A stretch of DNA of 58,662 bases. Source: Gemmatimonadota bacterium (lineage in GTDB: Bacteria; Gemmatimonadota; Gemmatimonadetes; Longimicrobiales; Longimicrobiaceae). Location: NCBI GenBank assembly GCA_031260285.1, contig JAIRKD010000055.1, positions 1 through 58,662 on the forward strand, written 5' to 3'. The number at the start of each line of letters is the position of its first letter. Within the stretch, counting starts at the first letter, position 1. The translations under genes and the position numbers were made by a program. Shown here one piece after another: positions 1-58,662 of the stretch. The notes under the pieces were generated by a model. It was not told where the DNA came from. It searched no databases and was given only the letters and a program-made list of their open reading frames with translations.

Positions 1-1
1 G

Positions 2-1315
2 GTGGTGATCCTGCAGGGGAAGGCGAGCGTCCTCTACACCTTCTATCCTCCGCTCCAGGCTCACCCGCTCTTCTATATCGGAGCAACGCTGCTGGTGGTG
101 GGTTCGTGGGGCTGGGCGGGGGTGATGATCGCCTCGTTCCGCGCCTGGCGCAGGGAGAATCCGGGGAAGCCGGCACCCCTCGTCATGCACGCAACCATCG
201 CAAACGTCATTGTCTGGCTGATCGCGACGGTGGGTGTCGCCGCGGAGATGCTCTTCCTGCTGATCCCCTGGTCGCTGGGGCTGCGGGCAACGGTGGACCC
301 GGTGCTGGCACGCACCCTGTTCTGGTGGTTCGGGCACCCGCTGGTGTACTTCTGGCTGCTCCCCGCCTATACCGTCTGGTACACAATCCTCCCGAAGGTG
401 ATCGGCGGGAAGCTGTTCAGCGACCATCTGGGACGGGTGGTGTTTACGCTCTTCATCATTCTCTCCGCTCCGGTGGGGCTGCACCACCAGTATCTGGACC
501 CGGGGATCCCGGCCGGCTGGAAGCTTTTCCATGCGATCAACACCTTCGCGATTCTCTTCCCGAGCCTCCTGACGGCGTTTACAATCACCGCCTCCATGGA
601 GGTTGCGGGACGGATGCGCGGGGGGAAGGGGCTCTTCGGATGGCTCTGGGTGCTTCCCTGGAAGGATCCGCTCTTCAGCTCGGTTGCGCTGGCGATGCTC
701 ACCTTCGCGCTGGGCGGGTTCGGCGGGTCGATCAACGCGGCTTATGACATGAACGCGATGGTCCACAACACCGCGTGGATTCAGGGACACTTCCACCTGA
801 CGGTGGGTACCGCGGTGGCGCTGACCTTCATGGGAACCACCTACTGGCTGCTTCCACGTCTGACCGGTCGTTCGCTCCGGCTGGTTCCGCTGGCGCAGGT
901 GCAGCCTTACCTCTGGTTTGTGGGCATGATGTTCTTCTCGATCGTGAACCACGCGACGGGGCTGATGGGAATGCCGCGCCGGATCTACAGCTCCACCTAC
1001 CAGGGTCACCCGGCGGCAGCGCTCTGGCAGCAGTGGACGGGGCTCTCCGCGCTGGGCGGGGTGATTCTCTTTGTCAGCGCGCTCAGTTTTGTGACGGTGG
1101 TGATCGCTACTGCCTGGCGCGGAGAGAAGATCAATGCACCCGCGATCGAGTACGCTGAATCGGTGGATCCCGTACCCGCAAAGTTCACAATCTGGGACCG
1201 TCTGGGGATGTGGGCGGTGATCGGAGTAGTTCTGGTCGCGGTCGCCTACTCCGGCCCGATCTGGCATCTGCTTACAATGGAAACCTTCGGATCACCGGGC
1301 TTCAAACCGTTCTGA
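2..1315 (+). CDS. cbaA: ba3-type cytochrome c oxidase subunit I (5' truncated)
   Basis: Catalytic haem-copper subunit of a B-family (ba3) terminal oxidase in the cytoplasmic membrane, reducing O2 to water and pumping protons. The reading frame is open at the window edge, so the N-terminus, probably the first three or so membrane helices, is missing; 437 residues remain of a usual ~550. Visible hallmarks are the CuB-site segment GHPLVYFWLLPAY (about residues 111-123, with the His and the Tyr that is cross-linked in the family), the His pair at 161-162, and QGHFHLTVG (about 261-269) carrying the two haem-ligand histidines. About ten hydrophobic helices follow one another. A strong hairpin terminator lies 54 bases past the stop, so this is the last gene of its operon; subunit II would be expected upstream, outside the window. 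Family assignment is firm, the symbol follows the Thermus name. Confidence 0.9.
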   Translation: MVILQGKASVLYTFYPPLQAHPLFYIGATLLVVGSWGWAGVMIASFRAWRRENPGKPAPLVMHATIANVIVWLIATVGVAAEMLFLLIPWSLGLRATVDPVLARTLFWWFGHPLVYFWLLPAYTVWYTILPKVIGGKLFSDHLGRVVFTLFIILSAPVGLHHQYLDPGIPAGWKLFHAINTFAILFPSLLTAFTITASMEVAGRMRGGKGLFGWLWVLPWKDPLFSSVALAMLTFALGGFGGSINAAYDMNAMVHNTAWIQGHFHLTVGTAVALTFMGTTYWLLPRLTGRSLRLVPLAQVQPYLWFVGMMFFSIVNHATGLMGMPRRIYSSTYQGHPAAALWQQWTGLSALGGVILFVSALSFVTVVIATAWRGEKINAPAIEYAESVDPVPAKFTIWDRLGMWAVIGVVLVAVAYSGPIWHLLTMETFGSPGFKPF

Positions 1316-1368
1316 TCCGGAATCCTCCGGGAAGAATGTACGCAGGAAGAAGAAGGTCTGAGGAGTTA

Positions 1369-1425
1369 CGGAAGAAGGGGTGAAGCTCGCAGGCTTCACC
1401 CCTTCTTCCGTTCCGGGCGTTTTTT
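1369..1425 (+). terminator. Rho-independent terminator of the oxidase operon
   Basis: A perfect 18-bp stem (1369-1386 pairing with 1393-1410) closes a 6-base loop and is followed, after about nine bases, by a run of six T (1420-1425). It lies between the convergent oxidase and pirin genes, so it may also stop transcripts arriving from the right. Confidence 0.85.
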
Positions 1426-1476
1426 CTGTGATATCCAGGGGCACCGCCAACTCCTCTTACCACATGGAGTCAGTCA

Positions 1477-2181
1477 TCACCCGGCGGCATCAACCAGCAC
1501 CAGGTCCGCGTCTTCGAGCGCGGTGACGTGGATGACCTGCTCTCCAGTGATCGCCGCACCGTCACAAGCATCGAGGCGCACACCATTAACCTCGACTTTG
1601 CCGATGGCAGGCACCAGATAGCCGTGGCGCTGGATATCAGCAAAGTGATATTCAGCGGTTTCGCCTGCCTTGAGCGTGGCACCAAGCACCCGCGCATCGG
1701 TGCGGATCGGCAGCGCGTCCGCATCTCCCTCGATGCCGCTGGCCAGTGCGACGAACTGCCCTGACCGGTCCGCCCTGGGAAAAGGCCTGGCCCCCCAGGA
1801 TGGCGAATCACCGCGCCGGTTCGGGAAAATCCAGATCTGAAAGATACGCGTGATGCCAGGCTCCAGGTTGTATTCAGAGTGCTGAATGCCTGTCCCGGCG
1901 CTCATCACCTGGACGTCACCCGCCACGGTGCGGCCCTTGTTCCCCAGACTGTCCTCATGGGTGATCGCTCCTTCGCGGACATAGGTGATGATTTCCATGT
2001 CCGCGTGCGAATGCCGGGGAAAGCCCGTGCCGGGCTGGATGGTATCGTCGTTCCAGACCCGCAGCGCCCCCCACTGCACACGCTGCGGATCATGGTACCC
2101 GGCGAAGGAAAAGTGGTGTCTGGCGTTCAGCCAACCATGGTCGGCACCGCCAAGGCTCTCGAAGGGGCGACGTTCGATCAT
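1477..2181 (-). CDS. Pirin family protein (cupin, quercetinase-like)
   Basis: Two-domain cupin of the pirin/YhaK type; some relatives oxidise quercetin, others act as redox-linked regulators, so the substrate is not known. The start at 2181 is chosen because ATG overlaps the DoxX stop as ATGA and the protein then begins MIERRPFESLGGADHGWL, the usual family start; a longer frame reaching 2244 would overlap DoxX by 67 bases. Metal ligands of the pirin type are visible: H-x-H in PRHSHADMEII and the His/Glu pair in GIQHSEYN. Length is 234 residues, a little shorter than human pirin but normal for bacterial members. It is the last gene of a MarR-DoxX-pirin operon, which suggests expression in response to an oxidative or phenolic signal sensed by the MarR protein (inference). 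Confidence 0.9.
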   Translation of the reverse strand: MIERRPFESLGGADHGWLNARHHFSFAGYHDPQRVQWGALRVWNDDTIQPGTGFPRHSHADMEIITYVREGAITHEDSLGNKGRTVAGDVQVMSAGTGIQHSEYNLEPGITRIFQIWIFPNRRGDSPSWGARPFPRADRSGQFVALASGIEGDADALPIRTDARVLGATLKAGETAEYHFADIQRHGYLVPAIGKVEVNGVRLDACDGAAITGEQVIHVTALEDADLVLVDAAG

Positions 2182-2600
2182 GACACCCGTCCCCGCCGAC
2201 TGGCGATCAGCGCGTCGAGAGAGAATCGGCCAGCGCCGATGCACATGAGCGCCACGTTCGCGCCAAGCAGCGCAAGCGGGTATTCAACACCATTCGGCGC
2301 AAAGAAACCGTTGGCGATATGTACGAAGGCGATAGCGCCAAGCATGGTGATCCCGAGACCGAGGCCGGTCAGTCGGGTCAGGAGGCCGAAGACAAGCGCG
2401 AGCCCGCCGAAGAATTCGACGAGAGCTGTCAGGGGACCCGTAATGGTCGGAGCGGGAATGTTCATCCCGCCAAAAGCACCGGAGACACCACCGAAGCCGT
2501 AGACGAAGAGCTTCTGTGCGCCATGCGCGACAAAAACCGCGCCCGTGGTGAGGCGCAACGCGAGCATTCCGAGGTCGTGACGGGTCGTTGTGGAGTTCAT
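2178..2600 (-). CDS. DoxX family membrane protein
   Basis: Small integral membrane protein of 140 residues with four hydrophobic segments and the DoxX-type features near the N-terminus (RLTTGAVFVAHGAQKLF) and in the middle (ALVEFFGGLALVFGLLTRL). DoxX relatives are quinol-linked or stress-associated membrane subunits; many bacterial copies have no known partner. The start at 2600 begins MNSTTTRHDLGML, with AAAGG ten bases upstream; a much longer in-frame extension to 2792 would run through the end of the MarR gene and is rejected. It lies 79 bases after the marR-like gene and overlaps the pirin gene by four bases, so the three genes are very likely one transcript with coupled translation between DoxX and pirin. 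Confidence 0.88.
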   Translation of the reverse strand: MNSTTTRHDLGMLALRLTTGAVFVAHGAQKLFVYGFGGVSGAFGGMNIPAPTITGPLTALVEFFGGLALVFGLLTRLTGLGLGITMLGAIAFVHIANGFFAPNGVEYPLALLGANVALMCIGAGRFSLDALIASRRGRVS

Positions 2601-2647
2601 GGCAGCTGGCCTTTCAGAATAAAGTGAGAATAAAAGTGAAAACATCA

Positions 2648-2661
2648 GGTGTTGCAACGCC
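2648..2661. promoter_or_regulatory. Candidate regulator half-site dyad between marR-like gene and DoxX
   Basis: A dyad with a perfect GTTGCAAC core (2651-2658) and one mismatched pair in its 14-base extent lies in the 79-base spacer between the MarR-type gene and DoxX. The surrounding spacer is AT-rich compared with the neighbourhood. It may be an operator or part of an internal promoter for DoxX-pirin; this is inferred from symmetry and position only. Confidence 0.35.
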
Positions 2662-2679
2662 ATTTGTATCAAAAAAACA

Positions 2680-3147
2680 TCACGGAGCGGCTCGAGCGAG
2701 GCTGAGCAGATCGATGAGCGTCTGCAGCTGCTCGTTCGACAGGTGGCCGAGCAGCGTCTCGTGCGCGGCGACAACCTCCTCATCGAGTACATCGACCAGC
2801 ATTCGCCCTTTCGGGGTCAGCGTGGTGTTGACGAGGCGTCGATCTTCCGTACTACGGACCCGGTACACGAGTCCAGCCGATTCCATACGATCCAGAAGCC
2901 GGGAGACGTCCGGCATCCGCGAGATGAGCCGATCCCGGACCTCATTGCGGCAGAGCCCACCCCGCCCCGCCCCACGCAGGATGCGCAGTACGTTGTACTG
3001 GGGCATACTGAGCCCGTGTGGAGCGAGAACGCGGTCCAACCTCTCCACAACCAGAGCCTCCGTGCGGAGAACGCTCAAGGCCGCCTCCTCACAGAGGCTG
3101 TTGACCGGCTTGTCCTGGCGAAGTTCGTCGCGAAGTGTCTGAGACAT
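2680..3147 (-). CDS. MarR family transcriptional regulator
   Basis: Winged-helix dimeric repressor of 155 residues. The N-terminal helices lead into LAPHGLSMPQYNVLRIL (helix before the HTH), the recognition region with RNEVRDRLISRMPDVSRLLDRM, and the basic wing VRSTEDRRLVNTTLTPKG, the most conserved MarR feature (DxRxxxxxLTxxG). The start at 3147 (MSQTLRDELRQDK) is preferred to the longer frame from 3192 because it leaves the palindromic leader outside the gene. It heads the operon with DoxX and a pirin. MarR proteins usually repress their own operon and release DNA on binding phenolic or oxidising ligands; no conserved sensing cysteine other than one near the N-terminal dimer helices (NSLCEEAALS) and one in the HTH region is seen, so the signal cannot be predicted. 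Confidence 0.9.
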   Translation of the reverse strand: MSQTLRDELRQDKPVNSLCEEAALSVLRTEALVVERLDRVLAPHGLSMPQYNVLRILRGAGRGGLCRNEVRDRLISRMPDVSRLLDRMESAGLVYRVRSTEDRRLVNTTLTPKGRMLVDVLDEEVVAAHETLLGHLSNEQLQTLIDLLSLARAAP

Positions 3148-3151
3148 AGGA

Positions 3152-3182
3152 TCAATATTGAGCGTTGAAACACTGAGTGTCA
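3152..3182. promoter_or_regulatory. Candidate operator upstream of the MarR gene
   Basis: Just upstream of the MarR start lies a perfect 10-base palindrome TCAATATTGA (3152-3161), followed by a second imperfect dyad around 3165-3182 with outer TTGA/TCAA and inner ACACT/AGTGT arms. MarR proteins bind AT-rich inverted repeats of this size overlapping their own promoter, so autoregulation here is likely. Site assignment rests on symmetry and position. Confidence 0.5.
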
Positions 3183-3520
3183 AGACCCCCATTCAGATTT
3201 GTCTCCTGATGGACAGTGAGCATGAGCAGGACCGTTGGCCCCGGTTCTCCCCAACGCTTCGCCCCAACGCGTTGAATCTCGCCTCCAGCGGTGAAGAATT
3301 CTCCCTGCTGGTTGCCGGAGCGAATCAGGTCATTCCCTGCGATTCCCGCCCCCGGGAGATCGAAACGAGGCACCTGTCTCCGGTGGACGACCGCTCTGCG
3401 CGAGAGGCTGTTTTACGGTAAGCGCCAGTGTAACTGCGTTATCGGCGGGTTCCAGCGCCAACGAACGGGATAAGGTGATGCGGCAAGCGCTGACAGAGCC
3501 GTGTTATCCGGCGTGATCAT
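3183..3520. other. Intergenic stretch without a convincing gene
   Basis: Between the MarR leader and the hairpin that follows the patatin-like gene there are only short frames on either strand with no recognisable protein, no good ribosome site and no RNA gene that I can identify. The marR promoter must lie at its left end. Confidence 0.6.
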
Positions 3521-3521
3521 G

Positions 3522-3553
3522 TGCGGGGCCCACAACTTCTTATGGGCCCCGCA
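3522..3553 (-). terminator. Strong hairpin downstream of the patatin-like gene
   Basis: An 11-bp perfect GC-rich stem (3522-3532 with 3543-3553) and a 10-base loop lie 22 bases beyond the stop of the minus-strand patatin-like gene. There is no U-run, so it may be a 3'-end stabiliser or a Rho-assisted terminator instead of a classical intrinsic terminator. Confidence 0.55.
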
Positions 3554-3575
3554 TATCAGCGGCTGATGCAGGCTG

Positions 3576-6107
3576 TCAGGCCGGACCGGTGCCCGGAACG
3601 GGTATCGAGACCGGCGGCAGCTTCTGGTTCATCGCTACCGACACATCCGGAACCACTGCAGGGATCATCTTCAGCGTCAGCAGATCCTCAAGCGCCACCA
3701 CCCCCGTCTCCACGGACCAGCGCCCAGCCCCCACCGCGGGAAGGTTCGTCCGCAGATCAGCCGCCTCCAGTTCCATCACAAACATCGGGTTGGGGCATTT
3801 CCGGACGGCATCCATCTGCGCCGCCCCCGGCAGCTCAACGGTCCGGATCATCTGATCGATCCCCACCCTTTCCCGCGAGATCGGGAGCGTCTGCTTCCCC
3901 TGGTCAATCAGCGGACCCTTCCAGCAGCCACCGTTCTGTTCGAAGTATTCGAGGCAGGTCACGAGATACCAGCTCTCCCCGATACGGATAGCCTCGATGT
4001 CGCGATCGCCGATTCCGAATCCACCCTTCCCGATCTGGTAGCTCGCGTCCGGAACCCGGATTCTGAACTCACAGGGGAAGCCCGTCGGAGCATCCGAGTC
4101 CAGCTCCCTGATGATGGATCTGACCTTCTTCGCCACGAAGGAAAGGACGACCTTGCCCAGAACGGGGAAGTTGATCAGGCTGGGATCCTCCACCATGGAG
4201 CCAACCCGCTCGCTCAGCGCCTCAAGCCCCGTTTTCAGATCATCCGTGTACCGCCGCATTTCGTCCGCGGAGAGGTCATCAACCGCAACCGGATCGGGCA
4301 GCATACCAGCGGGGAGAAGGTTGCTCTGCCGGAGAAACTCATGCGCGCAGTACCGGCCGAACCGGAGCTCAAACGCCCGGGGGACGGAAGAACAGAAGCC
4401 ACCGAAGCCGAAGATCCTGCCGCCGGGGAGGCTCACGATCTCCCGCTGTCCATCCACAACCCGCACGGGCGCAATCGCGAGGAGTACACTGTCCCGCTTC
4501 CCTTCCAGTTCCATCACCAGATCCACCGCGACAAAGAGCAGCGCACGCAGCCAGAGACCCCGATTGTTTTTGAAGAGCGTCTCCAGCCAGCTGTCAAACC
4601 CGCCATCCCCCGGTTCCGGAACCGCGGAAAGCGTCGAAGCCAGCGCTCCGAGAACATCAGACTCCTCGCTCACCACCCGGATTAGCTCCTTCCGGAGTGT
4701 CAGACCGCCGGGAGGAAGCAGGGAGTTCTGCTCATCAGCGTTCAGCGTCTCCGTGATGAACCGGGCCAGATCAGCCAGCTGGACGGCTGTCGGCTGACTG
4801 ACCACAGCTCCGTTGATGAACGACCGGATCTGGTTGCGGATCGTAAACCGCTCCCGGGTCTGGAAGATCCGGTCTCCTTCAATCACGCTTGATTCGCTCA
4901 TGATCATGCCCACAATGGACGGCACATGAGCGAGGACCCGGTCCAGCGAAGCCTTCCGGACGAGATCATACCCGTCCAGTCTGCCGGTGAAGTCCGGATC
5001 CTGAACGAAGTACTCCCGGTGGCCGGGCACCTGAAGGTTGATGGTCGGCTGCTGGACGTTGGGATCTACAAAGACCACCCATCGCAGGCCCTTCTCATTG
5101 GGTGAGAGGGCATCCATCGTTGAACCGAGCCGGAACGCCTCGCGGATGGGTTCGTTGTTGAATGCGCCTCCGTCGATATAGCTGAACGGATGCTCCTGGC
5201 GATCCTGCAGAGAGGCGGGCCAGAGTTTGTCGCCGTACTCGTACCGCTTCCGCTTCAGTACCACCGGCCCGAAGGCGAAGGGGAAGGCACCGGAAGCGAT
5301 GGCGGTGGCGGCGATGCGGGCCCAGGCCCGGTGCTGACGGATATCTCCGATCGACCCTTCCCGCTCGGGTGCATTATGGTACCGGCACCATCTCAGCGGA
5401 TACCGCTCCTCGTGATCCGTTTCCCCCTCCCGGACAACGCCGAAGTTCAGGTCGAAGATCCGCAACTCGCGATGGCTCCGCGAAGTCAGTCCGTCCGAAA
5501 GGCCCAGCAGACCGAATTCGAGGGCGTTCAGATCACCCCTCGCGTCCAGCAGGACGGGGGTGATATTCGAGAGCGCGGCCGCAAAGAGTGTTCGATCTCC
5601 GATCAGCCGGCGCTGGTTCAGCACCACCCCGTGGGGGAAACCGAGGGTGTTGATCGCGATCTCCTCCACCGCGCCCCGATCAAGAATGGAGGGCTCATAC
5701 TTCAGGTTCTTCTTCCCCGAAGGCGCGTTCCCCAGCAGCCGCGTCAGGGAGATATCCTCTCCCCAGACCCGGGCCTGAACGTCCTGAACCACCTGCGCAG
5801 CGATCAGATCTCCGCGGACGCCCGCGGGCAGGCTCTCAATCAGCGATACGCCGAACTCCTCATTCAGGCTGAGCATCGCCGCGCTCTCCTGCGCCGGCGT
5901 CCGGTGGACCAGGGTCCGGAGCATCACCGCCAGCGCCATTGTACCCGCACTGGCCCCGCTGAACGCATCCACAACCACGCGATCCATACCTTTGAAGTGC
6001 GCGGTGAGGACAGCCAGCTTGAGGGTCTGCGATAACGCAGCGCCCGAAAAGGTGCCCAGCGATACACCACCGCCCATCGCGAAGGCGATGCGAAGCTCTT
6101 TTGACAT
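3576..6107 (-). CDS. Large patatin-like phospholipase
   Basis: Serine-aspartate dyad lipid acyl hydrolase of the patatin superfamily. The N-terminal third holds all catalytic elements: oxyanion-hole loop MGGGVSLG (11-18), nucleophile elbow GASAG (51-55, Ser53) and the catalytic Asp in DGGAF (Asp312). The protein is 843 residues, more than twice a minimal patatin domain; residues after about 400 show no family I can name, contain some hydrophobic stretches and may hold a substrate or partner-binding domain. No signal peptide is visible, so a cytoplasmic or peripheral membrane location is likely. The start at 6107 (MSKELRIAFAMGG) places the glycine-rich loop at the normal distance from the N-terminus. 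The gene is flanked by hairpins on both sides and appears to be transcribed alone. Substrate is unknown. Confidence 0.85.
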   Translation of the reverse strand: MSKELRIAFAMGGGVSLGTFSGAALSQTLKLAVLTAHFKGMDRVVVDAFSGASAGTMALAVMLRTLVHRTPAQESAAMLSLNEEFGVSLIESLPAGVRGDLIAAQVVQDVQARVWGEDISLTRLLGNAPSGKKNLKYEPSILDRGAVEEIAINTLGFPHGVVLNQRRLIGDRTLFAAALSNITPVLLDARGDLNALEFGLLGLSDGLTSRSHRELRIFDLNFGVVREGETDHEERYPLRWCRYHNAPEREGSIGDIRQHRAWARIAATAIASGAFPFAFGPVVLKRKRYEYGDKLWPASLQDRQEHPFSYIDGGAFNNEPIREAFRLGSTMDALSPNEKGLRWVVFVDPNVQQPTINLQVPGHREYFVQDPDFTGRLDGYDLVRKASLDRVLAHVPSIVGMIMSESSVIEGDRIFQTRERFTIRNQIRSFINGAVVSQPTAVQLADLARFITETLNADEQNSLLPPGGLTLRKELIRVVSEESDVLGALASTLSAVPEPGDGGFDSWLETLFKNNRGLWLRALLFVAVDLVMELEGKRDSVLLAIAPVRVVDGQREIVSLPGGRIFGFGGFCSSVPRAFELRFGRYCAHEFLRQSNLLPAGMLPDPVAVDDLSADEMRRYTDDLKTGLEALSERVGSMVEDPSLINFPVLGKVVLSFVAKKVRSIIRELDSDAPTGFPCEFRIRVPDASYQIGKGGFGIGDRDIEAIRIGESWYLVTCLEYFEQNGGCWKGPLIDQGKQTLPISRERVGIDQMIRTVELPGAAQMDAVRKCPNPMFVMELEAADLRTNLPAVGAGRWSVETGVVALEDLLTLKMIPAVVPDVSVAMNQKLPPVSIPVPGTGPA

Positions 6108-6162
6108 AGCTCTCTATTCGAAAAGGAAGTGCCGGATCAACCCGGAAATACCAGCAGCGGGG

Positions 6163-6188
6163 ACTGCAATCAATCACTGCAATCAATC
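6163..6188. repeat. 13-bp perfect tandem duplication upstream of the patatin-like gene
   Basis: The sequence ACTGCAATCAATC occurs twice in direct succession (6163-6175 and 6176-6188), 56-81 bases upstream of the patatin-like start. It lies in its leader or promoter region and could be a repeated binding site or a slippage product. Confidence 0.7.
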
Positions 6189-6206
6189 AGCGACGGTCTG
6201 CGATCA

Positions 6207-6226
6207 GTGACGGGCAGATCCGTCAC
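6207..6226 (-). terminator. Hairpin after the lipid kinase gene
   Basis: GTGACGG (6207-6213) pairs with CCGTCAC (6220-6226) across a 6-base loop, 26 bases beyond the stop of the minus-strand lipid kinase gene. No U-run follows, so its terminator role is uncertain. Confidence 0.4.
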
Positions 6227-6252
6227 AGAACCGGTCATCAGAAGAGTATCCG

Positions 6253-7203
6253 TCAGGCGAGCACAGTCAGCTGGCCGGCAGCGACTTCGATCACCAGCTC
6301 ACGGACCCATTCGGCGATCAGCTCCCCATCCGCATGGATCGGGAGTTGCGTCCCGCTCTGTACTTCCACACGTGCTCCGCGGAAGAGCTCAACCCCCTTC
6401 TGCCCGATATGTCGTCCGAAGGGGACAAGCGGGAGGAGAGCGAGAAGGCCGGGCAGCGAGCGACCATCCGCGATCAGGATATCAAAGACCCCGTCATCAA
6501 TCCGGGCTTCCGGCGTGATCCAGAAGTTTCCCCCATGGCAGGGGCCGTTGCTGATGGTTGTGATGATGAGCTCCCGGTCCGCGACCTCGCGGCCGTCAAC
6601 CACCACGCGGATCTTCGGAGAGCTGAGGTCCGCGAGGGTCTTTGCGACCCCCCACGCATAGATCATGAAGCCCCGGAGCCGTCTGATACGGCTGGCGTGC
6701 TGAGCCACCCGCGCGTCAAACCCGAGGCCGATCCCGTTGGTGAAGTACCAGACCCCCGGTGGCGCTCCGGCCCCCACTGTATGGGTAACCCGACCGATAT
6801 CCACTCCCCGGGGGCTGGCGGCCACAAGCTTCCGGACCGCGGCCGCCGGCTGATGGCAGGGAATCTCAAGCCGCTTTACGAAGTCGTTCCCACTGCCTAC
6901 CGGCACAATGCCCATGGGAAGGGTCGGTGCGTCACCAGCCGCGCGCATCAGTCCGTTGGCGACCTCGTGGACAATTCCGTCACCACCCACTGCAACCACC
7001 GCCGGCCACCCCTCCGCCACCGCCTGCTGCGCGAGTTCAATGGCATGTCCACGCGCGGTGGTCGCAACCAGATGCGCCTTTGCGCCCACATCCCGGAACG
7101 CCGACTCGATTGAACCCCGGAACCCTGCCGCGTCTCCCCGACTGGCCATCGGGTTGAAAACAACAAAGTACTCCGACCGGTCGGATCCCCCGCTCTCGAA
7201 CAT
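6253..7203 (-). CDS. Diacylglycerol/lipid kinase family protein (YegS-like)
   Basis: ATP-dependent kinase of the DAGK catalytic family that phosphorylates diacylglycerol, sphingosine or phosphatidylglycerol-type lipids at the inner membrane face. The catalytic domain shows FNPMASRGDAAG near the start, the nucleotide motif VGGDGIVHEVANG (72-84) and PVGSGNDFVK (101-110), in order and spacing typical of YegS/DgkB proteins; the rest is the beta-sandwich C-terminal domain. Length (316) is standard. The ATG at 7203 shares its A with the fumarase stop (TGATG); an in-frame GTG immediately before it is an alternative. The overlap shows co-transcription with fumC, probably by convenience and not pathway logic. 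The actual lipid substrate cannot be read from sequence. Confidence 0.88.
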   Translation of the reverse strand: MFESGGSDRSEYFVVFNPMASRGDAAGFRGSIESAFRDVGAKAHLVATTARGHAIELAQQAVAEGWPAVVAVGGDGIVHEVANGLMRAAGDAPTLPMGIVPVGSGNDFVKRLEIPCHQPAAAVRKLVAASPRGVDIGRVTHTVGAGAPPGVWYFTNGIGLGFDARVAQHASRIRRLRGFMIYAWGVAKTLADLSSPKIRVVVDGREVADRELIITTISNGPCHGGNFWITPEARIDDGVFDILIADGRSLPGLLALLPLVPFGRHIGQKGVELFRGARVEVQSGTQLPIHADGELIAEWVRELVIEVAAGQLTVLA

Positions 7204-8633
7204 CACGCCGACCCGGACGCCTTTCCGCCTCCCGGGATCCCCGGTTCGGTCATCTCCCGGACGTTGAGGACCTCATCCAGCTGATCATCCCCAAGCAGAC
7301 CGAGGCGCTTCACAACTGCGCGGATGGACTGGTGACTGCGCGCGGCTTCGTCGGCCACATTGGAGGCTTCATCGTAACCGATATAAGCGTTAAGCGCCGT
7401 AGCGATGGAGGGGTTCCTTTCCAGAAGCTCCTTGGCCCGCGCGCGGTTCGCCCCGATCCCTTCCACGGCTCTGGTCCGGAAGGCGTCGCAGACACGGGTG
7501 AGAAGCTCGATCGACTGCAGGAGGTTATGGGTCATCACCGGCATCATCACGTTCAGCTCGAAGTTCCCGTGCTGACCACCGATGGTGACCGCCAGGTGGT
7601 TCCCCATCACCTGAGCGCAGACCATCATCATGGCCTCGCTCATCACCGGGTTCACCTTCCCCGGCATGATGGAGCTGCCCGGCTGGATGGCGGGGAGAGT
7701 GATCTCCGAGAGACCCGCGGTGGGCCCGCTCGCCAGCCAGCGGATATCGTTTGCGATCTTGAACAGCGCCGCCGCCAGGGAGTTGAGCGTGCCGGACGTA
7801 AAAACAAATGCGTCCTTCCCGCCCTGCGCCTCGAAGTGGTTTGCGGCTTCGACAAAATCGAATCCGGTCGCTTCGTTCAGGTGAAGGATCGCGGCTTTCG
7901 GGAACTCCAGCAGACGATTGGTTCCTGTGCCCACCGCGGTTCCGCCGAGCGCCAGTTCCGCCAGCTCGCTGCTGGCCAGCCGCAGCCTGCGGATCGAGTT
8001 ATCCACCTGTGCCGCGTACCCCCCGAACTCCTGGCCGAGCCGCACCGGCGTTGCGTCCATCAGGTGCGTCCGGCCGCTCTTCACCACATCATCAAACTCC
8101 ACCGCCTTGGCGGAGAGCACATCACGCAACCGTTCCAGTGAAGGGATCAGATCCGTATGGATCGCCACCCGCGCAGCCACATGCATCGCAGTGGGGATCA
8201 CATCGTTGGACGACTGGCCCATGTTCACGTCGTCGTTCGGGTGTACACGCGTGTCATCACCCGCCTGCGCCAGAATCTGCGTCGCGCGGCTGGCGATGAC
8301 CTCGTTTGCGTTCATGTTGCTGGACGTGCCGCTGCCGGTCTGGAAGATGTCGAGTACAAACTCACCATCCCACCGCCCTTCAATCACCTCATTCGAAGCG
8401 GTGATGATCGCCTCCGCGACCGGACGCTCAAGCTGATCAAGCTCCAGGTTCGCCTGCGCGGCGGCCTTCTTCACTTCGCCAAGCGCAGCAATGAACTGTC
8501 GGGGGAAGCGGATTCCGCTGATCGGGAAGTTCTCCACCGCACGCTGGGTCTGTGCGGCATACAGAGCATGCTTCGGCACGCGCATCTCGCCAAGCGAGTC
8601 ACGCTCAATTCGAAATTCGTCGCTGGATGACAA
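7203..8633 (-). CDS. fumC: Class II fumarate hydratase
   Basis: Fumarase C, a cytosolic homotetramer that hydrates fumarate to L-malate in the TCA cycle. Conserved blocks are present: QTGSGTSSNMNANEV (fumarate-binding threonine/serine/asparagine), SGRTHLMDATP with the catalytic-region His, and the superfamily signature GSSIMPGKVNPV (about 319-330). I place the start at a TTG at 8633, preceded by a GAGAG ribosome site, because the family normally begins a few residues before FRIERDSLGE; an ATG at 8690 would add 19 residues without homology-like character. With the TTG start the length is 476, near the usual 460-465. The fumarase/argininosuccinate-lyase signature alone would not separate it from aspartase, but the N-terminal DSLGEMRVP and overall length favour fumarase. 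It is followed without gap by the lipid kinase gene. Confidence 0.92.
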   Translation of the reverse strand: MSSSDEFRIERDSLGEMRVPKHALYAAQTQRAVENFPISGIRFPRQFIAALGEVKKAAAQANLELDQLERPVAEAIITASNEVIEGRWDGEFVLDIFQTGSGTSSNMNANEVIASRATQILAQAGDDTRVHPNDDVNMGQSSNDVIPTAMHVAARVAIHTDLIPSLERLRDVLSAKAVEFDDVVKSGRTHLMDATPVRLGQEFGGYAAQVDNSIRRLRLASSELAELALGGTAVGTGTNRLLEFPKAAILHLNEATGFDFVEAANHFEAQGGKDAFVFTSGTLNSLAAALFKIANDIRWLASGPTAGLSEITLPAIQPGSSIMPGKVNPVMSEAMMMVCAQVMGNHLAVTIGGQHGNFELNVMMPVMTHNLLQSIELLTRVCDAFRTRAVEGIGANRARAKELLERNPSIATALNAYIGYDEASNVADEAARSHQSIRAVVKRLGLLGDDQLDEVLNVREMTEPGIPGGGKASGSA

Positions 8634-9051
8634 GGATTGATCTCTCAGAGAGAATAAACAACAGCGAATGACGAACGGGAACGAGCGCAAAAGCCCCCCC
8701 GCGGATAACCATGCTTCACAACATGCCTCAACCGGGGACTACTCACGCCAACACAGAAAGAAGAATGTGGCCCCCCGACAACAGTGTCGCAATCGGTCGG
8801 GGACGGGTTTGTGACAGATCACCCGGGAAAGCCACGACTCCACGCCAGTTCCGGGCCTCCGGTGTATGTGCATCAGAACACCCGGTTTCCCGCCTGGCAG
8901 GCCGATTATCGCCTGCCTGCAGAACCGCGTTCCAGACCCGTTATCGAGCGATTCATCCGGCAACCCGCCAGGCGATCTTTCTGACGATACCTTCCGGCGA
9001 TCAGTCCGCCGGTTGATCCGGTGGTTCATTCCGCGGCTCACCGGTTGAGCT
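8634..9051. other. Intergenic region upstream of fumC
   Basis: About 420 bases hold no convincing gene; the short frames present have no recognisable product. A hairpin with 7-bp arms (8896-8902 with 8911-8917, 8-base loop) may mark the end of the upstream minus-strand SDR transcript. The fumC promoter should lie close to 8640-8720, but I cannot pick boxes with confidence. Confidence 0.5.
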
Positions 9052-9780
9052 CTACTTCCTGCCCCCGGGCCGGCTTGGTCGCAGCTCCACCCTGGAGGGA
9101 AGCGCCCGTCCGGGGAAAGCGAGCAGATCAGTCACCGCCTCGGCAATGTCCTCCGGCTGCAGCTTCCAGTCGTCCGCGCCAGCGCTGTCTCCGCCGAAGT
9201 CGGTGGCCACGCTGCCGGGCATGATGGTGCTCACCCGGATCCCGCGGTCGCGCACATCCAGCATCATCGCCTCGGTGAAGCCGAGCAGGCCGAACTTGGA
9301 GGCGTTGTACGCGGCGCCCCCGGCAAAGGGATTCCGTCCGGCGAGAGATCCGATGTTGATGATCCAGCCGTCCCCCTGCCGGGCCATCACAGGGATCGCC
9401 TCATGACAGGCGTAGTAGACGCCATTCAGGTTGGTCTCGATCACCGCCCGCCAGACTTCCGGGGAGAGCTCTCCCATCGGGGTGAAGCCACCGCCGATAC
9501 CCGCGTTATTCACCAGCAGATCCAGCCGGTCGAAGCGCTGGACCGCGGTGCTGACTACCCTGCGCACCTCTTCATGACTGCGGATGTCACAGACAACCGG
9601 TACCACCGATCCCGGGCCCCGCTGGTTGAGACCGGCAGCCGCGGCTTCCAGCTGCGTACCGTCCCGCGCGCAGATCACAACACCCGCGCCGGCGGTGACC
9701 AGCGCCTCCGCAACCGCGTACCCGATTCCCTTGCTCGCGCCCGTGACGATCGCGGCTTTTCCTGTCAGATCAACCTTCAT
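9052..9780 (-). CDS. Short-chain dehydrogenase/reductase
   Basis: Classical NAD(P)H-dependent SDR of 242 residues. The Rossmann nucleotide motif TGASKGIG is near residue 13, NNAG follows at about 87, and the catalytic Ser (NIGSLAG) and YxxxK pair (AAYNASKFG) are in place. The arginine-containing end of strand 2 (CARDG) suggests NADP(H) preference. The start at 9780 has a textbook ribosome site, GGAGG five bases upstream, so the in-frame ATG at 9795 is rejected. Closest general resemblance is to FabG-like and sepiapterin-reductase-like proteins, but no pathway genes adjoin it and the substrate is unknown. It stands alone between non-coding regions. Confidence 0.88.
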   Translation of the reverse strand: MKVDLTGKAAIVTGASKGIGYAVAEALVTAGAGVVICARDGTQLEAAAAGLNQRGPGSVVPVVCDIRSHEEVRRVVSTAVQRFDRLDLLVNNAGIGGGFTPMGELSPEVWRAVIETNLNGVYYACHEAIPVMARQGDGWIINIGSLAGRNPFAGGAAYNASKFGLLGFTEAMMLDVRDRGIRVSTIMPGSVATDFGGDSAGADDWKLQPEDIAEAVTDLLAFPGRALPSRVELRPSRPGGRK

Positions 9781-9956
9781 CCTCTCCTCCGGCATTTGTC
9801 AGAAAGCGAATAAGACCCGCAATTATGGTTTCCCCCTGCGAATGCTGCCTGCTGGCGTCCCGCCCCGCGCGGCATATGCCGGGCCACCGTTTTCTGATAC
9901 AGGCGCCCGTACACGGTCCGGCTGAGGGGCGATCTCCGACACCGCGCCCATCAACC

Positions 9957-9985
9957 TTGCGATCACTCGCGCGCGCGGCTAGGAT
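9957..9985 (+). promoter_or_regulatory. Sigma70-type promoter for the small membrane protein
   Basis: TTGCGA (9957-9962) and TAGGAT (9980-9985) are separated by exactly 17 bases. Predicted transcription would start near 9992, about 45 bases before the ATG at 10037. Confidence 0.5.
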
Positions 9986-10036
9986 TTCGGGATTGTGTTT
10001 CGTGTTGCGCACTACATCCCGTTCTGGAATTGATCG

Positions 10037-10219
10037 ATGAAATTCATACTCATGGCGGGGATGCTGATTACGCTTCCGGCGATCTGTGTCATCGTGTTCT
10101 TCTTCTTTGAAGGACGAATCGCGATGATCCCCGCGCTGGTGAGTCTCGGGATCAACTTTCTCCCGTTTGTCGTAGCCGGGATTCTCCTTCGGAACGCCAA
10201 GGACCTCGGCGGGCACTGA
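10037..10219 (+). CDS. Small two-helix membrane protein, unknown function
   Basis: A 60-residue protein made almost entirely of two hydrophobic segments (about 3-24 and 28-50) separated by the charged turn EGR and ending in a short polar tail. I do not recognise a family. Support for a real gene comes from the amphipathic pattern (hydrophobic cores with charged caps), a reasonable promoter 50-80 bases upstream and a hairpin terminator 45 bases downstream, which together make a compact single-gene transcription unit. The ribosome site is weak (GGAA about eight bases upstream). A 233-residue antisense frame across the same region has no protein-like features and is rejected. Confidence 0.6.
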   Translation: MKFILMAGMLITLPAICVIVFFFFEGRIAMIPALVSLGINFLPFVVAGILLRNAKDLGGH

Positions 10220-10263
10220 GCCCGGCCGCGGTACCGCGCGGCGAGAGCGAAGCAGGACCTTGA

Positions 10264-10297
10264 AATCCGATCTCCGTGCCTGGCCGGAGATCGGATT
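10264..10297 (+). terminator. Hairpin terminator after the small membrane protein
   Basis: A perfect 13-bp stem (10264-10276 with 10285-10297) with an 8-base loop, followed by CTTCATT. The T content after the stem is modest, so efficiency is uncertain. It lies just before gmhA. Confidence 0.65.
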
Positions 10298-10330
10298 CTT
10301 CATTGATGAACCCCTCGAACCTCTCCTTTT

Positions 10331-10948
10331 GTGACTCTGGACTCCCGGCTTGATCTGATCCGGTCCGCGCTGCGGGAATCCGCCCGGGTGAAGGAAGCGC
10401 TCACCGCGGAAGCCTCCACCATCATCCGTGTGGCGGACCGCCTCGCGGCTACCTTCCGGGCGGGGGGCCATCTCTACGCCTGCGGGAACGGCGGATCAGC
10501 ATGTGACGCGATGCATCTGGTGGAAGAGCTTGTGGCGAGGTACAAGGCAGACCGACCGGGGATTCCGGCGCACCACCTGATGGACCCGTCAACGCTCACC
10601 TGCTGGAGCAACGACTACGAGTACGCCACCGCCTTCCGCCGTCAGGTGGAGACACTGATGCGGCCCGGTGATGTTCTTGTCGCAATCAGCACCAGCGGAA
10701 ACTCCCCGAATGTGGTGATGGCCGCGCGCGCCGCACTTGAGAAGGGGGCATGGGTGATCGGCCTGACTGGGGCGGACGGGGGTGAGCTGGGCCGGATCGC
10801 CACCGAACCGCTGCGAGTACCCTCAGGGGCAACCGAACGGATCCAGGAAGCCCATATCACGCTGATCCATCTCCTCTGCGAGCTGGTGGAGAAAGAACTC
10901 TACCCGCTTGACAGCAGCTCTCTCCCCGGAACCCCTGTTCCCCGATGA
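10331..10948 (+). CDS. gmhA: Phosphoheptose isomerase (sedoheptulose-7-phosphate isomerase)
   Basis: SIS-domain isomerase converting sedoheptulose 7-phosphate to D-glycero-D-manno-heptose 7-phosphate, the first step of ADP-heptose synthesis for lipopolysaccharide core or S-layer glycans. Signature elements are CGNGGSACDAMHLVEEL (about 51-67), the phosphate-binding serine loop ISTSGNSPNV and the C-terminal QEAHITLIHLLCELVE with catalytic Gln/His. Length 205 is typical. The start is a GTG at 10331 with a poor ribosome site; no better start keeps the N-terminal helices. The next gene's ATG overlaps its stop (ATGA). No other heptose genes are adjacent. The presence of gmhA supports a Gram-negative envelope. 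Confidence 0.88.
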   Translation: MTLDSRLDLIRSALRESARVKEALTAEASTIIRVADRLAATFRAGGHLYACGNGGSACDAMHLVEELVARYKADRPGIPAHHLMDPSTLTCWSNDYEYATAFRRQVETLMRPGDVLVAISTSGNSPNVVMAARAALEKGAWVIGLTGADGGELGRIATEPLRVPSGATERIQEAHITLIHLLCELVEKELYPLDSSSLPGTPVPR

Positions 10949-11448
10949 TTCGCGCTCTTTCCGGTCGTTGGCTCGCTGGTCGTGCCGGCCTTCTGGCGGT
11001 TACGCTTTCCGCGGCTGTGTCTGTTTCCGGATGTGATCGTCCGGAAGACCCGATGATCCGCGCCCAGCGCGAGGCTGCGTACCGGCAGGCGTGCGCCGCG
11101 GGTGTCCTCGCCCGGAGCGCGGAGAGCGACTACGAGACCATCAGCCTCGGTCTGCAGTCGGAGGATGAGCTTGTCCGGATGGCATCCAATGCCGCGCTGA
11201 CCTTCAACCAGGCGTACCTCCGCCATGCGGAGATCCGTCTCACGGCGTACGCCCATATGGACTCCGCTGTGAATCACGCAAAGACGTCGGCGGATTCCAC
11301 GGCGTTTGCAGAGCGTGCACTTTCCTTTGCGATCGCCCCGGCGGATGAGGGTTCTCTGGAGGCCGCGGTGATCAACAATTACGACGGGAAACTTCAGCTG
11401 CTTCTGCTGGACAGGAACCATCCGTGTAACTGGGATTTCCCGTTCTGA
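10945..11448 (+). CDS. Putative lipoprotein, unknown function
   Basis: A 167-residue protein with a basic N-terminus, hydrophobic core (about 13-28) and lipobox VSGC with the lipidated Cys at 30, so probably anchored in the inner or outer membrane. The mature part is mostly helical and charged (for example REAAYRQACAAGVLARSAE), contains two further cysteines (about position 49 and in the C-terminal HPCNWDFPF) that could form a disulfide, and matches no family I know. It overlaps the gmhA stop by four bases and is therefore translated with it, though nothing in the sequence links it to heptose metabolism. Confidence 0.7.
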   Translation: MIRALSGRWLAGRAGLLAVTLSAAVSVSGCDRPEDPMIRAQREAAYRQACAAGVLARSAESDYETISLGLQSEDELVRMASNAALTFNQAYLRHAEIRLTAYAHMDSAVNHAKTSADSTAFAERALSFAIAPADEGSLEAAVINNYDGKLQLLLLDRNHPCNWDFPF

Positions 11449-11560
11449 AGTGGTGAGAGCGACAGGCCTCTGAAAGTGTCTGGCAATCGCGAACGGCTTC
11501 GCCCGGGAGTGCCTGATGCATCGTGATTGATCAGGGCATCAGCGCGCAAGCTTCCCCCTG

Positions 11561-11725
11561 TCAGGTAGACAGTTCAAAAGTAGAGCTTTCTGGTGAGCCG
11601 GGACGGCACTCAGCGGATGTCCGGTCACCGAGGGTGTCGTGAGGACGGTGTTCGTTGTATTCGATCATCCACGTATGAGCGGCTTCGCAGACGTCCAGAC
11701 GAAGGAAGAGATCGGGATCCTGTGG
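11561..11725 (-). pseudogene. IS3-family transposase (OrfB) C-terminal fragment
   Basis: The translated minus strand here reads EAAHTWMIEYNEHRPHDTLG followed by DRTSAECR, the characteristic end of the DDE integrase core of IS3-family OrfB proteins (W-x-x-x-YNxxRPHxxLG). Only about 55 residues of a ~280-residue protein remain; no D or D/E partner, no OrfA and no left end are present. After the stop, the sequence TGACAGGGGGAAGCTT resembles the right terminal repeat of such elements. It is an insertion scar beside the truncated RhuM gene, marking a recombination-prone spot. Confidence 0.75.
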
Positions 11726-11884
11726 CAGATCCATGGTCTCATGAGAGCTGTTCAAGGACCCGGACCGGACCGGTTGAGGTAAGACCGGTATCCACTTCAA
11801 TATGCAGCACTTCATGGTTAAGGACGAAGCCGCACACGGCGAATATCACACCAGGCGCCTCTTACTGAAGCGGTACGACGCACT

Positions 11885-11898
11885 CCAAAGGACTTTGG
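11885..11898 (+). promoter_or_regulatory. Palindrome covering the RhuM ribosome site
   Basis: CCAAAG and CTTTGG form a perfect 6-bp inverted repeat around the AAGGA ribosome-binding sequence, ending one base before the ATG at 11900. In RNA its 2-base loop is too tight for the full stem, so it is more likely a protein-binding dyad or chance. Confidence 0.3.
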
Positions 11899-11899
11899 C

Positions 11900-12640
11900 A
11901 TGAGCGACCAGCCTCCGAAGGAAGGCGAACTGATCCTCTACCGCACGGATACCGCCGTACGGGTCGAGGTGCTTTACGAGACTGAGACGTTCTGGCTGGA
12001 TCAGAAGCGGATCGCGGAACTGTTTGGTGTCGACGTCCGTACGATCAGCTACCATTTGAACGAGATTTACGCCTCAGGAGAGCTGATGGCGGAAGCAACT
12101 CTCCGAAAAATTTGGAGAGTTCAACGAGAGGGCTCCCGCGACGTTCGCCGCGAAATCGAGTTTTACAATCTTGACGCCATCATCTCTATCGGCTACCGCG
12201 TCAATAGCGTTCAAGCCACGCAGTTCCGTATCTGGGCCACGCAGACACTGCGCGAGTTTATCAGCAAAGGCTTTGTGCTCGACGATGAGCGGCTCAAGCT
12301 CAATACGCGCTTTGGTAAGGACTATTTTGACGAACTGCTTGAGCGGATTCGCGAAATCCGCGCCAGCGAACGCCGCTTCTACCTGAAAATAGCCGACATC
12401 TACGAGCAGTGCAGCATCGACTACGATGCACATGCCGAGACGACCGGATACCCCTGCATCAAACAGTTACTACAGAGACCGCCTGGAAATCTTCCATCCC
12501 ATCTGAAACAGGAAAAATCTCCGCCATCATTCGATGACAAATACCCTTCCCGTCAGGATACCACAGCCACACCAAGGAAGGCAAGTCTTCATTATCACCG
12601 CCTGACAGATCCCATACAGCAGTCCAGCAACTCCACTTAA
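11900..12640 (+). CDS. RhuM family protein, C-terminally truncated
   Basis: The first ~180 residues match the RhuM ('virulence protein') family: ETFWLDQKRIAELFGVDVRT (HTH-like start), FYNLDAIISIGYRVNS, TQFRIWATQTLREFISKGFV and LLERIREIRASERRFYLKI. Family members, often on islands and near toxin-antitoxin or Fic genes, are usually ~330 residues. Here the family-like sequence ends at YDAHAETT and is replaced by a proline-, lysine- and serine-rich tail without family character, so the gene has lost its C-terminal half, probably by deletion. Base composition is lower in GC than neighbours. Together with the IS3 scar just upstream this looks like a decayed mobile cargo gene; whether a stable product is made is unknown. 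RhuM biochemical function is not established. Confidence 0.8.
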   Translation: MSDQPPKEGELILYRTDTAVRVEVLYETETFWLDQKRIAELFGVDVRTISYHLNEIYASGELMAEATLRKIWRVQREGSRDVRREIEFYNLDAIISIGYRVNSVQATQFRIWATQTLREFISKGFVLDDERLKLNTRFGKDYFDELLERIREIRASERRFYLKIADIYEQCSIDYDAHAETTGYPCIKQLLQRPPGNLPSHLKQEKSPPSFDDKYPSRQDTTATPRKASLHYHRLTDPIQQSSNST

Positions 12641-12795
12641 TTCCCTCTTACCGCCATGGCTCCAATCCTGCTCAGGGACTCCCCCGGACCCCGGGACTCC
12701 GGCAGCAGCCGCGGTCCTCCAACAGTGCTACTATATAGCCCCGGCGGAAGCGTACCCGCGCCTTTGTGACCATCGCTTCGACGGGTGCGTGAACA

Positions 12796-14691
12796 ATGTG
12801 TGTGATGCAACAACGCGATTCCGGAACAGCCGCGGCCCTCCTTCTGGCGCTCCTGATCACCAGCGTCTTTCCCGCGCTCGCCCAGAATCAGCAACCGGAA
12901 CCCCTTCCGGTCGATCCGGCTCTCACCGCACCTGACGCAGCTGATTTCCCCGAACCGGTCTCCTTCATACCGGTTACGATCATAATCCCTTCAGCCGCAT
13001 CCACTTCCAGCGCGTCCGGCACATCTTCCATCTCCCCCCGCGACTCCATCAACCTCCTCAAGGCAGGCCGGGATGATCAGGCCGCGTTTGAGCGAATCCG
13101 GCGCGATCACCTCGGTTTCACACGAGGTAGCAGCAGCACAAGATGTGACGAACGGGTGGGCCGCTTCTGCCTCAACCGGATGGGTGACAGCAGCAACTGG
13201 ATTATCCCGGAAGAGCACACGGACGTTGTAAAAGCACGCGCTGACCTGATCACCGGACTCCGGATGGCCACCGAACTGCTGCCGGGTGATCACTGGCTTG
13301 TCGGGGAGCGCGTCGCTTATCTGGTGGAAGCACGGGAGTTCACGGAGGCTGCGGATGCCGTCACGCACTGCCGGGCGGAGGAATGGTGGTGCTCCGCCCT
13401 CGCGGGGTATGTCTTTCATTATGCAGGTCAGGCAGCCCGGGCCGACTCCGCCTATGAGGTTGCACTCTCCGCGATGGACAGCAGGAAGCGGGAAGAATGG
13501 ACAGACCTCTCGCTTATCCTCGACAATCAGAGCATCCGGAGCTACCGGCGACTGACTGGAATGGAGCGCTCCGCGTTTGAAGAGCGTTTCTGGCGGCTCG
13601 CGGACCCTCTGCTCTCCCGCCCCGGCAACGAACTTCGCGCGGAACACCTCTCCCGCCATGTCAGGGCGGAGATGCAGAGCAGCGCCCGGTCGGTGGAACG
13701 GCTCTCCTGGGGATGGGATATGCGGGAGATCCTCATCCGCTTCGGATGGCCGATCGGGTGGGAGCAGCTCCGGGACTTCGGGATGACACCCGGACCGGCC
13801 CCGCTGGTAAGCCACTATTCCAATGGTCCCGGGAACCTGCTTCCCCCCGCGGAGGCACTTCGGGACCCTGTCTTCACGGGTGGTGACTGGAACACGGATG
13901 ACCCCCGGTCGCGAACCGGCTACAACATCCCGCTCCCCGACTCGATCGCCCGGTGGTTTGACCCGCTGGCTCACCAGATCGCCCTCTTCCCTGACGGCGA
14001 AAGGCTCCGGCTGGTGGCGGCGTTTGAGCTTCCCCCTGACAGCGTCCCCGAGGGAGCGACAGTGGAGGCAAGCCTCGTTTTCCTGCCCACCACGGATCCG
14101 GGCGCGACAGCGCTGATAAAGACCGCCAGCTCTGATATGCCCTCAACCCTGCTGCTGGAGGCCCCCGCAACTCCAGCCATTGTAGGAATCGAGGTGCTGG
14201 TTCCCTCCGGGAACCGGCTGGCTCGCGTCCGTTACGGCATCAACCCCGCACCCGTCCCCGCTGGATCCGTCACCCTCTCCGATCTGCTGCTGATCCGGGA
14301 CGGAACGGAACCGCCGACCACCCTGGAAGCTGCCGTGCCCCTGGCCCGTGGCTCCACAGAAGTTGTGGTCGGGGAACGGATCAGTCTCTTCTGGGAGAGC
14401 CGGGGAATCGACGCAACAGAGACACCCACTGTACTGATGTCGCTGCGGCTTCTGGAGCCCCCCGCCGGCTGGCTCCGTCGGATCGGTCAGCATACGGGGC
14501 TGGTCCGGGATTCAAACGCCATCCGCCTCCGCTGGGAAGAACCTGTTCCATCCGAAGCCCTCTTCGTCCGATCGATGTATCTTGAGGTTCCGCCGGTAAA
14601 GCCGGGGGTCTACTCCATCGAACTGACGGTTGAGGTGCCGGGCCATGAAGCCATCTCCACACAGCGCGAGATCCAGATCAGCGGACGGTGA
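12796..14691 (+). CDS. Large secreted protein with a GWxTD-like region
   Basis: A 631-residue exported protein: hydrophobic signal segment (about 12-27) with an ALA-QN cleavage site. The mature part begins with a Ser/Thr/Pro-rich linker, then a helical repeat-like region (about 130-230: RVAYLVEAREFTEAADAV, YHYAGQAARADSAYEVAL style) suggestive of TPR, then RLSWGWDMREILIRFGWP (about 300-317), which resembles the (D)xRxxxxIRYGxPD core of GWxTD-domain proteins common in Acidobacteriota and Gemmatimonadota. The last 250 residues are beta-rich and probably Ig-like. The GWxTD relation is a motif-level impression, not a firm assignment. An ATG at 12805 is an equally possible start. The following DsbA-like gene overlaps its end, so the two may be co-expressed and the cysteines in the mature N-terminal half could be disulfide substrates (inference). 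Confidence 0.7.
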   Translation: MCVMQQRDSGTAAALLLALLITSVFPALAQNQQPEPLPVDPALTAPDAADFPEPVSFIPVTIIIPSAASTSSASGTSSISPRDSINLLKAGRDDQAAFERIRRDHLGFTRGSSSTRCDERVGRFCLNRMGDSSNWIIPEEHTDVVKARADLITGLRMATELLPGDHWLVGERVAYLVEAREFTEAADAVTHCRAEEWWCSALAGYVFHYAGQAARADSAYEVALSAMDSRKREEWTDLSLILDNQSIRSYRRLTGMERSAFEERFWRLADPLLSRPGNELRAEHLSRHVRAEMQSSARSVERLSWGWDMREILIRFGWPIGWEQLRDFGMTPGPAPLVSHYSNGPGNLLPPAEALRDPVFTGGDWNTDDPRSRTGYNIPLPDSIARWFDPLAHQIALFPDGERLRLVAAFELPPDSVPEGATVEASLVFLPTTDPGATALIKTASSDMPSTLLLEAPATPAIVGIEVLVPSGNRLARVRYGINPAPVPAGSVTLSDLLLIRDGTEPPTTLEAAVPLARGSTEVVVGERISLFWESRGIDATETPTVLMSLRLLEPPAGWLRRIGQHTGLVRDSNAIRLRWEEPVPSEALFVRSMYLEVPPVKPGVYSIELTVEVPGHEAISTQREIQISGR

Positions 14692-15340
14692 CGAGAACGC
14701 TCAGGGGGAGGAGAGCATCAGGCCTCCCCTGCGGGTCACGGTCTTCTCCGACTTCATCTGTTCCTGGTCGTACCTCGCGGAAGCAGTGCTCAGGGAGTTT
14801 TCGCTCGGGGAGTCTGCTCCCGGGCAGATCGATCTTCACTTCCGCGCCCGCGAACTGTATCCCGCATCAACACAACCCTCGCGGCCCGTCTGGTCCGACG
14901 CGGAGTGGGGTCTGATCAGCCGGTTCGCGGCGGAAGCTGGGGTCGGGATCCGGAAACCCGGCTGGCGGCCGTTCACCCGGAAGGCGCACGAAGCCGCTGT
15001 ATTTGCCCGTGATCATGGTCTTGAGCTCCCTTTCCGGCAGGCGGTTTACGCGCTTTACTGGATGGAAGATGCGGACATCGGGCGCATTGATCTGCTGGTG
15101 GGTGTGGCAGGCAGAACGGGGCTTGATCCGGAGAAACTGAGGATCGCGCTGGACCTGGATCTGTACGCGGAGAGGGTTGAAGCAGAGGGAGTTCTGGGTG
15201 ACCGGCTGCGGATCCCGGGAACGCCCGCTATCTTTCCCGGCACCGGCGCATCCGCGAAGATTATTCTTGGCGGTCACCCGGCGGTTGAGCTGCGTCGCCT
15301 CATCCGCGACGCAATCGAGCACGGCATGGAGAACGAGTAA
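14645..15340 (+). CDS. DsbA/FrnE-like thioredoxin-fold protein with CxxS active site
   Basis: Thioredoxin-fold protein of the DsbA/FrnE/2-hydroxychromene-2-carboxylate isomerase superfamily. The active-site segment reads VFSDFICSWSYLAEAV, so the usual CPWC is C39-S-W-S42: the resolving cysteine is replaced by serine, as in isomerase or glutathione-transferase kappa relatives. The inserted helical domain and the cis-Pro loop IPGTPAIF (about 192-199) are conserved. No export signal is evident, so it acts in the cytoplasm. Start choice is uncertain: ATG 14645 is used, TTG 14630 is possible, and a strong GGAGG-type site at about 14704-14711 lies before an ATC codon that would remove the poorly conserved first 25 residues. 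The gene overlaps the end of the secreted-protein gene and its stop overlaps the next ATG (TAATG). Confidence 0.8.
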   Translation: MKPSPHSARSRSADGDENAQGEESIRPPLRVTVFSDFICSWSYLAEAVLREFSLGESAPGQIDLHFRARELYPASTQPSRPVWSDAEWGLISRFAAEAGVGIRKPGWRPFTRKAHEAAVFARDHGLELPFRQAVYALYWMEDADIGRIDLLVGVAGRTGLDPEKLRIALDLDLYAERVEAEGVLGDRLRIPGTPAIFPGTGASAKIILGGHPAVELRRLIRDAIEHGMENE

Positions 15341-15627
15341 TGTCGGATTACGAACGGAATACGGTGTTGCCGGTATCGAAGATACTGGAGTTGAGCGACA
15401 GGGTGCTTCTGGAGCGCGCCGGTCTCGAACGTACACGGTCCGGACATCATGGCGCGACCTACTCCGGTGCCGAGGGGACGGCGGTGATCGAGGCGCACCC
15501 GCATGGAGCGGTGATCTCGGTCTCGGCGCGGACAGACCAGCCTCGTACCTCGAAGCTGGATGGCGTTGTCCGTCACCTTCTCAACCAGTTTCCGTACCAG
15601 GCGGGCGACCCCCCGCGCGAGTACTGA
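15340..15627 (+). CDS. Small protein of unknown function
   Basis: A 95-residue soluble protein without signal or membrane segment. It begins MSDYERNTVLPVSKILELS and has a compact predicted fold: an N-terminal helix, two or three short strands (AVIEAHPHGAVISVSARTD) and a C-terminal helix (GVVRHLLNQFPYQ). I recognise no family. The ATG shares its A with the stop of the DsbA-like gene (TAATG), so the two are translated together. The coding character and operon position support a real gene. The region after it, 80 bases to the DEAD-box-like gene, shows no terminator. Confidence 0.7.
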   Translation: MSDYERNTVLPVSKILELSDRVLLERAGLERTRSGHHGATYSGAEGTAVIEAHPHGAVISVSARTDQPRTSKLDGVVRHLLNQFPYQAGDPPREY

Positions 15628-15707
15628 GCGACCGGACACCGGCGGCAGGCGGCTCAACGCTCCGGTGACCGGCATTTCACAGACACTGCGACACCGTACG
15701 CATATTC

Positions 15708-17423
15708 ATGGCTTCCTTTGAGGAACTCGGCCTGCGCGCCGATCTGCTGCAGGCGCTGGACGACGACGATATCACAACACCTACCGCGTTGCAGGAAGCG
15801 GTGATCCCGGCTGGGCGGCGAGGGACAAACCTTGTCGCGCGGGCCAGCGCCGGATCGGGCAAGACTCTCGCGTACGCGCTTGGCGTCCTTGATTCCCTCG
15901 GACCCCGGGAAGAGGAGGATGAGGAAGAAGACCGCGGCGTGCGCGCTCTCTTCATCACCCCCACCATCGGGGATGCGGAGCGGATCGCGATCACCATCAC
16001 GCCATACGCCCAGGCACTCGGCCATTCTGTCGCCGCGCCGGGCTCCGCATGGGGAGTGGTCGCTTCGGAAGGTGATCTGGTTGTCACCTCCGTGACGGGT
16101 GCGATGGAGGCGATCGGCAATTCAACCCTCAAGCTGGAGAAGCTTGAGTCCATCGTCATTGATGGTGCGGACGGGATTGTCGCGCTGGGTGACGGTGATG
16201 TGCTTGATTCGCTCTTTGATCTTGTCCCCCGTGACGCGCAACGGATTGTTCTTGCCGCCCGGTTCACGGCGGGGCTGGACGACCTTGTGGACCGGCGGGT
16301 GAAGCGCGCGCTTCGCTACCCGGCAGAGCCGGCCATCCCGTCGGGCGTGCCGGAACCGACAACCGGCTCCATTCACTACCTCGTTGCGTCAGAGGGAGAA
16401 AAGCTCCGCCTTCTCGCCACCCAGCTGGCCGCCACCCGCACCAGCGGTGTGCCGCCCGTTGTGTTCTGCGCCACCGATGAGCGCTGCTCGGACCTGGCGG
16501 AAAAGCTCTCCAACCGGGGCTTTGTCATCGGCTCACCCGACGACAGCGAAGCGGATATCGCCTTTGCCTCCAGCGACTCCACCCGCGCGGATCTGCTTGA
16601 GGACCTCGAAGACGAAAACGGGTCTCTCGCCGACGGTCCGAACCAGACGATCAGCTTTGACGTTCCGTTTGATGGACGGACGCTTCTCGCCCGGCATGGT
16701 GGTGATACTGATGCGATTGTTGTGGTCATTCCACGCGAGCTTCCCCACCTCCGGGAGATCGCGAAGCAGTCTCTGCTGAAGCTGGAGGCGATCACGCTGT
16801 CACCGGTGAACAACTCCGAAGTTGCGCTTCAGGCTTTCCGGGATGAGATCCGGCAGGCGGTCGCGGAAGAGGATCTCACGGCGCAGCTGCTTGTGCTGGG
16901 TCCCCTTTTCGACGAATTCCCCGCCGGGGAGATCGCGGCTGCCGTGACGGCACTGCTGCGCTCGAAGCGCGCGCGGACACCAGCGGCACCCGTGGCAACG
17001 GGGTCGAGCAAGCTTGCCGCCACATCAGCCGCGGACGCAGGCAGAGCCGGAGGTCGTGAGCGGACCGCAAAGTCGTCGATCTCCACTTCGGCGGGCACTC
17101 CCGGCCCCGCACCGGTGACCTGGGCCCGTCTCTATGTCGGCGTTGGCTCGCGCGACGACATCCGCCCGGGAGACCTCGTCGGAGCTCTTGCCGGTGAGGC
17201 CAATATCCAGGGCTCCAGCATCGGGAAGATCGAGATTCGTGACAGCTTTTCGATCGTGGAAGTCCAGGCGGACGTCGCGGATCGGGTGATCAGCGCGGTG
17301 AACGGCACCACTGTGAAGGGCAGAAGCGTACGGGTGGACTACGACCGGGGCGGCCCCGCCCGCCGGCCAGGTAGTGGACCCGGGATGGCACGGCGTACCT
17401 CACGCCCACCCCGGAAGCCGTAA
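15708..17423 (+). CDS. DEAD-box-derived protein with degenerate ATPase motifs and DbpA-type RNA-binding domain
   Basis: A 571-residue protein with the layout of a bacterial DEAD-box RNA helicase. The Q-motif region (FEELGLRADLLQAL, then PTALQEAV) and motif I (ASAGSGKT, 46-53) are intact. Motif II is D152-G-A-D instead of DEAD, losing the catalytic Glu; motif III (SAT) reads LAA; motif VI (HRxGRxGR) reads ARHGGD, losing the arginine finger, although the flanking FDVP and VIPREL are still aligned. An acidic loop (REEEDEEED) is inserted after motif I. After a Ser/Ala-rich linker (about 425-465) comes a DbpA-like RNA-binding domain (ARLYVGVGSRDDIRPGDLVG, IRDSFSIVEV, GRSVRVDY; about 469-545) and a basic Arg/Pro tail. 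Family knowledge: DbpA targets 23S rRNA helix 92. ATP may still bind but hydrolysis is doubtful; a scaffold in ribosome assembly is the inference. Confidence 0.88.
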   Translation: MASFEELGLRADLLQALDDDDITTPTALQEAVIPAGRRGTNLVARASAGSGKTLAYALGVLDSLGPREEEDEEEDRGVRALFITPTIGDAERIAITITPYAQALGHSVAAPGSAWGVVASEGDLVVTSVTGAMEAIGNSTLKLEKLESIVIDGADGIVALGDGDVLDSLFDLVPRDAQRIVLAARFTAGLDDLVDRRVKRALRYPAEPAIPSGVPEPTTGSIHYLVASEGEKLRLLATQLAATRTSGVPPVVFCATDERCSDLAEKLSNRGFVIGSPDDSEADIAFASSDSTRADLLEDLEDENGSLADGPNQTISFDVPFDGRTLLARHGGDTDAIVVVIPRELPHLREIAKQSLLKLEAITLSPVNNSEVALQAFRDEIRQAVAEEDLTAQLLVLGPLFDEFPAGEIAAAVTALLRSKRARTPAAPVATGSSKLAATSAADAGRAGGRERTAKSSISTSAGTPGPAPVTWARLYVGVGSRDDIRPGDLVGALAGEANIQGSSIGKIEIRDSFSIVEVQADVADRVISAVNGTTVKGRSVRVDYDRGGPARRPGSGPGMARRTSRPPRKP

Positions 17424-17479
17424 CGCCCGGGAGCGCAAGCGTGTGCCTGAATCGGGTCGGGGCCCGCGTGGGGTCCTGA

Positions 17480-17502
17480 CCCTGCTGGTTGGAAGAGCAG
17501 GG
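17480..17502. terminator. Weak hairpin between convergent genes
   Basis: CCCTGCT (17480-17486) pairs with AGCAGGG (17496-17502) in the spacer between the DEAD-box-like gene and the convergent Smr gene. No U-run is present on either strand, so this is only a possible shared terminator. Confidence 0.3.
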
Positions 17503-17565
17503 AGCGCTGTCGTAGCTGAACAGATCCTGCACCGGCCTGAAGGGACGTTGCATGTAATGCCCTTC

Positions 17566-18045
17566 TTACAATTCCGGGGTCTGCTCAGTCAGTATCCGCC
17601 GTGCCTCCGCTTCCAGGAGCGCCGGCGTCGCTGTAATGCCCAGCTCTGCAAGCGCCATCTCCGCCTTTCGCAGAACATCTTCGGAAAGGCGCGCCATCAC
17701 CGGGCTCCGGACCGGAACCGCCGGAGCCCGGACCCGGTTCAGCCACACCCTGAACACCGCCCCCCCGGTTTCGCGTTCAAAGGAGCGCACCGCATTCCCG
17801 GCCAGCTTCCTGAGCAGTTCATCCACCATGATCGGCAGCACCGGCGGACCGATGGAGTGACTCCCCCGACCCGTCACGATCCGCACCACCCCATCCCCAT
17901 CGTTCCTCCGCGCCTCGATCCACCGGCGCGCCAGAGCCTCCGCCTCATCAGCGGTAAGCCCGTGCAGATCCAGCGTCGGATAGAGAAGATCCGCGGGATG
18001 GCGCAGCTGACCGGATACCGGTGGCTTCCGGCGTTTGGGAGTCAT
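17566..18045 (-). CDS. Smr domain protein
   Basis: Contains a small MutS-related (Smr) domain: LDLHGLTADEAEALARRWIE (LDxHG motif, about 24-43) and the TGRGSHSIGPPVLPIMVDELL loop region (TGxG motif), followed by the closing strand GGAVFRVWL. Smr domains are endonucleases or nucleic-acid binders; stand-alone bacterial Smr proteins act in ribosome rescue or DNA repair. The first ~20 residues are basic (MTPKRRKPP). After the domain a 60-residue helical C-terminal tail is unassigned. Start at 18045 is chosen because an upstream start at 18135 would read through the HU terminator hairpin, whose repeats would then be translated. A TATATT box about 12 bases upstream may be the -10 of its own promoter. 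Confidence 0.85.
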   Translation of the reverse strand: MTPKRRKPPVSGQLRHPADLLYPTLDLHGLTADEAEALARRWIEARRNDGDGVVRIVTGRGSHSIGPPVLPIMVDELLRKLAGNAVRSFERETGGAVFRVWLNRVRAPAVPVRSPVMARLSEDVLRKAEMALAELGITATPALLEAEARRILTEQTPEL

Positions 18046-18070
18046 GGACGGAATATATCTCTCCCTCAAC

Positions 18071-18099
18071 AAAAAAGGCCACGGCACAAAGCCGTGGCC
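18071..18099 (-). terminator. Rho-independent terminator of the HU gene
   Basis: A perfect 9-bp GC-rich stem (18077-18085 with 18091-18099), 5-base loop, and on the minus strand a run of six U immediately after the stem (18076-18071). It lies 42 bases beyond the HU stop and just before the Smr start. Confidence 0.92.
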
Positions 18100-18140
18100 C
18101 GGAGCAGACCACCCGAAGGTATCCTCACCCCGCAAACGCC

Positions 18141-18425
18141 TCAGGTAAGGGATTCACGGAGACCTTTGCCGACCCGGAAGACGGCGCTGGTTGACTCCTT
18201 GATCCCCATCCTCTTTCCTGTCCGCGGGTTGTACCCCTCGCGCGCCTTCCGTTTACGTGGCTCAAAAACCCCGAACCCGGTGATCTGCACCTTCTCGCCG
18301 CTCTTCAGCACACCCGGGATAATACCCGCCTCCGCCGAAAAGAGCGTATCAATCACGCGAGCCGCTTCCGCCTTGCTTAGATGAGCGCGCTCCGCAAGCT
18401 TGTGCGTAAGTTCAGACTTATTCAC
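18141..18425 (-). CDS. HU family DNA-binding protein
   Basis: Histone-like nucleoid protein of 94 residues that bends DNA as a dimer. MNKSELTHKLAERAHLSKAEAARVID is the classical HU start, ITGFGVFEPRKRKAREGYNP contains the GFG turn and the beta-arm with the tip Asn-Pro pair, and ESTSAVFRVGKGLRESL closes the fold. A GGGAGG ribosome site sits about ten bases upstream of ATG 18425. The gene has its own strong terminator and is divergent from the GAF-domain gene; the 134-base spacer holds an 11-base dyad GTGGTAACCAC (18450-18460) that could be an operator. HU versus IHF cannot be separated with certainty, but the arm and length fit HU. Confidence 0.95.
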   Translation of the reverse strand: MNKSELTHKLAERAHLSKAEAARVIDTLFSAEAGIIPGVLKSGEKVQITGFGVFEPRKRKAREGYNPRTGKRMGIKESTSAVFRVGKGLRESLT

Positions 18426-18559
18426 GATCGGCCTCCCGTTTCATGTTCGGTGGTAACCACTTCCCTTACCCGTTCCCCGCTCCGCCGGCAAACTCACCGG
18501 TAGAGTAGGAACGATTGCCTATCCAGTCAAGTGAATACTCTGGTTCTGGTTATTGTCTG

Positions 18560-19978
18560 ATGAGCCCGGAAATGATTGCGGTTCCTTCTCCGCCCGAGGC
18601 CGGGGTTGCGGATGAGATCGCCCGGGCGCTTCTCGCCACCCGTGAGTCCACCGAGGTCTACCAGCTTGCGCTTGAGCGTCTTGTTCCGCTGATCGGCGCC
18701 TCGTTCGGCTGTGTTTTCCTGCGCGAAGACGATACGGATCTGTTGCGCGTGGCATCGGCATACAACTGGCCGGAGCGTTATGCGACGCACCTCGACATCC
18801 TCCGTGTCCGGGTCGGGAATGGTCCTGCGGGACGAGCCGTGCTGGATGGTCATCCCGTTGATGTGGATGATGTCTTCGCGGACCCGGAGCTTGAAGACTG
18901 GAGGGACGCTGCGCGGGAGCTCGAATTCAGCTCCTCGATTGCGCTCCCCATCTGCTTTGCGGCGATGCCAGTGGGTGCGCTGACCTTCTATTTCCGCGAC
19001 CATGACGCGTTTGTAAAAGCGGACCGCGCCCTTCTGCGGCTTGTGACCCACCAGCTCTCGGCCACCGCTGAAAAAGCGCATCTGCTGGAGAGGCTGAAAC
19101 GCGTGGAGACCCGTCTTCTTGCGCAGGAAGCGGATCTCCAGCGGTACGATTCCAGGTTGAAGTGCGTGGAACAACGGAAGGACGAAGCTCTGGGAAGGGT
19201 GATTGATCAGCTGCGCGGCCCCCTGGCAGAGATCCTTGATGATCTTCCCCTGCTGCGGGAGAAGCTCCGGGATGCTCCCGCAAAGGCTCGCTCCACCGGC
19301 CATCCCGCAACCCGCCGGGAGCAGCGCAGATCCCGGTTCAGGCAGGCCGGAGAAGCAGGAGTGACGGACAGGATCGGAGAAGCGGCCAGCCAGATGGACA
19401 GCCTGATCCGTGGCCTTCAGGAGCTGACGGATCTCCGTCTCGGCAGGGTTGAGCGGAACCCCGGGCTCACGGACGCCATCCAGCTTGCCCGGGCAGCCGT
19501 GGAGAAGACAGCTCCTGAGCGAGCGGGAGAGCCGGAGGGGGTGAATTCGCCACGACTGGAGCTGTTGGCGGAGCGGGTGCCGGTACACACCTGCCCGACC
19601 ACCGTACATCAGGTTCTTGATATCCTGCTCTCCGAAGCATCGGGCTGGGTGGAGGGGAGTGAGATCACCCTCCGCGTCACCGTCAGCAGTCCGGAGGAGG
19701 CCGAGGTCGGCAGCCAGGGCGCACTTGTCACCTGGGAGCTCCGGAACCCGGCAATGGAGTTCGAGCCGGCGCTTCTGGAGAAGCTGTTTGAAGAGCTTCA
19801 CCGGGAAGAAGATTCAGAGCTGCCCGTATCGGGGGAAAAGAGCGGCCTCGGGCTTGCCATTGCCCGCAGCGCCGCCCGGGCGCTTGGCGGTGATGTCACC
19901 GCCACTTCCGATCCGGGGAAAGGGTCGGCTTTCCATTTTACGATTCCATCCCGGGTTGTTCGCGCCAGCGCGTCGTAA
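18560..19978 (+). CDS. GAF-domain sensor with degenerate histidine-kinase core
   Basis: Soluble 472-residue protein: GAF domain (about 15-175; SFGCVFLREDD, GPAGRAVLDGHPVDVDDVF), coiled coil (about 175-225), a DHp-like helix and a C-terminal HATPase-like domain. The DHp segment reads KDEALGRVIDQLRGPLAEIL, aligning with KDEFLAxxSHELRTPL of histidine kinases but with Asp in place of the phospho-acceptor His. The N-box Asn is not evident, whereas the G2 box SGLGLAIARSAARALGGDV and the ending GKGSAFHFTIP are good. It therefore looks like a pseudokinase that may bind nucleotide or partner with another kinase. The start is uncertain: ATG 18560, ATG 18572, or TTG 18515, the latter having AGGA four bases upstream. 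No response regulator is adjacent. Confidence 0.82.
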   Translation: MSPEMIAVPSPPEAGVADEIARALLATRESTEVYQLALERLVPLIGASFGCVFLREDDTDLLRVASAYNWPERYATHLDILRVRVGNGPAGRAVLDGHPVDVDDVFADPELEDWRDAARELEFSSSIALPICFAAMPVGALTFYFRDHDAFVKADRALLRLVTHQLSATAEKAHLLERLKRVETRLLAQEADLQRYDSRLKCVEQRKDEALGRVIDQLRGPLAEILDDLPLLREKLRDAPAKARSTGHPATRREQRRSRFRQAGEAGVTDRIGEAASQMDSLIRGLQELTDLRLGRVERNPGLTDAIQLARAAVEKTAPERAGEPEGVNSPRLELLAERVPVHTCPTTVHQVLDILLSEASGWVEGSEITLRVTVSSPEEAEVGSQGALVTWELRNPAMEFEPALLEKLFEELHREEDSELPVSGEKSGLGLAIARSAARALGGDVTATSDPGKGSAFHFTIPSRVVRASAS

Positions 19979-20171
19979 CGAGCGTCGGGAGACGTTGCGG
20001 CGAGACGGACGGACCGCGATTATACCCTGCTCTTCTGGGGTGAACCGCGGGGAACGCTGCGCGTAAGTCCCCACACCCGGGGGGTCTACGCGGTCCTTAA
20101 TTTCCCGCGTCGCTGGCATGGAGAGTACCGGGCCCGGCCCGCCTGCTCTCCCGCAACCAAATCAGGGTACA

Positions 20172-21356
20172 ATGGAGCTTTCTCCGAATATCGCCGCCCT
20201 TCAGCCGTCCGCGACGATGGTGGTCGCCAACCGTGCGAAGGAGCTTGCCGCCGCGGGCAAGGACATCGTCGAGCTGACCGTTGGGGAGCCGGATTTTGAT
20301 ACCCCGGCCTTTGTTGCCGAGGCGGGGATCCAGGCGATCCGCGATGGCAGGACACGGTACACACCCGCCGCGGGCATCAACCCGCTTCGCGCGGCTGTCG
20401 CAAACGACCTTCAGCGTCTCTCCACCCGCTCGGTGGAAGTGGATCCGCAGGGAGTTGTCGTTTCCGCCGGCGCGAAGCAGGCGCTTTTCAATGTCATCTT
20501 CAGCCTGTTCGGGCCCGGCGACCGGGTGATTGTGCCCGTCCCGTACTGGACAACCTATCCCGAGCTGATCCAGATCGCCCGCGCTGAGCCGGTGTTCGTA
20601 AAGGGTCCGGAGGAAAACAGCTACAAGATCTCGGTGGATGATCTGGAGGCTGTGGCGGCCAGGGGGGGGGTGAAGGGATTGATGATCAACTCCCCGAGCA
20701 ACCCGTCGGGCGCGGTATACTCCACCAGCGAGCTTCAGGCGATCGCGGAATGGGCCGCGGAGCGCAAGGTGTGGCTGGTCTCTGACGAGATCTACCGCCG
20801 GATCTACTTCCGGGGGAAGGTTGCGCCGGGCGTGCTGGACCTGCCCTCCGAGCTGCTGGAGCGCGTGGTGGTTGTGGACGGCGCCTCCAAGGCGTTTGCG
20901 ATGACAGGCTGGCGGCTTGGATTCTCGTATTCCTCAAAGGCCGTTGCCTCGAAGCTGTCCGCGCTCCAGAGCCAGACAACCTCAAACGTCTCGACGCCCA
21001 CGCAGTACGCCGCCCTTGCGGCCTACCAGCGGGAAGATGAGGCGGACCGGGAAGTGGAGCGGATGCGCGCCGCATTCGAGAACCGGAAGAACGTTCTCGC
21101 CGCGGAGCTGAAGAGCCGGCTTCCCGACGTTTCGTACGTGGAACCGGAAGGCGCCTTCTACTTCTTCATCAATACGAAGAACCTGGCGCGGCCGGGGGAG
21201 AACTCGCTCGACTTCTGCGAACGGCTGCTGGTTGACGCCAACGTCGCGGTGGTGCCGGGAGCGGCGTTTGGTGATGACAGCTACTTCCGTCTGTCGTTTG
21301 CCTCACCCGAGTCGGCGCTTGTCGAGGCAGTGCGGCGCATCGCCGCCACGCGGTGA
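20172..21356 (+). CDS. Pyridoxal-phosphate aspartate aminotransferase (class I/II)
   Basis: Fold-type I aminotransferase, most like the Igamma bacterial aspartate aminotransferases (AspB/AspC-type) that convert aspartate and 2-oxoglutarate to oxaloacetate and glutamate; some relatives also use prephenate. Visible are ELTVGEPDFDTP (substrate-side), the NSPSNPSGAV loop, SDEIYRRIYF with the PLP-contact Asp/Tyr, and the PLP-lysine motif GASKAFAMTGWRLGF with the Arg that contacts PLP phosphate. The start at 20172 (MELSPNIAALQPS) has AGGG at good spacing; the frame extends to an ATG at 20118 but those 18 residues lack family character. A run of eight G at about 20664-20671 is a possible slippage site but the frame is intact. 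It leads the amino-acid/nucleotide block that continues with dCMP deaminase and serB. Confidence 0.9.
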   Translation: MELSPNIAALQPSATMVVANRAKELAAAGKDIVELTVGEPDFDTPAFVAEAGIQAIRDGRTRYTPAAGINPLRAAVANDLQRLSTRSVEVDPQGVVVSAGAKQALFNVIFSLFGPGDRVIVPVPYWTTYPELIQIARAEPVFVKGPEENSYKISVDDLEAVAARGGVKGLMINSPSNPSGAVYSTSELQAIAEWAAERKVWLVSDEIYRRIYFRGKVAPGVLDLPSELLERVVVVDGASKAFAMTGWRLGFSYSSKAVASKLSALQSQTTSNVSTPTQYAALAAYQREDEADREVERMRAAFENRKNVLAAELKSRLPDVSYVEPEGAFYFFINTKNLARPGENSLDFCERLLVDANVAVVPGAAFGDDSYFRLSFASPESALVEAVRRIAATR

Positions 21357-21430
21357 TTCTTCACCTCGACGGGGTGAGCGAGAACAACCATCCGCTGAAC
21401 CTCCGGCGTTCGGAAGACGAGCCGGAGGGA

Positions 21431-21853
21431 ATGCGGATCCCGCTCTTTGAGGTGTACATGCGTATGGCAGAGGAACTTGCGAAACGTTCCTCCTGCGCGC
21501 GGGCCCGGGTGGGTACAGTGATTACCGACGCGGCTCTCTCAAATGTGCTGGGAGTCGGATACAACGGGAACGCCGCGGGCCTCCCGAACCGCTGTGACTC
21601 GGACGAAGCAGGTCGCTGCGGGTGTATCCATTCGGAGATGAACGCGCTGGTGAAGGCCTCGGGCCTCATCCGCGACAAGGTTGTGTTTGTTACCATGAGC
21701 CCGTGCGTGATGTGCGCGAAGCTCATCATCCAGAGCGGGGTCTCATACGTTTTCTACCGGGAAGCGTACCGCGACCCCGCGGGGCTCGAAACTCTGGCGA
21801 GGGCCGGAGTTACGGCCATCCTGTACAATCGCTGGGCCCATACATGGCGGTAG
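21431..21853 (+). CDS. dCMP deaminase family protein
   Basis: Zinc-dependent cytidine/deoxycytidylate deaminase fold. Catalytic zinc motif is H67-S-E69 (CIHSEMNALV) with C92 and C95 (SPCVMCAKLI); an additional Cys/His cluster (NRCDSDEAGRCGC) before it matches the second zinc site of true dCMP deaminases. The likely reaction is dCMP to dUMP, feeding thymidylate synthesis. With start ATG 21431 (MRIPLFEVYMRMAEELAKRS) the protein has 140 residues, the family norm, and GGAGG lies just upstream; a GTG at 21353 overlapping the preceding stop (GTGA) would add 26 residues of unrelated sequence. The gene overlaps serB by ten bases. ComE-type competence proteins are related, but length and context favour a metabolic deaminase. 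Confidence 0.85.
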   Translation: MRIPLFEVYMRMAEELAKRSSCARARVGTVITDAALSNVLGVGYNGNAAGLPNRCDSDEAGRCGCIHSEMNALVKASGLIRDKVVFVTMSPCVMCAKLIIQSGVSYVFYREAYRDPAGLETLARAGVTAILYNRWAHTWR

Positions 21854-22578
21854 CAACGGAAAATCGGACGACGGGTTATACTTCCATCGTCTTTGACTGT
21901 GATTCAACACTCGCCAGCATCGAAGGAATTGACGAGCTGGCGGGGCCTCATGCGGATGTCATCGCTGCGCTTACAGACGCCGCGATGGACGGCCGGATAC
22001 CCCTCGGAGAGGTCTACGGACGGCGGCTGGAGATCATCCGCCCCACCCGTGACCAGGTGGAGGCACTCTCCACCCGGTATGTGGAAGCCCTGGTTGAGGA
22101 TGCCAGAGAAACGGTGGCTGCGCTGCTCTGGCTGGGGAAGGACGTGCGCATCGTCTCGGGCGGGCTGCTTCCCCCGGTTGCCGCACTCGCCTCCGAGCTG
22201 GGAGTGCCGTCCGCGTCGGTAGCGGCCGTTGGCATCGAGTTCACCGCTGAGGGGGAGTATTCGGGGTTCGACCAGCAGTCGCCGCTTGCCGGCAACCAGG
22301 GGAAACCGGTTGTTCTCCGGGGTTGGTCGCTCACCGGGCCTTCCATGATGGTTGGAGATGGTTCAACCGATCTGGAAGCGGGTTCTGAAACGGATATCTT
22401 TGTTGCCTACATGGGTGTCGCACAGCGGCCGAAGGTTGCCGCGGCGGCGGATGTAGTGCTCAACGCCCGGAGTCTCTCCCCCATCCTGGCGCTGGCTGCC
22501 GGTGAGGAAGACAGACTCCGGCTGGTTTCTTCACCCTGGGCCGATCTTCTCGACCGGGGTGACTCGCTCCTGGGCTGA
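21844..22578 (+). CDS. serB: Phosphoserine phosphatase (HAD superfamily)
   Basis: HAD phosphatase of 244 residues. Motif I DCDSTL (nucleophile and general acid Asp pair), SGG in motif II (IVSGGLLPPVAAL) and motif IV GDGSTDLEA are in the usual order. In context with the class V aminotransferase and serA that follow, it should hydrolyse O-phosphoserine to serine, the last step of the phosphorylated pathway. The start at 21844 (MAVATENRTTGYTS) lies ten bases inside the deaminase gene; earlier in-frame starts would run through most of it. The final codons and stop are part of a strong terminator hairpin, so mRNA folding and the end of translation are linked at this gene. Confidence 0.88.
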   Translation: MAVATENRTTGYTSIVFDCDSTLASIEGIDELAGPHADVIAALTDAAMDGRIPLGEVYGRRLEIIRPTRDQVEALSTRYVEALVEDARETVAALLWLGKDVRIVSGGLLPPVAALASELGVPSASVAAVGIEFTAEGEYSGFDQQSPLAGNQGKPVVLRGWSLTGPSMMVGDGSTDLEAGSETDIFVAYMGVAQRPKVAAAADVVLNARSLSPILALAAGEEDRLRLVSSPWADLLDRGDSLLG

Positions 22579-22600
22579 TCTTCGCCCAGGGACTTTTTTT
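22569..22600 (+). terminator. Intrinsic terminator or attenuator at the end of serB
   Basis: CCTGGGC (22569-22575) pairs with GCCCAGG (22584-22590) around an 8-base loop and is followed by GAC and seven T (22594-22600). The serB stop codon (22576-22578) lies in the loop. The next gene starts only 28 bases later in the same direction, so the structure may give partial termination. Confidence 0.8.
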
Positions 22601-22628
22601 ATCAGTAACAACGACTTGGGTCAGATCG

Positions 22629-23726
22629 ATGTCCTTCGGACACTTCTTCCTTCCGGGTCCCACCGAGGTCCATCCTGACGTACTTGCCGCGCAGGCCCAG
22701 CCTATGATGGGCCACCGCGGCAAGGAGATGACCTCGCTTATCGCTGAAATTGATCTTCCGCTCCGCCGTATCTTTGCGACCGAGCGGCCGGTCTATGTCT
22801 CGTCGTCATCAGCGACGGGGTTCATGGAGGCGGGTGTACGCAATGGCGTGCGCCGCCGGGCTCTCGCGCTGGTGAACGGAGCCTTCAGCCAGCGGTTCGC
22901 GGATCTGGTTGCGGACTGCGGCAAGGAACTGGAGATCTTCGAGGTCGCCTGGGGCGAACCTCATGCGCCGGAAGAGGTACGGCGGCGGCTGCTCGGCGGG
23001 GGCTTCGACGCGGTCACGGTAGTGCATTCGGAGACTTCAACCGGGGTGCTCAACCCGTTGGGCGAGATCGCGGAAGCGGTTCGCAGCGTTGAAGCTTCCA
23101 ACGGTGAAGAGATCCTGCTGCTGGTTGACGCGGTCACAAGTCTGGGTGGCGCGGCGGTGAACACCGACGACTGGGGGCTCGACTGGGTGCTGACGGGCTC
23201 GCAGAAGGCGCTTGCCCTTCCCCCGGGTCTCGCCTTCGGCTCCGCGAGCCGCCGGATGCTCGACCGGGCCGCGAGCCTCACCGGGCGCGGTCAGTACTTC
23301 GATCTGATCGAGTTCGACCGGAACTGGGCGAAACATCAGACGCCGAATACTCCGGCGCTTACGCTCTTCTACGCGCTGCAGAAGCAGCTGGAGCGGATCC
23401 AGGCGGAGGGTATCGAGGCGCGGCTGGCCCGCCACCAGGCGATGGCCGAGCGCTGCTGGGAGTGGACAGAAACGACGGGCGCGCGCTTCGGGCTCTCACT
23501 CTTTGCGCCTGAGGGGTACCGGGCGCCTACGGTCACCGCGATCGCGGTGCCGGAGTCGCATCCGGGCAGTGAAATCACGAAGGCTTTGAAGGCCCGCGGG
23601 TATACAATCGGATCGGGGTACGGCAAGCTGAAGGATGCCACCATCCGCATCGGCCACATGGGCGACCACGACCTTGACGGACTGAACCGGCTCCTGCGCG
23701 AGCTGGAGGAGATATTCGAGGGATGA
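22629..23726 (+). CDS. Class V aminotransferase (alanine-glyoxylate/serine-type), probable phosphoserine aminotransferase role
   Basis: PLP-dependent fold-type I, class V enzyme of 365 residues. Features: start FFLPGPTEVHPDVL, the substrate-side MGHRGKEM, the strand LLLVDAVTSLGG (Asp167 to the PLP ring) and the PLP-lysine in TGSQKALALPPG (K193). By sequence it belongs with alanine/serine-glyoxylate aminotransferases, not with the SerC subfamily. Between serB and serA, however, the missing activity is phosphohydroxypyruvate transamination, and related class V enzymes do this in some archaea and bacteria, so a PSAT role is inferred. Its stop overlaps the serA start (ATGA). No clear ribosome site precedes ATG 22629 and no room exists for a normal promoter after the upstream terminator. 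Confidence 0.88.
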   Translation: MSFGHFFLPGPTEVHPDVLAAQAQPMMGHRGKEMTSLIAEIDLPLRRIFATERPVYVSSSSATGFMEAGVRNGVRRRALALVNGAFSQRFADLVADCGKELEIFEVAWGEPHAPEEVRRRLLGGGFDAVTVVHSETSTGVLNPLGEIAEAVRSVEASNGEEILLLVDAVTSLGGAAVNTDDWGLDWVLTGSQKALALPPGLAFGSASRRMLDRAASLTGRGQYFDLIEFDRNWAKHQTPNTPALTLFYALQKQLERIQAEGIEARLARHQAMAERCWEWTETTGARFGLSLFAPEGYRAPTVTAIAVPESHPGSEITKALKARGYTIGSGYGKLKDATIRIGHMGDHDLDGLNRLLRELEEIFEG

Positions 23727-25330
23727 CGGGAGAACAACGCAGGTTCCGCGTACTGGTAACTGACGAGATCAATCCGGACGGGCTCGACCTCCTTCACCAG
23801 ACGCCGGAGATCGAAGTCATTGAAAAGCCGACCCGCCCGCTGGCTGAGGTGATCCAGGAGATCGCCAGCTATGACGCGATGATCGGCCGGAGCGCCACCC
23901 GCGTCTCGGCTGAGCTGCTTGAGGCGGGCACCAATCTGAAGGTGATCGGCCGGGCAGGCGTCGGGGTGGACAATGTTGACCTCGACAAGGCTACTGAGCT
24001 GGGAATCGCAGTGATCAACGCCCCGGGCGGGAACACCGTCGCGGTGGCCGAGCTGGTCTTCGGGGTTGTCATCTCCTATCTGCGCCATATCCATGTGGCG
24101 GTCAGCGAGATGCGCGAGGGCGGCTGGCCGCGCTCGAAGCTGGGCGGCACGGAGCTGCGCAGCCGAAATCTGGTGATCATCGGCCTCGGCCGGATCGGCG
24201 GAGAGGTTGCGCGGCGCGCCCGGGCGTTTGGTCTGCGGATCGGGGCGTACGATCCGTACGTCTCCGCGAACCGCTTCGAGGAACTTCATGTCGAGCGGTA
24301 TGAGACGCTGGATGAAGCGCTCCAGGCGGCGGACATCGTAACGCTCCATGTTCCGCTGACCAACGAGACCTCGGGAATGATCGGGCGGCGGGAGCTGGGC
24401 CTGCTCAAGGCGAGCTCGATGGTGCTCAACTACGCCCGCGGCGGGATCATTGATGACGATGCCCTGCTTGATGCGCTTCGCAACGGCTCGGTCGGCGCGG
24501 CGGCTCTGGACGTATTCGCCTCGGAACCGCTTGCCAAGGACCATCCCTTCCGGCAGCTGCCGAATGTGATGCTCACGCCGCACCTCGGCGCGTCCACGGT
24601 TGAGGCACAGCGCAATGTGGCGCTTGAAGCGTGCGCGGCGGTTCGGGATGCCCTCCTCACCGGAGATCTGAGTGCAGCGCTGAACGCGGTTGGCGTTGGC
24701 GGCCCGGAGCTTGGTGAGATGCGGCCGCTTCTTCAGCTGGCTGAAAAGCTGGGTCGCCTCGGGCAGGCGCTCCTGCCTTCGGGGCTCAGCGGGCTGGAGC
24801 TGCGCTACACCGGCTCCCGGGCGGAGGCGGCCCGGCCGCTCCTTCTCGCCGCCCTGCAGGGTGCGATGGAAAATGTGGTTGACCAGCGGGTCAACCTCGT
24901 CAACGCCCAGCATGTCGCGGACTCCCGGGGCATCGAGACCGCATGGACCCAGGTCAAGCCGAAAAAGCAGGGCGGTGAGGAGATCGAAATCCTCATCGAC
25001 GCCGGTGGTCGCGCACTCCGGGTGGGTGGAACCATCATCGGAGATGGATACGGGCTCATCACCCGGATCGGCGCCTACCGTGTGGACGTCGCTCCGCGCG
25101 GCACACTCATCGTGCTCCGGAACCGTGATGTTCCTGGCGTCATCGGACGCGTTGGCACCATCATCGGTGCGGCGGAAGTCAACATCGCCGAGTACCATCA
25201 GGCCCGTCTCCAGGCGGGTGGCGAGGCACTTGCGGCAATTCAGGTTGATTCCTCGGTGACGACCGAACTGCTTGAACAGCTCTGCGCGCTCCCTGAAGTT
25301 CTTGACGCGCGCCAGGTGAGAATGGAGTAG
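23723..25330 (+). CDS. serA: D-3-phosphoglycerate dehydrogenase, long form with ACT domain
   Basis: NAD-dependent oxidation of 3-phosphoglycerate to phosphohydroxypyruvate, the committed step of serine synthesis. Domain order: substrate/nucleotide-binding halves (RAGVGVDNVDLDKA; Rossmann GLGRIGGEVARRA; catalytic Arg in YARGGIIDD; Glu region; catalytic His in TPHLGAST), then the allosteric-substrate-binding domain (about 325-455) and an ACT domain (LIVLRNRDVPGVIGRVGTII, about 460-535). At 535 residues it is the type 1 form found in mycobacteria and many other bacteria, where the ACT domain mediates serine feedback inhibition. It overlaps the aminotransferase stop by four bases and abuts the next gene. 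A 780-residue antisense frame covering it is a coding shadow. Confidence 0.95.
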   Translation: MTGEQRRFRVLVTDEINPDGLDLLHQTPEIEVIEKPTRPLAEVIQEIASYDAMIGRSATRVSAELLEAGTNLKVIGRAGVGVDNVDLDKATELGIAVINAPGGNTVAVAELVFGVVISYLRHIHVAVSEMREGGWPRSKLGGTELRSRNLVIIGLGRIGGEVARRARAFGLRIGAYDPYVSANRFEELHVERYETLDEALQAADIVTLHVPLTNETSGMIGRRELGLLKASSMVLNYARGGIIDDDALLDALRNGSVGAAALDVFASEPLAKDHPFRQLPNVMLTPHLGASTVEAQRNVALEACAAVRDALLTGDLSAALNAVGVGGPELGEMRPLLQLAEKLGRLGQALLPSGLSGLELRYTGSRAEAARPLLLAALQGAMENVVDQRVNLVNAQHVADSRGIETAWTQVKPKKQGGEEIEILIDAGGRALRVGGTIIGDGYGLITRIGAYRVDVAPRGTLIVLRNRDVPGVIGRVGTIIGAAEVNIAEYHQARLQAGGEALAAIQVDSSVTTELLEQLCALPEVLDARQVRME

Positions 25331-25804
25331 ATGAGTCTTCGGCGCTGGTTCCGTGATCTCCTTCTCATGGATGATGACTCCGGGGGTGCTGATGTTCCCC
25401 CGGGGTCGGCGCTGATGGAAGCGCTTTTCGGGGATGACCGGCCTCCCCCGCACCATCTCGGTGAGTATAACTCCCGGGACTACCCCTCTGACCTCCGTGA
25501 GCTTCTCGCCCGCCGTGATGAGGTCGCCAGCGAACTCCTGTCGCTCAGGGCGTTCGACCCCGAATCGCGCATCGCCGCGGTTCCCGCGCTTCACGCCCTT
25601 CTTCTTCGTTATCCGCACCCGCTTGTCTACGAAACGCTGATCAACGCATCGCTGGATGCGGGTAGGCTGGATGAGGCCAGGGGCCTCGCCTTCGCCGCCC
25701 GACAGCGCCATCTGGAGTGCTCACAGTCTGATCATCCGGAGATCCGGGCGGAGGTGGACTGGATGCGTGAATGGGACGCAGAAGACTTCGCGGCTCCGGA
25801 CTGA
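25331..25804 (+). CDS. Small unknown protein co-transcribed with serA
   Basis: A 157-residue acidic soluble protein whose ATG follows directly on the serA stop codon, so it is certainly on the same transcript. The N-terminal 50 residues are Gly/Asp/Pro-rich and probably disordered (MSLRRWFRDLLLMDDDSGG, GDDRPPPHHLGEYN). The rest forms helix pairs (REMLARRDEVASELL-like, VYETLINASLDAGRLDEARGL) resembling one or two TPR-type hairpins; the residues ASLDAGRLDEARGLAFAARQ are especially TPR-like. I recognise no named family. A hairpin 12 bases downstream ends the operon. A role in regulating or scaffolding serine synthesis is possible but only suggested by position. Confidence 0.65.
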   Translation: MSLRRWFRDLLLMDDDSGGADVPPGSALMEALFGDDRPPPHHLGEYNSRDYPSDLRELLARRDEVASELLSLRAFDPESRIAAVPALHALLLRYPHPLVYETLINASLDAGRLDEARGLAFAARQRHLECSQSDHPEIRAEVDWMREWDAEDFAAPD

Positions 25805-25815
25805 GCCTCAACCCT

Positions 25816-25834
25816 GCTGAAGAACTGCTTCAGC
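25816..25834 (+). terminator. Hairpin ending the serA operon
   Basis: GCTGAAG (25816-25822) pairs with CTTCAGC (25828-25834) around a 5-base loop, 12 bases after the stop. The following GTTGCTTCGG has few consecutive T, so strength is moderate. Confidence 0.55.
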
Positions 25835-26067
25835 GTTGCTTCGGTGTCGCCTCGGTATTGAACCTGGACCGGGAGGCCCGGAGCTGTTCCGCTCCGCCGC
25901 GGACCCCTTGTGCCTTTCCCGGCCGGAATCGGATCATGACATTCCCGCTCATTATCCCCACCTTACGCTCACCGGGGTGTGGGTAACGCACTTTTCCGTG
26001 GCGGATTCGAACATCTTGACCGCGCGATCAGCATAGACAGACCTTCAGCATAAAGACGAGAAATATC

Positions 26068-27006
26068 ATGTCGGCAGTTCTGGTCACGGGTGGAGCCGGG
26101 TTCATCGGATCCCATATCGCGGAAGCGTATCTCGCAGCGGGACACGAGGTAGTTGTTATCGACAATCTATCCCGGGGAAAGCGGAAGAATATCCCGTTCG
26201 GGGTGGAGTTCATCCAGGCGGATATCCGGGATCCCATGGTTGTGGAGCTGATCCGGGAGCGGCGTTTCGAGATCATCAACCATCATGCTGCGCAGGTGGA
26301 CGTCCGGGTGTCGGTGGCGGATCCGCGGCTGGATGCGTCAATCAACCTCGACGGCCTGCTGAATCTGCTGGAAGCAGCCCGCCGGTACGGGGTGAGGCGG
26401 TTCATCTTTGTGTCGTCGGGCGGCGTGGTATACGGCGAGCCGGAGGTCATGCCCACGCCGGAGACGGCGCCCAAGCTGCCGGCCAGCCCGTACGGAGTGA
26501 CCAAGCTCACCGGTGAACAGTACCTCTATTACTACCACCGCGTACATGGGCTCGACTACGCGGCAGTCCGCTATTCCAACGTCTATGGCCCCCGGCAGGA
26601 TCCGCATGGAGAAGCGGGAGTGGTTGCCATCTTCTCCACCCGGCTGCTGGATGGTGCTCCGGTTGTTGTATTCGGAGACGGCGAGCAGACCCGGGACTAT
26701 GTGTCTGTAAGGGATGTGGTTGCGGCAAACATGCTGCTCTCGGACGCGGAACTCCGGCCGGCACGGCTGCTCGACGACCGGGCGTTCAATGTGGGCACCG
26801 GAGTTGAGACCAGCGTTAATGAGCTCGCCGCCGCGCTGGGGCGGGTTTCGGAGAAAACACCCGAGATCCGACGGGAACCGGCGCGCGACGGAGAGCTGCT
26901 TCGTTCGAGCCTCGACGCGTCAAAACTCCGACGACTGGGGTGGGTACCGGCGATGGAGCTGGATCGCGGTCTGAGGGAAACCTTCCAGTGGATCGCGGAG
27001 CAGTAG
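26068..27006 (+). CDS. NAD-dependent sugar-nucleotide epimerase/dehydratase (GalE-like)
   Basis: Extended SDR of 312 residues acting on nucleotide-activated sugars in the cytoplasm. NAD-binding GGAGFIGSH (8-16) with D32 ending strand 2, catalytic Ser116/117 (FVSSGGVVYG) and Tyr142-x3-Lys146 (SPYGVTKLTGEQY) are all in place, as are the YSNVYGPRQDP and GDGEQTRDYVSVRDV blocks typical of UDP-glucose 4-epimerases. A shorter length than E. coli GalE and the RQDPHGEAGVVAIF segment fit the archaeal/Bacillus type that also handles UDP-N-acetylhexosamines. It probably supplies a sugar for surface glycans. The next gene starts 33 bases on in the same direction. The leader has only a weak ribosome site. 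Confidence 0.88.
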   Translation: MSAVLVTGGAGFIGSHIAEAYLAAGHEVVVIDNLSRGKRKNIPFGVEFIQADIRDPMVVELIRERRFEIINHHAAQVDVRVSVADPRLDASINLDGLLNLLEAARRYGVRRFIFVSSGGVVYGEPEVMPTPETAPKLPASPYGVTKLTGEQYLYYYHRVHGLDYAAVRYSNVYGPRQDPHGEAGVVAIFSTRLLDGAPVVVFGDGEQTRDYVSVRDVVAANMLLSDAELRPARLLDDRAFNVGTGVETSVNELAAALGRVSEKTPEIRREPARDGELLRSSLDASKLRRLGWVPAMELDRGLRETFQWIAEQ

Positions 27007-27038
27007 TTCGGGACCTCCCACAACACCGGGGAATTCGG

Positions 27039-29126
27039 GTGATTCTGAAGCGATCACAGATACCGTGGGCTGCGCTGATCGTGCTTTCTGCCGCACCGGG
27101 CGCCATTCTCGCGCAGACTCCGGCGGAGGATGAATGGAATTCCCCCGCGGCGATGAGTCTGGTCCACAGGGCGATTGAGCATCGCGGTGAGACAGTTGTT
27201 GACAGCTCGCTCAGCAGCTACGCCGCCCGAGGGGAGGGATACGTCTACTTTGTTGTGGATGCCACCGATTCCCCGCAGGAGACTCTCATCCGCACCGACC
27301 AGGTTGCTGTGGACCTCTACTGGCGCGCGCCGAACGAGGTGCGCCAGCGGATTGTGGGGCTTCGGGACCAGCGTGAACTCCCCATCACCCGGCTCAACTA
27401 CTATATCGATCGCTTCACGATTGTTCAGGACGATTACGGGCAGTCGATCGTTATTGCGGATGGAGACAACGTCCGGAACGTCCCGCACCCGGTAGGGGAG
27501 GGGGCGACGGATATCTACGACTACCGGCTTGTTGATTCGCTGACACTGAGACTTCCGGATACAGGAACCCAGCTCCGCATCCTCGAAGTTCAGGTCCGGC
27601 CGAAACAACCCGAAGAACCGGGGGTGATCGGCTCCGTCTTTCTGGAGGAGAAAGAGGGAGCGGTTGCGAGGATGGACTTCACCTTCACCCCCTCCTCGTA
27701 CATCGATCCACGGCTCGACTACATCAACGTATCCCTGGAAAACGGTCTCTGGCTGGGGAGTCACTGGCTCCCGCGGGAACAACGGCTGGAGATCCGCAGG
27801 GAGGTGCCGGAGCTGCAGCTGCCATTCGGAACCGTCATCCGTACCCGGATGAGGATCGGGGATTACCGCTTCAACGAACCCGTTCCGGCTTCACTTTTCC
27901 TCAGCCGGACCGGAATCACCCTGGCGCCGGAGTCCGAGCGGCGGAACTTCCCGTTTGACCGGCCGATTGATGCGGAGTGGCGGGCAGAAGGCTTCTCCGC
28001 CCCCCTCCCCATGGAGGAGATCCGGCGTCGGGCTGAAGAAATCGCGGTAGCCACCCTGCGCAGACGGGCCGCAAGCGGACTTCCCTCCACCCGGCTCGCG
28101 GCGGGTCCGATCTCGGAAGTTGTGCGTTACAACCGGGCAGAGGGGCTGGTGTTTTCGCAGGGTGTCGCGAGCCAGCGGGGCGGTATGGCCATCCGGGCAC
28201 AGGGTGGGTGGGCGTTTGGAGAGAGGCATCCGGTTGCCCGCATCAACCTGCGTGACCTCAACGAGTTCGGGCTTCGCGGCAGCCTCTACCTGAAGCAGTC
28301 GCTTGAGATCGGGGGAACGCGTGCAGCTTCGGGTCTCGCAAATACCCTCGCAACTCTCTTTGCCGGTCGTGACTGGAGTGATCCGTTCTACACCTCCGGT
28401 GGCTCGATCGAATCGGGAAAGCGGCTCTCCGGTCGCTGGTCACTCAGGGCTTCCGGACGGGCCGAGTACCAGGAGTCTGCGCGGAATACCGCCGATTTTT
28501 CGTTTTTCGAGTCGTCCGATAGCTTCCGGCCCGTACGGGCGATTGATGAAGGAACACACTTCTCTGTAACAGCCGCGGTTCGGCGTGAACTTTCACCTGC
28601 CGGTGGAGGATGGGCCGAACTGCGCACAACCGCCGGAACGCTTGCCGGGGCGGACAGCTCCTTCTCCTTCGGGCGGGCTGAACTGACCGGTGGCTTCACC
28701 CGGGCGTGGTCCGCCCGCCATGCCCGGCTGGATATCACCGGCGTAATCGGTACCATCCTGGGGTCGCCTCCCCGACAGGAGCTTACTCTGCTCGGCGGGA
28801 GAGGGACTCTTCCCGGGTATGGTTTCCATACATCCGGCGGGACTGAATACGCAAACCTTGAACTGCGGGCGGGGGCTGATATCGTTCGTCCCTGGCTCCG
28901 GGGGCACCTCTACGCCGGAGCGGGTGGATCACGACTGAGCAACGCGGGAAAGGCCGCCGCGGAACTGCTTGATGTCACCGCCACAAAGGGGATCCTTCCG
29001 TCCGTCGGTGCGGGGGTCGGGCTCTTCTATGATCTCCTTCATATCGACTTTGCCCGCGGCCTGCGTGATGGCGGGAGAACCGAACTGATCATCGAATTCC
29101 CCGCGACCTTCTGGGACTTCCTGTAA
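27039..29126 (+). CDS. Outer-membrane beta-barrel protein with Omp85/surface-antigen-like end
   Basis: Predicted 695-residue exported protein. A GTG start at 27039 with GGGGA upstream gives MILKRSQIPWAALIVLSAAPG, a clean signal peptide cut at ILA-Q; an upstream ATG at 26940 would lie within the epimerase gene. The N-terminal ~350 residues are beta-rich (YFVVDATDSP, RIVGLRDQRELP, DYRLVDSLTLRLPD) and resemble the periplasmic part of DUF5686-like proteins. From about 370 on, alternating strands form a barrel, with LLGGRGTLPGYGFHTSGG (the GG-x-LxGY type motif of Omp85/FhaC proteins), followed by strands ending in FPATFWDFL, an aromatic C-terminus as in barrel proteins. It may insert or secrete an outer-membrane component; the adjacent epimerase hints at glycan, but that is inference. 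Confidence 0.75.
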   Translation: MILKRSQIPWAALIVLSAAPGAILAQTPAEDEWNSPAAMSLVHRAIEHRGETVVDSSLSSYAARGEGYVYFVVDATDSPQETLIRTDQVAVDLYWRAPNEVRQRIVGLRDQRELPITRLNYYIDRFTIVQDDYGQSIVIADGDNVRNVPHPVGEGATDIYDYRLVDSLTLRLPDTGTQLRILEVQVRPKQPEEPGVIGSVFLEEKEGAVARMDFTFTPSSYIDPRLDYINVSLENGLWLGSHWLPREQRLEIRREVPELQLPFGTVIRTRMRIGDYRFNEPVPASLFLSRTGITLAPESERRNFPFDRPIDAEWRAEGFSAPLPMEEIRRRAEEIAVATLRRRAASGLPSTRLAAGPISEVVRYNRAEGLVFSQGVASQRGGMAIRAQGGWAFGERHPVARINLRDLNEFGLRGSLYLKQSLEIGGTRAASGLANTLATLFAGRDWSDPFYTSGGSIESGKRLSGRWSLRASGRAEYQESARNTADFSFFESSDSFRPVRAIDEGTHFSVTAAVRRELSPAGGGWAELRTTAGTLAGADSSFSFGRAELTGGFTRAWSARHARLDITGVIGTILGSPPRQELTLLGGRGTLPGYGFHTSGGTEYANLELRAGADIVRPWLRGHLYAGAGGSRLSNAGKAAAELLDVTATKGILPSVGAGVGLFYDLLHIDFARGLRDGGRTELIIEFPATFWDFL

Positions 29127-29295
29127 CCGGAGGAAACAGATCTGGCTCACAGGAAGTCAGAGCTGTACCGACCTGTCACGTAAAACGTATCCAGCGGAAC
29201 CGGAATCGGTGCCGTCGGTGAATACCGGAGCCGGTGATGCCAGGGTCGGTGATACCGGAGTCAACATCCCCCGAGCCCCTGACGGCAGAGTCGAA

Positions 29296-29835
29296 ATGAC
29301 AGAACCAGAGAAGACAGAACCAGAGAGAACCGAGCAGCTCCGGGAGGTCTGGCTGCGAGGTCCGATAGATGGGATTCCCGGGCAGTTGCAGCCGGTGGCG
29401 CACGCGCTTGAGCAGGCGCGGGAGGAGCTTCGCGGGCTGCTTCCGGAGCTGTCGATGGAGCTTCTCAGGACCCGTCCGGGAGGGGTGGCATCAGCGGGAT
29501 TTCATCTGCGGCATATGGCGGGAGTGCTCAACCGGCTGTGCAGCTACGCCCGCGGGGAGATGCTCTCGGAAGAACAGTTCCGTTTCCTGGCGGAGGAAAA
29601 GAATGGACCCGCGGGATCCGAGGCCTCCCCGGCGGAGCTTGTTTCGGCATTTGAGTGGCAGGTTGACCAGACCATTGCGCAGCTTCGCGCAACAGACGAT
29701 CAAACGCTTGACGAGCTTCGATACGTCGGGCGTCAGCGGATCCCGTCTACGGTTCGTGGGCTTCTCTTCCATGCCGCGGAGCACACCCAACGACACCTGG
29801 GGCAGCTTCTGGTTACCGTGCGAGTGCAGCGCTGA
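29296..29835 (+). CDS. DinB/YfiT-like four-helix protein
   Basis: DinB-superfamily four-helix bundle that normally binds one divalent metal. The expected His ligands are visible: GFHLRHMAGVLNRL (first His pair) and LLFHAAEHTQRHLGQLL (the HxxxH of the last helix, with a second His). Related proteins are thiol transferases (bacillithiol, mycothiol) or nickel/zinc-binding proteins of unknown activity. The start at 29296 (MTEPEKTEPERTEQL) is preferred; a GTG at 29209 would add 29 low-complexity residues derived from a locally repetitive GGTGATACCGG-type sequence. No operon partners: upstream is the barrel gene, downstream a convergent gene. Confidence 0.8.
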   Translation: MTEPEKTEPERTEQLREVWLRGPIDGIPGQLQPVAHALEQAREELRGLLPELSMELLRTRPGGVASAGFHLRHMAGVLNRLCSYARGEMLSEEQFRFLAEEKNGPAGSEASPAELVSAFEWQVDQTIAQLRATDDQTLDELRYVGRQRIPSTVRGLLFHAAEHTQRHLGQLLVTVRVQR

Positions 29836-30008
29836 AGCGCAGGAACCCGGGGGGGACCACTTCATGCTTCCGCCGTTTCCCCCGGTACCGGAAAGGGTAT
29901 CAACACAGGGACCACGACAGAGCACTTCCGGAAGAAAGTGTTATCTGATGACGCACCACTCGACTGCTTTCCCCACGCGCTGCTGACAGAGTGCTTCAGG
30001 AAGGAAGA

Positions 30009-30027
30009 GTGTCACCCGGGGTGACAC
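30009..30027. terminator. Perfect dyad between convergent genes
   Basis: GTGTCACCC (30009-30017) and GGGTGACAC (30019-30027) are exact inverted arms with a single central base, 10 bases beyond the stop of the minus-strand small membrane protein gene. It may act as a bidirectional terminator or as a protein-binding dyad; no T-run is present on either side. Confidence 0.4.
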
Positions 30028-30036
30028 CGCCCTCCA

Positions 30037-30312
30037 TCAGTGGTCGTGGTAGTGCATCTCCTCCGCTTCCGCGGCGATTGCGGCGGCGGTAGCGGAGTCC
30101 ACCGGTTCACGCTGAATCGTCGGAACGTAGTGCTCCCCCTCTCCGGGGTGGAGGAGGTTTGCCTCGTTATTCTTCGAAAAGATGTCACGGGGCAGAAAGA
30201 CGAGAGCTACAACAACCGCCGCCCCCACCCCCATCAGAACCGCGGCCAGGAAGTACATCGCGGCCAACGGATCTCCTCCGGTACCAGCCGGTCGGGTCCG
30301 CTTCTGTTTCAT
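30037..30312 (-). CDS. Small single-span membrane protein with His-rich tail
   Basis: A 91-residue protein: basic N-terminus (MKQKRTRPAGTGG), one hydrophobic span (about 16-40, AAMYFLAAVLMGVGAAVVVALVF) and a soluble acidic C-terminus ending EEMHYHDH, which could bind a metal. With a positively charged N-terminus the tail should be periplasmic. No family recognised. It lies 18 bases after the DUF4202 gene on the same strand and is probably co-transcribed with it; a purine-rich leader is present before ATG 30312. Confidence 0.65.
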   Translation of the reverse strand: MKQKRTRPAGTGGDPLAAMYFLAAVLMGVGAAVVVALVFLPRDIFSKNNEANLLHPGEGEHYVPTIQREPVDSATAAAIAAEAEEMHYHDH

Positions 30313-30330
30313 CCGAATAATCCCCGTTGA

Positions 30331-30954
30331 TCAGGGTGTAGTTTCCTGCTCCTCAGTCTCCGTCGCTTCGCGGAGCAGTGCGCCGATTCCCTCCGGCAGC
30401 GCCAGTTCAAGCGCTTCTTCCTGCGCGGGGTCACTCATCTTCCTCCAGATGCGGCGCAGGATCGTGAGGAACTTTTCCTTTGAATAGTCGCCGTGGTCAC
30501 CCGCGAACTTTTCGATTTCGTACTCGAAGAAGACGAGACAGGCAGCGTCCTCCAGCAGCTGCGTGCCGGGATCACGGAGGAGGCCGGTTTTGGAGACCCA
30601 TGCAGCCACATCGTCTGCGTCCGAAGCGGGCAGGCCAGCTTCCAGGAGAAGCTCCCTCGCTCTCTCCGACTGCTTCCTGTAGAGAGAGCGGCGCCAGGCG
30701 TTATATCCCTGCCGGTCCATCGGATAGCTGTCCCGGGAGACCGTCCATCGTTCGAGATGCTGGCAGCGCGCGGCAAGCCGCAGGACAGGGGAAGCGTCAG
30801 GGGCCAGCCGCTGCACCCAGGCCTCCACCCGATCGGCGTAGACAAGCTCAGCGGGACGTCCGTCAGCGGCACGCTCCGGGTCACCGGCGTGTGCGCGATC
30901 AATCAGCATCCGCGCGATGACCACCGGCTCTGTGGTTATCAGATCAGAAGTCAT
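30331..30954 (-). CDS. DUF4202 domain protein
   Basis: A 207-residue cytosolic protein matching the DUF4202 family along its full length: ELVYADRVEAWVQRLAPDAS, RLAARCQHLERWTVSRDSYP, YNAWRRSLYRKQSERARELL, LEDAACLVFFEYEIEKFA and ILRRIWRKMSD. Conserved His, Glu and Asp residues (CQHLERW, LEDAACLVFFE) suggest an HD-like helical hydrolase or metal-binding fold, but no activity has been demonstrated that I know of. The ATG at 30954 is the natural start. It precedes the small His-tailed membrane protein gene; upstream is a lower-GC non-coding region leading to the AbiE module. Confidence 0.85.
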   Translation of the reverse strand: MTSDLITTEPVVIARMLIDRAHAGDPERAADGRPAELVYADRVEAWVQRLAPDASPVLRLAARCQHLERWTVSRDSYPMDRQGYNAWRRSLYRKQSERARELLLEAGLPASDADDVAAWVSKTGLLRDPGTQLLEDAACLVFFEYEIEKFAGDHGDYSKEKFLTILRRIWRKMSDPAQEEALELALPEGIGALLREATETEEQETTP

Positions 30955-31271
30955 TGAACCTGAAGACGAAATCGGGCTGCCGGAAATTTGTTGTTATCAG
31001 ATACTGTTGTTACTAGCACCAGATTTTCCAGGTCCATTTTTCGGAGCTCAGAGAGTAAATGGTGCGCCATGCAGGGCGAATCGACAAATCCGGGAAACTA
31101 CGAATAGTCACAACCCTGTCATTTGACAACGGATTTCCCTGGGCCGCAGAAATCGGTAATGCCCGATACGGTGAAGTTGCTCGTTATCAATGATGTTCTG
31201 GCCTGCCTCAACATCGATACCCAAGAAGTGGGTACATTCTTTTTCATATTCGCGAAACATACAACCGCCCT
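30955..31271. other. Lower-GC spacer at the left edge of the AbiE module
   Basis: About 317 bases with visibly lower GC than the flanks and no convincing gene or RNA. It should contain the promoter of the DUF4202 gene and the right or left junction of the horizontally acquired AbiE segment. I found no clear direct repeats that would define an integration site. Confidence 0.5.
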
Positions 31272-32285
31272 CTATGCCCAGTGGTTGGCGCGTGAAGCGA
31301 TATCCGCGCATCGCGCCATCAACGCATCAAACGGCTCAGCGCCATCGAAGAGCAGTCCGTCGTCAACCATGCGCAGGTAGTCCTCCTCCAATACTTTCGC
31401 GCACTCACCAACCGGCACGAGTTGCAACCCACCATTAACGGTGGCTGTGTAATCGATCGGCGCACGATCAGCGGCTTTCTCCGCGAAGAACATCGACTTA
31501 TGGCGAGCGACAGAGTTGGCCAGTTCACGATCAGCAAAAGCAGCTTCCGCAAAACCGGCTTCATCCAGCCGAACAACATCGTGCCAATGCCGCGAAAAGC
31601 GATCTCCACGCAGCCGCTGCTGCCGGCAGAAAACATGGATAGCGGTTGTCTTCTCCCAGAACGTCCGCTCCGCATGCATAACACGCGGATGCGCCGTCGG
31701 GAATATCAGCCCGTCAATCAAGCCAGCCGCATCACAGGCGATATCACGCCGGCTTGCCGGTTCGCCTGTCGAGCGAGCCCCAAACTCCAGCATGACACTC
31801 GGCGCAACATAGCCGGAACCGGTTGAGGTTGCCTCGTAGTTGATAAAGAGCTTCTCATCCTCGACACGGATTACTGCCCTCAGACCTTCAACGGCCAGCG
31901 CGGTCGCGATCACCGGCTGCACCGTCTCCTCGACCCATGCCGGCAGCCGCCGGCGAACCTCGCTGGACCAGCGCTGCTCTTCGCTCTTCGTTTTCGGCAG
32001 GCTTTCGTCGTTGTCCCCGACCAGATCCGGTACAAGCGCCCGAATGTCGTAGGTCAGATCCACATCCTCTGAAAACCGGCGAATGACCTGATAGGCTTTT
32101 GACAGCGAAGTACCGCCCTTGAAAACCAGGTGCTCACCGAGCGGCGCGGAGTAAAGAGTAGCCAGCGCCCAGACCACCCATACATCCTTTTCGAGCAGGT
32201 GAGCAGGACGGCCCGATCGGTCGGCTATGACGCCCAGCACATCGCGCCGATCCTCAACCGAAAGCTGGAGAAAGGCGTCAGCCAT
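31272..32285 (-). CDS. AbiEii-type nucleotidyltransferase toxin
   Basis: Toxin of the type IV-like AbiE system, a DNA polymerase beta-fold nucleotidyltransferase that blocks growth (family knowledge: GTP-binding, tRNA-modifying relatives such as MenT) and can abort phage infection. The motif FKGGTSLSKAYQVIRRFSED (about 55-74) followed by VDL gives the GG-T/S and S-x-D-x-D catalytic elements (Asp74, Asp76), and EKDVWVVWAL (about 32-41) is the family N-terminal block. Length is 337, typical. The start at 32285 (MADAFLQLSVEDRRD) overlaps the antitoxin stop by eight bases, so synthesis is translationally coupled; the longer frame to 32342 is rejected. Composition differs from neighbours, consistent with transfer. 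Confidence 0.9.
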   Translation of the reverse strand: MADAFLQLSVEDRRDVLGVIADRSGRPAHLLEKDVWVVWALATLYSAPLGEHLVFKGGTSLSKAYQVIRRFSEDVDLTYDIRALVPDLVGDNDESLPKTKSEEQRWSSEVRRRLPAWVEETVQPVIATALAVEGLRAVIRVEDEKLFINYEATSTGSGYVAPSVMLEFGARSTGEPASRRDIACDAAGLIDGLIFPTAHPRVMHAERTFWEKTTAIHVFCRQQRLRGDRFSRHWHDVVRLDEAGFAEAAFADRELANSVARHKSMFFAEKAADRAPIDYTATVNGGLQLVPVGECAKVLEEDYLRMVDDGLLFDGAEPFDALMARCADIASRANHWA

Positions 32286-32865
32286 AAGCCACCTTTCCGA
32301 CGCTCTGCGCAAGCCATGTCGGAAGCTGCGGCGCGACGGCAACCAATTCGCCGAATACCCCAGGCGGCATTTTCCGCCTCAACGTCGCGAGCGCGGCTTC
32401 TGCCTTTTCCGGGCCGAGCCAGGCCAACGCGCGCACAGCTTCTCCCGCCGGCCGATTAGCCAGCGCCAACTGCCAGCGCGGGGCATGCCGCAACTCCACG
32501 ACCTGCTTGCCGAGATGCATCTTCCGGCTGCGCCCGGAGGTCAGATAGACCGAACGTACAGGCACCTGCGTTGTCAAACCAAGGGCATTTGCCGCGGCGG
32601 CCCCGCTCGAGACGATAATCTCGCCCTTCTGGGTTGCCAGAGCCTCAACCGCCTGTTCAACCGAAGGTGCGCGCGTACCGAACCGACTGGCGACGGGACG
32701 CATATAGACCCCTCGACCGACACGGATGAGCTGCCCGCGTTCTGTCAGGCGCGACAACGCCTGATCGATGGCCGCCCGGCTTCCGAGATGAAGCAGGCTC
32801 TTGGCGGACACAGGGGCGCCTTCCGGCAACCTCGCCATGTATGTCAGTATCTGCTCGGTCGTCAT
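32278..32865 (-). CDS. AbiEi-type antitoxin
   Basis: 195-residue antitoxin and autorepressor of the AbiE pair. An N-terminal winged helix (ILTYMARLPEGAPVSAKSLL, ALSRLTERGQLIRVGRGVY) is followed by the antitoxin domain (ALATQKGEIIVSSGAAAANALG, VYLTSGRSRKMHLG, then a helical C-terminus). Start at 32865 has an excellent AGGAG seven bases upstream; an upstream ATG at 32907 would include the promoter. Family knowledge: AbiEi represses its own operon by binding inverted repeats in the promoter and also counteracts the toxin without stable protein contact. Exactly such an inverted repeat lies across the -10 box here. The toxin gene follows with an 8-base overlap. Confidence 0.9.
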   Translation of the reverse strand: MTTEQILTYMARLPEGAPVSAKSLLHLGSRAAIDQALSRLTERGQLIRVGRGVYMRPVASRFGTRAPSVEQAVEALATQKGEIIVSSGAAAANALGLTTQVPVRSVYLTSGRSRKMHLGKQVVELRHAPRWQLALANRPAGEAVRALAWLGPEKAEAALATLRRKMPPGVFGELVAVAPQLPTWLAQSVGKVAYG

Positions 32866-32877
32866 TCGTTTTCTCCT

Positions 32878-32912
32878 GTCAGAAATATATACGGTTTTCT
32901 GACACATTTCAA
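32878..32912 (-). promoter_or_regulatory. AbiE promoter with overlapping inverted-repeat operator
   Basis: On the minus strand a -35 TTGAAA (32912-32907) and -10 TATATT (32889-32884) are 17 bases apart. A perfect inverted repeat GTCAGAAA (32878-32885) / TTTCTGAC (32896-32903), 10-base spacer, covers the -10 and spacer, as expected for negative autoregulation by AbiEi. It ends 12 bases before the antitoxin start. Confidence 0.85.
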
Positions 32913-33050
32913 GAAAGTTCCGGTCAGGTCCGGATCTACGGGAATGGGGAATGACGCATCTCCATGAAGGGAACCGTCCCTCACGGCATCTCCCGGGGGA
33001 CGGTTCCTTGTGTACGCTGACTTCAGATCGGGCCTCAGAAAGAAGTCGTT

Positions 33051-34280
33051 CTACCGGAGCCGCTTCGAGAACACGGTGTTATAGGCGGAGATACCGGCTT
33101 CCATACACGCCACTCGCGCTTCCTCTTCGGATGGGCAGTGCTGGAACTGCTCGGGGGCGGATACCACCGAGAGCGTCACACCACCGTTCTTTTCGAAGAT
33201 CATCCGCATGTAACCCGGCGCGGACTGCCCGAACAGCATCCCCTCAACCGGGCCGATCGAGCTGAGCTTGCTTCCCGCTCCGGAGACGATGCTGAACGAT
33301 GGATCGGTTGGCTCAACCGCTTCGAGAAGCTGAAGCGAATGCTCATGTCCCCCGATGAATGCGAGAGGAGGGCCGTGGCGCCTGAAGATCTCCTGCAGGC
33401 CCCGCTCCAGATCGCGGTAGGGGCGGGAGCTGATGTCCTGCAGAATCGCGCCACTCCGGAAGAGGAGGTAGCGGGCCCCCAGCGTCTCCCAGAAGGAGAA
33501 GTTTCCGCCATGCGGCCCGCCCGCCCGGAAGGGATGGTGCGCGGCGATCAGGATCTCCCGATCTCCGGCGGTGACAAACGCCTCATCCACCGCCTTCAGG
33601 AGTGCCGTATGGGCTTCCGCCTCGTTTGAGAGCAGCCACCAGGGGGTATCAAGAATCAGCAGCCGGTAATGGTCGTTACGATCGATCACCACCGGTCCGC
33701 CGGAGCCGGGAGCGGGAGTGACTTCGGCCCGGACGCCTGTTCTGAGCCGCTGCGCCAGGACAAAGTCCTCCAGCCGCCGGACCCGGATGTACCCCTCCCA
33801 ATCCTCGCGCAGCCCCCAGTCGTGGTTCCCGGTCAGGAAATAGAGGTAAGCCGCCTTTGATCGGGCTTCCGGCCCTGTGACGAGATCCAGCTGGCCCATG
33901 ATCACGAGGGAGTCCCTGCCCCGCTCTTCATCCTCAGGCGCCCGCAGGCCACGCGGATAGACGTTGTCACCCAGCACCAGCACCGTGACTGTGGAATCGC
34001 TTTCCAGCCGCTCCGACCACCATTCCACATCATCACGCATCCGTTCCAGCAGCGGACTTCTCCCCGGGATCGCTTCCCCCGCGTCACCCAGCAGAAAAAT
34101 CACGCTTGCCACGGATGCGGGATCTGGATCCGGGAGGAGAGTCACTCCTGAAGGAGTGTGTACTGATGGGCCTGCGCAGGCGGCAGAGAGGAGAACGGCG
34201 ATCAGAGTTGCGGCGGTCAGAAGGAAGGTCGGGGCGGAAAGCCCGCGGCGCCGGGTATTCCGGACCGGGAATTCAACCAT
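33051..34280 (-). CDS. Calcineurin-like metallophosphatase lipoprotein
   Basis: Secreted or membrane-anchored binuclear metallophosphoesterase. All metal/phosphate motifs are visible in order: GDAGEA (motif I), GDNVYPRG (II), TGNHDWG (III), AAHHPF (IV) and GGHEHSLQ (V). The pattern resembles purple acid phosphatase-like and UDP-sugar pyrophosphatase proteins, so the substrate is open. From ATG 34280 the protein starts with a basic n-region, a hydrophobic segment and a lipobox-like LSAAC (Cys35), giving 409 residues. An alternative GTG at 34409 overlaps the previous stop (GTGA) and would add 43 residues encoded by a 15-bp tandem repeat; I prefer the shorter form because of the signal peptide, but coupling argues for the longer. 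It is second in an operon with the glycine-rich membrane protein. Confidence 0.85.
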   Translation of the reverse strand: MVEFPVRNTRRRGLSAPTFLLTAATLIAVLLSAACAGPSVHTPSGVTLLPDPDPASVASVIFLLGDAGEAIPGRSPLLERMRDDVEWWSERLESDSTVTVLVLGDNVYPRGLRAPEDEERGRDSLVIMGQLDLVTGPEARSKAAYLYFLTGNHDWGLREDWEGYIRVRRLEDFVLAQRLRTGVRAEVTPAPGSGGPVVIDRNDHYRLLILDTPWWLLSNEAEAHTALLKAVDEAFVTAGDREILIAAHHPFRAGGPHGGNFSFWETLGARYLLFRSGAILQDISSRPYRDLERGLQEIFRRHGPPLAFIGGHEHSLQLLEAVEPTDPSFSIVSGAGSKLSSIGPVEGMLFGQSAPGYMRMIFEKNGGVTLSVVSAPEQFQHCPSEEEARVACMEAGISAYNTVFSKRLR

Positions 34281-34281
34281 C

Positions 34282-34371
34282 CGGTCCGCGATCATCCGAT
34301 CTGCGCTGATCCGGCTTGCGCTGATCCGGTTTGCGATCACGTGGGTTGCGTCCAGCCGGCTCACACTCGTC
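34282..34371. repeat. Degenerate 15-bp tandem repeat, about six units
   Basis: Six consecutive 15-base units share the pattern CGG-TTGCG-TGATC with variation; units at 34297-34311 and 34312-34326 differ in three positions. In the minus-strand frame they encode a five-residue repeat of the type RISAD. The array lies at the 5' end of, or just before, the metallophosphatase gene. Confidence 0.7.
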
Positions 34372-34405
34372 CGGGACGGGTTCCCGGTGACGCGGGCGAG
34401 GCCGT

Positions 34406-34906
34406 TCACAGCGCCACTCTGACCACCACCGGCACTCCACCGGCATCGTCGTTATGCGCCCTGATCCACCCCCGCACCCCCATCGCGATTCCACCGATGG
34501 CCAGCCCCGCGCCCGCGCCGATCACCCCGCCCGCCCAGGGCGCCTCCGCCCGAGAGGAGACCAGCCAGCCGATTCCCGCCCCCGCCACCGTACCGATCGC
34601 CAGCCCCGACACCGAGCCTACAATGCTTCCGCGCAGAGCCTCATCGCTGGTCCATCCGAGGAACGCCCCGACAGCCGGGGTGATGATCAGGGGTAACGTC
34701 TGCCAGTGAACAAGATCGTCAACCGAGTCCAGGTACGCGTTCTGGAAGCGGGCGCGCGCAACAATTACAGAGAGTGTGATCACGGTTCCACCGGCGAGAC
34801 CTGCCGCCCCTCCGATGGCTGCACGACCCAGCTGCTGCGCCATCACCGGCCGGGGCTGACCTCCAGCCCCCATCACCATCAGCACCAGCATGATCACTGT
34901 CTTCAT
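34406..34906 (-). CDS. Glycine-rich membrane protein, unknown function
   Basis: A 166-residue protein with an N-terminal signal-like segment (MKTVIMLVLMVMGAGGQPRP, possible cleavage after VMA-Q) and three or four hydrophobic glycine-rich segments with small-residue spacing (IGGAAGLAGGTVI, GSIVGSVSGLAIGTVAGAGIGW, GGVIGAGAGLAIGGIAMG), like glycine-zipper or channel-type proteins. No named family recognised. Its stop overlaps a possible GTG start of the metallophosphatase gene, so the two are co-transcribed. A purine-rich leader (GGGGGATGATGG) precedes the ATG. Confidence 0.65.
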   Translation of the reverse strand: MKTVIMLVLMVMGAGGQPRPVMAQQLGRAAIGGAAGLAGGTVITLSVIVARARFQNAYLDSVDDLVHWQTLPLIITPAVGAFLGWTSDEALRGSIVGSVSGLAIGTVAGAGIGWLVSSRAEAPWAGGVIGAGAGLAIGGIAMGVRGWIRAHNDDAGGVPVVVRVAL

Positions 34907-34960
34907 CCGCCATCATCCCCCGCGCAGGAGTTGCTTATCTCTCCTTCCGTGACTGCCCCG

Positions 34961-35150
34961 TCGCGCACGCAGGGTATATACCACGGCACGTCAGGGGGTA
35001 GCGCCCCCCCGCCCACGCAGCGTGTATAGGGCGTATACCGTCGTAGGGGCGACCTGCGGTCGCCCGTTGAACTCCCCTCGCGCACGCAGGGTGCATGTAC
35101 GTGACCGATTTCCCGAACTCCCCTCGCGCGCACAGGGTGTATTACCGGAA
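34961..35150. repeat. Cluster of short dispersed repeats with a hairpin
   Basis: Four copies of a CGCACGCAGGGTRTA-like element occur at about 34963, 35013, 35081 and 35128; the last two are part of a longer near-identical direct repeat beginning GAACTCCCCTCGCGC. Within the cluster, GGGCGACC (35047-35054) and GGTCGCCC (35058-35065) form a perfect 8-bp hairpin with a 3-base loop in the context GTAGGGGCGACC, a sequence type often seen as an interspersed element in diverse genomes. No gene is present between 34907 and 35161. Confidence 0.65.
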
Positions 35151-35161
35151 ATCCGGCAGCA

Positions 35162-36871
35162 TCACTCGCCGGTGATCGCCCCCCAGTTTGCCGCCAGGTG
35201 TTCCGCCGTCCGCCAGGTGAGTGCCTGCACGGTAAGCGTAGGGTTCCGTGCCCCGCTGGTGCCCATCACCGAAGCGCCAAGCACTCCCAGATTGGGAATT
35301 TCGTGAGAGAATCCGTACCGGTCCACAACATTGGTTTCAGGGTTGTCACCCATCCGCGTTCCCCCGTAGGCGTGGGTTGAAAGCCCCATCGCCCCGCCCA
35401 GCCCGCCGCGGGTCACCTCCACTGCCCCCGCGGCCTGGTACCACTCCTCCATCCGGTCCTGCGTAAACGCCGCGATCGCCAGTTCATTGCTCCTGAACTC
35501 CGCTGTGACCCGCAGCACCGGCAGCCCCAGCGGGTCCTTCACCTCGGGATCCAGATCGCAGTAGTTCGTCTCGTAAGGGAGCGTGGTTTTCTGGATGTAG
35601 GAAGAATGGATCCGGTCTGCGTTCTCCCGGATCCAGGCTTTCCATGCGCTTCCCCAGCCCGGAGCGCGCCCGAAGGTCCCCGCGTTTGCCGCGCTGATCG
35701 GGCGGCGATCCGACATCACCCAGAGGTTTCCTCCGCCGATGAAATTCACCCCCTCATGATCGAAGTTGTCGTCGGCGAAGTCATCAATCGCCACCCCCTG
35801 CGCCGGAAGTCCATACCAGGCATGGATATCCCGGGGGAAGAGCGCCGTGACCGGGGCACCCTGATGGTGGCTGAAGTAATGCCGACCCACCTGGCCTCCG
35901 TTGTTGGAGAGCCCGTTGGGGAAAGCAGCTGATGTGGAGAGCAGCAGCAGACGGATATTCTCGTAGGTGTGACCCGCAAGCAGCACCGCGCGCGCCGGCT
36001 GGAAGAACTCCTGTCCGTCCGTCACATACCGGACTCCGGTGACGCGATCGGAGCGGTCCGTATCGATACGGGTCACATGCGCGCGAGTGATCACCGTAAG
36101 GCGTCCCGTCTCCAGAGCACGGGGGATGGTAGTGGTGTGCGGGCTGGATCGGGCGTCCACATGACAGCCACCCCCGTTGCAGAAGCCGTGATAGACACAG
36201 GCGCCGCGCCCCTCGGATGCCCGGGTGTTGATCAGCGCCGGCCCCGGAAAGGGATGCCAGCCGAGCCCGCGCGCGGCAGCAGCCATCTGCTCATGGAAGC
36301 CCGTCCAGCGCAGAGGCTCCATCGGGTAGGGACGGCGACGCACTCCCTCGAAGCGGTTGCCGCGGGGATCCAGCGTTCCCTCCACATTCCCCGCCTGCCC
36401 CGAGACGCCCAGTTCGCGCTCCACCCGGTCGTACCAGGGTTCCAGCTCCTCGTAACCAAACGGCCAGTCCTCCACCGTGGTGCCCTCGGGCAGCCTTGAC
36501 GCGCCGTACCGGCGGACCGTTTCGCTCACCACGCGGAAGTCCCAGGGGTTCAGCCGCCAGGCCTGCGCCCAGTAGTGAAGCGTTGTCCCCCCGACCCCGT
36601 TCATCATCGGATGCCCGGAGGGGCGGGTGGTAGGCGCGTTCCGGTTCGGACGGGTGGTGGGAACCTCCAGATCCGCCTTCTTCACCGCCATCGGCCAGGA
36701 ACGGACGTTGTTGCGGATCTCGTCCGGTGCAAAATCGCGGCGTGTAAGCCAGCTTCCCGCCTCCAGACCCACCACCTCAAGCCCGGCGTCCACCAGGGGA
36801 AGGACAGCGGTTCCACCCGCGGCGCCCATCCCGATCACCACCACGTCGGTTGGCGCGAGTCGGGTCACCAT
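35162..36871 (-). CDS. GMC family FAD-dependent oxidoreductase
   Basis: Catalytic subunit (569 residues) of a glucose-methanol-choline type dehydrogenase, comparable with gluconate 2-dehydrogenase or other periplasmic sugar/alcohol dehydrogenases. FAD-binding dinucleotide fold VVVIGMGAAGGTAVLPLVDA (10-29), substrate-domain blocks (NGVGGTTLHYWAQAWR; CNGGGCHVDARSSP), the active-site His in STHAYGGTRMGDNP and the C-terminal GASVMGTSGARNPTLTVQAL with Asn are visible. It carries no signal peptide; its partner, whose end overlaps its start by seven bases, carries a TAT signal, so the complex is probably co-exported folded. Electron transfer to a cytochrome c is expected in the family, but no such gene adjoins. 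Substrate unknown. Confidence 0.9.
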   Translation of the reverse strand: MVTRLAPTDVVVIGMGAAGGTAVLPLVDAGLEVVGLEAGSWLTRRDFAPDEIRNNVRSWPMAVKKADLEVPTTRPNRNAPTTRPSGHPMMNGVGGTTLHYWAQAWRLNPWDFRVVSETVRRYGASRLPEGTTVEDWPFGYEELEPWYDRVERELGVSGQAGNVEGTLDPRGNRFEGVRRRPYPMEPLRWTGFHEQMAAAARGLGWHPFPGPALINTRASEGRGACVYHGFCNGGGCHVDARSSPHTTTIPRALETGRLTVITRAHVTRIDTDRSDRVTGVRYVTDGQEFFQPARAVLLAGHTYENIRLLLLSTSAAFPNGLSNNGGQVGRHYFSHHQGAPVTALFPRDIHAWYGLPAQGVAIDDFADDNFDHEGVNFIGGGNLWVMSDRRPISAANAGTFGRAPGWGSAWKAWIRENADRIHSSYIQKTTLPYETNYCDLDPEVKDPLGLPVLRVTAEFRSNELAIAAFTQDRMEEWYQAAGAVEVTRGGLGGAMGLSTHAYGGTRMGDNPETNVVDRYGFSHEIPNLGVLGASVMGTSGARNPTLTVQALTWRTAEHLAANWGAITGE

Positions 36872-37806
36872 GAGCCACCTCTCTCTCCGCCCTTCCGCGG
36901 GGCTCCCGGCTCACCGGATTCAGCAAGCGCCAGACGAACTTCCGGCTCCCGGGCCGCTCCCGGATCTGCCGGGGGATTCTGTTCATTGCGAGCGGAACGC
37001 TCTTCTGTCTCCCCCGTATTCCGTCTTACAACCGCCGGCTCGAACATCCCCGAATCGTACGCGGACCGGCGGACCGGGGGCAGCTCACCCCGTTCCAGCA
37101 GCGCCTGGTCCGCCGCGCTCACCCCGGTCCGCACCCCCGGATAATGGATGAGGTCCCAACCGATGAAGTTTGCGTTGCCACCGTAGTACGGATCTCCGAA
37201 CACTCCCTGCCAGATGTGTCCCTTCACCATGTTGAAGAACGCTGTTGAGGTACCCGGGAAACCCGCTCCTGAACCCGTGGCTGAACCGATTTCACAGTCG
37301 ATCAGGGCGGAGTCCTTATCATACGACGACAGTTCGAGGAACGGCCCTCCGCGGGACATCCGGCAGTACCGGTCAAACGCCTCCAGCCCCGCCCGATAGG
37401 CCTCCCTCTCCCCGGCGAGAAAGCCACCCAGCGCCCGGTCGATGTAGTTGAGCGCTCCTGCCTCGATGGCCCCCGGACCGTATTCGTCGTCGGGAATCAG
37501 ACGCGCCATGATGCCTTCGAGCAGATCCCCCTCCGCCGCGGATAGATTCTCCAGGATGCGTGGACGGGGAAGCTCCGCGATGGACGGCGGAAATGCTGGT
37601 GGTGATGTTGAGGGTGACAGTGACGGCGGTGACGCCTCCGGGAGCAGGGATTCCCCTGAAGAAGATGAGAACGGCGGCGTGGCGGACAAGGCTCCCGGGG
37701 AGGCCCCGATCAACGCGGCCCGCTCAAGAACGGGGAGCACAACAGCCGCGCCTGTACCCTTCAGTAGATCACGGCGTGAGATCCGACGGTTGGTTTCATC
37801 CGACAT
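36865..37806 (-). CDS. Gluconate 2-dehydrogenase subunit 3 family protein with TAT signal
   Basis: Small-subunit partner of the GMC oxidoreductase. The N-terminus MSDETNRRISRRDLLKGTGAAVV has the twin-arginine RRDLLKG motif and a hydrophobic segment. After a long Ser/Pro-rich linker (about 45-78) come the family blocks LSAAEGDLLEGIMARLIPDDEYGPGA, GALNYIDRALGGFLAGERE, and FFNMVKGHIWQGVFGDPYYGGN followed by NFIGWDLIHYPG. The C-terminal ~70 residues are charged and probably flexible. The gene overlaps the GMC start by seven bases; it comes first in the operon. A function in export/maturation and electron transfer follows from characterised gluconate and fructose dehydrogenases. Confidence 0.88.
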   Translation of the reverse strand: MSDETNRRISRRDLLKGTGAAVVLPVLERAALIGASPGALSATPPFSSSSGESLLPEASPPSLSPSTSPPAFPPSIAELPRPRILENLSAAEGDLLEGIMARLIPDDEYGPGAIEAGALNYIDRALGGFLAGEREAYRAGLEAFDRYCRMSRGGPFLELSSYDKDSALIDCEIGSATGSGAGFPGTSTAFFNMVKGHIWQGVFGDPYYGGNANFIGWDLIHYPGVRTGVSAADQALLERGELPPVRRSAYDSGMFEPAVVRRNTGETEERSARNEQNPPADPGAAREPEVRLALAESGEPGAPRKGGERGGSW

Positions 37807-38071
37807 CGGAAAGTCTGGTGGAAGGAGAGAACGGGACTACGGGACCGGAGCCGCGAGAACAGGAGCCGCAAAGAGCAAAGCTGAGCAAACGTACAGGAAC
37901 AGACCTGCAGGGACAGGCTGCAGAAACAGGCCTTACGGGATCTGCGGAGCAGAAACACGGAAACGAGCCCGCGGAAATGAGATTAAGGGGTTGGAGCCGG
38001 AGAAACGAGGGGGAAGCCACGGAAACACGGCTCCGGTCAACACAGACTGCGTCGCCGGAGCCGCATCCGAA

Positions 38072-38668
38072 TCACCGTCCGGCCGGGGTCTGCGCAGGCA
38101 CGCGCTGATAGGAGGACACAATTTCGCCCTTGCCGATCACATGCCCGTCCATCGCTTCGAGCAGGGCGGCCCGGTTCAGCTCCGCCGGGAAATCGACGTC
38201 CGAATCAAGCGCGTACACGACAAACGTATACTCGTGAGCCGGCCCCGGAGGAGGCGCAGGACCGCGGTAATAGGACCGGCCAAAGCCACTCCGCCCCCCT
38301 ACAGCACCCGCCAGCTCGGCGGGCATCGCCTCAGCCCACTGAAGCGGCTGCCCCTCGGGAAGACCCGCGGCAGTCCCCGGAATGTTGTAGATCACCCAGT
38401 GTACAAAGGGAGGCGGGTTGCCGACGCCCCGATCCTCCAGGAGCACCGCAATCCGCTTTGTCCCCGCCGGCAGGTTCCGCCAGGTCAGGGGAGGCGAAAG
38501 ATCACGTCCGTCCGCTGTGTAATCCGCGGGAACCACCCCACCCGCTGTCAGTACCGGGCTCTCCACTACAATTGTCGCGATATCACGCTGCTGCGCATTG
38601 AGATGGGTTCCCCCCGCGAGGAGAAGCGCCGCGACTCCGAAAACAACCAGCCGATTCCGCCACATCAT
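38072..38668 (-). CDS. YbhB/YbcL-type Raf-kinase-inhibitor-like protein (PEBP family), exported
   Basis: Exported PEBP-fold protein of 198 residues. Signal peptide LVVFGVAALLLAGGTHLNA-Q, then family motifs VPADYTADGRDLSPPLTW, the ligand-site strand IAVLLEDRGVGNPPPFVHWV and YNIPG, and the closing YRGPAPPPGPAHEYTFVVYAL. Members bind small anions or phospholipid head groups; the cellular role in bacteria is unknown. The gene is divergent from the metal-uptake operon, sharing a 205-base intergenic region. The 265 bases between it and the TAT-signal gene are purine-rich with repeated ACGGAAAC-like words and hold no gene that I can support. Confidence 0.88.
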   Translation of the reverse strand: MMWRNRLVVFGVAALLLAGGTHLNAQQRDIATIVVESPVLTAGGVVPADYTADGRDLSPPLTWRNLPAGTKRIAVLLEDRGVGNPPPFVHWVIYNIPGTAAGLPEGQPLQWAEAMPAELAGAVGGRSGFGRSYYRGPAPPPGPAHEYTFVVYALDSDVDFPAELNRAALLEAMDGHVIGKGEIVSSYQRVPAQTPAGR

Positions 38669-38816
38669 TTTAAAACTCCGTCCCGAGGGTTTGTCTGGAA
38701 TGGGGCTCCGCGGACCTGATGTCGACGCGGGTGCTCATAATAGTGGAGGGGACTGGGTTCAGGTTCCACCCGGAGAGATCGCTCTGGCAGACAGTACCCC
38801 TCACCCCCCTCCCGCC

Positions 38817-38863
38817 TTGACCCGGCCCGATCCCTGCAGATAATTATTTTAGGAATCCCTAAA
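38817..38863 (+). promoter_or_regulatory. Promoter and DtxR/MntR-type operator of the metal uptake operon
   Basis: TTGACC (38817-38822) and GATAAT (38839-38844) are 16 bases apart; immediately downstream, at the expected transcription start, lies the dyad TTTAGG (38848-38853), AATC, CCTAAA (38858-38863), of the TTAGG-CCTAA type bound by DtxR-family repressors. It ends 10 bases before the regulator ATG, implying metal-dependent autorepression of the whole operon. Confidence 0.8.
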
Positions 38864-38873
38864 CCTGTCTTTT

Positions 38874-39578
38874 ATGGAAGCGAAAATCCGTACCCAGGCA
38901 GTTGAAGACTACCTGAAGGTCATCTACGAGCTGGGGCGGAACGGTGAACCCGTTGCGACCTCGGCAATCTCAACACGCCTTGGGGTTGCCGCCGCAACAG
39001 CCACGGGGATGATCAAGAAGCTCGCAACCCTGAACCTCGTTGAACACGAGCACTACCGGGGAGTGAGGCTCACCACCAGCGGCCGGAAGATCGCGCTTGA
39101 AGTGATCCGCCACCATCGCCTTGTGGAGCGCTATCTCTATGAAGCAATGGGAGTTCCATGGGATCAGGTCCATGCGGAAGCTGAGAAGTGGGAGCACGTT
39201 CTGTCAGAAGAAATGGAAGACCGGATGGCGACGATTCTGGGGGATCCGACAACCGACCCGCATGGCTCTCCCATTCCGACCCGGGAGCTGGAGGTTGAAG
39301 AGCGGAACCACCAGCCTCTCTCCACCCTTGTTGTCGGCCAGCGCGCCACCGTTGCGGAGGTGGAGGACGAAGACGCTGCGATGCTCCGTCACTTTGCGGA
39401 ACTCGGTCTCTTCCCCGGCACTGACGTCGAAGTCACGGCAGTGGGCCCGTTCGGAGGCCCGATCATCCTCCGCGCCTCCGGCCGGGAAAATGGGATCGGT
39501 CGTCAGGCGGCGGATCACGTCTTTGTAATGAACGTGATGAACGTGCCGGAGATGGATCAGGGACAGACGGGATGCTGA
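38874..39578 (+). CDS. DtxR/MntR family metal-dependent repressor
   Basis: 234-residue metalloregulator: winged helix (7-75; YLKVIYELGRNGEPVATSAI, LTTSGRKIALEVIRHHRL), dimer/metal domain (about 76-140) and a C-terminal SH3-like FeoA domain (about 148-225). Aligning with DtxR, the primary-site Met10 and Cys102 positions are Asp12 and Glu104, with Glu107 and His108 conserved; the ancillary site has His81, Glu85 and His100. Asp and Glu at the first two positions are what MntR uses, so Mn(II) is the likely co-repressor, although the three-domain layout is that of IdeR/DtxR. The operator just upstream supports autoregulation. The stop overlaps the binding-protein gene by seven bases. Almost no ribosome site is visible. 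Confidence 0.92.
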   Translation: MEAKIRTQAVEDYLKVIYELGRNGEPVATSAISTRLGVAAATATGMIKKLATLNLVEHEHYRGVRLTTSGRKIALEVIRHHRLVERYLYEAMGVPWDQVHAEAEKWEHVLSEEMEDRMATILGDPTTDPHGSPIPTRELEVEERNHQPLSTLVVGQRATVAEVEDEDAAMLRHFAELGLFPGTDVEVTAVGPFGGPIILRASGRENGIGRQAADHVFVMNVMNVPEMDQGQTGC

Positions 39579-40585
39579 ACCACGGAACCCGGTGGAAACG
39601 CCCGACCCGGAAAGCCCTCCATGATCGGACCCCGGGGATTGCGCGAACCGCGCCTGGGATGGTCCTGATCACTCTGGCCACTGCCCTGGCTGCCTGTGGC
39701 GGAGCAGAGTCAACTCCGGCGGATATCGCCTCCCGACCCGTACGCGCCGTTGCCACCACCAGCATTGTGGCCGACCTCGTCAGCAGAGTGGGAGGTCCCC
39801 GCGTTCAGCTCACAACCCTCATGGGACCCGGAGTGGATCCACACCTCTACCGCGCCAGCGAAGGTGACGTCCGGCGGATGGCTGAGGCGGATATCGTTTT
39901 CTATACCGGCCACCACCTCGAAGGCCGGATGTCCCGGGTCCTCGAAGTGATGGGAACCACCAGCTCAACCCCGACCGTGGCCGTCGCCGAGGGGATTCCT
40001 CCCGATCAGCTTCTGAGCCCGCCCGCCTTTCAGGGCGCGGTGGACCCGCATATCTGGATGGATGTTTCACTCTGGCGATCCGCCCTGCACCAGGTGGAAG
40101 ATGCTCTGATCTCCCTGGATCCTTCCTCCGCCGAGGGCTACCGGGCACGCGCCGAAGCATTTGATATACAGCTCCAGACACTGGACTCCTACGTCCGTGA
40201 GCGCGTCGCAACGCTGTCGCCCGACAGGCGTGTCCTGATCACCGCCCACGACGCGTTCAACTACTTCGGTCGGGCATACGGCTTTGAGGTCCGCGGCCTC
40301 CAGGGGATTTCCACCATCGCTGAGGCTGGCGCGGGTGACGTGCGGGAGCTGGCCACCCTTGTCGCGGACCATCACATCCCGGCGCTTTTTGTGGAGACCT
40401 CCGTATCCCCCCGAAACATCGAGGCGGTGCGCGCCGCCGTCCGTGCCCGCGGCTTTGAGGTACGGATCGGGGGAAACCTCTACTCCGATGCCCTTGGCGG
40501 CGTGGGAAGCGGCGCTGACAGCTACGAGGGAATGATCCGCCACAACGTAGACACAATTGTTGATGCTCTGGAGGGATACGATTGA
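39572..40585 (+). CDS. Metal ABC transporter substrate-binding lipoprotein (probably manganese)
   Basis: Cluster A-I (TroA/PsaA/ZnuA) binding protein, 337 residues, lipidated at Cys42 (ALAACGG). Metal ligands by alignment are His91 (VDPHLY), His160 (DPHIWMD), Glu275 (FVETS) and Asp306 (YSDALGG). A His-His-Glu-Asp set is that of Mn-binding PsaA/MntC; ZnuA proteins use a third His and carry a His-rich loop, absent here. The rigid linking helix between lobes is visible (about 175-210). The ATG lies within the regulator gene end and the following ATPase ATG overlaps this stop (TGATG), so the operon is tightly coupled. The n-region before the hydrophobic segment is unusually long (about 28 residues). 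Confidence 0.92.
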
Positions 40586-41520
40586 TGGAGCCTCTCGGAG
40601 GAGAACACCGGTCGGGATCAGAAGGGGAGCAGGAACCATCATCCCCTTCACGATCTGATCTGTCGGTGGAACCACGGGCGGAACGTGTGGAAAGGTCCCC
40701 GGACAACAGCCTTCCCTCAGGAGCGGCAGGAAACACCCGTCCGGCGATCGAGATCCGCGACCTGACCATCTCCTACCGCGACCAGCCCGTTCTCTGGGAT
40801 GTGGATCTGGAGGTGCCCCCCGGCGTGCTGATGGCCGTGGTCGGCCCCAACGGCGCGGGGAAGACAACGCTGATCAAGTCCATACTGGGTCTCATCCGCC
40901 CCGCCGCGGGTGAGGTACTCATCAACGGCGGACCCTACCAGGAGCACCGGAAGGAGATCGCCTACGTTCCCCAGCGAGGCAGTGTGGACTGGGACTTCCC
41001 GACCAGCGTCCTTGATGTGGTGATGATGGGTCTCTATGCGCAGATCGGCTGGTTCCGGCGCCCCTCCGCCCGGCATCGCGCCGCGGCACTGGACGCCCTT
41101 GCCCACACAGGCATGGCCGACTTCGCCGGACGGCAGATCTCCCAGCTCTCAGGAGGACAGCAACAGCGGGTCTTCCTCTCCCGGGCGCTGGTCCAGGGAG
41201 CGTCCATCTATATCATGGATGAGCCCTTCCAGGGCGTTGACGCCACCACCGAACGCACCATTGTCGATCTGCTCCAGACCCTCCGCGCCAACGGGAATAC
41301 AGTAGTGGTTGTACATCACGACCTTCAGACAGTCCCGGAATACTTCGACTGGGCGCTCCTGCTGAACGTCCGGCGCATCGCGGCGGGTCCGGTGACGGCG
41401 GTCTTTACGGAAGAGAACCTGCGGGCGACCTACGGCGGCCGTGTCCCCTGGTCACACAACAGAACCGATCAGAGCTTTGTTTCCGATCGTTCCGATCCCT
41501 CCGGCCAGACGCCCGGATGA
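40585..41520 (+). CDS. Metal ABC transporter ATP-binding protein
   Basis: Cytoplasmic ATPase of the MntB/ZnuC/TroB type, 311 residues. Walker [10 protein letters not shown], the Q-loop region [14 protein letters not shown] (family-typical for Mn/Zn transporters), signature [15 protein letters not shown], Walker [13 protein letters not shown] and H-loop VVHHD are all intact. The first ~50 residues are a Ser/Glu/Arg-rich extension without fold, absent from most relatives, and the last ~25 residues are also polar. ATG 40585 is used (overlap TGATG with the preceding stop); an in-frame TTG sits one codon earlier. The stop overlaps the first permease start (ATGA). Confidence 0.93.
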
Positions 41521-42680
41521 TGATGCTCGCTGTTCAGGCATCCGGAAGCTTCATCGGGCTGGACTTCACACTCCGGACTGTCGCCCTGGGGGCCGCGGTC
41601 CTCGGGGTTGTGAGCGGCACCCTCGGCAGCTGGGCGGTTCTCCGCGGCCGCAGCCTGCTGGGTGACGCAATCTCTCACGCCGCGCTGCCGGGAATCGCCA
41701 TTGCCTTTCTCCTGACCGGGCAGCGGACGCCGCTTACCCTCGCCATCGGAGCGGGAGCCTCCGGCTGGCTCGGCGCGATGCTTATCCTCGGGATCACCGA
41801 CCGGAGCCGTGTACCCCACGACGCGGCGCTTGGGCTTGTCCTGTCTGTCTTCTTCGGCGTGGGGATGGTGCTGCTCACCTTTATCCAGCGCCTCCCCTCG
41901 GGGACCCAGGCGGGGCTGGATACCTTCCTTTTCGGGCAGGCCGCCGCGCTTCTACCGCGCGAAGTCATCATGATGCTGATCCTCGGCGCGGCGGCGATCC
42001 TGGCCACGGTGGTCTTCTGGAAGGAGTTCAAGCTGCTCTCCTTCGATCCCGAATTCGGTCGTTCCATCGGCCTGCCGATGCGGCGGCTGGACTTCTTCCT
42101 GACCTCGCTCCTCGTGGTGGCGATTGTCATCGGGCTCCAGGCCGTCGGGGTGGTGCTGATGAGCGCGATTCTGGTTGCGCCAGCCGCGGCCGCCCGCCAG
42201 TGGTCCAACCGGCTTGAAGTGATCGCCCCGCTGGCGGCTGTATTCGGCGCCGGGGCGGGGGTCACAGGTGCGCTTCTCAGCGCCTCACTTCCGCATACGC
42301 CGACCGGCCCCACCATCGTCCTCTGCGCTGGCGGCATCATGCTGGTCAGCCTGTTTTTTGCGCCGGGCCGAGGTCTCGTCGCCAATGCGATCCGCATGCG
42401 TCGGGTCCGTCGCGGGCTGCGCGACCTCGGCCTGCTGGAAGACCTCTTCACCCTGGCCCGGAAACACGCCGACCCGCTGCACCCGCACCGGACCGCGGTG
42501 CTCCGGGCCATGACCTCCACGCCGGAAACCGTCAGCCCGGGCCTGCGCCATCTTGAACAGCGCGGATGGGCGCGCCGGACCGGCCCCGACAGCTGGGGCC
42601 TTACCCCCGGCGGGTGGGAAGCCGCGCTCACCCGCTTCGGCCCGAACGGCGACCAACAGCCGGGAAGGAACCCCGCGTGA
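41517..42680 (+). CDS. Metal ABC transporter permease 1, with C-terminal winged-helix-like extension
   Basis: Membrane permease of the ABC-3 family (MntC/TroC/ZnuB type), eight or nine helices in residues 1-285, with the family segments [23 protein letters not shown] and [22 protein letters not shown]. Residues about 290-387 form a cytoplasmic extension not found in the short permeases: [40 protein letters not shown] and [12 protein letters not shown] have the helix-helix-wing spacing of a winged helix. TroC-like permeases fused to DtxR-like domains are known, so a role in gating or metal feedback is plausible. The stop overlaps the next GTG start (GTGA). Confidence 0.9.
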
Positions 42681-43810
42681 CCCACATCCGGCTTGAAATC
42701 CAGCTGATCGCTCTGGTCACCGCGATTGCATGTGCGCTTCCCGGCGCCTTCCTGATGCTGCGCCGGATCTCCATGCTCAGCGACGCGATCAGCCATGCCG
42801 TTCTGCCGGGGATCGTGATTGCTTTCTTCTTCACCGGTAACCTGAACTCACCCCTCCTCATCCTTGCTGCCGCCGCGTCAGGGATCATCACCGCGGCCCT
42901 GATCGAACTGCTCAGCCGGACCCGCCGGGTAGGTCAGGACGCGGCCATCGGGCTTGTCTTCCCCTCCCTCTTCTCGATCGGCGTCATTCTCATCGCGCGC
43001 TATGCGAGTGACGTCCATCTGGACGTGGATGCCGTACTCCTCGGCGAACTGGCCTTTGCGCCCTTCGACCGCATCGTCCTGGGTGGCACAGATATCGGCC
43101 CCCGCGCGCTCTGGGTGACCGGGACCATTCTGGCGATCAACGTCTCTTTTGTTCTCGTCTTCTTCAAGGAACTGAAGCTTTCCACCTTTGATCCCGCGCT
43201 CGCCGCAACCCTCGGTTTCAGCCCGGTGCTCCTGCACTACCTCCTGATGGCGGTTGTCTCCGTCACCGCCGTGGGAGCGTTTGATGCCGTCGGATCGGTG
43301 CTTGTGGTTGCGTTCATCATCGGACCACCCGCGGCCGCGTTCCTGCTGACCGACCGGCTCTCGATGCTTCTCGTCCTGAGCGCGGGGATCGGTGCATGCG
43401 CCGCGGTGGGCGGCTATTGGCTGGCGTTTCTGCTCGACGCCTCCATCGCGGGGTCCATGGCCAGCTGCGTGGGGCTGCTCTTCCTTCTCTCTCTCACCTT
43501 TGCTCCCCGGCACGGGATGGTCGCAGCTGCCCGCCACCGGAAGCTCCAGCGCCGGCAGTTCACCCGGCAGATGCTTCTCGTCCACCTCCTTCACCATGAA
43601 GGATCTCCGGAAGAAGAGATCGAATGCCGCTGTGATCACCTTTGCGAACATCTGCGCTGGGACAGCCGTACCTCGTCCCGTGTGATCCGCTCCGCCCTTC
43701 ACGATCACCTGATCGAACAGAACGGCGAGAAGCTCCTCCTCACCCGGGCGGGACGCTCCACCGCCCGCGAAGCGTTATCCGGGACCGTTCCAGCCGGATC
43801 ACTGGTATGA
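42677..43810 (+). CDS. Metal ABC transporter permease 2, with C-terminal winged-helix-like extension
   Basis: Second ABC-3 permease, 377 residues. Helices occupy about 1-278; ISMLSDAISHAVLPGIVIAF and FFKELKLSTFDPALAATLGF are the family blocks. The cytoplasmic tail (about 279-377) begins with the basic linker RHRKLQRRQFTRQ and continues LLVHLLHHEGSPEEEIECRC, HLRWDSRTSSRVIRSALHDH and GEKLLLTRAGRSTAREAL, again winged-helix-like and containing a Cys/His-rich stretch (ECRCDHLCEHL) that might bind metal. A GTG start at 42677 overlapping the previous stop, with AAGGA nine bases upstream, is chosen over an earlier in-frame start at 42566. It is the last gene of the operon; only an imperfect hairpin follows. 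Confidence 0.9.
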   Translation: MTHIRLEIQLIALVTAIACALPGAFLMLRRISMLSDAISHAVLPGIVIAFFFTGNLNSPLLILAAAASGIITAALIELLSRTRRVGQDAAIGLVFPSLFSIGVILIARYASDVHLDVDAVLLGELAFAPFDRIVLGGTDIGPRALWVTGTILAINVSFVLVFFKELKLSTFDPALAATLGFSPVLLHYLLMAVVSVTAVGAFDAVGSVLVVAFIIGPPAAAFLLTDRLSMLLVLSAGIGACAAVGGYWLAFLLDASIAGSMASCVGLLFLLSLTFAPRHGMVAAARHRKLQRRQFTRQMLLVHLLHHEGSPEEEIECRCDHLCEHLRWDSRTSSRVIRSALHDHLIEQNGEKLLLTRAGRSTAREALSGTVPAGSLV

Positions 43811-44395
43811 ACCGGTCCCTCTCTTCGACCTGACGGGTCCGGATTGCAGTCCAGCCGGATCACCAGTCTGAGCATCAGGGGAGATCATCGGGGGGCGACT
43901 ACCGGGCCATCCCCGAAGCAATCACCGGGAACGATCACCCACCCGGATGACGGGCAACCATTCCCCCGTCCGGAACATCCAATCTGATCATGATCAGCCG
44001 TCTCGCGTTTCCTGTTGTCATCACATTGGATAACCCGGCGGGAGCCCCGTGGAGGCGGCCCGTATTGACCGGCTCCTGATCGGCTGTACATTGACAAAAT
44101 CAGCTTCCGTGGATGATTCCGGCGACGCGTCGTCAGCTGACGCGACCGGACGTCGTTCGCGAGGGTGTGTAAAGCGGGGGTAAAGCACCTCTGAAAACAC
44201 CTCTGGCTGTAGAGCACCTTCGGAGGTCCGTTGCTGATGCCGGGCGTACACCCCGTCCGGCCGTTCCCGCTTCCGTCCCGCAGCCGCCACCCCCCGGAGA
44301 AGTCCGGGGTACAATCACGACGGTCCGATTCGCGCATAGGATACGCGCGTTTCCACGCCCCGCGGTTCCGCTCACCGCGTACCGAGGAGACCTTG
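43811..44395. other. Long intergenic region before the DUF4159 cluster
   Basis: 585 bases separate the metal operon from the large envelope cluster. I see no gene. A perfect -35 TTGACA lies at 44091-44096 but no good -10 follows at 17 bases (TGATTC); TACAAT at about 44310-44315 is another possible -10. A 12-base palindrome CGTCAGCTGACG is at 44131-44142. A short CCAGCCGGATCAC word is repeated at about 43792 and 43852. The promoter of the cluster must be here. Confidence 0.5.
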
Positions 44396-45265
44396 ATGAA
44401 GACGTTTTCCATAGGGATTCTCCTCCTCGCGCCGCTGATCGCCGCGGGCGCGGTGTCCCGGAACGGAGCGGCCGCCGGGACTGCCGGAGAAACGCATGCC
44501 ACGGCTTTCAGGACGGCGAGTTCCGCGGCTGATCAGTTCCCCCGCCAGTCCCGGGGTGGCTTCTATGGTGCCGAGGGAGACGAAGACGAGACGTACAGCT
44601 TCTACTTCTCCCGCGCCGCCTACGGAAGCGGGGGTCGTTTTGGGCGTTCTGCGTGGGCCACCGACTATCCCGACGCTGATGTCTGGATCACCAACGTCCT
44701 CCGTCGCCTCACCGGTGTGGACGTGGCGCCTTACGATCATGTCGTGCGCCTCGATGATCCGAAGCTGCGGCGCTTCCCCTTCCTCTATGCAGTAGAGGTC
44801 GGTTCCATGGGGCTCGCGCCCGCCGAGGTACAGGGACTGCGTGAGTACCTCCTCGCGGGGGGGTTCCTGATGGTGGATGACTTCTGGGGCGCGGGACAGT
44901 GGGAGAACTTCGAATGGGAGATCGGTCAGGTTCTGCCGGAGTATCCGATCGTGGAAATCCCTCTCGACCATGAGATCTTCTCCTCGTATTACGCAATCAG
45001 AGAGGTGATTCAGGTCCCCAACGTCAATAACGGGATCGCGGTCGGGATGGGAGCGCCGGGGGCGCGAACGGAAGAGTGTCCGGGGTGTTCTCCCCATATC
45101 TTCGGGATTCTGGATGACAAGGACCGGCTCCTCGTGATCATCAACTGGAACTCGGACCTCGGCGACGCCTGGGAACACGCGGAAAACCAGCGTTATCCGC
45201 TTATGTACTCGACTTACGCGTATCAGGTGGCGGCGAACTTCATCATCTACGCGATGACGCACTGA
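44396..45265 (+). CDS. DUF4159 family exported protein
   Basis: 289-residue protein with an N-terminal hydrophobic signal (MKTFSIGILLLAPLIAAGAV). The DUF4159 domain starts at about 50 (YSFYFSRAAYGSGG, AWATDYPDADVWITNVLRRL) and includes FPFLYAVEVGSMGLAPAEVQ, LREYLLAGGFLMVDDFWGAG and EIPLDHEIFSSYY, ending with YAYQVAANFIIYAMTH. The fold is related to class I glutamine amidotransferase-like and often sits next to vWA and MoxR genes. Function unknown. ATG 44396 is preceded by GAGGAG at good spacing; earlier in-frame starts lack it. It opens the large plus-strand cluster that runs to the end of the window. Confidence 0.88.
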   Translation: MKTFSIGILLLAPLIAAGAVSRNGAAAGTAGETHATAFRTASSAADQFPRQSRGGFYGAEGDEDETYSFYFSRAAYGSGGRFGRSAWATDYPDADVWITNVLRRLTGVDVAPYDHVVRLDDPKLRRFPFLYAVEVGSMGLAPAEVQGLREYLLAGGFLMVDDFWGAGQWENFEWEIGQVLPEYPIVEIPLDHEIFSSYYAIREVIQVPNVNNGIAVGMGAPGARTEECPGCSPHIFGILDDKDRLLVIINWNSDLGDAWEHAENQRYPLMYSTYAYQVAANFIIYAMTH

Positions 45266-45277
45266 TCCGGCGGCGGA

Positions 45278-45294
45278 CGGCCCTTTCCGGGCCG
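45278..45294 (+). other. Short RNA hairpin between DUF4159 and vWA genes
   Basis: CGGCCC (45278-45283) and GGGCCG (45289-45294) pair around five bases. No U-run follows, so it could moderate transcript stability between the two genes instead of ending transcription. Confidence 0.35.
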
Positions 45295-45328
45295 CCACGG
45301 CAGAATCGACGCAAACGGAAATATCAGC

Positions 45329-47599
45329 ATGGCTCTGGGCATCTGGCAGTTCTTTCTGAAGTATCCGCCGCTCGTGTACGAGAAGGGCCGGATCGTCTTC
45401 CTCTCTCCGCTTCCGGGGTGGCTCCTCCTCGCAGCGGTGGTGGTCGCGGTGGTGGCGGGTATCAGTTACTTCCGGCGCGGCGCCACTCTGCCCCTGCCCG
45501 ACCGGCTGGGGCTCATCGCGCTGCGCGGAGGGCTGCTGGCGCTCCTCCTGGTGCTGCTTCTCCGGCCGACACTCCAGGTGCCTGTCGCCGTTCCCCAGGA
45601 GAACTACCTGGGCATCCTCGTGGACGACTCCCGCAGCATGATGGTCGCGGACGGCAGCGCGACCAGCCGGGGTGATGAGATCCTCTCCACACTGAACACC
45701 GAGCTGCTCGCAAAGCTCTCCGAACACTTCCGGCTCCGCATCTTCCGGTTTTCGGGAGACGCGACCCGGATCGAAACAGTCGGCGACCTGACCTTCAACG
45801 GAGGTGAAACCCGGATCGGACGGGCGCTTGATCAGGCGCGCAACGAACTTGCGGGCGTACCCATCGCGGGACTTGTTGTTGTCAGCGACGGCGCAGACCA
45901 GTCCGAGGCGGAGCTGAACGAAACGCTGATCAGCCTGCGCACCAGCTCCGTACCCGTCTATACCGTTGGCGTGGGGCGCGAAGCCTTTGCCCGCGACGTT
46001 GAGATCCGCCGCGTCTCCAGCCCCCGCTCTGTCCTCAAGGGGACCTCCACGATGGTGGATATCGTGGTTGCCCAGACCGGATACGCCGGGAAGACGGTGC
46101 CTCTCATCGTGGAGGACCAGGGCCGAGTGGTCAGCTCGCAGGATGTGGTTCTTCCGGCGGACGGCACTCCCGCGACCGTCCGGGTGAACTTCACGGCGGA
46201 AGAAGCTGGCTGGCGCCGGTTCCGGTTCCGCGTTCCCCTTCAGGACGGCGAACTGGTGACCGCGAACAACGATCGGAACGCACTGATCGAGGTCCGCGAG
46301 GGACGTCAGAAGATCCTCTACTTTGAGGGCGAACCCCGGTTTGAGGTGAAGTTCCTGCGTCGCGCGGTGGATGAAGACGAGGAGCTCCAGCTGGTTGTTC
46401 TGCAGCGTACAGCGGAGAACAAGTTCCTCCGCCTGGCCGTGGACGACAGCGAGGAGCTCGCGGATGGATTCCCGATCACCCGGGAAGAGCTCTTCCAGTA
46501 CCGGGCTCTTGTGATCGGCAGCGTGGAAGCAAGCTTCTTCTCCCGCGAGCAGATGCGGATGATCGTCGAGTTTGTGAACGAGCGCGGCGGCAGCGTACTC
46601 TTCCTCGGCGGCAAGCGGGCGTTCTCCGAAGGTGGATACGCCGGCACTCCGCTCGCCGACCTGATGCCCGTTGAGCTCAACGAGAGAGGGGACCCGGGTT
46701 ACTACCGGGAGCTGAAGGTGGCTCCCACCCGCGCGGGCCTCACCAGCGCGGCACTGCAGCTTGATCCGGATCCGGCGGTCTCCGCCAGCATATGGGCGGG
46801 CCTTCCCGAGCTTTCGACCTTCAACCAGCTCACCCGGCTGAAGCCCGGCGCAACAGCGCTGCTCACCGGTTCCGGACCAAGTGTTCCGGAAGGTCAGATT
46901 GTTCTCGCGTCACAGCGCTTCGGCCGCGGGCTGGCGCTTGCCCTGCCCGTCCAGGATACCTGGATCTGGCAGATGCACTCGTCCATTCCCCTGGAAGACC
47001 AGACCCACGAGACCTTCTGGCGGCAGATCATGCGCTGGATGGTCAACGAGGTTCCGGACCAGATGACGCTGACCACTTCAGCCGAGCCGGCGGCGCTGAA
47101 CCAGACGGTCCAGATCAGCGCTGACCTGCGCGACAAGGGCTTCCAGCGCATCAACGACGCGCTTGTCTCGGCCCTCATCGAGTCGGCGGATGGCACAACC
47201 AACGAACTGCCGCTGCGCTGGACGAACCGGCGTGACGGTGAATACGAAGGCGCCTTTGTGCCGCTCGCCAGCGGCCTCCACCAGATCCGCGTCCAGGCGG
47301 TACGGGGAGACTCAACCGTCGCCAGCGCTCTGCTCACGCTTGATGCGGTAGAGGACAACGGCGAATTCTTCAACGCCCAGATGCGCTCTCCGCTTCTCCG
47401 CCGTATCGCGGATGAAACGGGAGGCCGGTTCTACACTCTATCTGACATCAACCGCCTCCCTGAGGAAGTCGACTTCTCCGGCAGCGGAATCACCCGCGTC
47501 GAGAGCTACGACCTCTGGGATATGCCCCTGGTCTTCCTCCTCATCATCATGCTGGTTGGCGGTGAGTGGGGACTCCGGCGACTGAGAGGACTCCCGTGA
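45329..47599 (+). CDS. Membrane vWA / glutamine-amidotransferase-like protein
   Basis: 756-residue membrane protein. Two N-terminal helices (about 31-47 and 62-79) precede a von Willebrand A domain starting YLGILVDDSRSMM with the MIDAS motif D99-x-S101-x-S103 and later VVVSDGADQSEAE. An Ig-like region follows (about 205-325), then a class I amidotransferase-like domain (about 330-590; GSVLFLGGKRAFSEGGYAG), a beta-rich part, and a C-terminal helix (about 730-745). This arrangement is found in large BatA-related proteins linked to MoxR ATPases. The soluble bulk should be periplasmic. The next gene begins at a GTG overlapping this stop. Partner in the cluster is probably MoxR and the DUF58 protein. 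Confidence 0.85.
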   Translation: MALGIWQFFLKYPPLVYEKGRIVFLSPLPGWLLLAAVVVAVVAGISYFRRGATLPLPDRLGLIALRGGLLALLLVLLLRPTLQVPVAVPQENYLGILVDDSRSMMVADGSATSRGDEILSTLNTELLAKLSEHFRLRIFRFSGDATRIETVGDLTFNGGETRIGRALDQARNELAGVPIAGLVVVSDGADQSEAELNETLISLRTSSVPVYTVGVGREAFARDVEIRRVSSPRSVLKGTSTMVDIVVAQTGYAGKTVPLIVEDQGRVVSSQDVVLPADGTPATVRVNFTAEEAGWRRFRFRVPLQDGELVTANNDRNALIEVREGRQKILYFEGEPRFEVKFLRRAVDEDEELQLVVLQRTAENKFLRLAVDDSEELADGFPITREELFQYRALVIGSVEASFFSREQMRMIVEFVNERGGSVLFLGGKRAFSEGGYAGTPLADLMPVELNERGDPGYYRELKVAPTRAGLTSAALQLDPDPAVSASIWAGLPELSTFNQLTRLKPGATALLTGSGPSVPEGQIVLASQRFGRGLALALPVQDTWIWQMHSSIPLEDQTHETFWRQIMRWMVNEVPDQMTLTTSAEPAALNQTVQISADLRDKGFQRINDALVSALIESADGTTNELPLRWTNRRDGEYEGAFVPLASGLHQIRVQAVRGDSTVASALLTLDAVEDNGEFFNAQMRSPLLRRIADETGGRFYTLSDINRLPEEVDFSGSGITRVESYDLWDMPLVFLLIIMLVGGEWGLRRLRGLP

Positions 47600-48621
47600 C
47601 AGCTATTTCCGGCCCCGGCAACAGGGGCTCTGTGATGTCTCTGATCCGGACCGCGACAAGGTTGAGGAAACCCTCCTCCTCGCGATCCACAGCCATGCTC
47701 TTCGCGGCGGCTCTTGCGGTCACCCCTTCGGTGGCCGCGGCACAGGCGCAGCTGCTCATCATCGGCGGGCTGGGCGGTGAACCCCGTTACGTGGACGACT
47801 TCCACCGCTGGGGAACCGCGCTGGTTGACGCCGCGCGGGGACGCATGGGCCTCCCCGCGGAGAATGTGATCTTTCTCTCCGAAGATCCCGCCCGCGACCC
47901 GACGCGCATCAACGGCGAATCACGGCGCGAAAATATCGAAAGCGCCATGCGTGATATGGCCCGGCGGGCCGCTCCCGAAGATCGAATCATGATTGTCATC
48001 TTCGGGCATGGCAGCTCCGATACCCGCGGCTCCCGGGTCAATCTGCCCGGTCCGGATATCACCGCGAAGGAATACGGAGAGCTGCTCGGGGTCTTCGGAA
48101 GCCGGCCGGTGGCGTTTGTGAATACCGCCAGCGCCAGCGGTGACTTCGCAGACGTCCTCGCCGGACCGAACCGCGTGATCATCACCGCAACCCGCTCGGG
48201 GCTCGAAAAGAACGAAACGAAGTTCGGCGGTTTTTTTGTTGATGCATTTGCCCGTGACGGGGCAGACGCGGACCGCAACGGCCGTGTCACCCTGCGCGAA
48301 GCGTTTGACTATGCCCTTCGCGAAACCCGACGGGCGTACGAGATGGCCAGCCAGCTGCAGATGGAGAACGCCCGGATTGAAGGGGACTCCACCTTCATCA
48401 CCGTCTTCAGCATCCAGAACACCTCCGCCGCGCCCACGGGCGCTTCGGTTGAAACGGAAGCGCTCTTTGCGCGCCGGCGTGAACTCGAGGCATCCGTGGA
48501 TGCCCTCCGGCTCCGCTCCGGCCAGATGGACCCCGCTGAGTACGCGGCGGAGTTCGAACGTCTCCTCCTGGAGCTGGCCCGGGTGAACCAGAGTATCCAG
48601 GCGGCGGGGGGTACAGAGTAA
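47596..48621 (+). CDS. Caspase/legumain-fold protein lacking the catalytic cysteine
   Basis: 341-residue exported protein (hydrophobic signal ending AAAQA). Order of elements follows the clan CD (C13/C14) fold: strand LLIIGGLGGEPRY, SRRENIESAMRDMARRA, the catalytic-type His in IMIVIFGHGSSD (His138), then VAFVNTASASGDF where active relatives have a Cys (DACxSG); here the position is Ser179. Further on, DADRNGRVTLRE (224-235) is a perfect EF-hand-type calcium loop. The C-terminal 80 residues form a coiled coil (RRRELEASVDALRLRSGQMD). It may be an inactive, calcium-sensing scaffold or a Ser-dependent variant. GTG 47596 is chosen (GTGA overlap and GAGAGGA upstream). The stop overlaps the next ATG (TAATG). 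Confidence 0.8.
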   Translation: MTAISGPGNRGSVMSLIRTATRLRKPSSSRSTAMLFAAALAVTPSVAAAQAQLLIIGGLGGEPRYVDDFHRWGTALVDAARGRMGLPAENVIFLSEDPARDPTRINGESRRENIESAMRDMARRAAPEDRIMIVIFGHGSSDTRGSRVNLPGPDITAKEYGELLGVFGSRPVAFVNTASASGDFADVLAGPNRVIITATRSGLEKNETKFGGFFVDAFARDGADADRNGRVTLREAFDYALRETRRAYEMASQLQMENARIEGDSTFITVFSIQNTSAAPTGASVETEALFARRRELEASVDALRLRSGQMDPAEYAAEFERLLLELARVNQSIQAAGGTE

Positions 48622-51143
48622 TGGGTATCATCCGTTATCGTGGCGTCGCGGCCCTGGTATTTGCGCTCCTTCTGCCGGTTGCCGCGTGCGCCCAGCAGGA
48701 CGCGGGATCCGCTGCCGCTGCCCTCACAGGCGGCCGCTACGATGACGCGATCCGCATCGCCAGCGCGGATCTTCGCGCTGGTGACGCTGCCTCCCGGGAG
48801 ACGCTTGTCCGCGCACTTCTGGATGTGGGTCGCTACGATGAAGCGGTTGAGGCGGCGGAAGGCCTGCCGCTCCTCCGGGGCGAAGCACACTTCGCCCGCG
48901 GCCGGCTCACCGAAGCGGATGCCGCATTTGCGGAGGCCGTCACAAATGGCGGGGCAGACCGGCTTACGGCAGAGCTGCGCCGCGCGGAGATCCTCTGGCT
49001 GCGTGGGAACCGCGAAGAGGCACGCACTGCCTTCAACCGCTTCATCGATGTCTACAACCGCTCCGACCAGCTTCCCGCTGAAGATCTGACCGCGGTTGGA
49101 AATGCGGTCTGGTACCTCGGTGGCCGGGAGTCCGCTCTCTTCCAGGACGCGGTTCTCGCTTTTGACCAGGCTACCCGGCGCGACCCCCGGGCGATTGAAC
49201 CCCACATCCGCCTCGCGGAGCTGTTCATCGAGAAGTACAGCGCCCAGGAAGCCGCTGACGCGCTGGGTGACGCACTGGCGATCAACCCGAATCACCCTCG
49301 GGCACTGCTCGCCAAGGCGCGTCTCCGCTCCTTCGAGAACGCCCGTGGCGAAGCGATGGATCTGGTTGGCCGGGCGCTTCAGGTGAACCCGAACCTCGTG
49401 CCCGCGCTGCTCTTCCGCGCCCGCATGAACCTGGACACGGAGAACTGGGACGAGGCGGAAAAGGACCTCCATCTCGCGCTTGAAGTCAATCCGTCCTCGC
49501 TTGAGGGGCTCTCAACACTGGCGGCGCTGCACTACGTCCGGAACGACCAGCGTCAGTACCGTGAGGTCAGTGACCGGGTCCGCTCTCTTAATCCGGGGTA
49601 CGCGGGGCTGCTGACCACCGTGGCGGAGATCGCCGCGCAGGTCCGTCTCTACCGTGACGCTGCCGACCTCGCCGCCCAGGCAGTTGAACTGGATCCGGAG
49701 TCCTGGTCAGCGTACTCGGTTCTGGGGCTCAACCTCTTCCGGACGGGGCGGATCGAGGAAGCGAAGGCCGCTCTCAACCGCTCCTTTGCGGGTGATCCGT
49801 ACAATGTCTGGATCAAGAACAACCTCGACCTGCTGGATACCTTCCGGGAGTACGAGGTCCGTTCACCCGACGCGCGTCTCTCGTTCATGCTTCGCGCTGA
49901 CGAGGCGGACCTGCTCTATCCCTATGCGGTGCAGGCCGCTACCGAAGCACTTGAGAGTCAGATTTCCCGCTACGGCATGCGCCCCCGGGGCTCCGTCCGT
50001 GTCGAATTCTATCCGCGCAGCGCGGACTTCTCGGTGCGTACGGTTGGCCTTGCCGGCCTCGGAGCGCTGGGCGTCAGCTTCGGAGATGTTCTTGCACTTG
50101 ATGCGCCTTCTGCCCGGGAACCCGGCAGCTACAACTGGCTGACCACCCTCTGGCATGAGATGGGGCACACAGTGGCACTGGAGGTGAGTGGCAACCGCGT
50201 CCCCCGCTGGCTTACGGAGGGGATGTCGGTTGTTGAAGAGCGATATACAACACCCGGCTGGACTCCGGCTATCGCGCCCGAGTTCATCGTTGCGTACGAT
50301 GAGAAGCAACTTCCGCCGGTCAGTCGGCTGAACGAAGGGTTCATCCGGCCTCCAACGCCGCAGCATCTCAGCCTCGCCTACCAGATGGCCTCGCTGGTTG
50401 TTGAATGGATCCAGGAGACGAGGGGCTTCAGCTCGCTGATCACGATGCTCCGCGCCTACAACGATGGCCAGTCCACCGCGCAGGTGCTGGAGGGAGTGCT
50501 GGGCGCCTCACCGGAGCGGATTGACGAGGAGTTTGACCGCTGGCTGCGGAACCGTGCGGACCCCGCCCAGGCACGCGCATACCTCGATGCTCTCCACGAG
50601 GCAGGGGAACAGGTAGCCAATGGAGAGAACGAGAAGGCGGTGATCACCCTCAACCGGGCGAAGACTCTCTTCCCGCCGGGAGGTGGAACCGCGGCCAATG
50701 CACTGCTGGCGCGTCTCCAGCTTCAGATGAACGATGAGGCGGGTGCAATCGAGTCGCTTGCTGAATACACGAAGTACGACGAGAACGCCTACCGGGCGAA
50801 CCTCGAACTCGCCGGTCTGCTCAACAAGAAGGGGGACAGTGCAGGCGCGCTGCTGGCGCTTGATCGTGCGGTATGGATCTATCCCTACGAGCTTGAGCCG
50901 CACCAGCGGCTTGCGGATCTGGCTTCCGCGCAGGGGAACCATACCATTGCGGTCCGGGAGCGCAGGGCGGTGATCGGCCTTCGTCCGACGGATATGGCGG
51001 GCGCCCGCTACCAGCTGGCGGAGGCGCTCCTCCAGGCGGGCCAGCGTGATGAAGCCCGCGTCGAGGTGCTGCGCGCCCTGGAGATCGCGCCCGGCTATGC
51101 TGAAGCACAACAGCTTCTACTCCGGCTCCATGAGCCGATCTGA
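48621..51143 (+). CDS. TPR lipoprotein with HExxH metallopeptidase (peptidase MA-like) domain
   Basis: 840-residue lipoprotein (lipobox VAAC, Cys23). TPR-type helical repeats fill about 30-410 (ALDVGRYDEAVEAAE, AAFAEAVTNGGADR, ADALGDALAINPNHPRALLAK, AEKDLHLALEVNPSSLEGLS). A gluzincin-like domain of the peptidase MA type follows: LTTLWHEMGHTVALEV (zinc ligands His512, His516, catalytic Glu513) and VPRWLTEGMSVVEE with the third ligand Glu533. More TPRs complete the C-terminus (about 660-840). Likely a membrane-anchored peptidase whose repeats bind a substrate or partner. It overlaps the preceding stop and is followed after 99 bases by moxR. Confidence 0.87.
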   Translation: MGIIRYRGVAALVFALLLPVAACAQQDAGSAAAALTGGRYDDAIRIASADLRAGDAASRETLVRALLDVGRYDEAVEAAEGLPLLRGEAHFARGRLTEADAAFAEAVTNGGADRLTAELRRAEILWLRGNREEARTAFNRFIDVYNRSDQLPAEDLTAVGNAVWYLGGRESALFQDAVLAFDQATRRDPRAIEPHIRLAELFIEKYSAQEAADALGDALAINPNHPRALLAKARLRSFENARGEAMDLVGRALQVNPNLVPALLFRARMNLDTENWDEAEKDLHLALEVNPSSLEGLSTLAALHYVRNDQRQYREVSDRVRSLNPGYAGLLTTVAEIAAQVRLYRDAADLAAQAVELDPESWSAYSVLGLNLFRTGRIEEAKAALNRSFAGDPYNVWIKNNLDLLDTFREYEVRSPDARLSFMLRADEADLLYPYAVQAATEALESQISRYGMRPRGSVRVEFYPRSADFSVRTVGLAGLGALGVSFGDVLALDAPSAREPGSYNWLTTLWHEMGHTVALEVSGNRVPRWLTEGMSVVEERYTTPGWTPAIAPEFIVAYDEKQLPPVSRLNEGFIRPPTPQHLSLAYQMASLVVEWIQETRGFSSLITMLRAYNDGQSTAQVLEGVLGASPERIDEEFDRWLRNRADPAQARAYLDALHEAGEQVANGENEKAVITLNRAKTLFPPGGGTAANALLARLQLQMNDEAGAIESLAEYTKYDENAYRANLELAGLLNKKGDSAGALLALDRAVWIYPYELEPHQRLADLASAQGNHTIAVRERRAVIGLRPTDMAGARYQLAEALLQAGQRDEARVEVLRALEIAPGYAEAQQLLLRLHEPI

Positions 51144-51153
51144 GACGGTACGT

Positions 51154-51168
51154 CCGCCACAAGGGCGG
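51154..51168 (+). terminator. Weak hairpin before the MoxR gene
   Basis: CCGCC (51154-51158) and GGCGG (51164-51168) pair around five bases and are followed by GTTTATT. It could give partial termination, raising or lowering the ratio of upstream to downstream products. Confidence 0.35.
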
Positions 51169-51242
51169 GTTTATTGGCACGACCGACGCTCCGGCGGCGG
51201 TTCTATCCACTCACCGATAGCGGGAGCATCAGATTGTCGTCC

Positions 51243-52271
51243 ATGATCAATTCGGCGGTGCTTGGGAGCGATGAAGACCTTGAGCTCGCGGAAAAACTGA
51301 AACAGGGTCACGAACGGATTCTCGTAGAACTGCGCAAGGCGATCATCGGGCAGGAGACGGTGGTTGAGCAGCTTCTTCTTTCACTCTTCGTGGGCGGCAA
51401 CTCCCTTATTCTGGGTGCGCCGGGCCTCGCAAAGACGCTGCTTGTCCATTCGCTTGCCCAGGTGCTGAACCTCAAGTTCAACCGCATCCAGTTCACCCCG
51501 GACCTGATGCCCTCGGATATCACCGGGACCGACATCATCCAGGAAGACCCTGCCACGGGCAGGCGGCAGATGGTCTTCTCACCAGGACCGATCTTCGCCA
51601 ATATCGTCCTGGCGGACGAGATCAACCGGACGCCCCCGAAGACCCAGGCGGCGCTCCTGGAAGCGATGCAGGAGCACCGCGTCACAATCCAGGGCCGCAC
51701 CTATACCCTGGAAGAGCCGTTCTTTGTCTTCGCGACGCAGAACCCGATCGAGCTTGAGGGTACCTATCCCCTCCCGGAAGCCCAGCTTGACCGCTTCATG
51801 TTCGAGATCATCATCGATCACCTGCCGGAGGAGCAGGAGCTTGAGGTGATCCGGGCGACAACCTCGCCCTCAAAACCGGTCTTCGAACGGGCGGTATCCG
51901 GTGAGGATATCATTGCCTTCCAGCGTCTGGTACGGCGCGTTCCGGTGCCGGATCCGGTGATGCGGTACGCTCTCGCGCTGGTACGCACGACCCGGCCGAA
52001 CGCCGAGGGACCGGTCCCGCCGTTCATCAAGAACTGGGTCGCCTACGGAGCCAGCGTTCGCGCTGCCCAGTTCCTTACGCTCGGCGCCAAGGCCCGCGCA
52101 CTGATGGCCGGCCGCCCGTATGTGGACTTCGACGATGTGAAGGCTCTGGTACACCCGGTTCTCCGGCACCGGATCCTCACGAACTTCCATGCAGAGTCCG
52201 AGCGGGTCACCACAGATCAGATCATCGACCAGCTGGTCGCCGTGGTACCGATCCCCCGTTCGGGGATGTAG
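51243..52271 (+). CDS. MoxR family AAA+ ATPase
   Basis: Chaperone-like AAA+ ATPase of 342 residues. Walker A GAPGLAKT (58-65), Walker B LADEINRTPPKTQAALLEAM (123-142), sensor 1 FATQNPIELEGTYPLPEAQLD with the arginine finger region after it, and the C-terminal lid domain are intact. MoxR proteins hexamerise and remodel vWA-containing partners to insert cofactors or assemble complexes. ATG 51243 (MINSAVLGSDED) is used; the reading frame extends to an ATG at 51174 without family character. It is followed after 126 bases by the DUF58 gene, the standard pair. Confidence 0.93.
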   Translation: MINSAVLGSDEDLELAEKLKQGHERILVELRKAIIGQETVVEQLLLSLFVGGNSLILGAPGLAKTLLVHSLAQVLNLKFNRIQFTPDLMPSDITGTDIIQEDPATGRRQMVFSPGPIFANIVLADEINRTPPKTQAALLEAMQEHRVTIQGRTYTLEEPFFVFATQNPIELEGTYPLPEAQLDRFMFEIIIDHLPEEQELEVIRATTSPSKPVFERAVSGEDIIAFQRLVRRVPVPDPVMRYALALVRTTRPNAEGPVPPFIKNWVAYGASVRAAQFLTLGAKARALMAGRPYVDFDDVKALVHPVLRHRILTNFHAESERVTTDQIIDQLVAVVPIPRSGM

Positions 52272-52397
52272 GAGCAACCCCTCCGGCGGTGTCGCTGCTG
52301 ACGCCGCCGGATGCCGGAACGTACGCGGCGGGTGCCGTTCCCCGGCTGGACCGGAGCGCCGGAACCCTTTCGGAAGTCTTTCGAAGAGAAGGATCTG

Positions 52398-53321
52398 ATG
52401 GCGAATTCAGCAGTAGTCAACGACTCCCTCGGGCGGTTTCTCGATCCCCATGTCCTCGCGCGGATCGGGAATCTCGAACTGCTTTCCCGGTCGGTGGTCA
52501 CAGGCTTCATCAACGGTCTCCACCGGTCGGCGAACCTGGGGCTTTCCATGGATTTCGCCGAACACCGCGGCTATATGCCCGGCGACGATATCCGACGGGT
52601 CGACTGGCGGCTGTTTGCGCGCACCGACCGCTTCTACATCAAGGAGTTCGAGGCAGATACCAACTCGAACTTCGTGACGGTTCTGGATGTGTCCAGCTCG
52701 ATGAACTACACGGGCGCCGGCATCCGCAAGATCGACTACGCCCGCTACCTCGCTGCCTGCCTGACCTACTTCGTCAAGGGACAGCGGGACCGGATCGGCC
52801 TGGTCACCTTCGATTCGAAGGTGGTGGATTACGTGCCGCCTTCCGCCCGGCATCTGGATACCATTCTTCACACCCTCAACCGGATTGAACCGGGAACGGG
52901 TCGGAAGGGTGACCTGAAAGAACCGCTTCACCGCGCTGCTGACCGTCTCCGCCGGAAGGGGATGATCGTCCTGATCTCGGACCTCTACGAGGATCCGGAG
53001 AAAGTGATCGAGGCGATCAAGCCGCTCCGGGGTCGCGGCCATGAGCTGATGGTCTTCCAGATTCTGGATCCGAACGAGATCAACTTCCCGTTTGAGAACC
53101 CCAGCCTCTTTGAGGATCTGGAGAGTGGAACCCGGCTGCCCATCAGCCCCGCGGCGCTCCGGGAGCGCTACCGGGAGTCGATGAACACCCATCTTTCCAC
53201 GCTTGCCCGTCTTTTCCGGGAGAACCATGTGGAGTACGCCCTGCACAACACGGCGGAACCCCTGGACTTCGCCCTGTTCGACTTCCTCTCCGCGCGTGAG
53301 CGCATGAGCAAAGTTCGCTGA
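52398..53321 (+). CDS. DUF58 domain protein (vWA-like)
   Basis: 307-residue cytoplasmic partner of MoxR. The DUF58 signature RGYMPGDDIRRVDWRLFART (57-76) with FYIKEFEADTN after it is fully conserved, and a vWA-type MIDAS DVSSS (97-101) follows. Start at 52398 (MANSAVVNDSLGRF) has AAGGAT at good spacing; an ATG at 52311 would add 29 residues with no homology. The stop shares its A with the start of the BatA-like gene (TGATG). The set MoxR-DUF58-BatA is a conserved module in many bacteria, sometimes linked to aerotolerance or envelope stress. Confidence 0.92.
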   Translation: MANSAVVNDSLGRFLDPHVLARIGNLELLSRSVVTGFINGLHRSANLGLSMDFAEHRGYMPGDDIRRVDWRLFARTDRFYIKEFEADTNSNFVTVLDVSSSMNYTGAGIRKIDYARYLAACLTYFVKGQRDRIGLVTFDSKVVDYVPPSARHLDTILHTLNRIEPGTGRKGDLKEPLHRAADRLRRKGMIVLISDLYEDPEKVIEAIKPLRGRGHELMVFQILDPNEINFPFENPSLFEDLESGTRLPISPAALRERYRESMNTHLSTLARLFRENHVEYALHNTAEPLDFALFDFLSARERMSKVR

Positions 53322-55423
53322 TGTCTCTGAGTTTCCTCGTTCCAGCGTTCTTCGCGGGGCTGCTCGCGCTCGCGATTCCGGTTCTGATCCACCTGTCGCG
53401 GCGCGACACGCGGAATCCGGAGCATTTCCCGTCGTTCATGTTCCTGGACAAGGTCCCCCAGAACCGGACCGAGAAACGCCGGATCCACCGCTGGCCGCTC
53501 TTCATCCTCCGCAGTCTGGCGATCGCGCTGCTGGTGCTCGCCTTTGCCCGGCCGTTCCTGGCAGGGAATGAAGATTCCCCGGCGGGCGCGACGGGAGGCG
53601 ACCGTGAGGTGGTTGTCCTGCTCGACCGCTCCTACAGCATGGATGCGGGCGACCGGTGGCAGCGGGCAACCAGCGCCGCGGAGGAAGTGATTTCCGGACT
53701 TTCGGGTGGCGACCGGGGAACAGTGATTCTCTTTGATACCGGCGCGGAAACAGCTTCGGAATCCACAAACGATCGCGGGGTTCTGCGCACCGCCATCCGC
53801 GATGCGCGCCCGGGTTCGCGGAAAACACGTTACGCTCCGGCGCTGCGTTATGCCGCGCGCGTGCTTTCAGCATCCCCCCTTCCCCGTCAGGAACTGGTGG
53901 TCATCTCCGACTTCCAGCGCGGGGGGTGGGACGCGGATGGTGGAGAGACCTCCTCGCTGCGGCTTCCCGCCGGAACCCTGATCTCCACAGTCAACGTGGT
54001 GAACGACGGGGACACGGGTGTCAACATCGCCGTCACCGGGGCGGACTTCGACCGGCAGGTGGTCACGGAGCGCGAGCGGGTGACGGTGACCGCACGGTTC
54101 GCCTCGAATGGCGGCGTGACAGGTGACATCCCCGTCTCGCTGGAGATCAACGGCCGTCCGGTGGAGACACTCTCCCTGAACTTCGGCGAGGGGAACAGCG
54201 GCAGCATCAGCTTCAGCGCGATCACACTTCCGGAAACGGGAGTCACCCGCGGTACAGTGCGCATCCCGAACGACCTGCTTGCGGCGGACAACGTCTTCAA
54301 CTTCGTTCTCTCCTCTGATCAGCGGATCCCCGTTCTGATCATGGAGAGCGGGACCTCCCGGACCGGCGGCAGCTACTTCCTCGAACGTGCGCTGTCCGTG
54401 AGCGGCACTCCGGGGTTCAAACCCGAGGTCCGGCGTGGTGGCGAGATCCGCCCGATGGACCTGGCTTCAAATCCGGTGGTGATACTGAACCAGGCACCCT
54501 TCCCCGGCGGGGCGTCGGGTGAACGGCTCCGGCAGTATGTGGAACAGGGGGGCGGCGTTGTGATGGTTCTCGGCGACGCACAGCCCGGTGACTGGTCGGG
54601 TGTTCTGCCCAGCATCCCCGCACCCGTGGACCGGATGCGTGACGGGGGAACCACCCTCGGCTATGTAGATATGGGGCACCCGGTCTTCGAAGCGTTTGCC
54701 GGCCCGCGCTCCGGTGACTTCGGTTCACCCCGCTTCTACCGTTACCGGCCCTTCCCCTCGGAATCGTTCCCGAGAGTGCTCGCGCGCTTCGGTGACGGGG
54801 GCGTCGCTCTCGCGGAACGCTCGATCGGGGACGGGAAGCTCCTGATCTGGACCTCAACGCTGGATACGGACTGGAACGACCTCACCCTTCATCCGGTGTT
54901 CCTGCCGTTCCTTCATCAGCTGACGCGTTACGCGGCCGGCCATGCGCCGCCACCCAGCTGGCATACCATCGGCGACCCGCTGGATGTGCGTGGGTTCCTG
55001 CGCGCTGACCAGCGTTCCGCGATTGCCGTCACCCCCCGTGACCAGCAGGTCGAGGTGGATACCGGAACACCGCTTGAGCTTACGGAAACCGGGTTCTACG
55101 AGCTGCGTGACGCTCGCGGTGGCCAGCAGCTCGCGGCATACGCGGTGAACGTGGATATCTCCGAATCCGAGCTGAGCAGCTTTGACCCGGAAGAGATGCA
55201 GACAGCCCTGGTGGCTGCCGCCCAGGCTGCACCCTCCTCCTCAGAGCTGTCCGGCCTCTCGATCACGGAACGGGAGCGCATCCAGGGCGGATGGTGGTAC
55301 CTCATCCTGGGAGTGTTCACTCTCCTTCTGGCTGAGACGTTCTTCTCGAACCGGGGCGCGGCCGGCCGTGATGCACTGATGGACCGGTGGCGTTCCTTCC
55401 GGCGGGGAAGTCTCGCGGGCTGA
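53321..55423 (+). CDS. BatA-like membrane vWA protein
   Basis: 700-residue membrane protein. The N-terminal BatA region is clear: LVPAFFAGLLALAIPVLIHL followed by RRDTRNPEHFPSFMFLDKVP and a second helix (about 60-78). The vWA domain then begins VVVLLDRSYSMDAG (MIDAS D102-x-S104-x-S106). The middle of the protein (about 200-560) holds Ig-like and amidotransferase-like parts (GERLRQYVEQGGGVVMVLGD), similar to the vWA protein at the start of the cluster. A C-terminal helix lies at about 662-680. Its stop is followed by a 162-base spacer before the DUF4175 gene. Confidence 0.9.
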   Translation: MSLSFLVPAFFAGLLALAIPVLIHLSRRDTRNPEHFPSFMFLDKVPQNRTEKRRIHRWPLFILRSLAIALLVLAFARPFLAGNEDSPAGATGGDREVVVLLDRSYSMDAGDRWQRATSAAEEVISGLSGGDRGTVILFDTGAETASESTNDRGVLRTAIRDARPGSRKTRYAPALRYAARVLSASPLPRQELVVISDFQRGGWDADGGETSSLRLPAGTLISTVNVVNDGDTGVNIAVTGADFDRQVVTERERVTVTARFASNGGVTGDIPVSLEINGRPVETLSLNFGEGNSGSISFSAITLPETGVTRGTVRIPNDLLAADNVFNFVLSSDQRIPVLIMESGTSRTGGSYFLERALSVSGTPGFKPEVRRGGEIRPMDLASNPVVILNQAPFPGGASGERLRQYVEQGGGVVMVLGDAQPGDWSGVLPSIPAPVDRMRDGGTTLGYVDMGHPVFEAFAGPRSGDFGSPRFYRYRPFPSESFPRVLARFGDGGVALAERSIGDGKLLIWTSTLDTDWNDLTLHPVFLPFLHQLTRYAAGHAPPPSWHTIGDPLDVRGFLRADQRSAIAVTPRDQQVEVDTGTPLELTETGFYELRDARGGQQLAAYAVNVDISESELSSFDPEEMQTALVAAAQAAPSSSELSGLSITERERIQGGWWYLILGVFTLLLAETFFSNRGAAGRDALMDRWRSFRRGSLAG

Positions 55424-55585
55424 GTGACCGGAGCCGAGTGACCGGAATGGAGGTGAAGTTCGGAATGGAAGTATCAGATAGAGGTATCGGGCAGGTGGCT
55501 CTGAACATCCGGGTCTGGTCCCCGCATGGCGACGCCCCCGAACGGGAATGGCGCAGCGATCAAACGAACGCCCCAGGGAGTTGCG

Positions 55586-58500
55586 ATGGACAGCTCAGTG
55601 AATAATTCCAGCCAGTACCAGGAACTGGTCGAGATCGTCGCGGGTGTACGGCGGCGGTGGCGGATGAAACTCGCGATGCGAGGGATAGCGGTGGTTCTCG
55701 CCATCCTTCTCATCACCTTCCTGATCTCCGCCTACGCGCTTGGCGAAACCCGGTTTGCGCCGGCCGCGATCATTACCGCGCGGATCGTCCTCGCCGCGGT
55801 TTTCCTGGGGGCGGTTGGCCTTCTCATCGTTCCGCCCCTCTGGCGGCGGGTATCGGATGAGCAGGTCGCCCTTTATCTGGAAGAACGCGAGCCTTCGCTT
55901 AAATCGTCGCTGATCAGCGCGCTCTCCGCGGGTCGTACGGAAGGATTTTCCCCCGCGCTTGCCCGTCGGACAATCGAGATGGCGGTCACCCGCTGCCGGG
56001 GCATCGAATCCGGGCGGGATCTTGAGAAGAAGGAGTTCAACCGCTCGGCGGGACTCGCCGCCGGTGTTCTGGCAGCGGCCCTGGTCCTGGCGTTTGTCTC
56101 TCCGAATTATGTTCGCCGGAGCGCACGCGCGCTGTTTGTGCCCCTGCGGACAACCGCTGCTGAAGCGAAGGATATCGTGCGTGTGGAGGTCTTCCCCGGC
56201 GATACCACCATCGCCCGCGGAGCGGACCTGCCCGTCAGCGCCAACCTGTTCGGATTCGGAGCACGGGAAGTATGGCTGAACGCCCGTTTTGAGGAGTCGG
56301 ACAGCTACGAACGTATCCCCATGGTTCCCAGCGGTGGGGCCTCGGGCTTTGAGCTGCGTCTCTTCAATATCCGCAGCGGCGCCCAGTACTACATCGAAGC
56401 TGAAGGAATCCAGTCACCGGTCTATACGGTCCAGGTTCTGGATCTTCCGTATGTGGACCGCCTTCATGTCGAGCTGGTTTTCCCCGCGTATACGCGGCTG
56501 GAGACCCAGACCTTCGAGAACGGCGGGGACGTCTACGCGCCTGAGGGCAGCACGGTACGTCTGCAGGTGACTCCCACGATCCCCGCTACCGGGGGTGTGG
56601 TGGCCCTTGGTGATGGCATCAACCTTCCGCTCACCCTCAACGCGGACGGGACGCTCTCCGCCGAATTCCAGGTCACGAAGGGCGGCCTCTACCATATCGA
56701 GCTGCAGACCGCCACCGCCCCCCTTCGGCCCGCATCACCGGAGTACCTCATCGAGGTCATGAACGATGCGCTGCCCATCGTGCGCTTCATCACCCCGGGC
56801 CGCGATATCCGTGTGACGCTGGTGGATGAGCCTTACGTGGAAGCCCAGGCGTCGGATGACTTCGGAGTGCGGAACCTCGAACTCATCTACAGCGTCAACG
56901 GTGAGCCGGAGAAGACGGTTCCTCTCTATACCGCGCAGCCGCTGACCGAGGTCTCGGTGGGGCACACCTTCTACCTGGAAGATCTGGGGCTGCAGGCGGG
57001 TGACTTTGTCTCGTATTACGCTCGGGTGACCGATGTCGGGCCGAACCGGAAGGCCATCACGAGCGATATGTACTTCCTTGAGATCCGTCCGTTTGGTGTT
57101 GAATACCGCCAGGCGGATGCACAGCAGGGCGGCGGCAGCGGCAGCGGCGGCCAGTCGGATCAGCAGGACGACGACCAGCTCTCCCGCCGTCAGCGGGAAC
57201 TGATCTCCGCGACCTTCAACGTTGTCCGCGACCGGAACGACTACTCGGCGGTGGAACTCGCGGCGAACCTGGAATCACTCTCGTCAGGGCAGGATGCACT
57301 CCGGCGGCAGGCGCTGATCCTTGTCGAGCGGCTGGGGAACCGAGGTGCGGTACGTGACACCTCCTTTGATATCATCGCCGAGGCACTCCCGCTGGCCGCT
57401 CAGGAAATGGCCGGCGCGGTTCAGCAGCTTCGCCGGAATGAACCCCAGGAAGCACTTCCCTTTGAACAGCGGGCGCTGGTTCACCTGCAGCGCGCGGAAG
57501 CGGCGTTCCGTGAGGTTCAGGTGAGCGTCGGCTCACAGGGTGGCGCCGGAGGCTCCAGCAGCAGCGGTGGCACCGGGCCATCCGCGGCAGACCTCGCGGA
57601 TCTCTTCGGTCTGGAACTGGATCAGCTTCGCAATCAGTACGAGACTCTGGACCGCAGCCGGGCCTCGCAGGCCGCTACGGAAGTGGATCAGGCGGCAGAC
57701 AAGATCCGCGAACTCGCGCGCCGTCTGGAGCAGCAGAACGAGCAGCTCCGGCGTCAGATGTCACTCCAGTCCCAGTCCGGTGGATCGGGTGACGCGCAGC
57801 GGCAGATGGCTGATGAAACGATGGAGGAGGCCCGGCGGCTGGAGCGGCTCTCCCGCGAGCAGCAGCGCCAGGACCTCGCGGACGCGGCCCAGCAGCTCCG
57901 GAACGCGGCGGAATCACTCCGTCGCGCTGCGGCGGATCAGCGCAGCGGAAACTCCGGGAACTCGCAGCAGGCGCTGGATCAGATCCGTGATGCCTCCCGG
58001 CGCCTTCAGCAGGGCCAGGCAGAAAACCTCCAGTCCGAGGCGGAGAACGTCGCCCGTCGCGCCGCGCAGATCGCCAGCCAGCAGCGGGAGATCGCCCAGG
58101 ATGTCCAGGACCTCTCCCTCTCAAGCTCCAGACGCGCGGAACAGGCCGCCGGCATCACCGACCGGAAGGATCAACAGGCACAACAGCTGGAACAGATGAA
58201 GGAGACGCTGGACCGCCTTGCAAACGAGGCTCGCGCTGAACAGCCTGATGCGTCCCGGCGCCTCCGTTCCGCGGCTGATGCAATCAGCCGGAGCCAGCTG
58301 CCCGAACGGATCCGTGCCTCCCGCGCCAACACCGCTTCGAATATGCCCGCGGAATATGGCCGCCGTGCGGAACGGGATATCCAGGAGAGCCTCGACGAAC
58401 TGGAACGCCTCACTCAGCAGGCCAGCAGCTCCATCACCCAGCCGAATGGAACCGGCGACCGGAACCTCGACAGGGCCCGGGATCTGGTTCGTGGCCTGGA

Positions 58501-58662
58501 GTCGATGCAGGAACGGCTGCAGCAGGGGGCGCAGAATCAAGGACAACAAAGCCAGGGTCAGCAGGGTCAGCAGGGTCAGCAGGGTCAGCAGGGTCAGCAG
58601 GGTCAGCAGGGTCAGCAGGGTCAGCCGGGTCAGCAGGGTCAGCCGGGTCAGCAGGGTCAGCA
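55586..58662 (+). CDS. DUF4175 family giant coiled-coil membrane protein (3' truncated by window)
   Basis: The reading frame stays open from ATG 55586 (AGGGAG five bases upstream) to the end of the window, at least 1025 residues. Two N-terminal membrane helices (about 30-50 and 60-83) are followed by LYLEEREPSLKSSLISALSA, as in DUF4175 proteins, a third helix (about 160-175), then beta-rich Ig-like domains (about 200-500). From about 510 on the protein is Gln/Arg/Asp-rich coiled coil (RRLEQQNEQLRRQMSL, EARRLERLSREQQRQDLADA, many AxxA/QxxR repeats), and it ends in the window with at least 11 copies of Gly-Gln-Gln or Gly-Gln-Pro. It is presumably anchored in the inner membrane with a very long periplasmic extension. 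Its position after BatA links it to the MoxR/vWA module. Confidence 0.85.
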   Translation, partial: MDSSVNNSSQYQELVEIVAGVRRRWRMKLAMRGIAVVLAILLITFLISAYALGETRFAPAAIITARIVLAAVFLGAVGLLIVPPLWRRVSDEQVALYLEEREPSLKSSLISALSAGRTEGFSPALARRTIEMAVTRCRGIESGRDLEKKEFNRSAGLAAGVLAAALVLAFVSPNYVRRSARALFVPLRTTAAEAKDIVRVEVFPGDTTIARGADLPVSANLFGFGAREVWLNARFEESDSYERIPMVPSGGASGFELRLFNIRSGAQYYIEAEGIQSPVYTVQVLDLPYVDRLHVELVFPAYTRLETQTFENGGDVYAPEGSTVRLQVTPTIPATGGVVALGDGINLPLTLNADGTLSAEFQVTKGGLYHIELQTATAPLRPASPEYLIEVMNDALPIVRFITPGRDIRVTLVDEPYVEAQASDDFGVRNLELIYSVNGEPEKTVPLYTAQPLTEVSVGHTFYLEDLGLQAGDFVSYYARVTDVGPNRKAITSDMYFLEIRPFGVEYRQADAQQGGGSGSGGQSDQQDDDQLSRRQRELISATFNVVRDRNDYSAVELAANLESLSSGQDALRRQALILVERLGNRGAVRDTSFDIIAEALPLAAQEMAGAVQQLRRNEPQEALPFEQRALVHLQRAEAAFREVQVSVGSQGGAGGSSSSGGTGPSAADLADLFGLELDQLRNQYETLDRSRASQAATEVDQAADKIRELARRLEQQNEQLRRQMSLQSQSGGSGDAQRQMADETMEEARRLERLSREQQRQDLADAAQQLRNAAESLRRAAADQRSGNSGNSQQALDQIRDASRRLQQGQAENLQSEAENVARRAAQIASQQREIAQDVQDLSLSSSRRAEQAAGITDRKDQQAQQLEQMKETLDRLANEARAEQPDASRRLRSAADAISRSQLPERIRASRANTASNMPAEYGRRAERDIQESLDELERLTQQASSSITQPNGTGDRNLDRARDLVRGLESMQERLQQGAQNQGQQSQGQQGQQGQQGQQGQQGQQGQQGQPGQQGQPGQQGQ
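58556..58662 (+). repeat. 9-bp tandem repeat GGTCAGCAG, about 12 units, reaching the window edge
   Basis: Seven identical units are followed by units alternating CAG and CCG at the third codon (58619, 58637), then run off the end at 58662. In frame with the DUF4175 gene they encode Gly-Gln-Gln and Gly-Gln-Pro. Such an array is prone to copy-number change by slippage, always in multiples of three codons. Confidence 0.95.

Follow-up and report, generated by a model that had tools for sequence, protein, structure and literature searches.

Gene content of the locus

The window, as the whole stretch of DNA analysed here will be called, comprises 58,662 nucleotides from a Gemmatimonadota bacterium and carries on its plus strand a run of seven genes. 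The first encodes a DUF4159 protein with a signal peptide (44396..45265; Pfam E 2.4e-42) and is followed by a gene for a VWA/GATase-like membrane protein with two transmembrane segments (45329..47599), in which a GATase1-like match is weak (E 0.012). The third gene, the subject of this study, encodes an exported protein resembling the C13/legumain peptidases (47635..48621). Downstream of it lie genes for an exported TPR protein with an apparently intact gluzincin motif, HEMGH...WLTEG, from residue 512 onward (48621..51143), a MoxR AAA+ ATPase (51174..52271; Pfam AAA_3 E 1.9e-61), a DUF58 protein (52311..53321; Pfam E 1.2e-45) with the MIDAS motif DVSSS, and a BatA-type VWA protein with two transmembrane segments (53321..55423; Pfam BatA E 8.8e-20) and the MIDAS motif DRSYS. 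Three other DUF4159 genes are found elsewhere in the window genome, on contigs C3 and C48, and no paper on DUF4159 was found among the open-access papers searched.

The reading frame of the legumain-like protein is intact in the window, ends with its stop codon at 48621 and yields a product of 328-341 residues. Two start codons are possible: GTG 47596, which overlaps the stop codon of the preceding VWA gene, and ATG 47635, with a Shine-Dalgarno-like AGGGG 7-8 bases to its 5' side. A Sec-type signal peptide (approximately 47635..47742, with cleavage near AAA-QAQ) is recognised by a hydrophobic run and an AXA-like site, and the position of 'AQ.TH' is conserved in the orthologues; the signal extends to about residue 49 and no further transmembrane segment follows. 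Beyond it, the clan CD domain occupies approximately 47746..48381 and contains, in order, GHGSS with His138 (48007..48009), the equivalent of the catalytic His, then NTASASG with Ser179 (48130..48132) and Ser181 (48136..48138), and the EF-hand-type loop DADRNGRVTLRE (residues 224-235; 48265..48300). A C-terminal helical hairpin or coiled-coil tail (48448..48603) completes the protein. Cysteine is absent from the entire window protein, counted from GTG 47596.

Predicted fold and distribution

Together with the window protein, 28 orthologues were used to compute an AlphaFold model, whose mean pLDDT is 87. Human legumain is its best match in a Foldseek comparison with the PDB (E 4.6e-10; TM 0.62 when normalised by the length of the target, legumain), and the top matches consist of legumains and plant asparaginyl endopeptidases, followed by the GPI transamidase complex and metacaspases. 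Given these structural matches of the model, the window protein is assigned to clan CD, with C13 as its nearest family. The preliminary description, which had spoken of an exported protein of caspase/legumain fold, was thus right on both export and fold. The tail is modelled as two helices (272-293 and 300-323 in model numbering) that are conserved in the orthologues, with pLDDT values mostly of 85-98 in this block.

Sequence searches reach the same family less directly. The window protein scores 16.4 bits against Pfam C13 (PF01650), under the curated cut-off of 22.8, and Pfam and NCBIfam return nothing for it beyond this sub-threshold match. The C13 model is nevertheless matched at E<=0.1 by 13 of 29 orthologues, with a best value of 4e-9, and its cut-off is passed by some orthologues (G049, G009, G183 and G185). 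A single-sequence search of PDB sequences with the window protein gave no match; a profile search matched metacaspases, though over no more than the N-terminal half. The C14 p20 model (PF00656) is absent from the window genome and is matched in one of the 29 orthologues (E 2e-4).

Orthologues are present in up to 125 of 249 Gemmatimonadota genomes and in up to 64 of 199 Acidobacteriota genomes, the weakest matches in either phylum being other caspase-fold proteins; most of these genomes are metagenome assemblies, and they were assigned to the two phyla by their record titles. Contigs were scanned for orthologues with a single peptide pattern, of which the profile searches were independent, and the most distant orthologues also lack the catalytic Cys. 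Conservation was assessed on 167 non-redundant members (<90% identity) from the two phyla. When the profile of this family is aligned with that of Cys-bearing bacterial caspase-fold proteins from the same phyla (hhalign, E 3.8e-18), Ser179 is matched with the Cys of DACHSG and Ser181 with its Ser, His138 with the His of GHG, and the EF loop with an EF loop.

A putative calcium-binding loop shared with Cys-bearing relatives

The 12-residue loop ahead of the helical tail is complete, as had been described at the outset. It has D or N at positions 1, 3 and 5 and E at position 12, as expected of an EF-hand loop, and is placed by the model between two predicted helices. Across the family, positions 1 (Asp224) and 12 (Glu235) are invariant (167/167) and positions 3 and 5 are always D, N or S. 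The loop had also been taken for an insertion, and this view has to be abandoned: the Cys-bearing caspase-fold proteins L162, L163, L265, L266 and L267 carry ADEDGDHIVTLVEL, ADRDGDGIVSMDEL and similar sequences at the aligned place, which excludes a new insertion peculiar to the window protein.

The initial suggestion that the protein senses calcium loses ground for the same reason. A sensor would bind Ca2+ reversibly through the EF loop and thereby switch the pseudo-peptidase between states. Both the strict conservation of the ligands and the second acidic loop, DDNGDG, that 107 of the 167 members possess would agree with such a role. However, the second loop has been lost in the window lineage, the window protein retaining one canonical EF loop only, and calcium in the periplasm does not usually act as a fast signal. 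Since this single loop occupies the same place in Cys-bearing caspase-fold proteins, sequence comparison makes an old, structural Ca2+ site likelier than a sensor, and reversible switching is an unlikely account of the family.

Two further observations concern the same region. The second acidic loop is of the type LDDNGDGEGS (Excalibur/DxDxDG-like), lies beyond the EF loop, for example in L012, and is found neither in the window protein nor in the three relatives closest to it. Glu257 (48364-48366), which belongs to the 'TEHA' strand following the EF helix, is present in 167 of 167 members and is possibly a second metal ligand or a pocket residue.

A recurrent operon

The order DUF4159, VWA/GATase-like protein, pseudo-peptidase, TPR-gluzincin, (DUF4159), MoxR, DUF58 and BatA recurs in both phyla. 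A VWA gene lies immediately 5' of the pseudo-peptidase gene in 112 of the 116 loci with room for it, 106 of them detected by script and six (L148, L154, L169, L213, L214 and L215) by eye, owing to overlapping or split matches. Downstream, MoxR, DUF58 and BatA are found in 84-85 of the 88 loci with room and the TPR gene in 77; these locus counts are partly non-independent, as some loci come from the same genome fetched again. In 78 of 88 loci the TPR and MoxR genes are separated by a second DUF4159 gene, which is absent from the window (51143-51174) and from L275, a locus of the same genus.

Among 61 related genomes, the pseudo-peptidase and VWA genes are concordantly present or absent in 58 (Fisher p 8e-14, uncorrected for kinship), and the three discordances (in G027, G029 and G050) all lie at contig ends. 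Both genes are missing from many members of the window's own family, so that gain or loss seems to affect the unit in its entirety. Given the weak GATase1-like match of the VWA protein and the likewise exported DUF4159 domain, the envelope part of the operon may consist largely of enzyme-like folds devoid of catalytic residues.

The gluzincin encoded directly downstream, with its HExxH...WLTEG intact, offers another possible role for its neighbour: a dominant-negative or inhibitor-like pseudo-peptidase could capture substrates, either to shield them from this metalloprotease or to present them to it. The frequency of the TPR gene given above speaks for such a pairing. However, Acidobacterial loci, of which L079, L083, L105 and L111 are examples, have kept the pseudo-peptidase gene without the TPR-gluzincin, so that the metalloprotease is not an obligate partner, and substrate capture on its behalf appears rather improbable.

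Family-wide loss of the nucleophile

The column aligned with the catalytic Cys is occupied by Ser in 146 of the 167 members, Thr in 11, Pro and Glu in three each, and Asp, Ala, Asn and Gly in one each; Cys occurs there in none of them. His138, in contrast, is invariant, together with Asp224, Glu235 and Glu257. The replacement of Cys by Ser with retention of the His, as first read from the window sequence, is therefore borne out by the profile alignment. Whether the Ser is fixed among orthologues, a question raised at that time, can now be answered: Ser179 varies and ranks only 47th of 285 columns by conservation, and the near-invariant residue is Ser181 (165/167). The latter is best read, from the alignment, as a structural residue of the ...SG motif, because the Cys-bearing relatives have a Ser there as well. 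Such conservation of His138, Asp224, Glu235 and Ser181 speaks against chance as the source of the motifs read in the window.

On an orthologue tree built from the columns outside the motif, the residue at the nucleophile position changes at least 14 times, and at least six of these changes are between Ser/Thr and residues that are not nucleophilic. The acidic residue found two positions before the Cys in the relatives (DAC, EAC or DCC) has mostly become T, A or L. A nearby Cys cannot stand in for the nucleophile in the window protein, which has none, and the Cys in the TSCSG or TTCSG of three distant members lies one position past the nucleophile column. Neither a different active-site Cys nor a fold outside clan CD was thus found.

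An active hydrolase or transpeptidase relying on Ser179 or Ser181 and the retained His, the other possibility entertained in the preliminary description, would suit the prevalence of Ser and Thr at position 179, the invariant His and the conservation of Ser181, yet it is very improbable in view of the ten members in which Pro, Glu, Asp, Ala, Asn or Gly has repeatedly arisen at 179 with the rest of the protein and the operon conserved, of a Ser181 common to Cys-bearing relatives and of the lost acidic residue. Since replacement by Pro, Glu or Gly would not be expected of a catalytic Ser in an otherwise fixed protein, the sequences strongly support a family of non-peptidases that has lost its activity, and of the two readings first proposed, that of an inactive scaffold is now strongly favoured. 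Even so, the Ser or Thr of most members could be read as a weak nucleophile, and the invariant His138 could point to some residual chemistry.

A putative binding subunit of an envelope machine

Sequence and model together support the fold, the export signal, the kept His, the family-wide loss of the Cys, the EF-type loop, the helical tail and the fixed place in the operon. The loss of the cutting residue across two phyla, in a gene whose place beside those for an ATPase and VWA membrane proteins is nevertheless kept, makes the pseudo-peptidase most likely a binding part rather than an enzyme. In the reading that we consider probable, the protein belongs to the legumain/C13 branch of clan CD and is secreted into the periplasm as a pseudo-peptidase. 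There its fold, stabilised by calcium, would hold a peptide or a partner, and the protein would serve as an adaptor within an envelope machine of the MoxR-DUF58-BatA/VWA kind.

According to this model, the pseudo-peptidase would not cut. Instead, its old substrate groove, its helical tail or both would hold a ligand, whether a peptide, a protein partner or the VWA domain of the upstream gene's membrane product. Calcium, to judge from the motif, would stabilise the caspase-like fold. The adaptor would act in the periplasm, while the cytoplasmic MoxR ATPase might remodel or mature the complex or its client, by analogy with studied MoxR/VWA pairs. More tentatively, a MIDAS VWA membrane protein might have as its dedicated partner a phylum-wide periplasmic pseudo-enzyme of legumain fold, which would carry Ca2+ and act as its ligand or peptide receptor. 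The two would then belong to a MoxR-driven system for envelope assembly, uncharacterised so far and made up in large part of catalytically dead enzyme folds.

As a rule, pseudo-proteases branch off sporadically from families that are otherwise active. In this case the catalytic Cys is missing from every examined member of an entire legumain-like family, in both phyla, yet the family is strongly constrained and linked to a single operon. The MoxR-DUF58-BatA machinery, unexplained so far, would thereby be credited with a periplasmic binding subunit of its own, and a defined gene becomes available for finding its client. A practical consequence is that such genes should not be annotated as C13 or caspase peptidases.

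Comparison with known systems

In its predicted fold, its GHG His and the placing of its ...SG motif, the family agrees with clan CD enzymes such as legumain. The family differs from legumain and C13 in lacking the catalytic Cys and the acidic residue before it and in having an EF-type loop and a helical-hairpin tail. Judged from its sequence by the defining residue, the window protein is not an active C13 peptidase.

Pseudo-orthocaspases of cyanobacteria and other bacteria are caspase-fold proteins whose Cys has been replaced, often by Ser, and which are presumed inactive (PMC6426788). These C14B proteins mostly lose the His too (Tyr-Ser), whereas in the window family the His is invariant, the closest fold is C13, and the protein is secreted and bound to an operon. 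Defined by a Pfam C14 p20 domain with both His and Cys substituted, pseudo-orthocaspases do not include the window protein, which keeps its His. SERA5 of Plasmodium likewise has Ser in place of the catalytic Cys, retains the His and acts non-enzymatically in vivo (PMC4671257); as a papain-fold protein (clan CA) it is unrelated by descent, and the resemblance is one of analogy only.

Dead caspase-like domains beside MoxR-vWA pairs are already known and, with SERA5, are the nearest precedents for the binding role proposed above. In the MoxR-vWA ternary conflict systems, inactive caspase-like domains are fused to vWA and have been proposed to bind peptides or to act as dominant negatives (PMC7159879), so that a domain of this kind next to a MoxR/vWA pair is not new as such; the novelty claimed earlier for this type of cluster holds in so far as none was found in the searchable literature for the BatA/DUF58 operon type. 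The conflict systems of PMC7159879 have fused effector domains and a MoxR-vWA lineage derived from CoxD/CoxE, while here a separate secreted protein belongs to a DUF58/BatA-type operon. No VMAP, iSTAND or FtsH-type component appears among the Pfam matches of the seven operon proteins, and PADLOC gave no strong match for the four operon proteins submitted to it.

With the Bat (Bacteroides aerotolerance) operons the window shares MoxR and BatA-type VWA genes in one cluster, to which it adds DUF4159, the VWA/GATase-like protein and the pseudo-peptidase, none of them mentioned for Bat operons in the part of the source considered here, where the Bat proteins and their MoxR are said to have no settled function (PMC3557215). 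The MoxR ATPases that have been studied act together with VWA proteins in maturing or remodelling protein complexes, NorQD being an example (PMC9976466).
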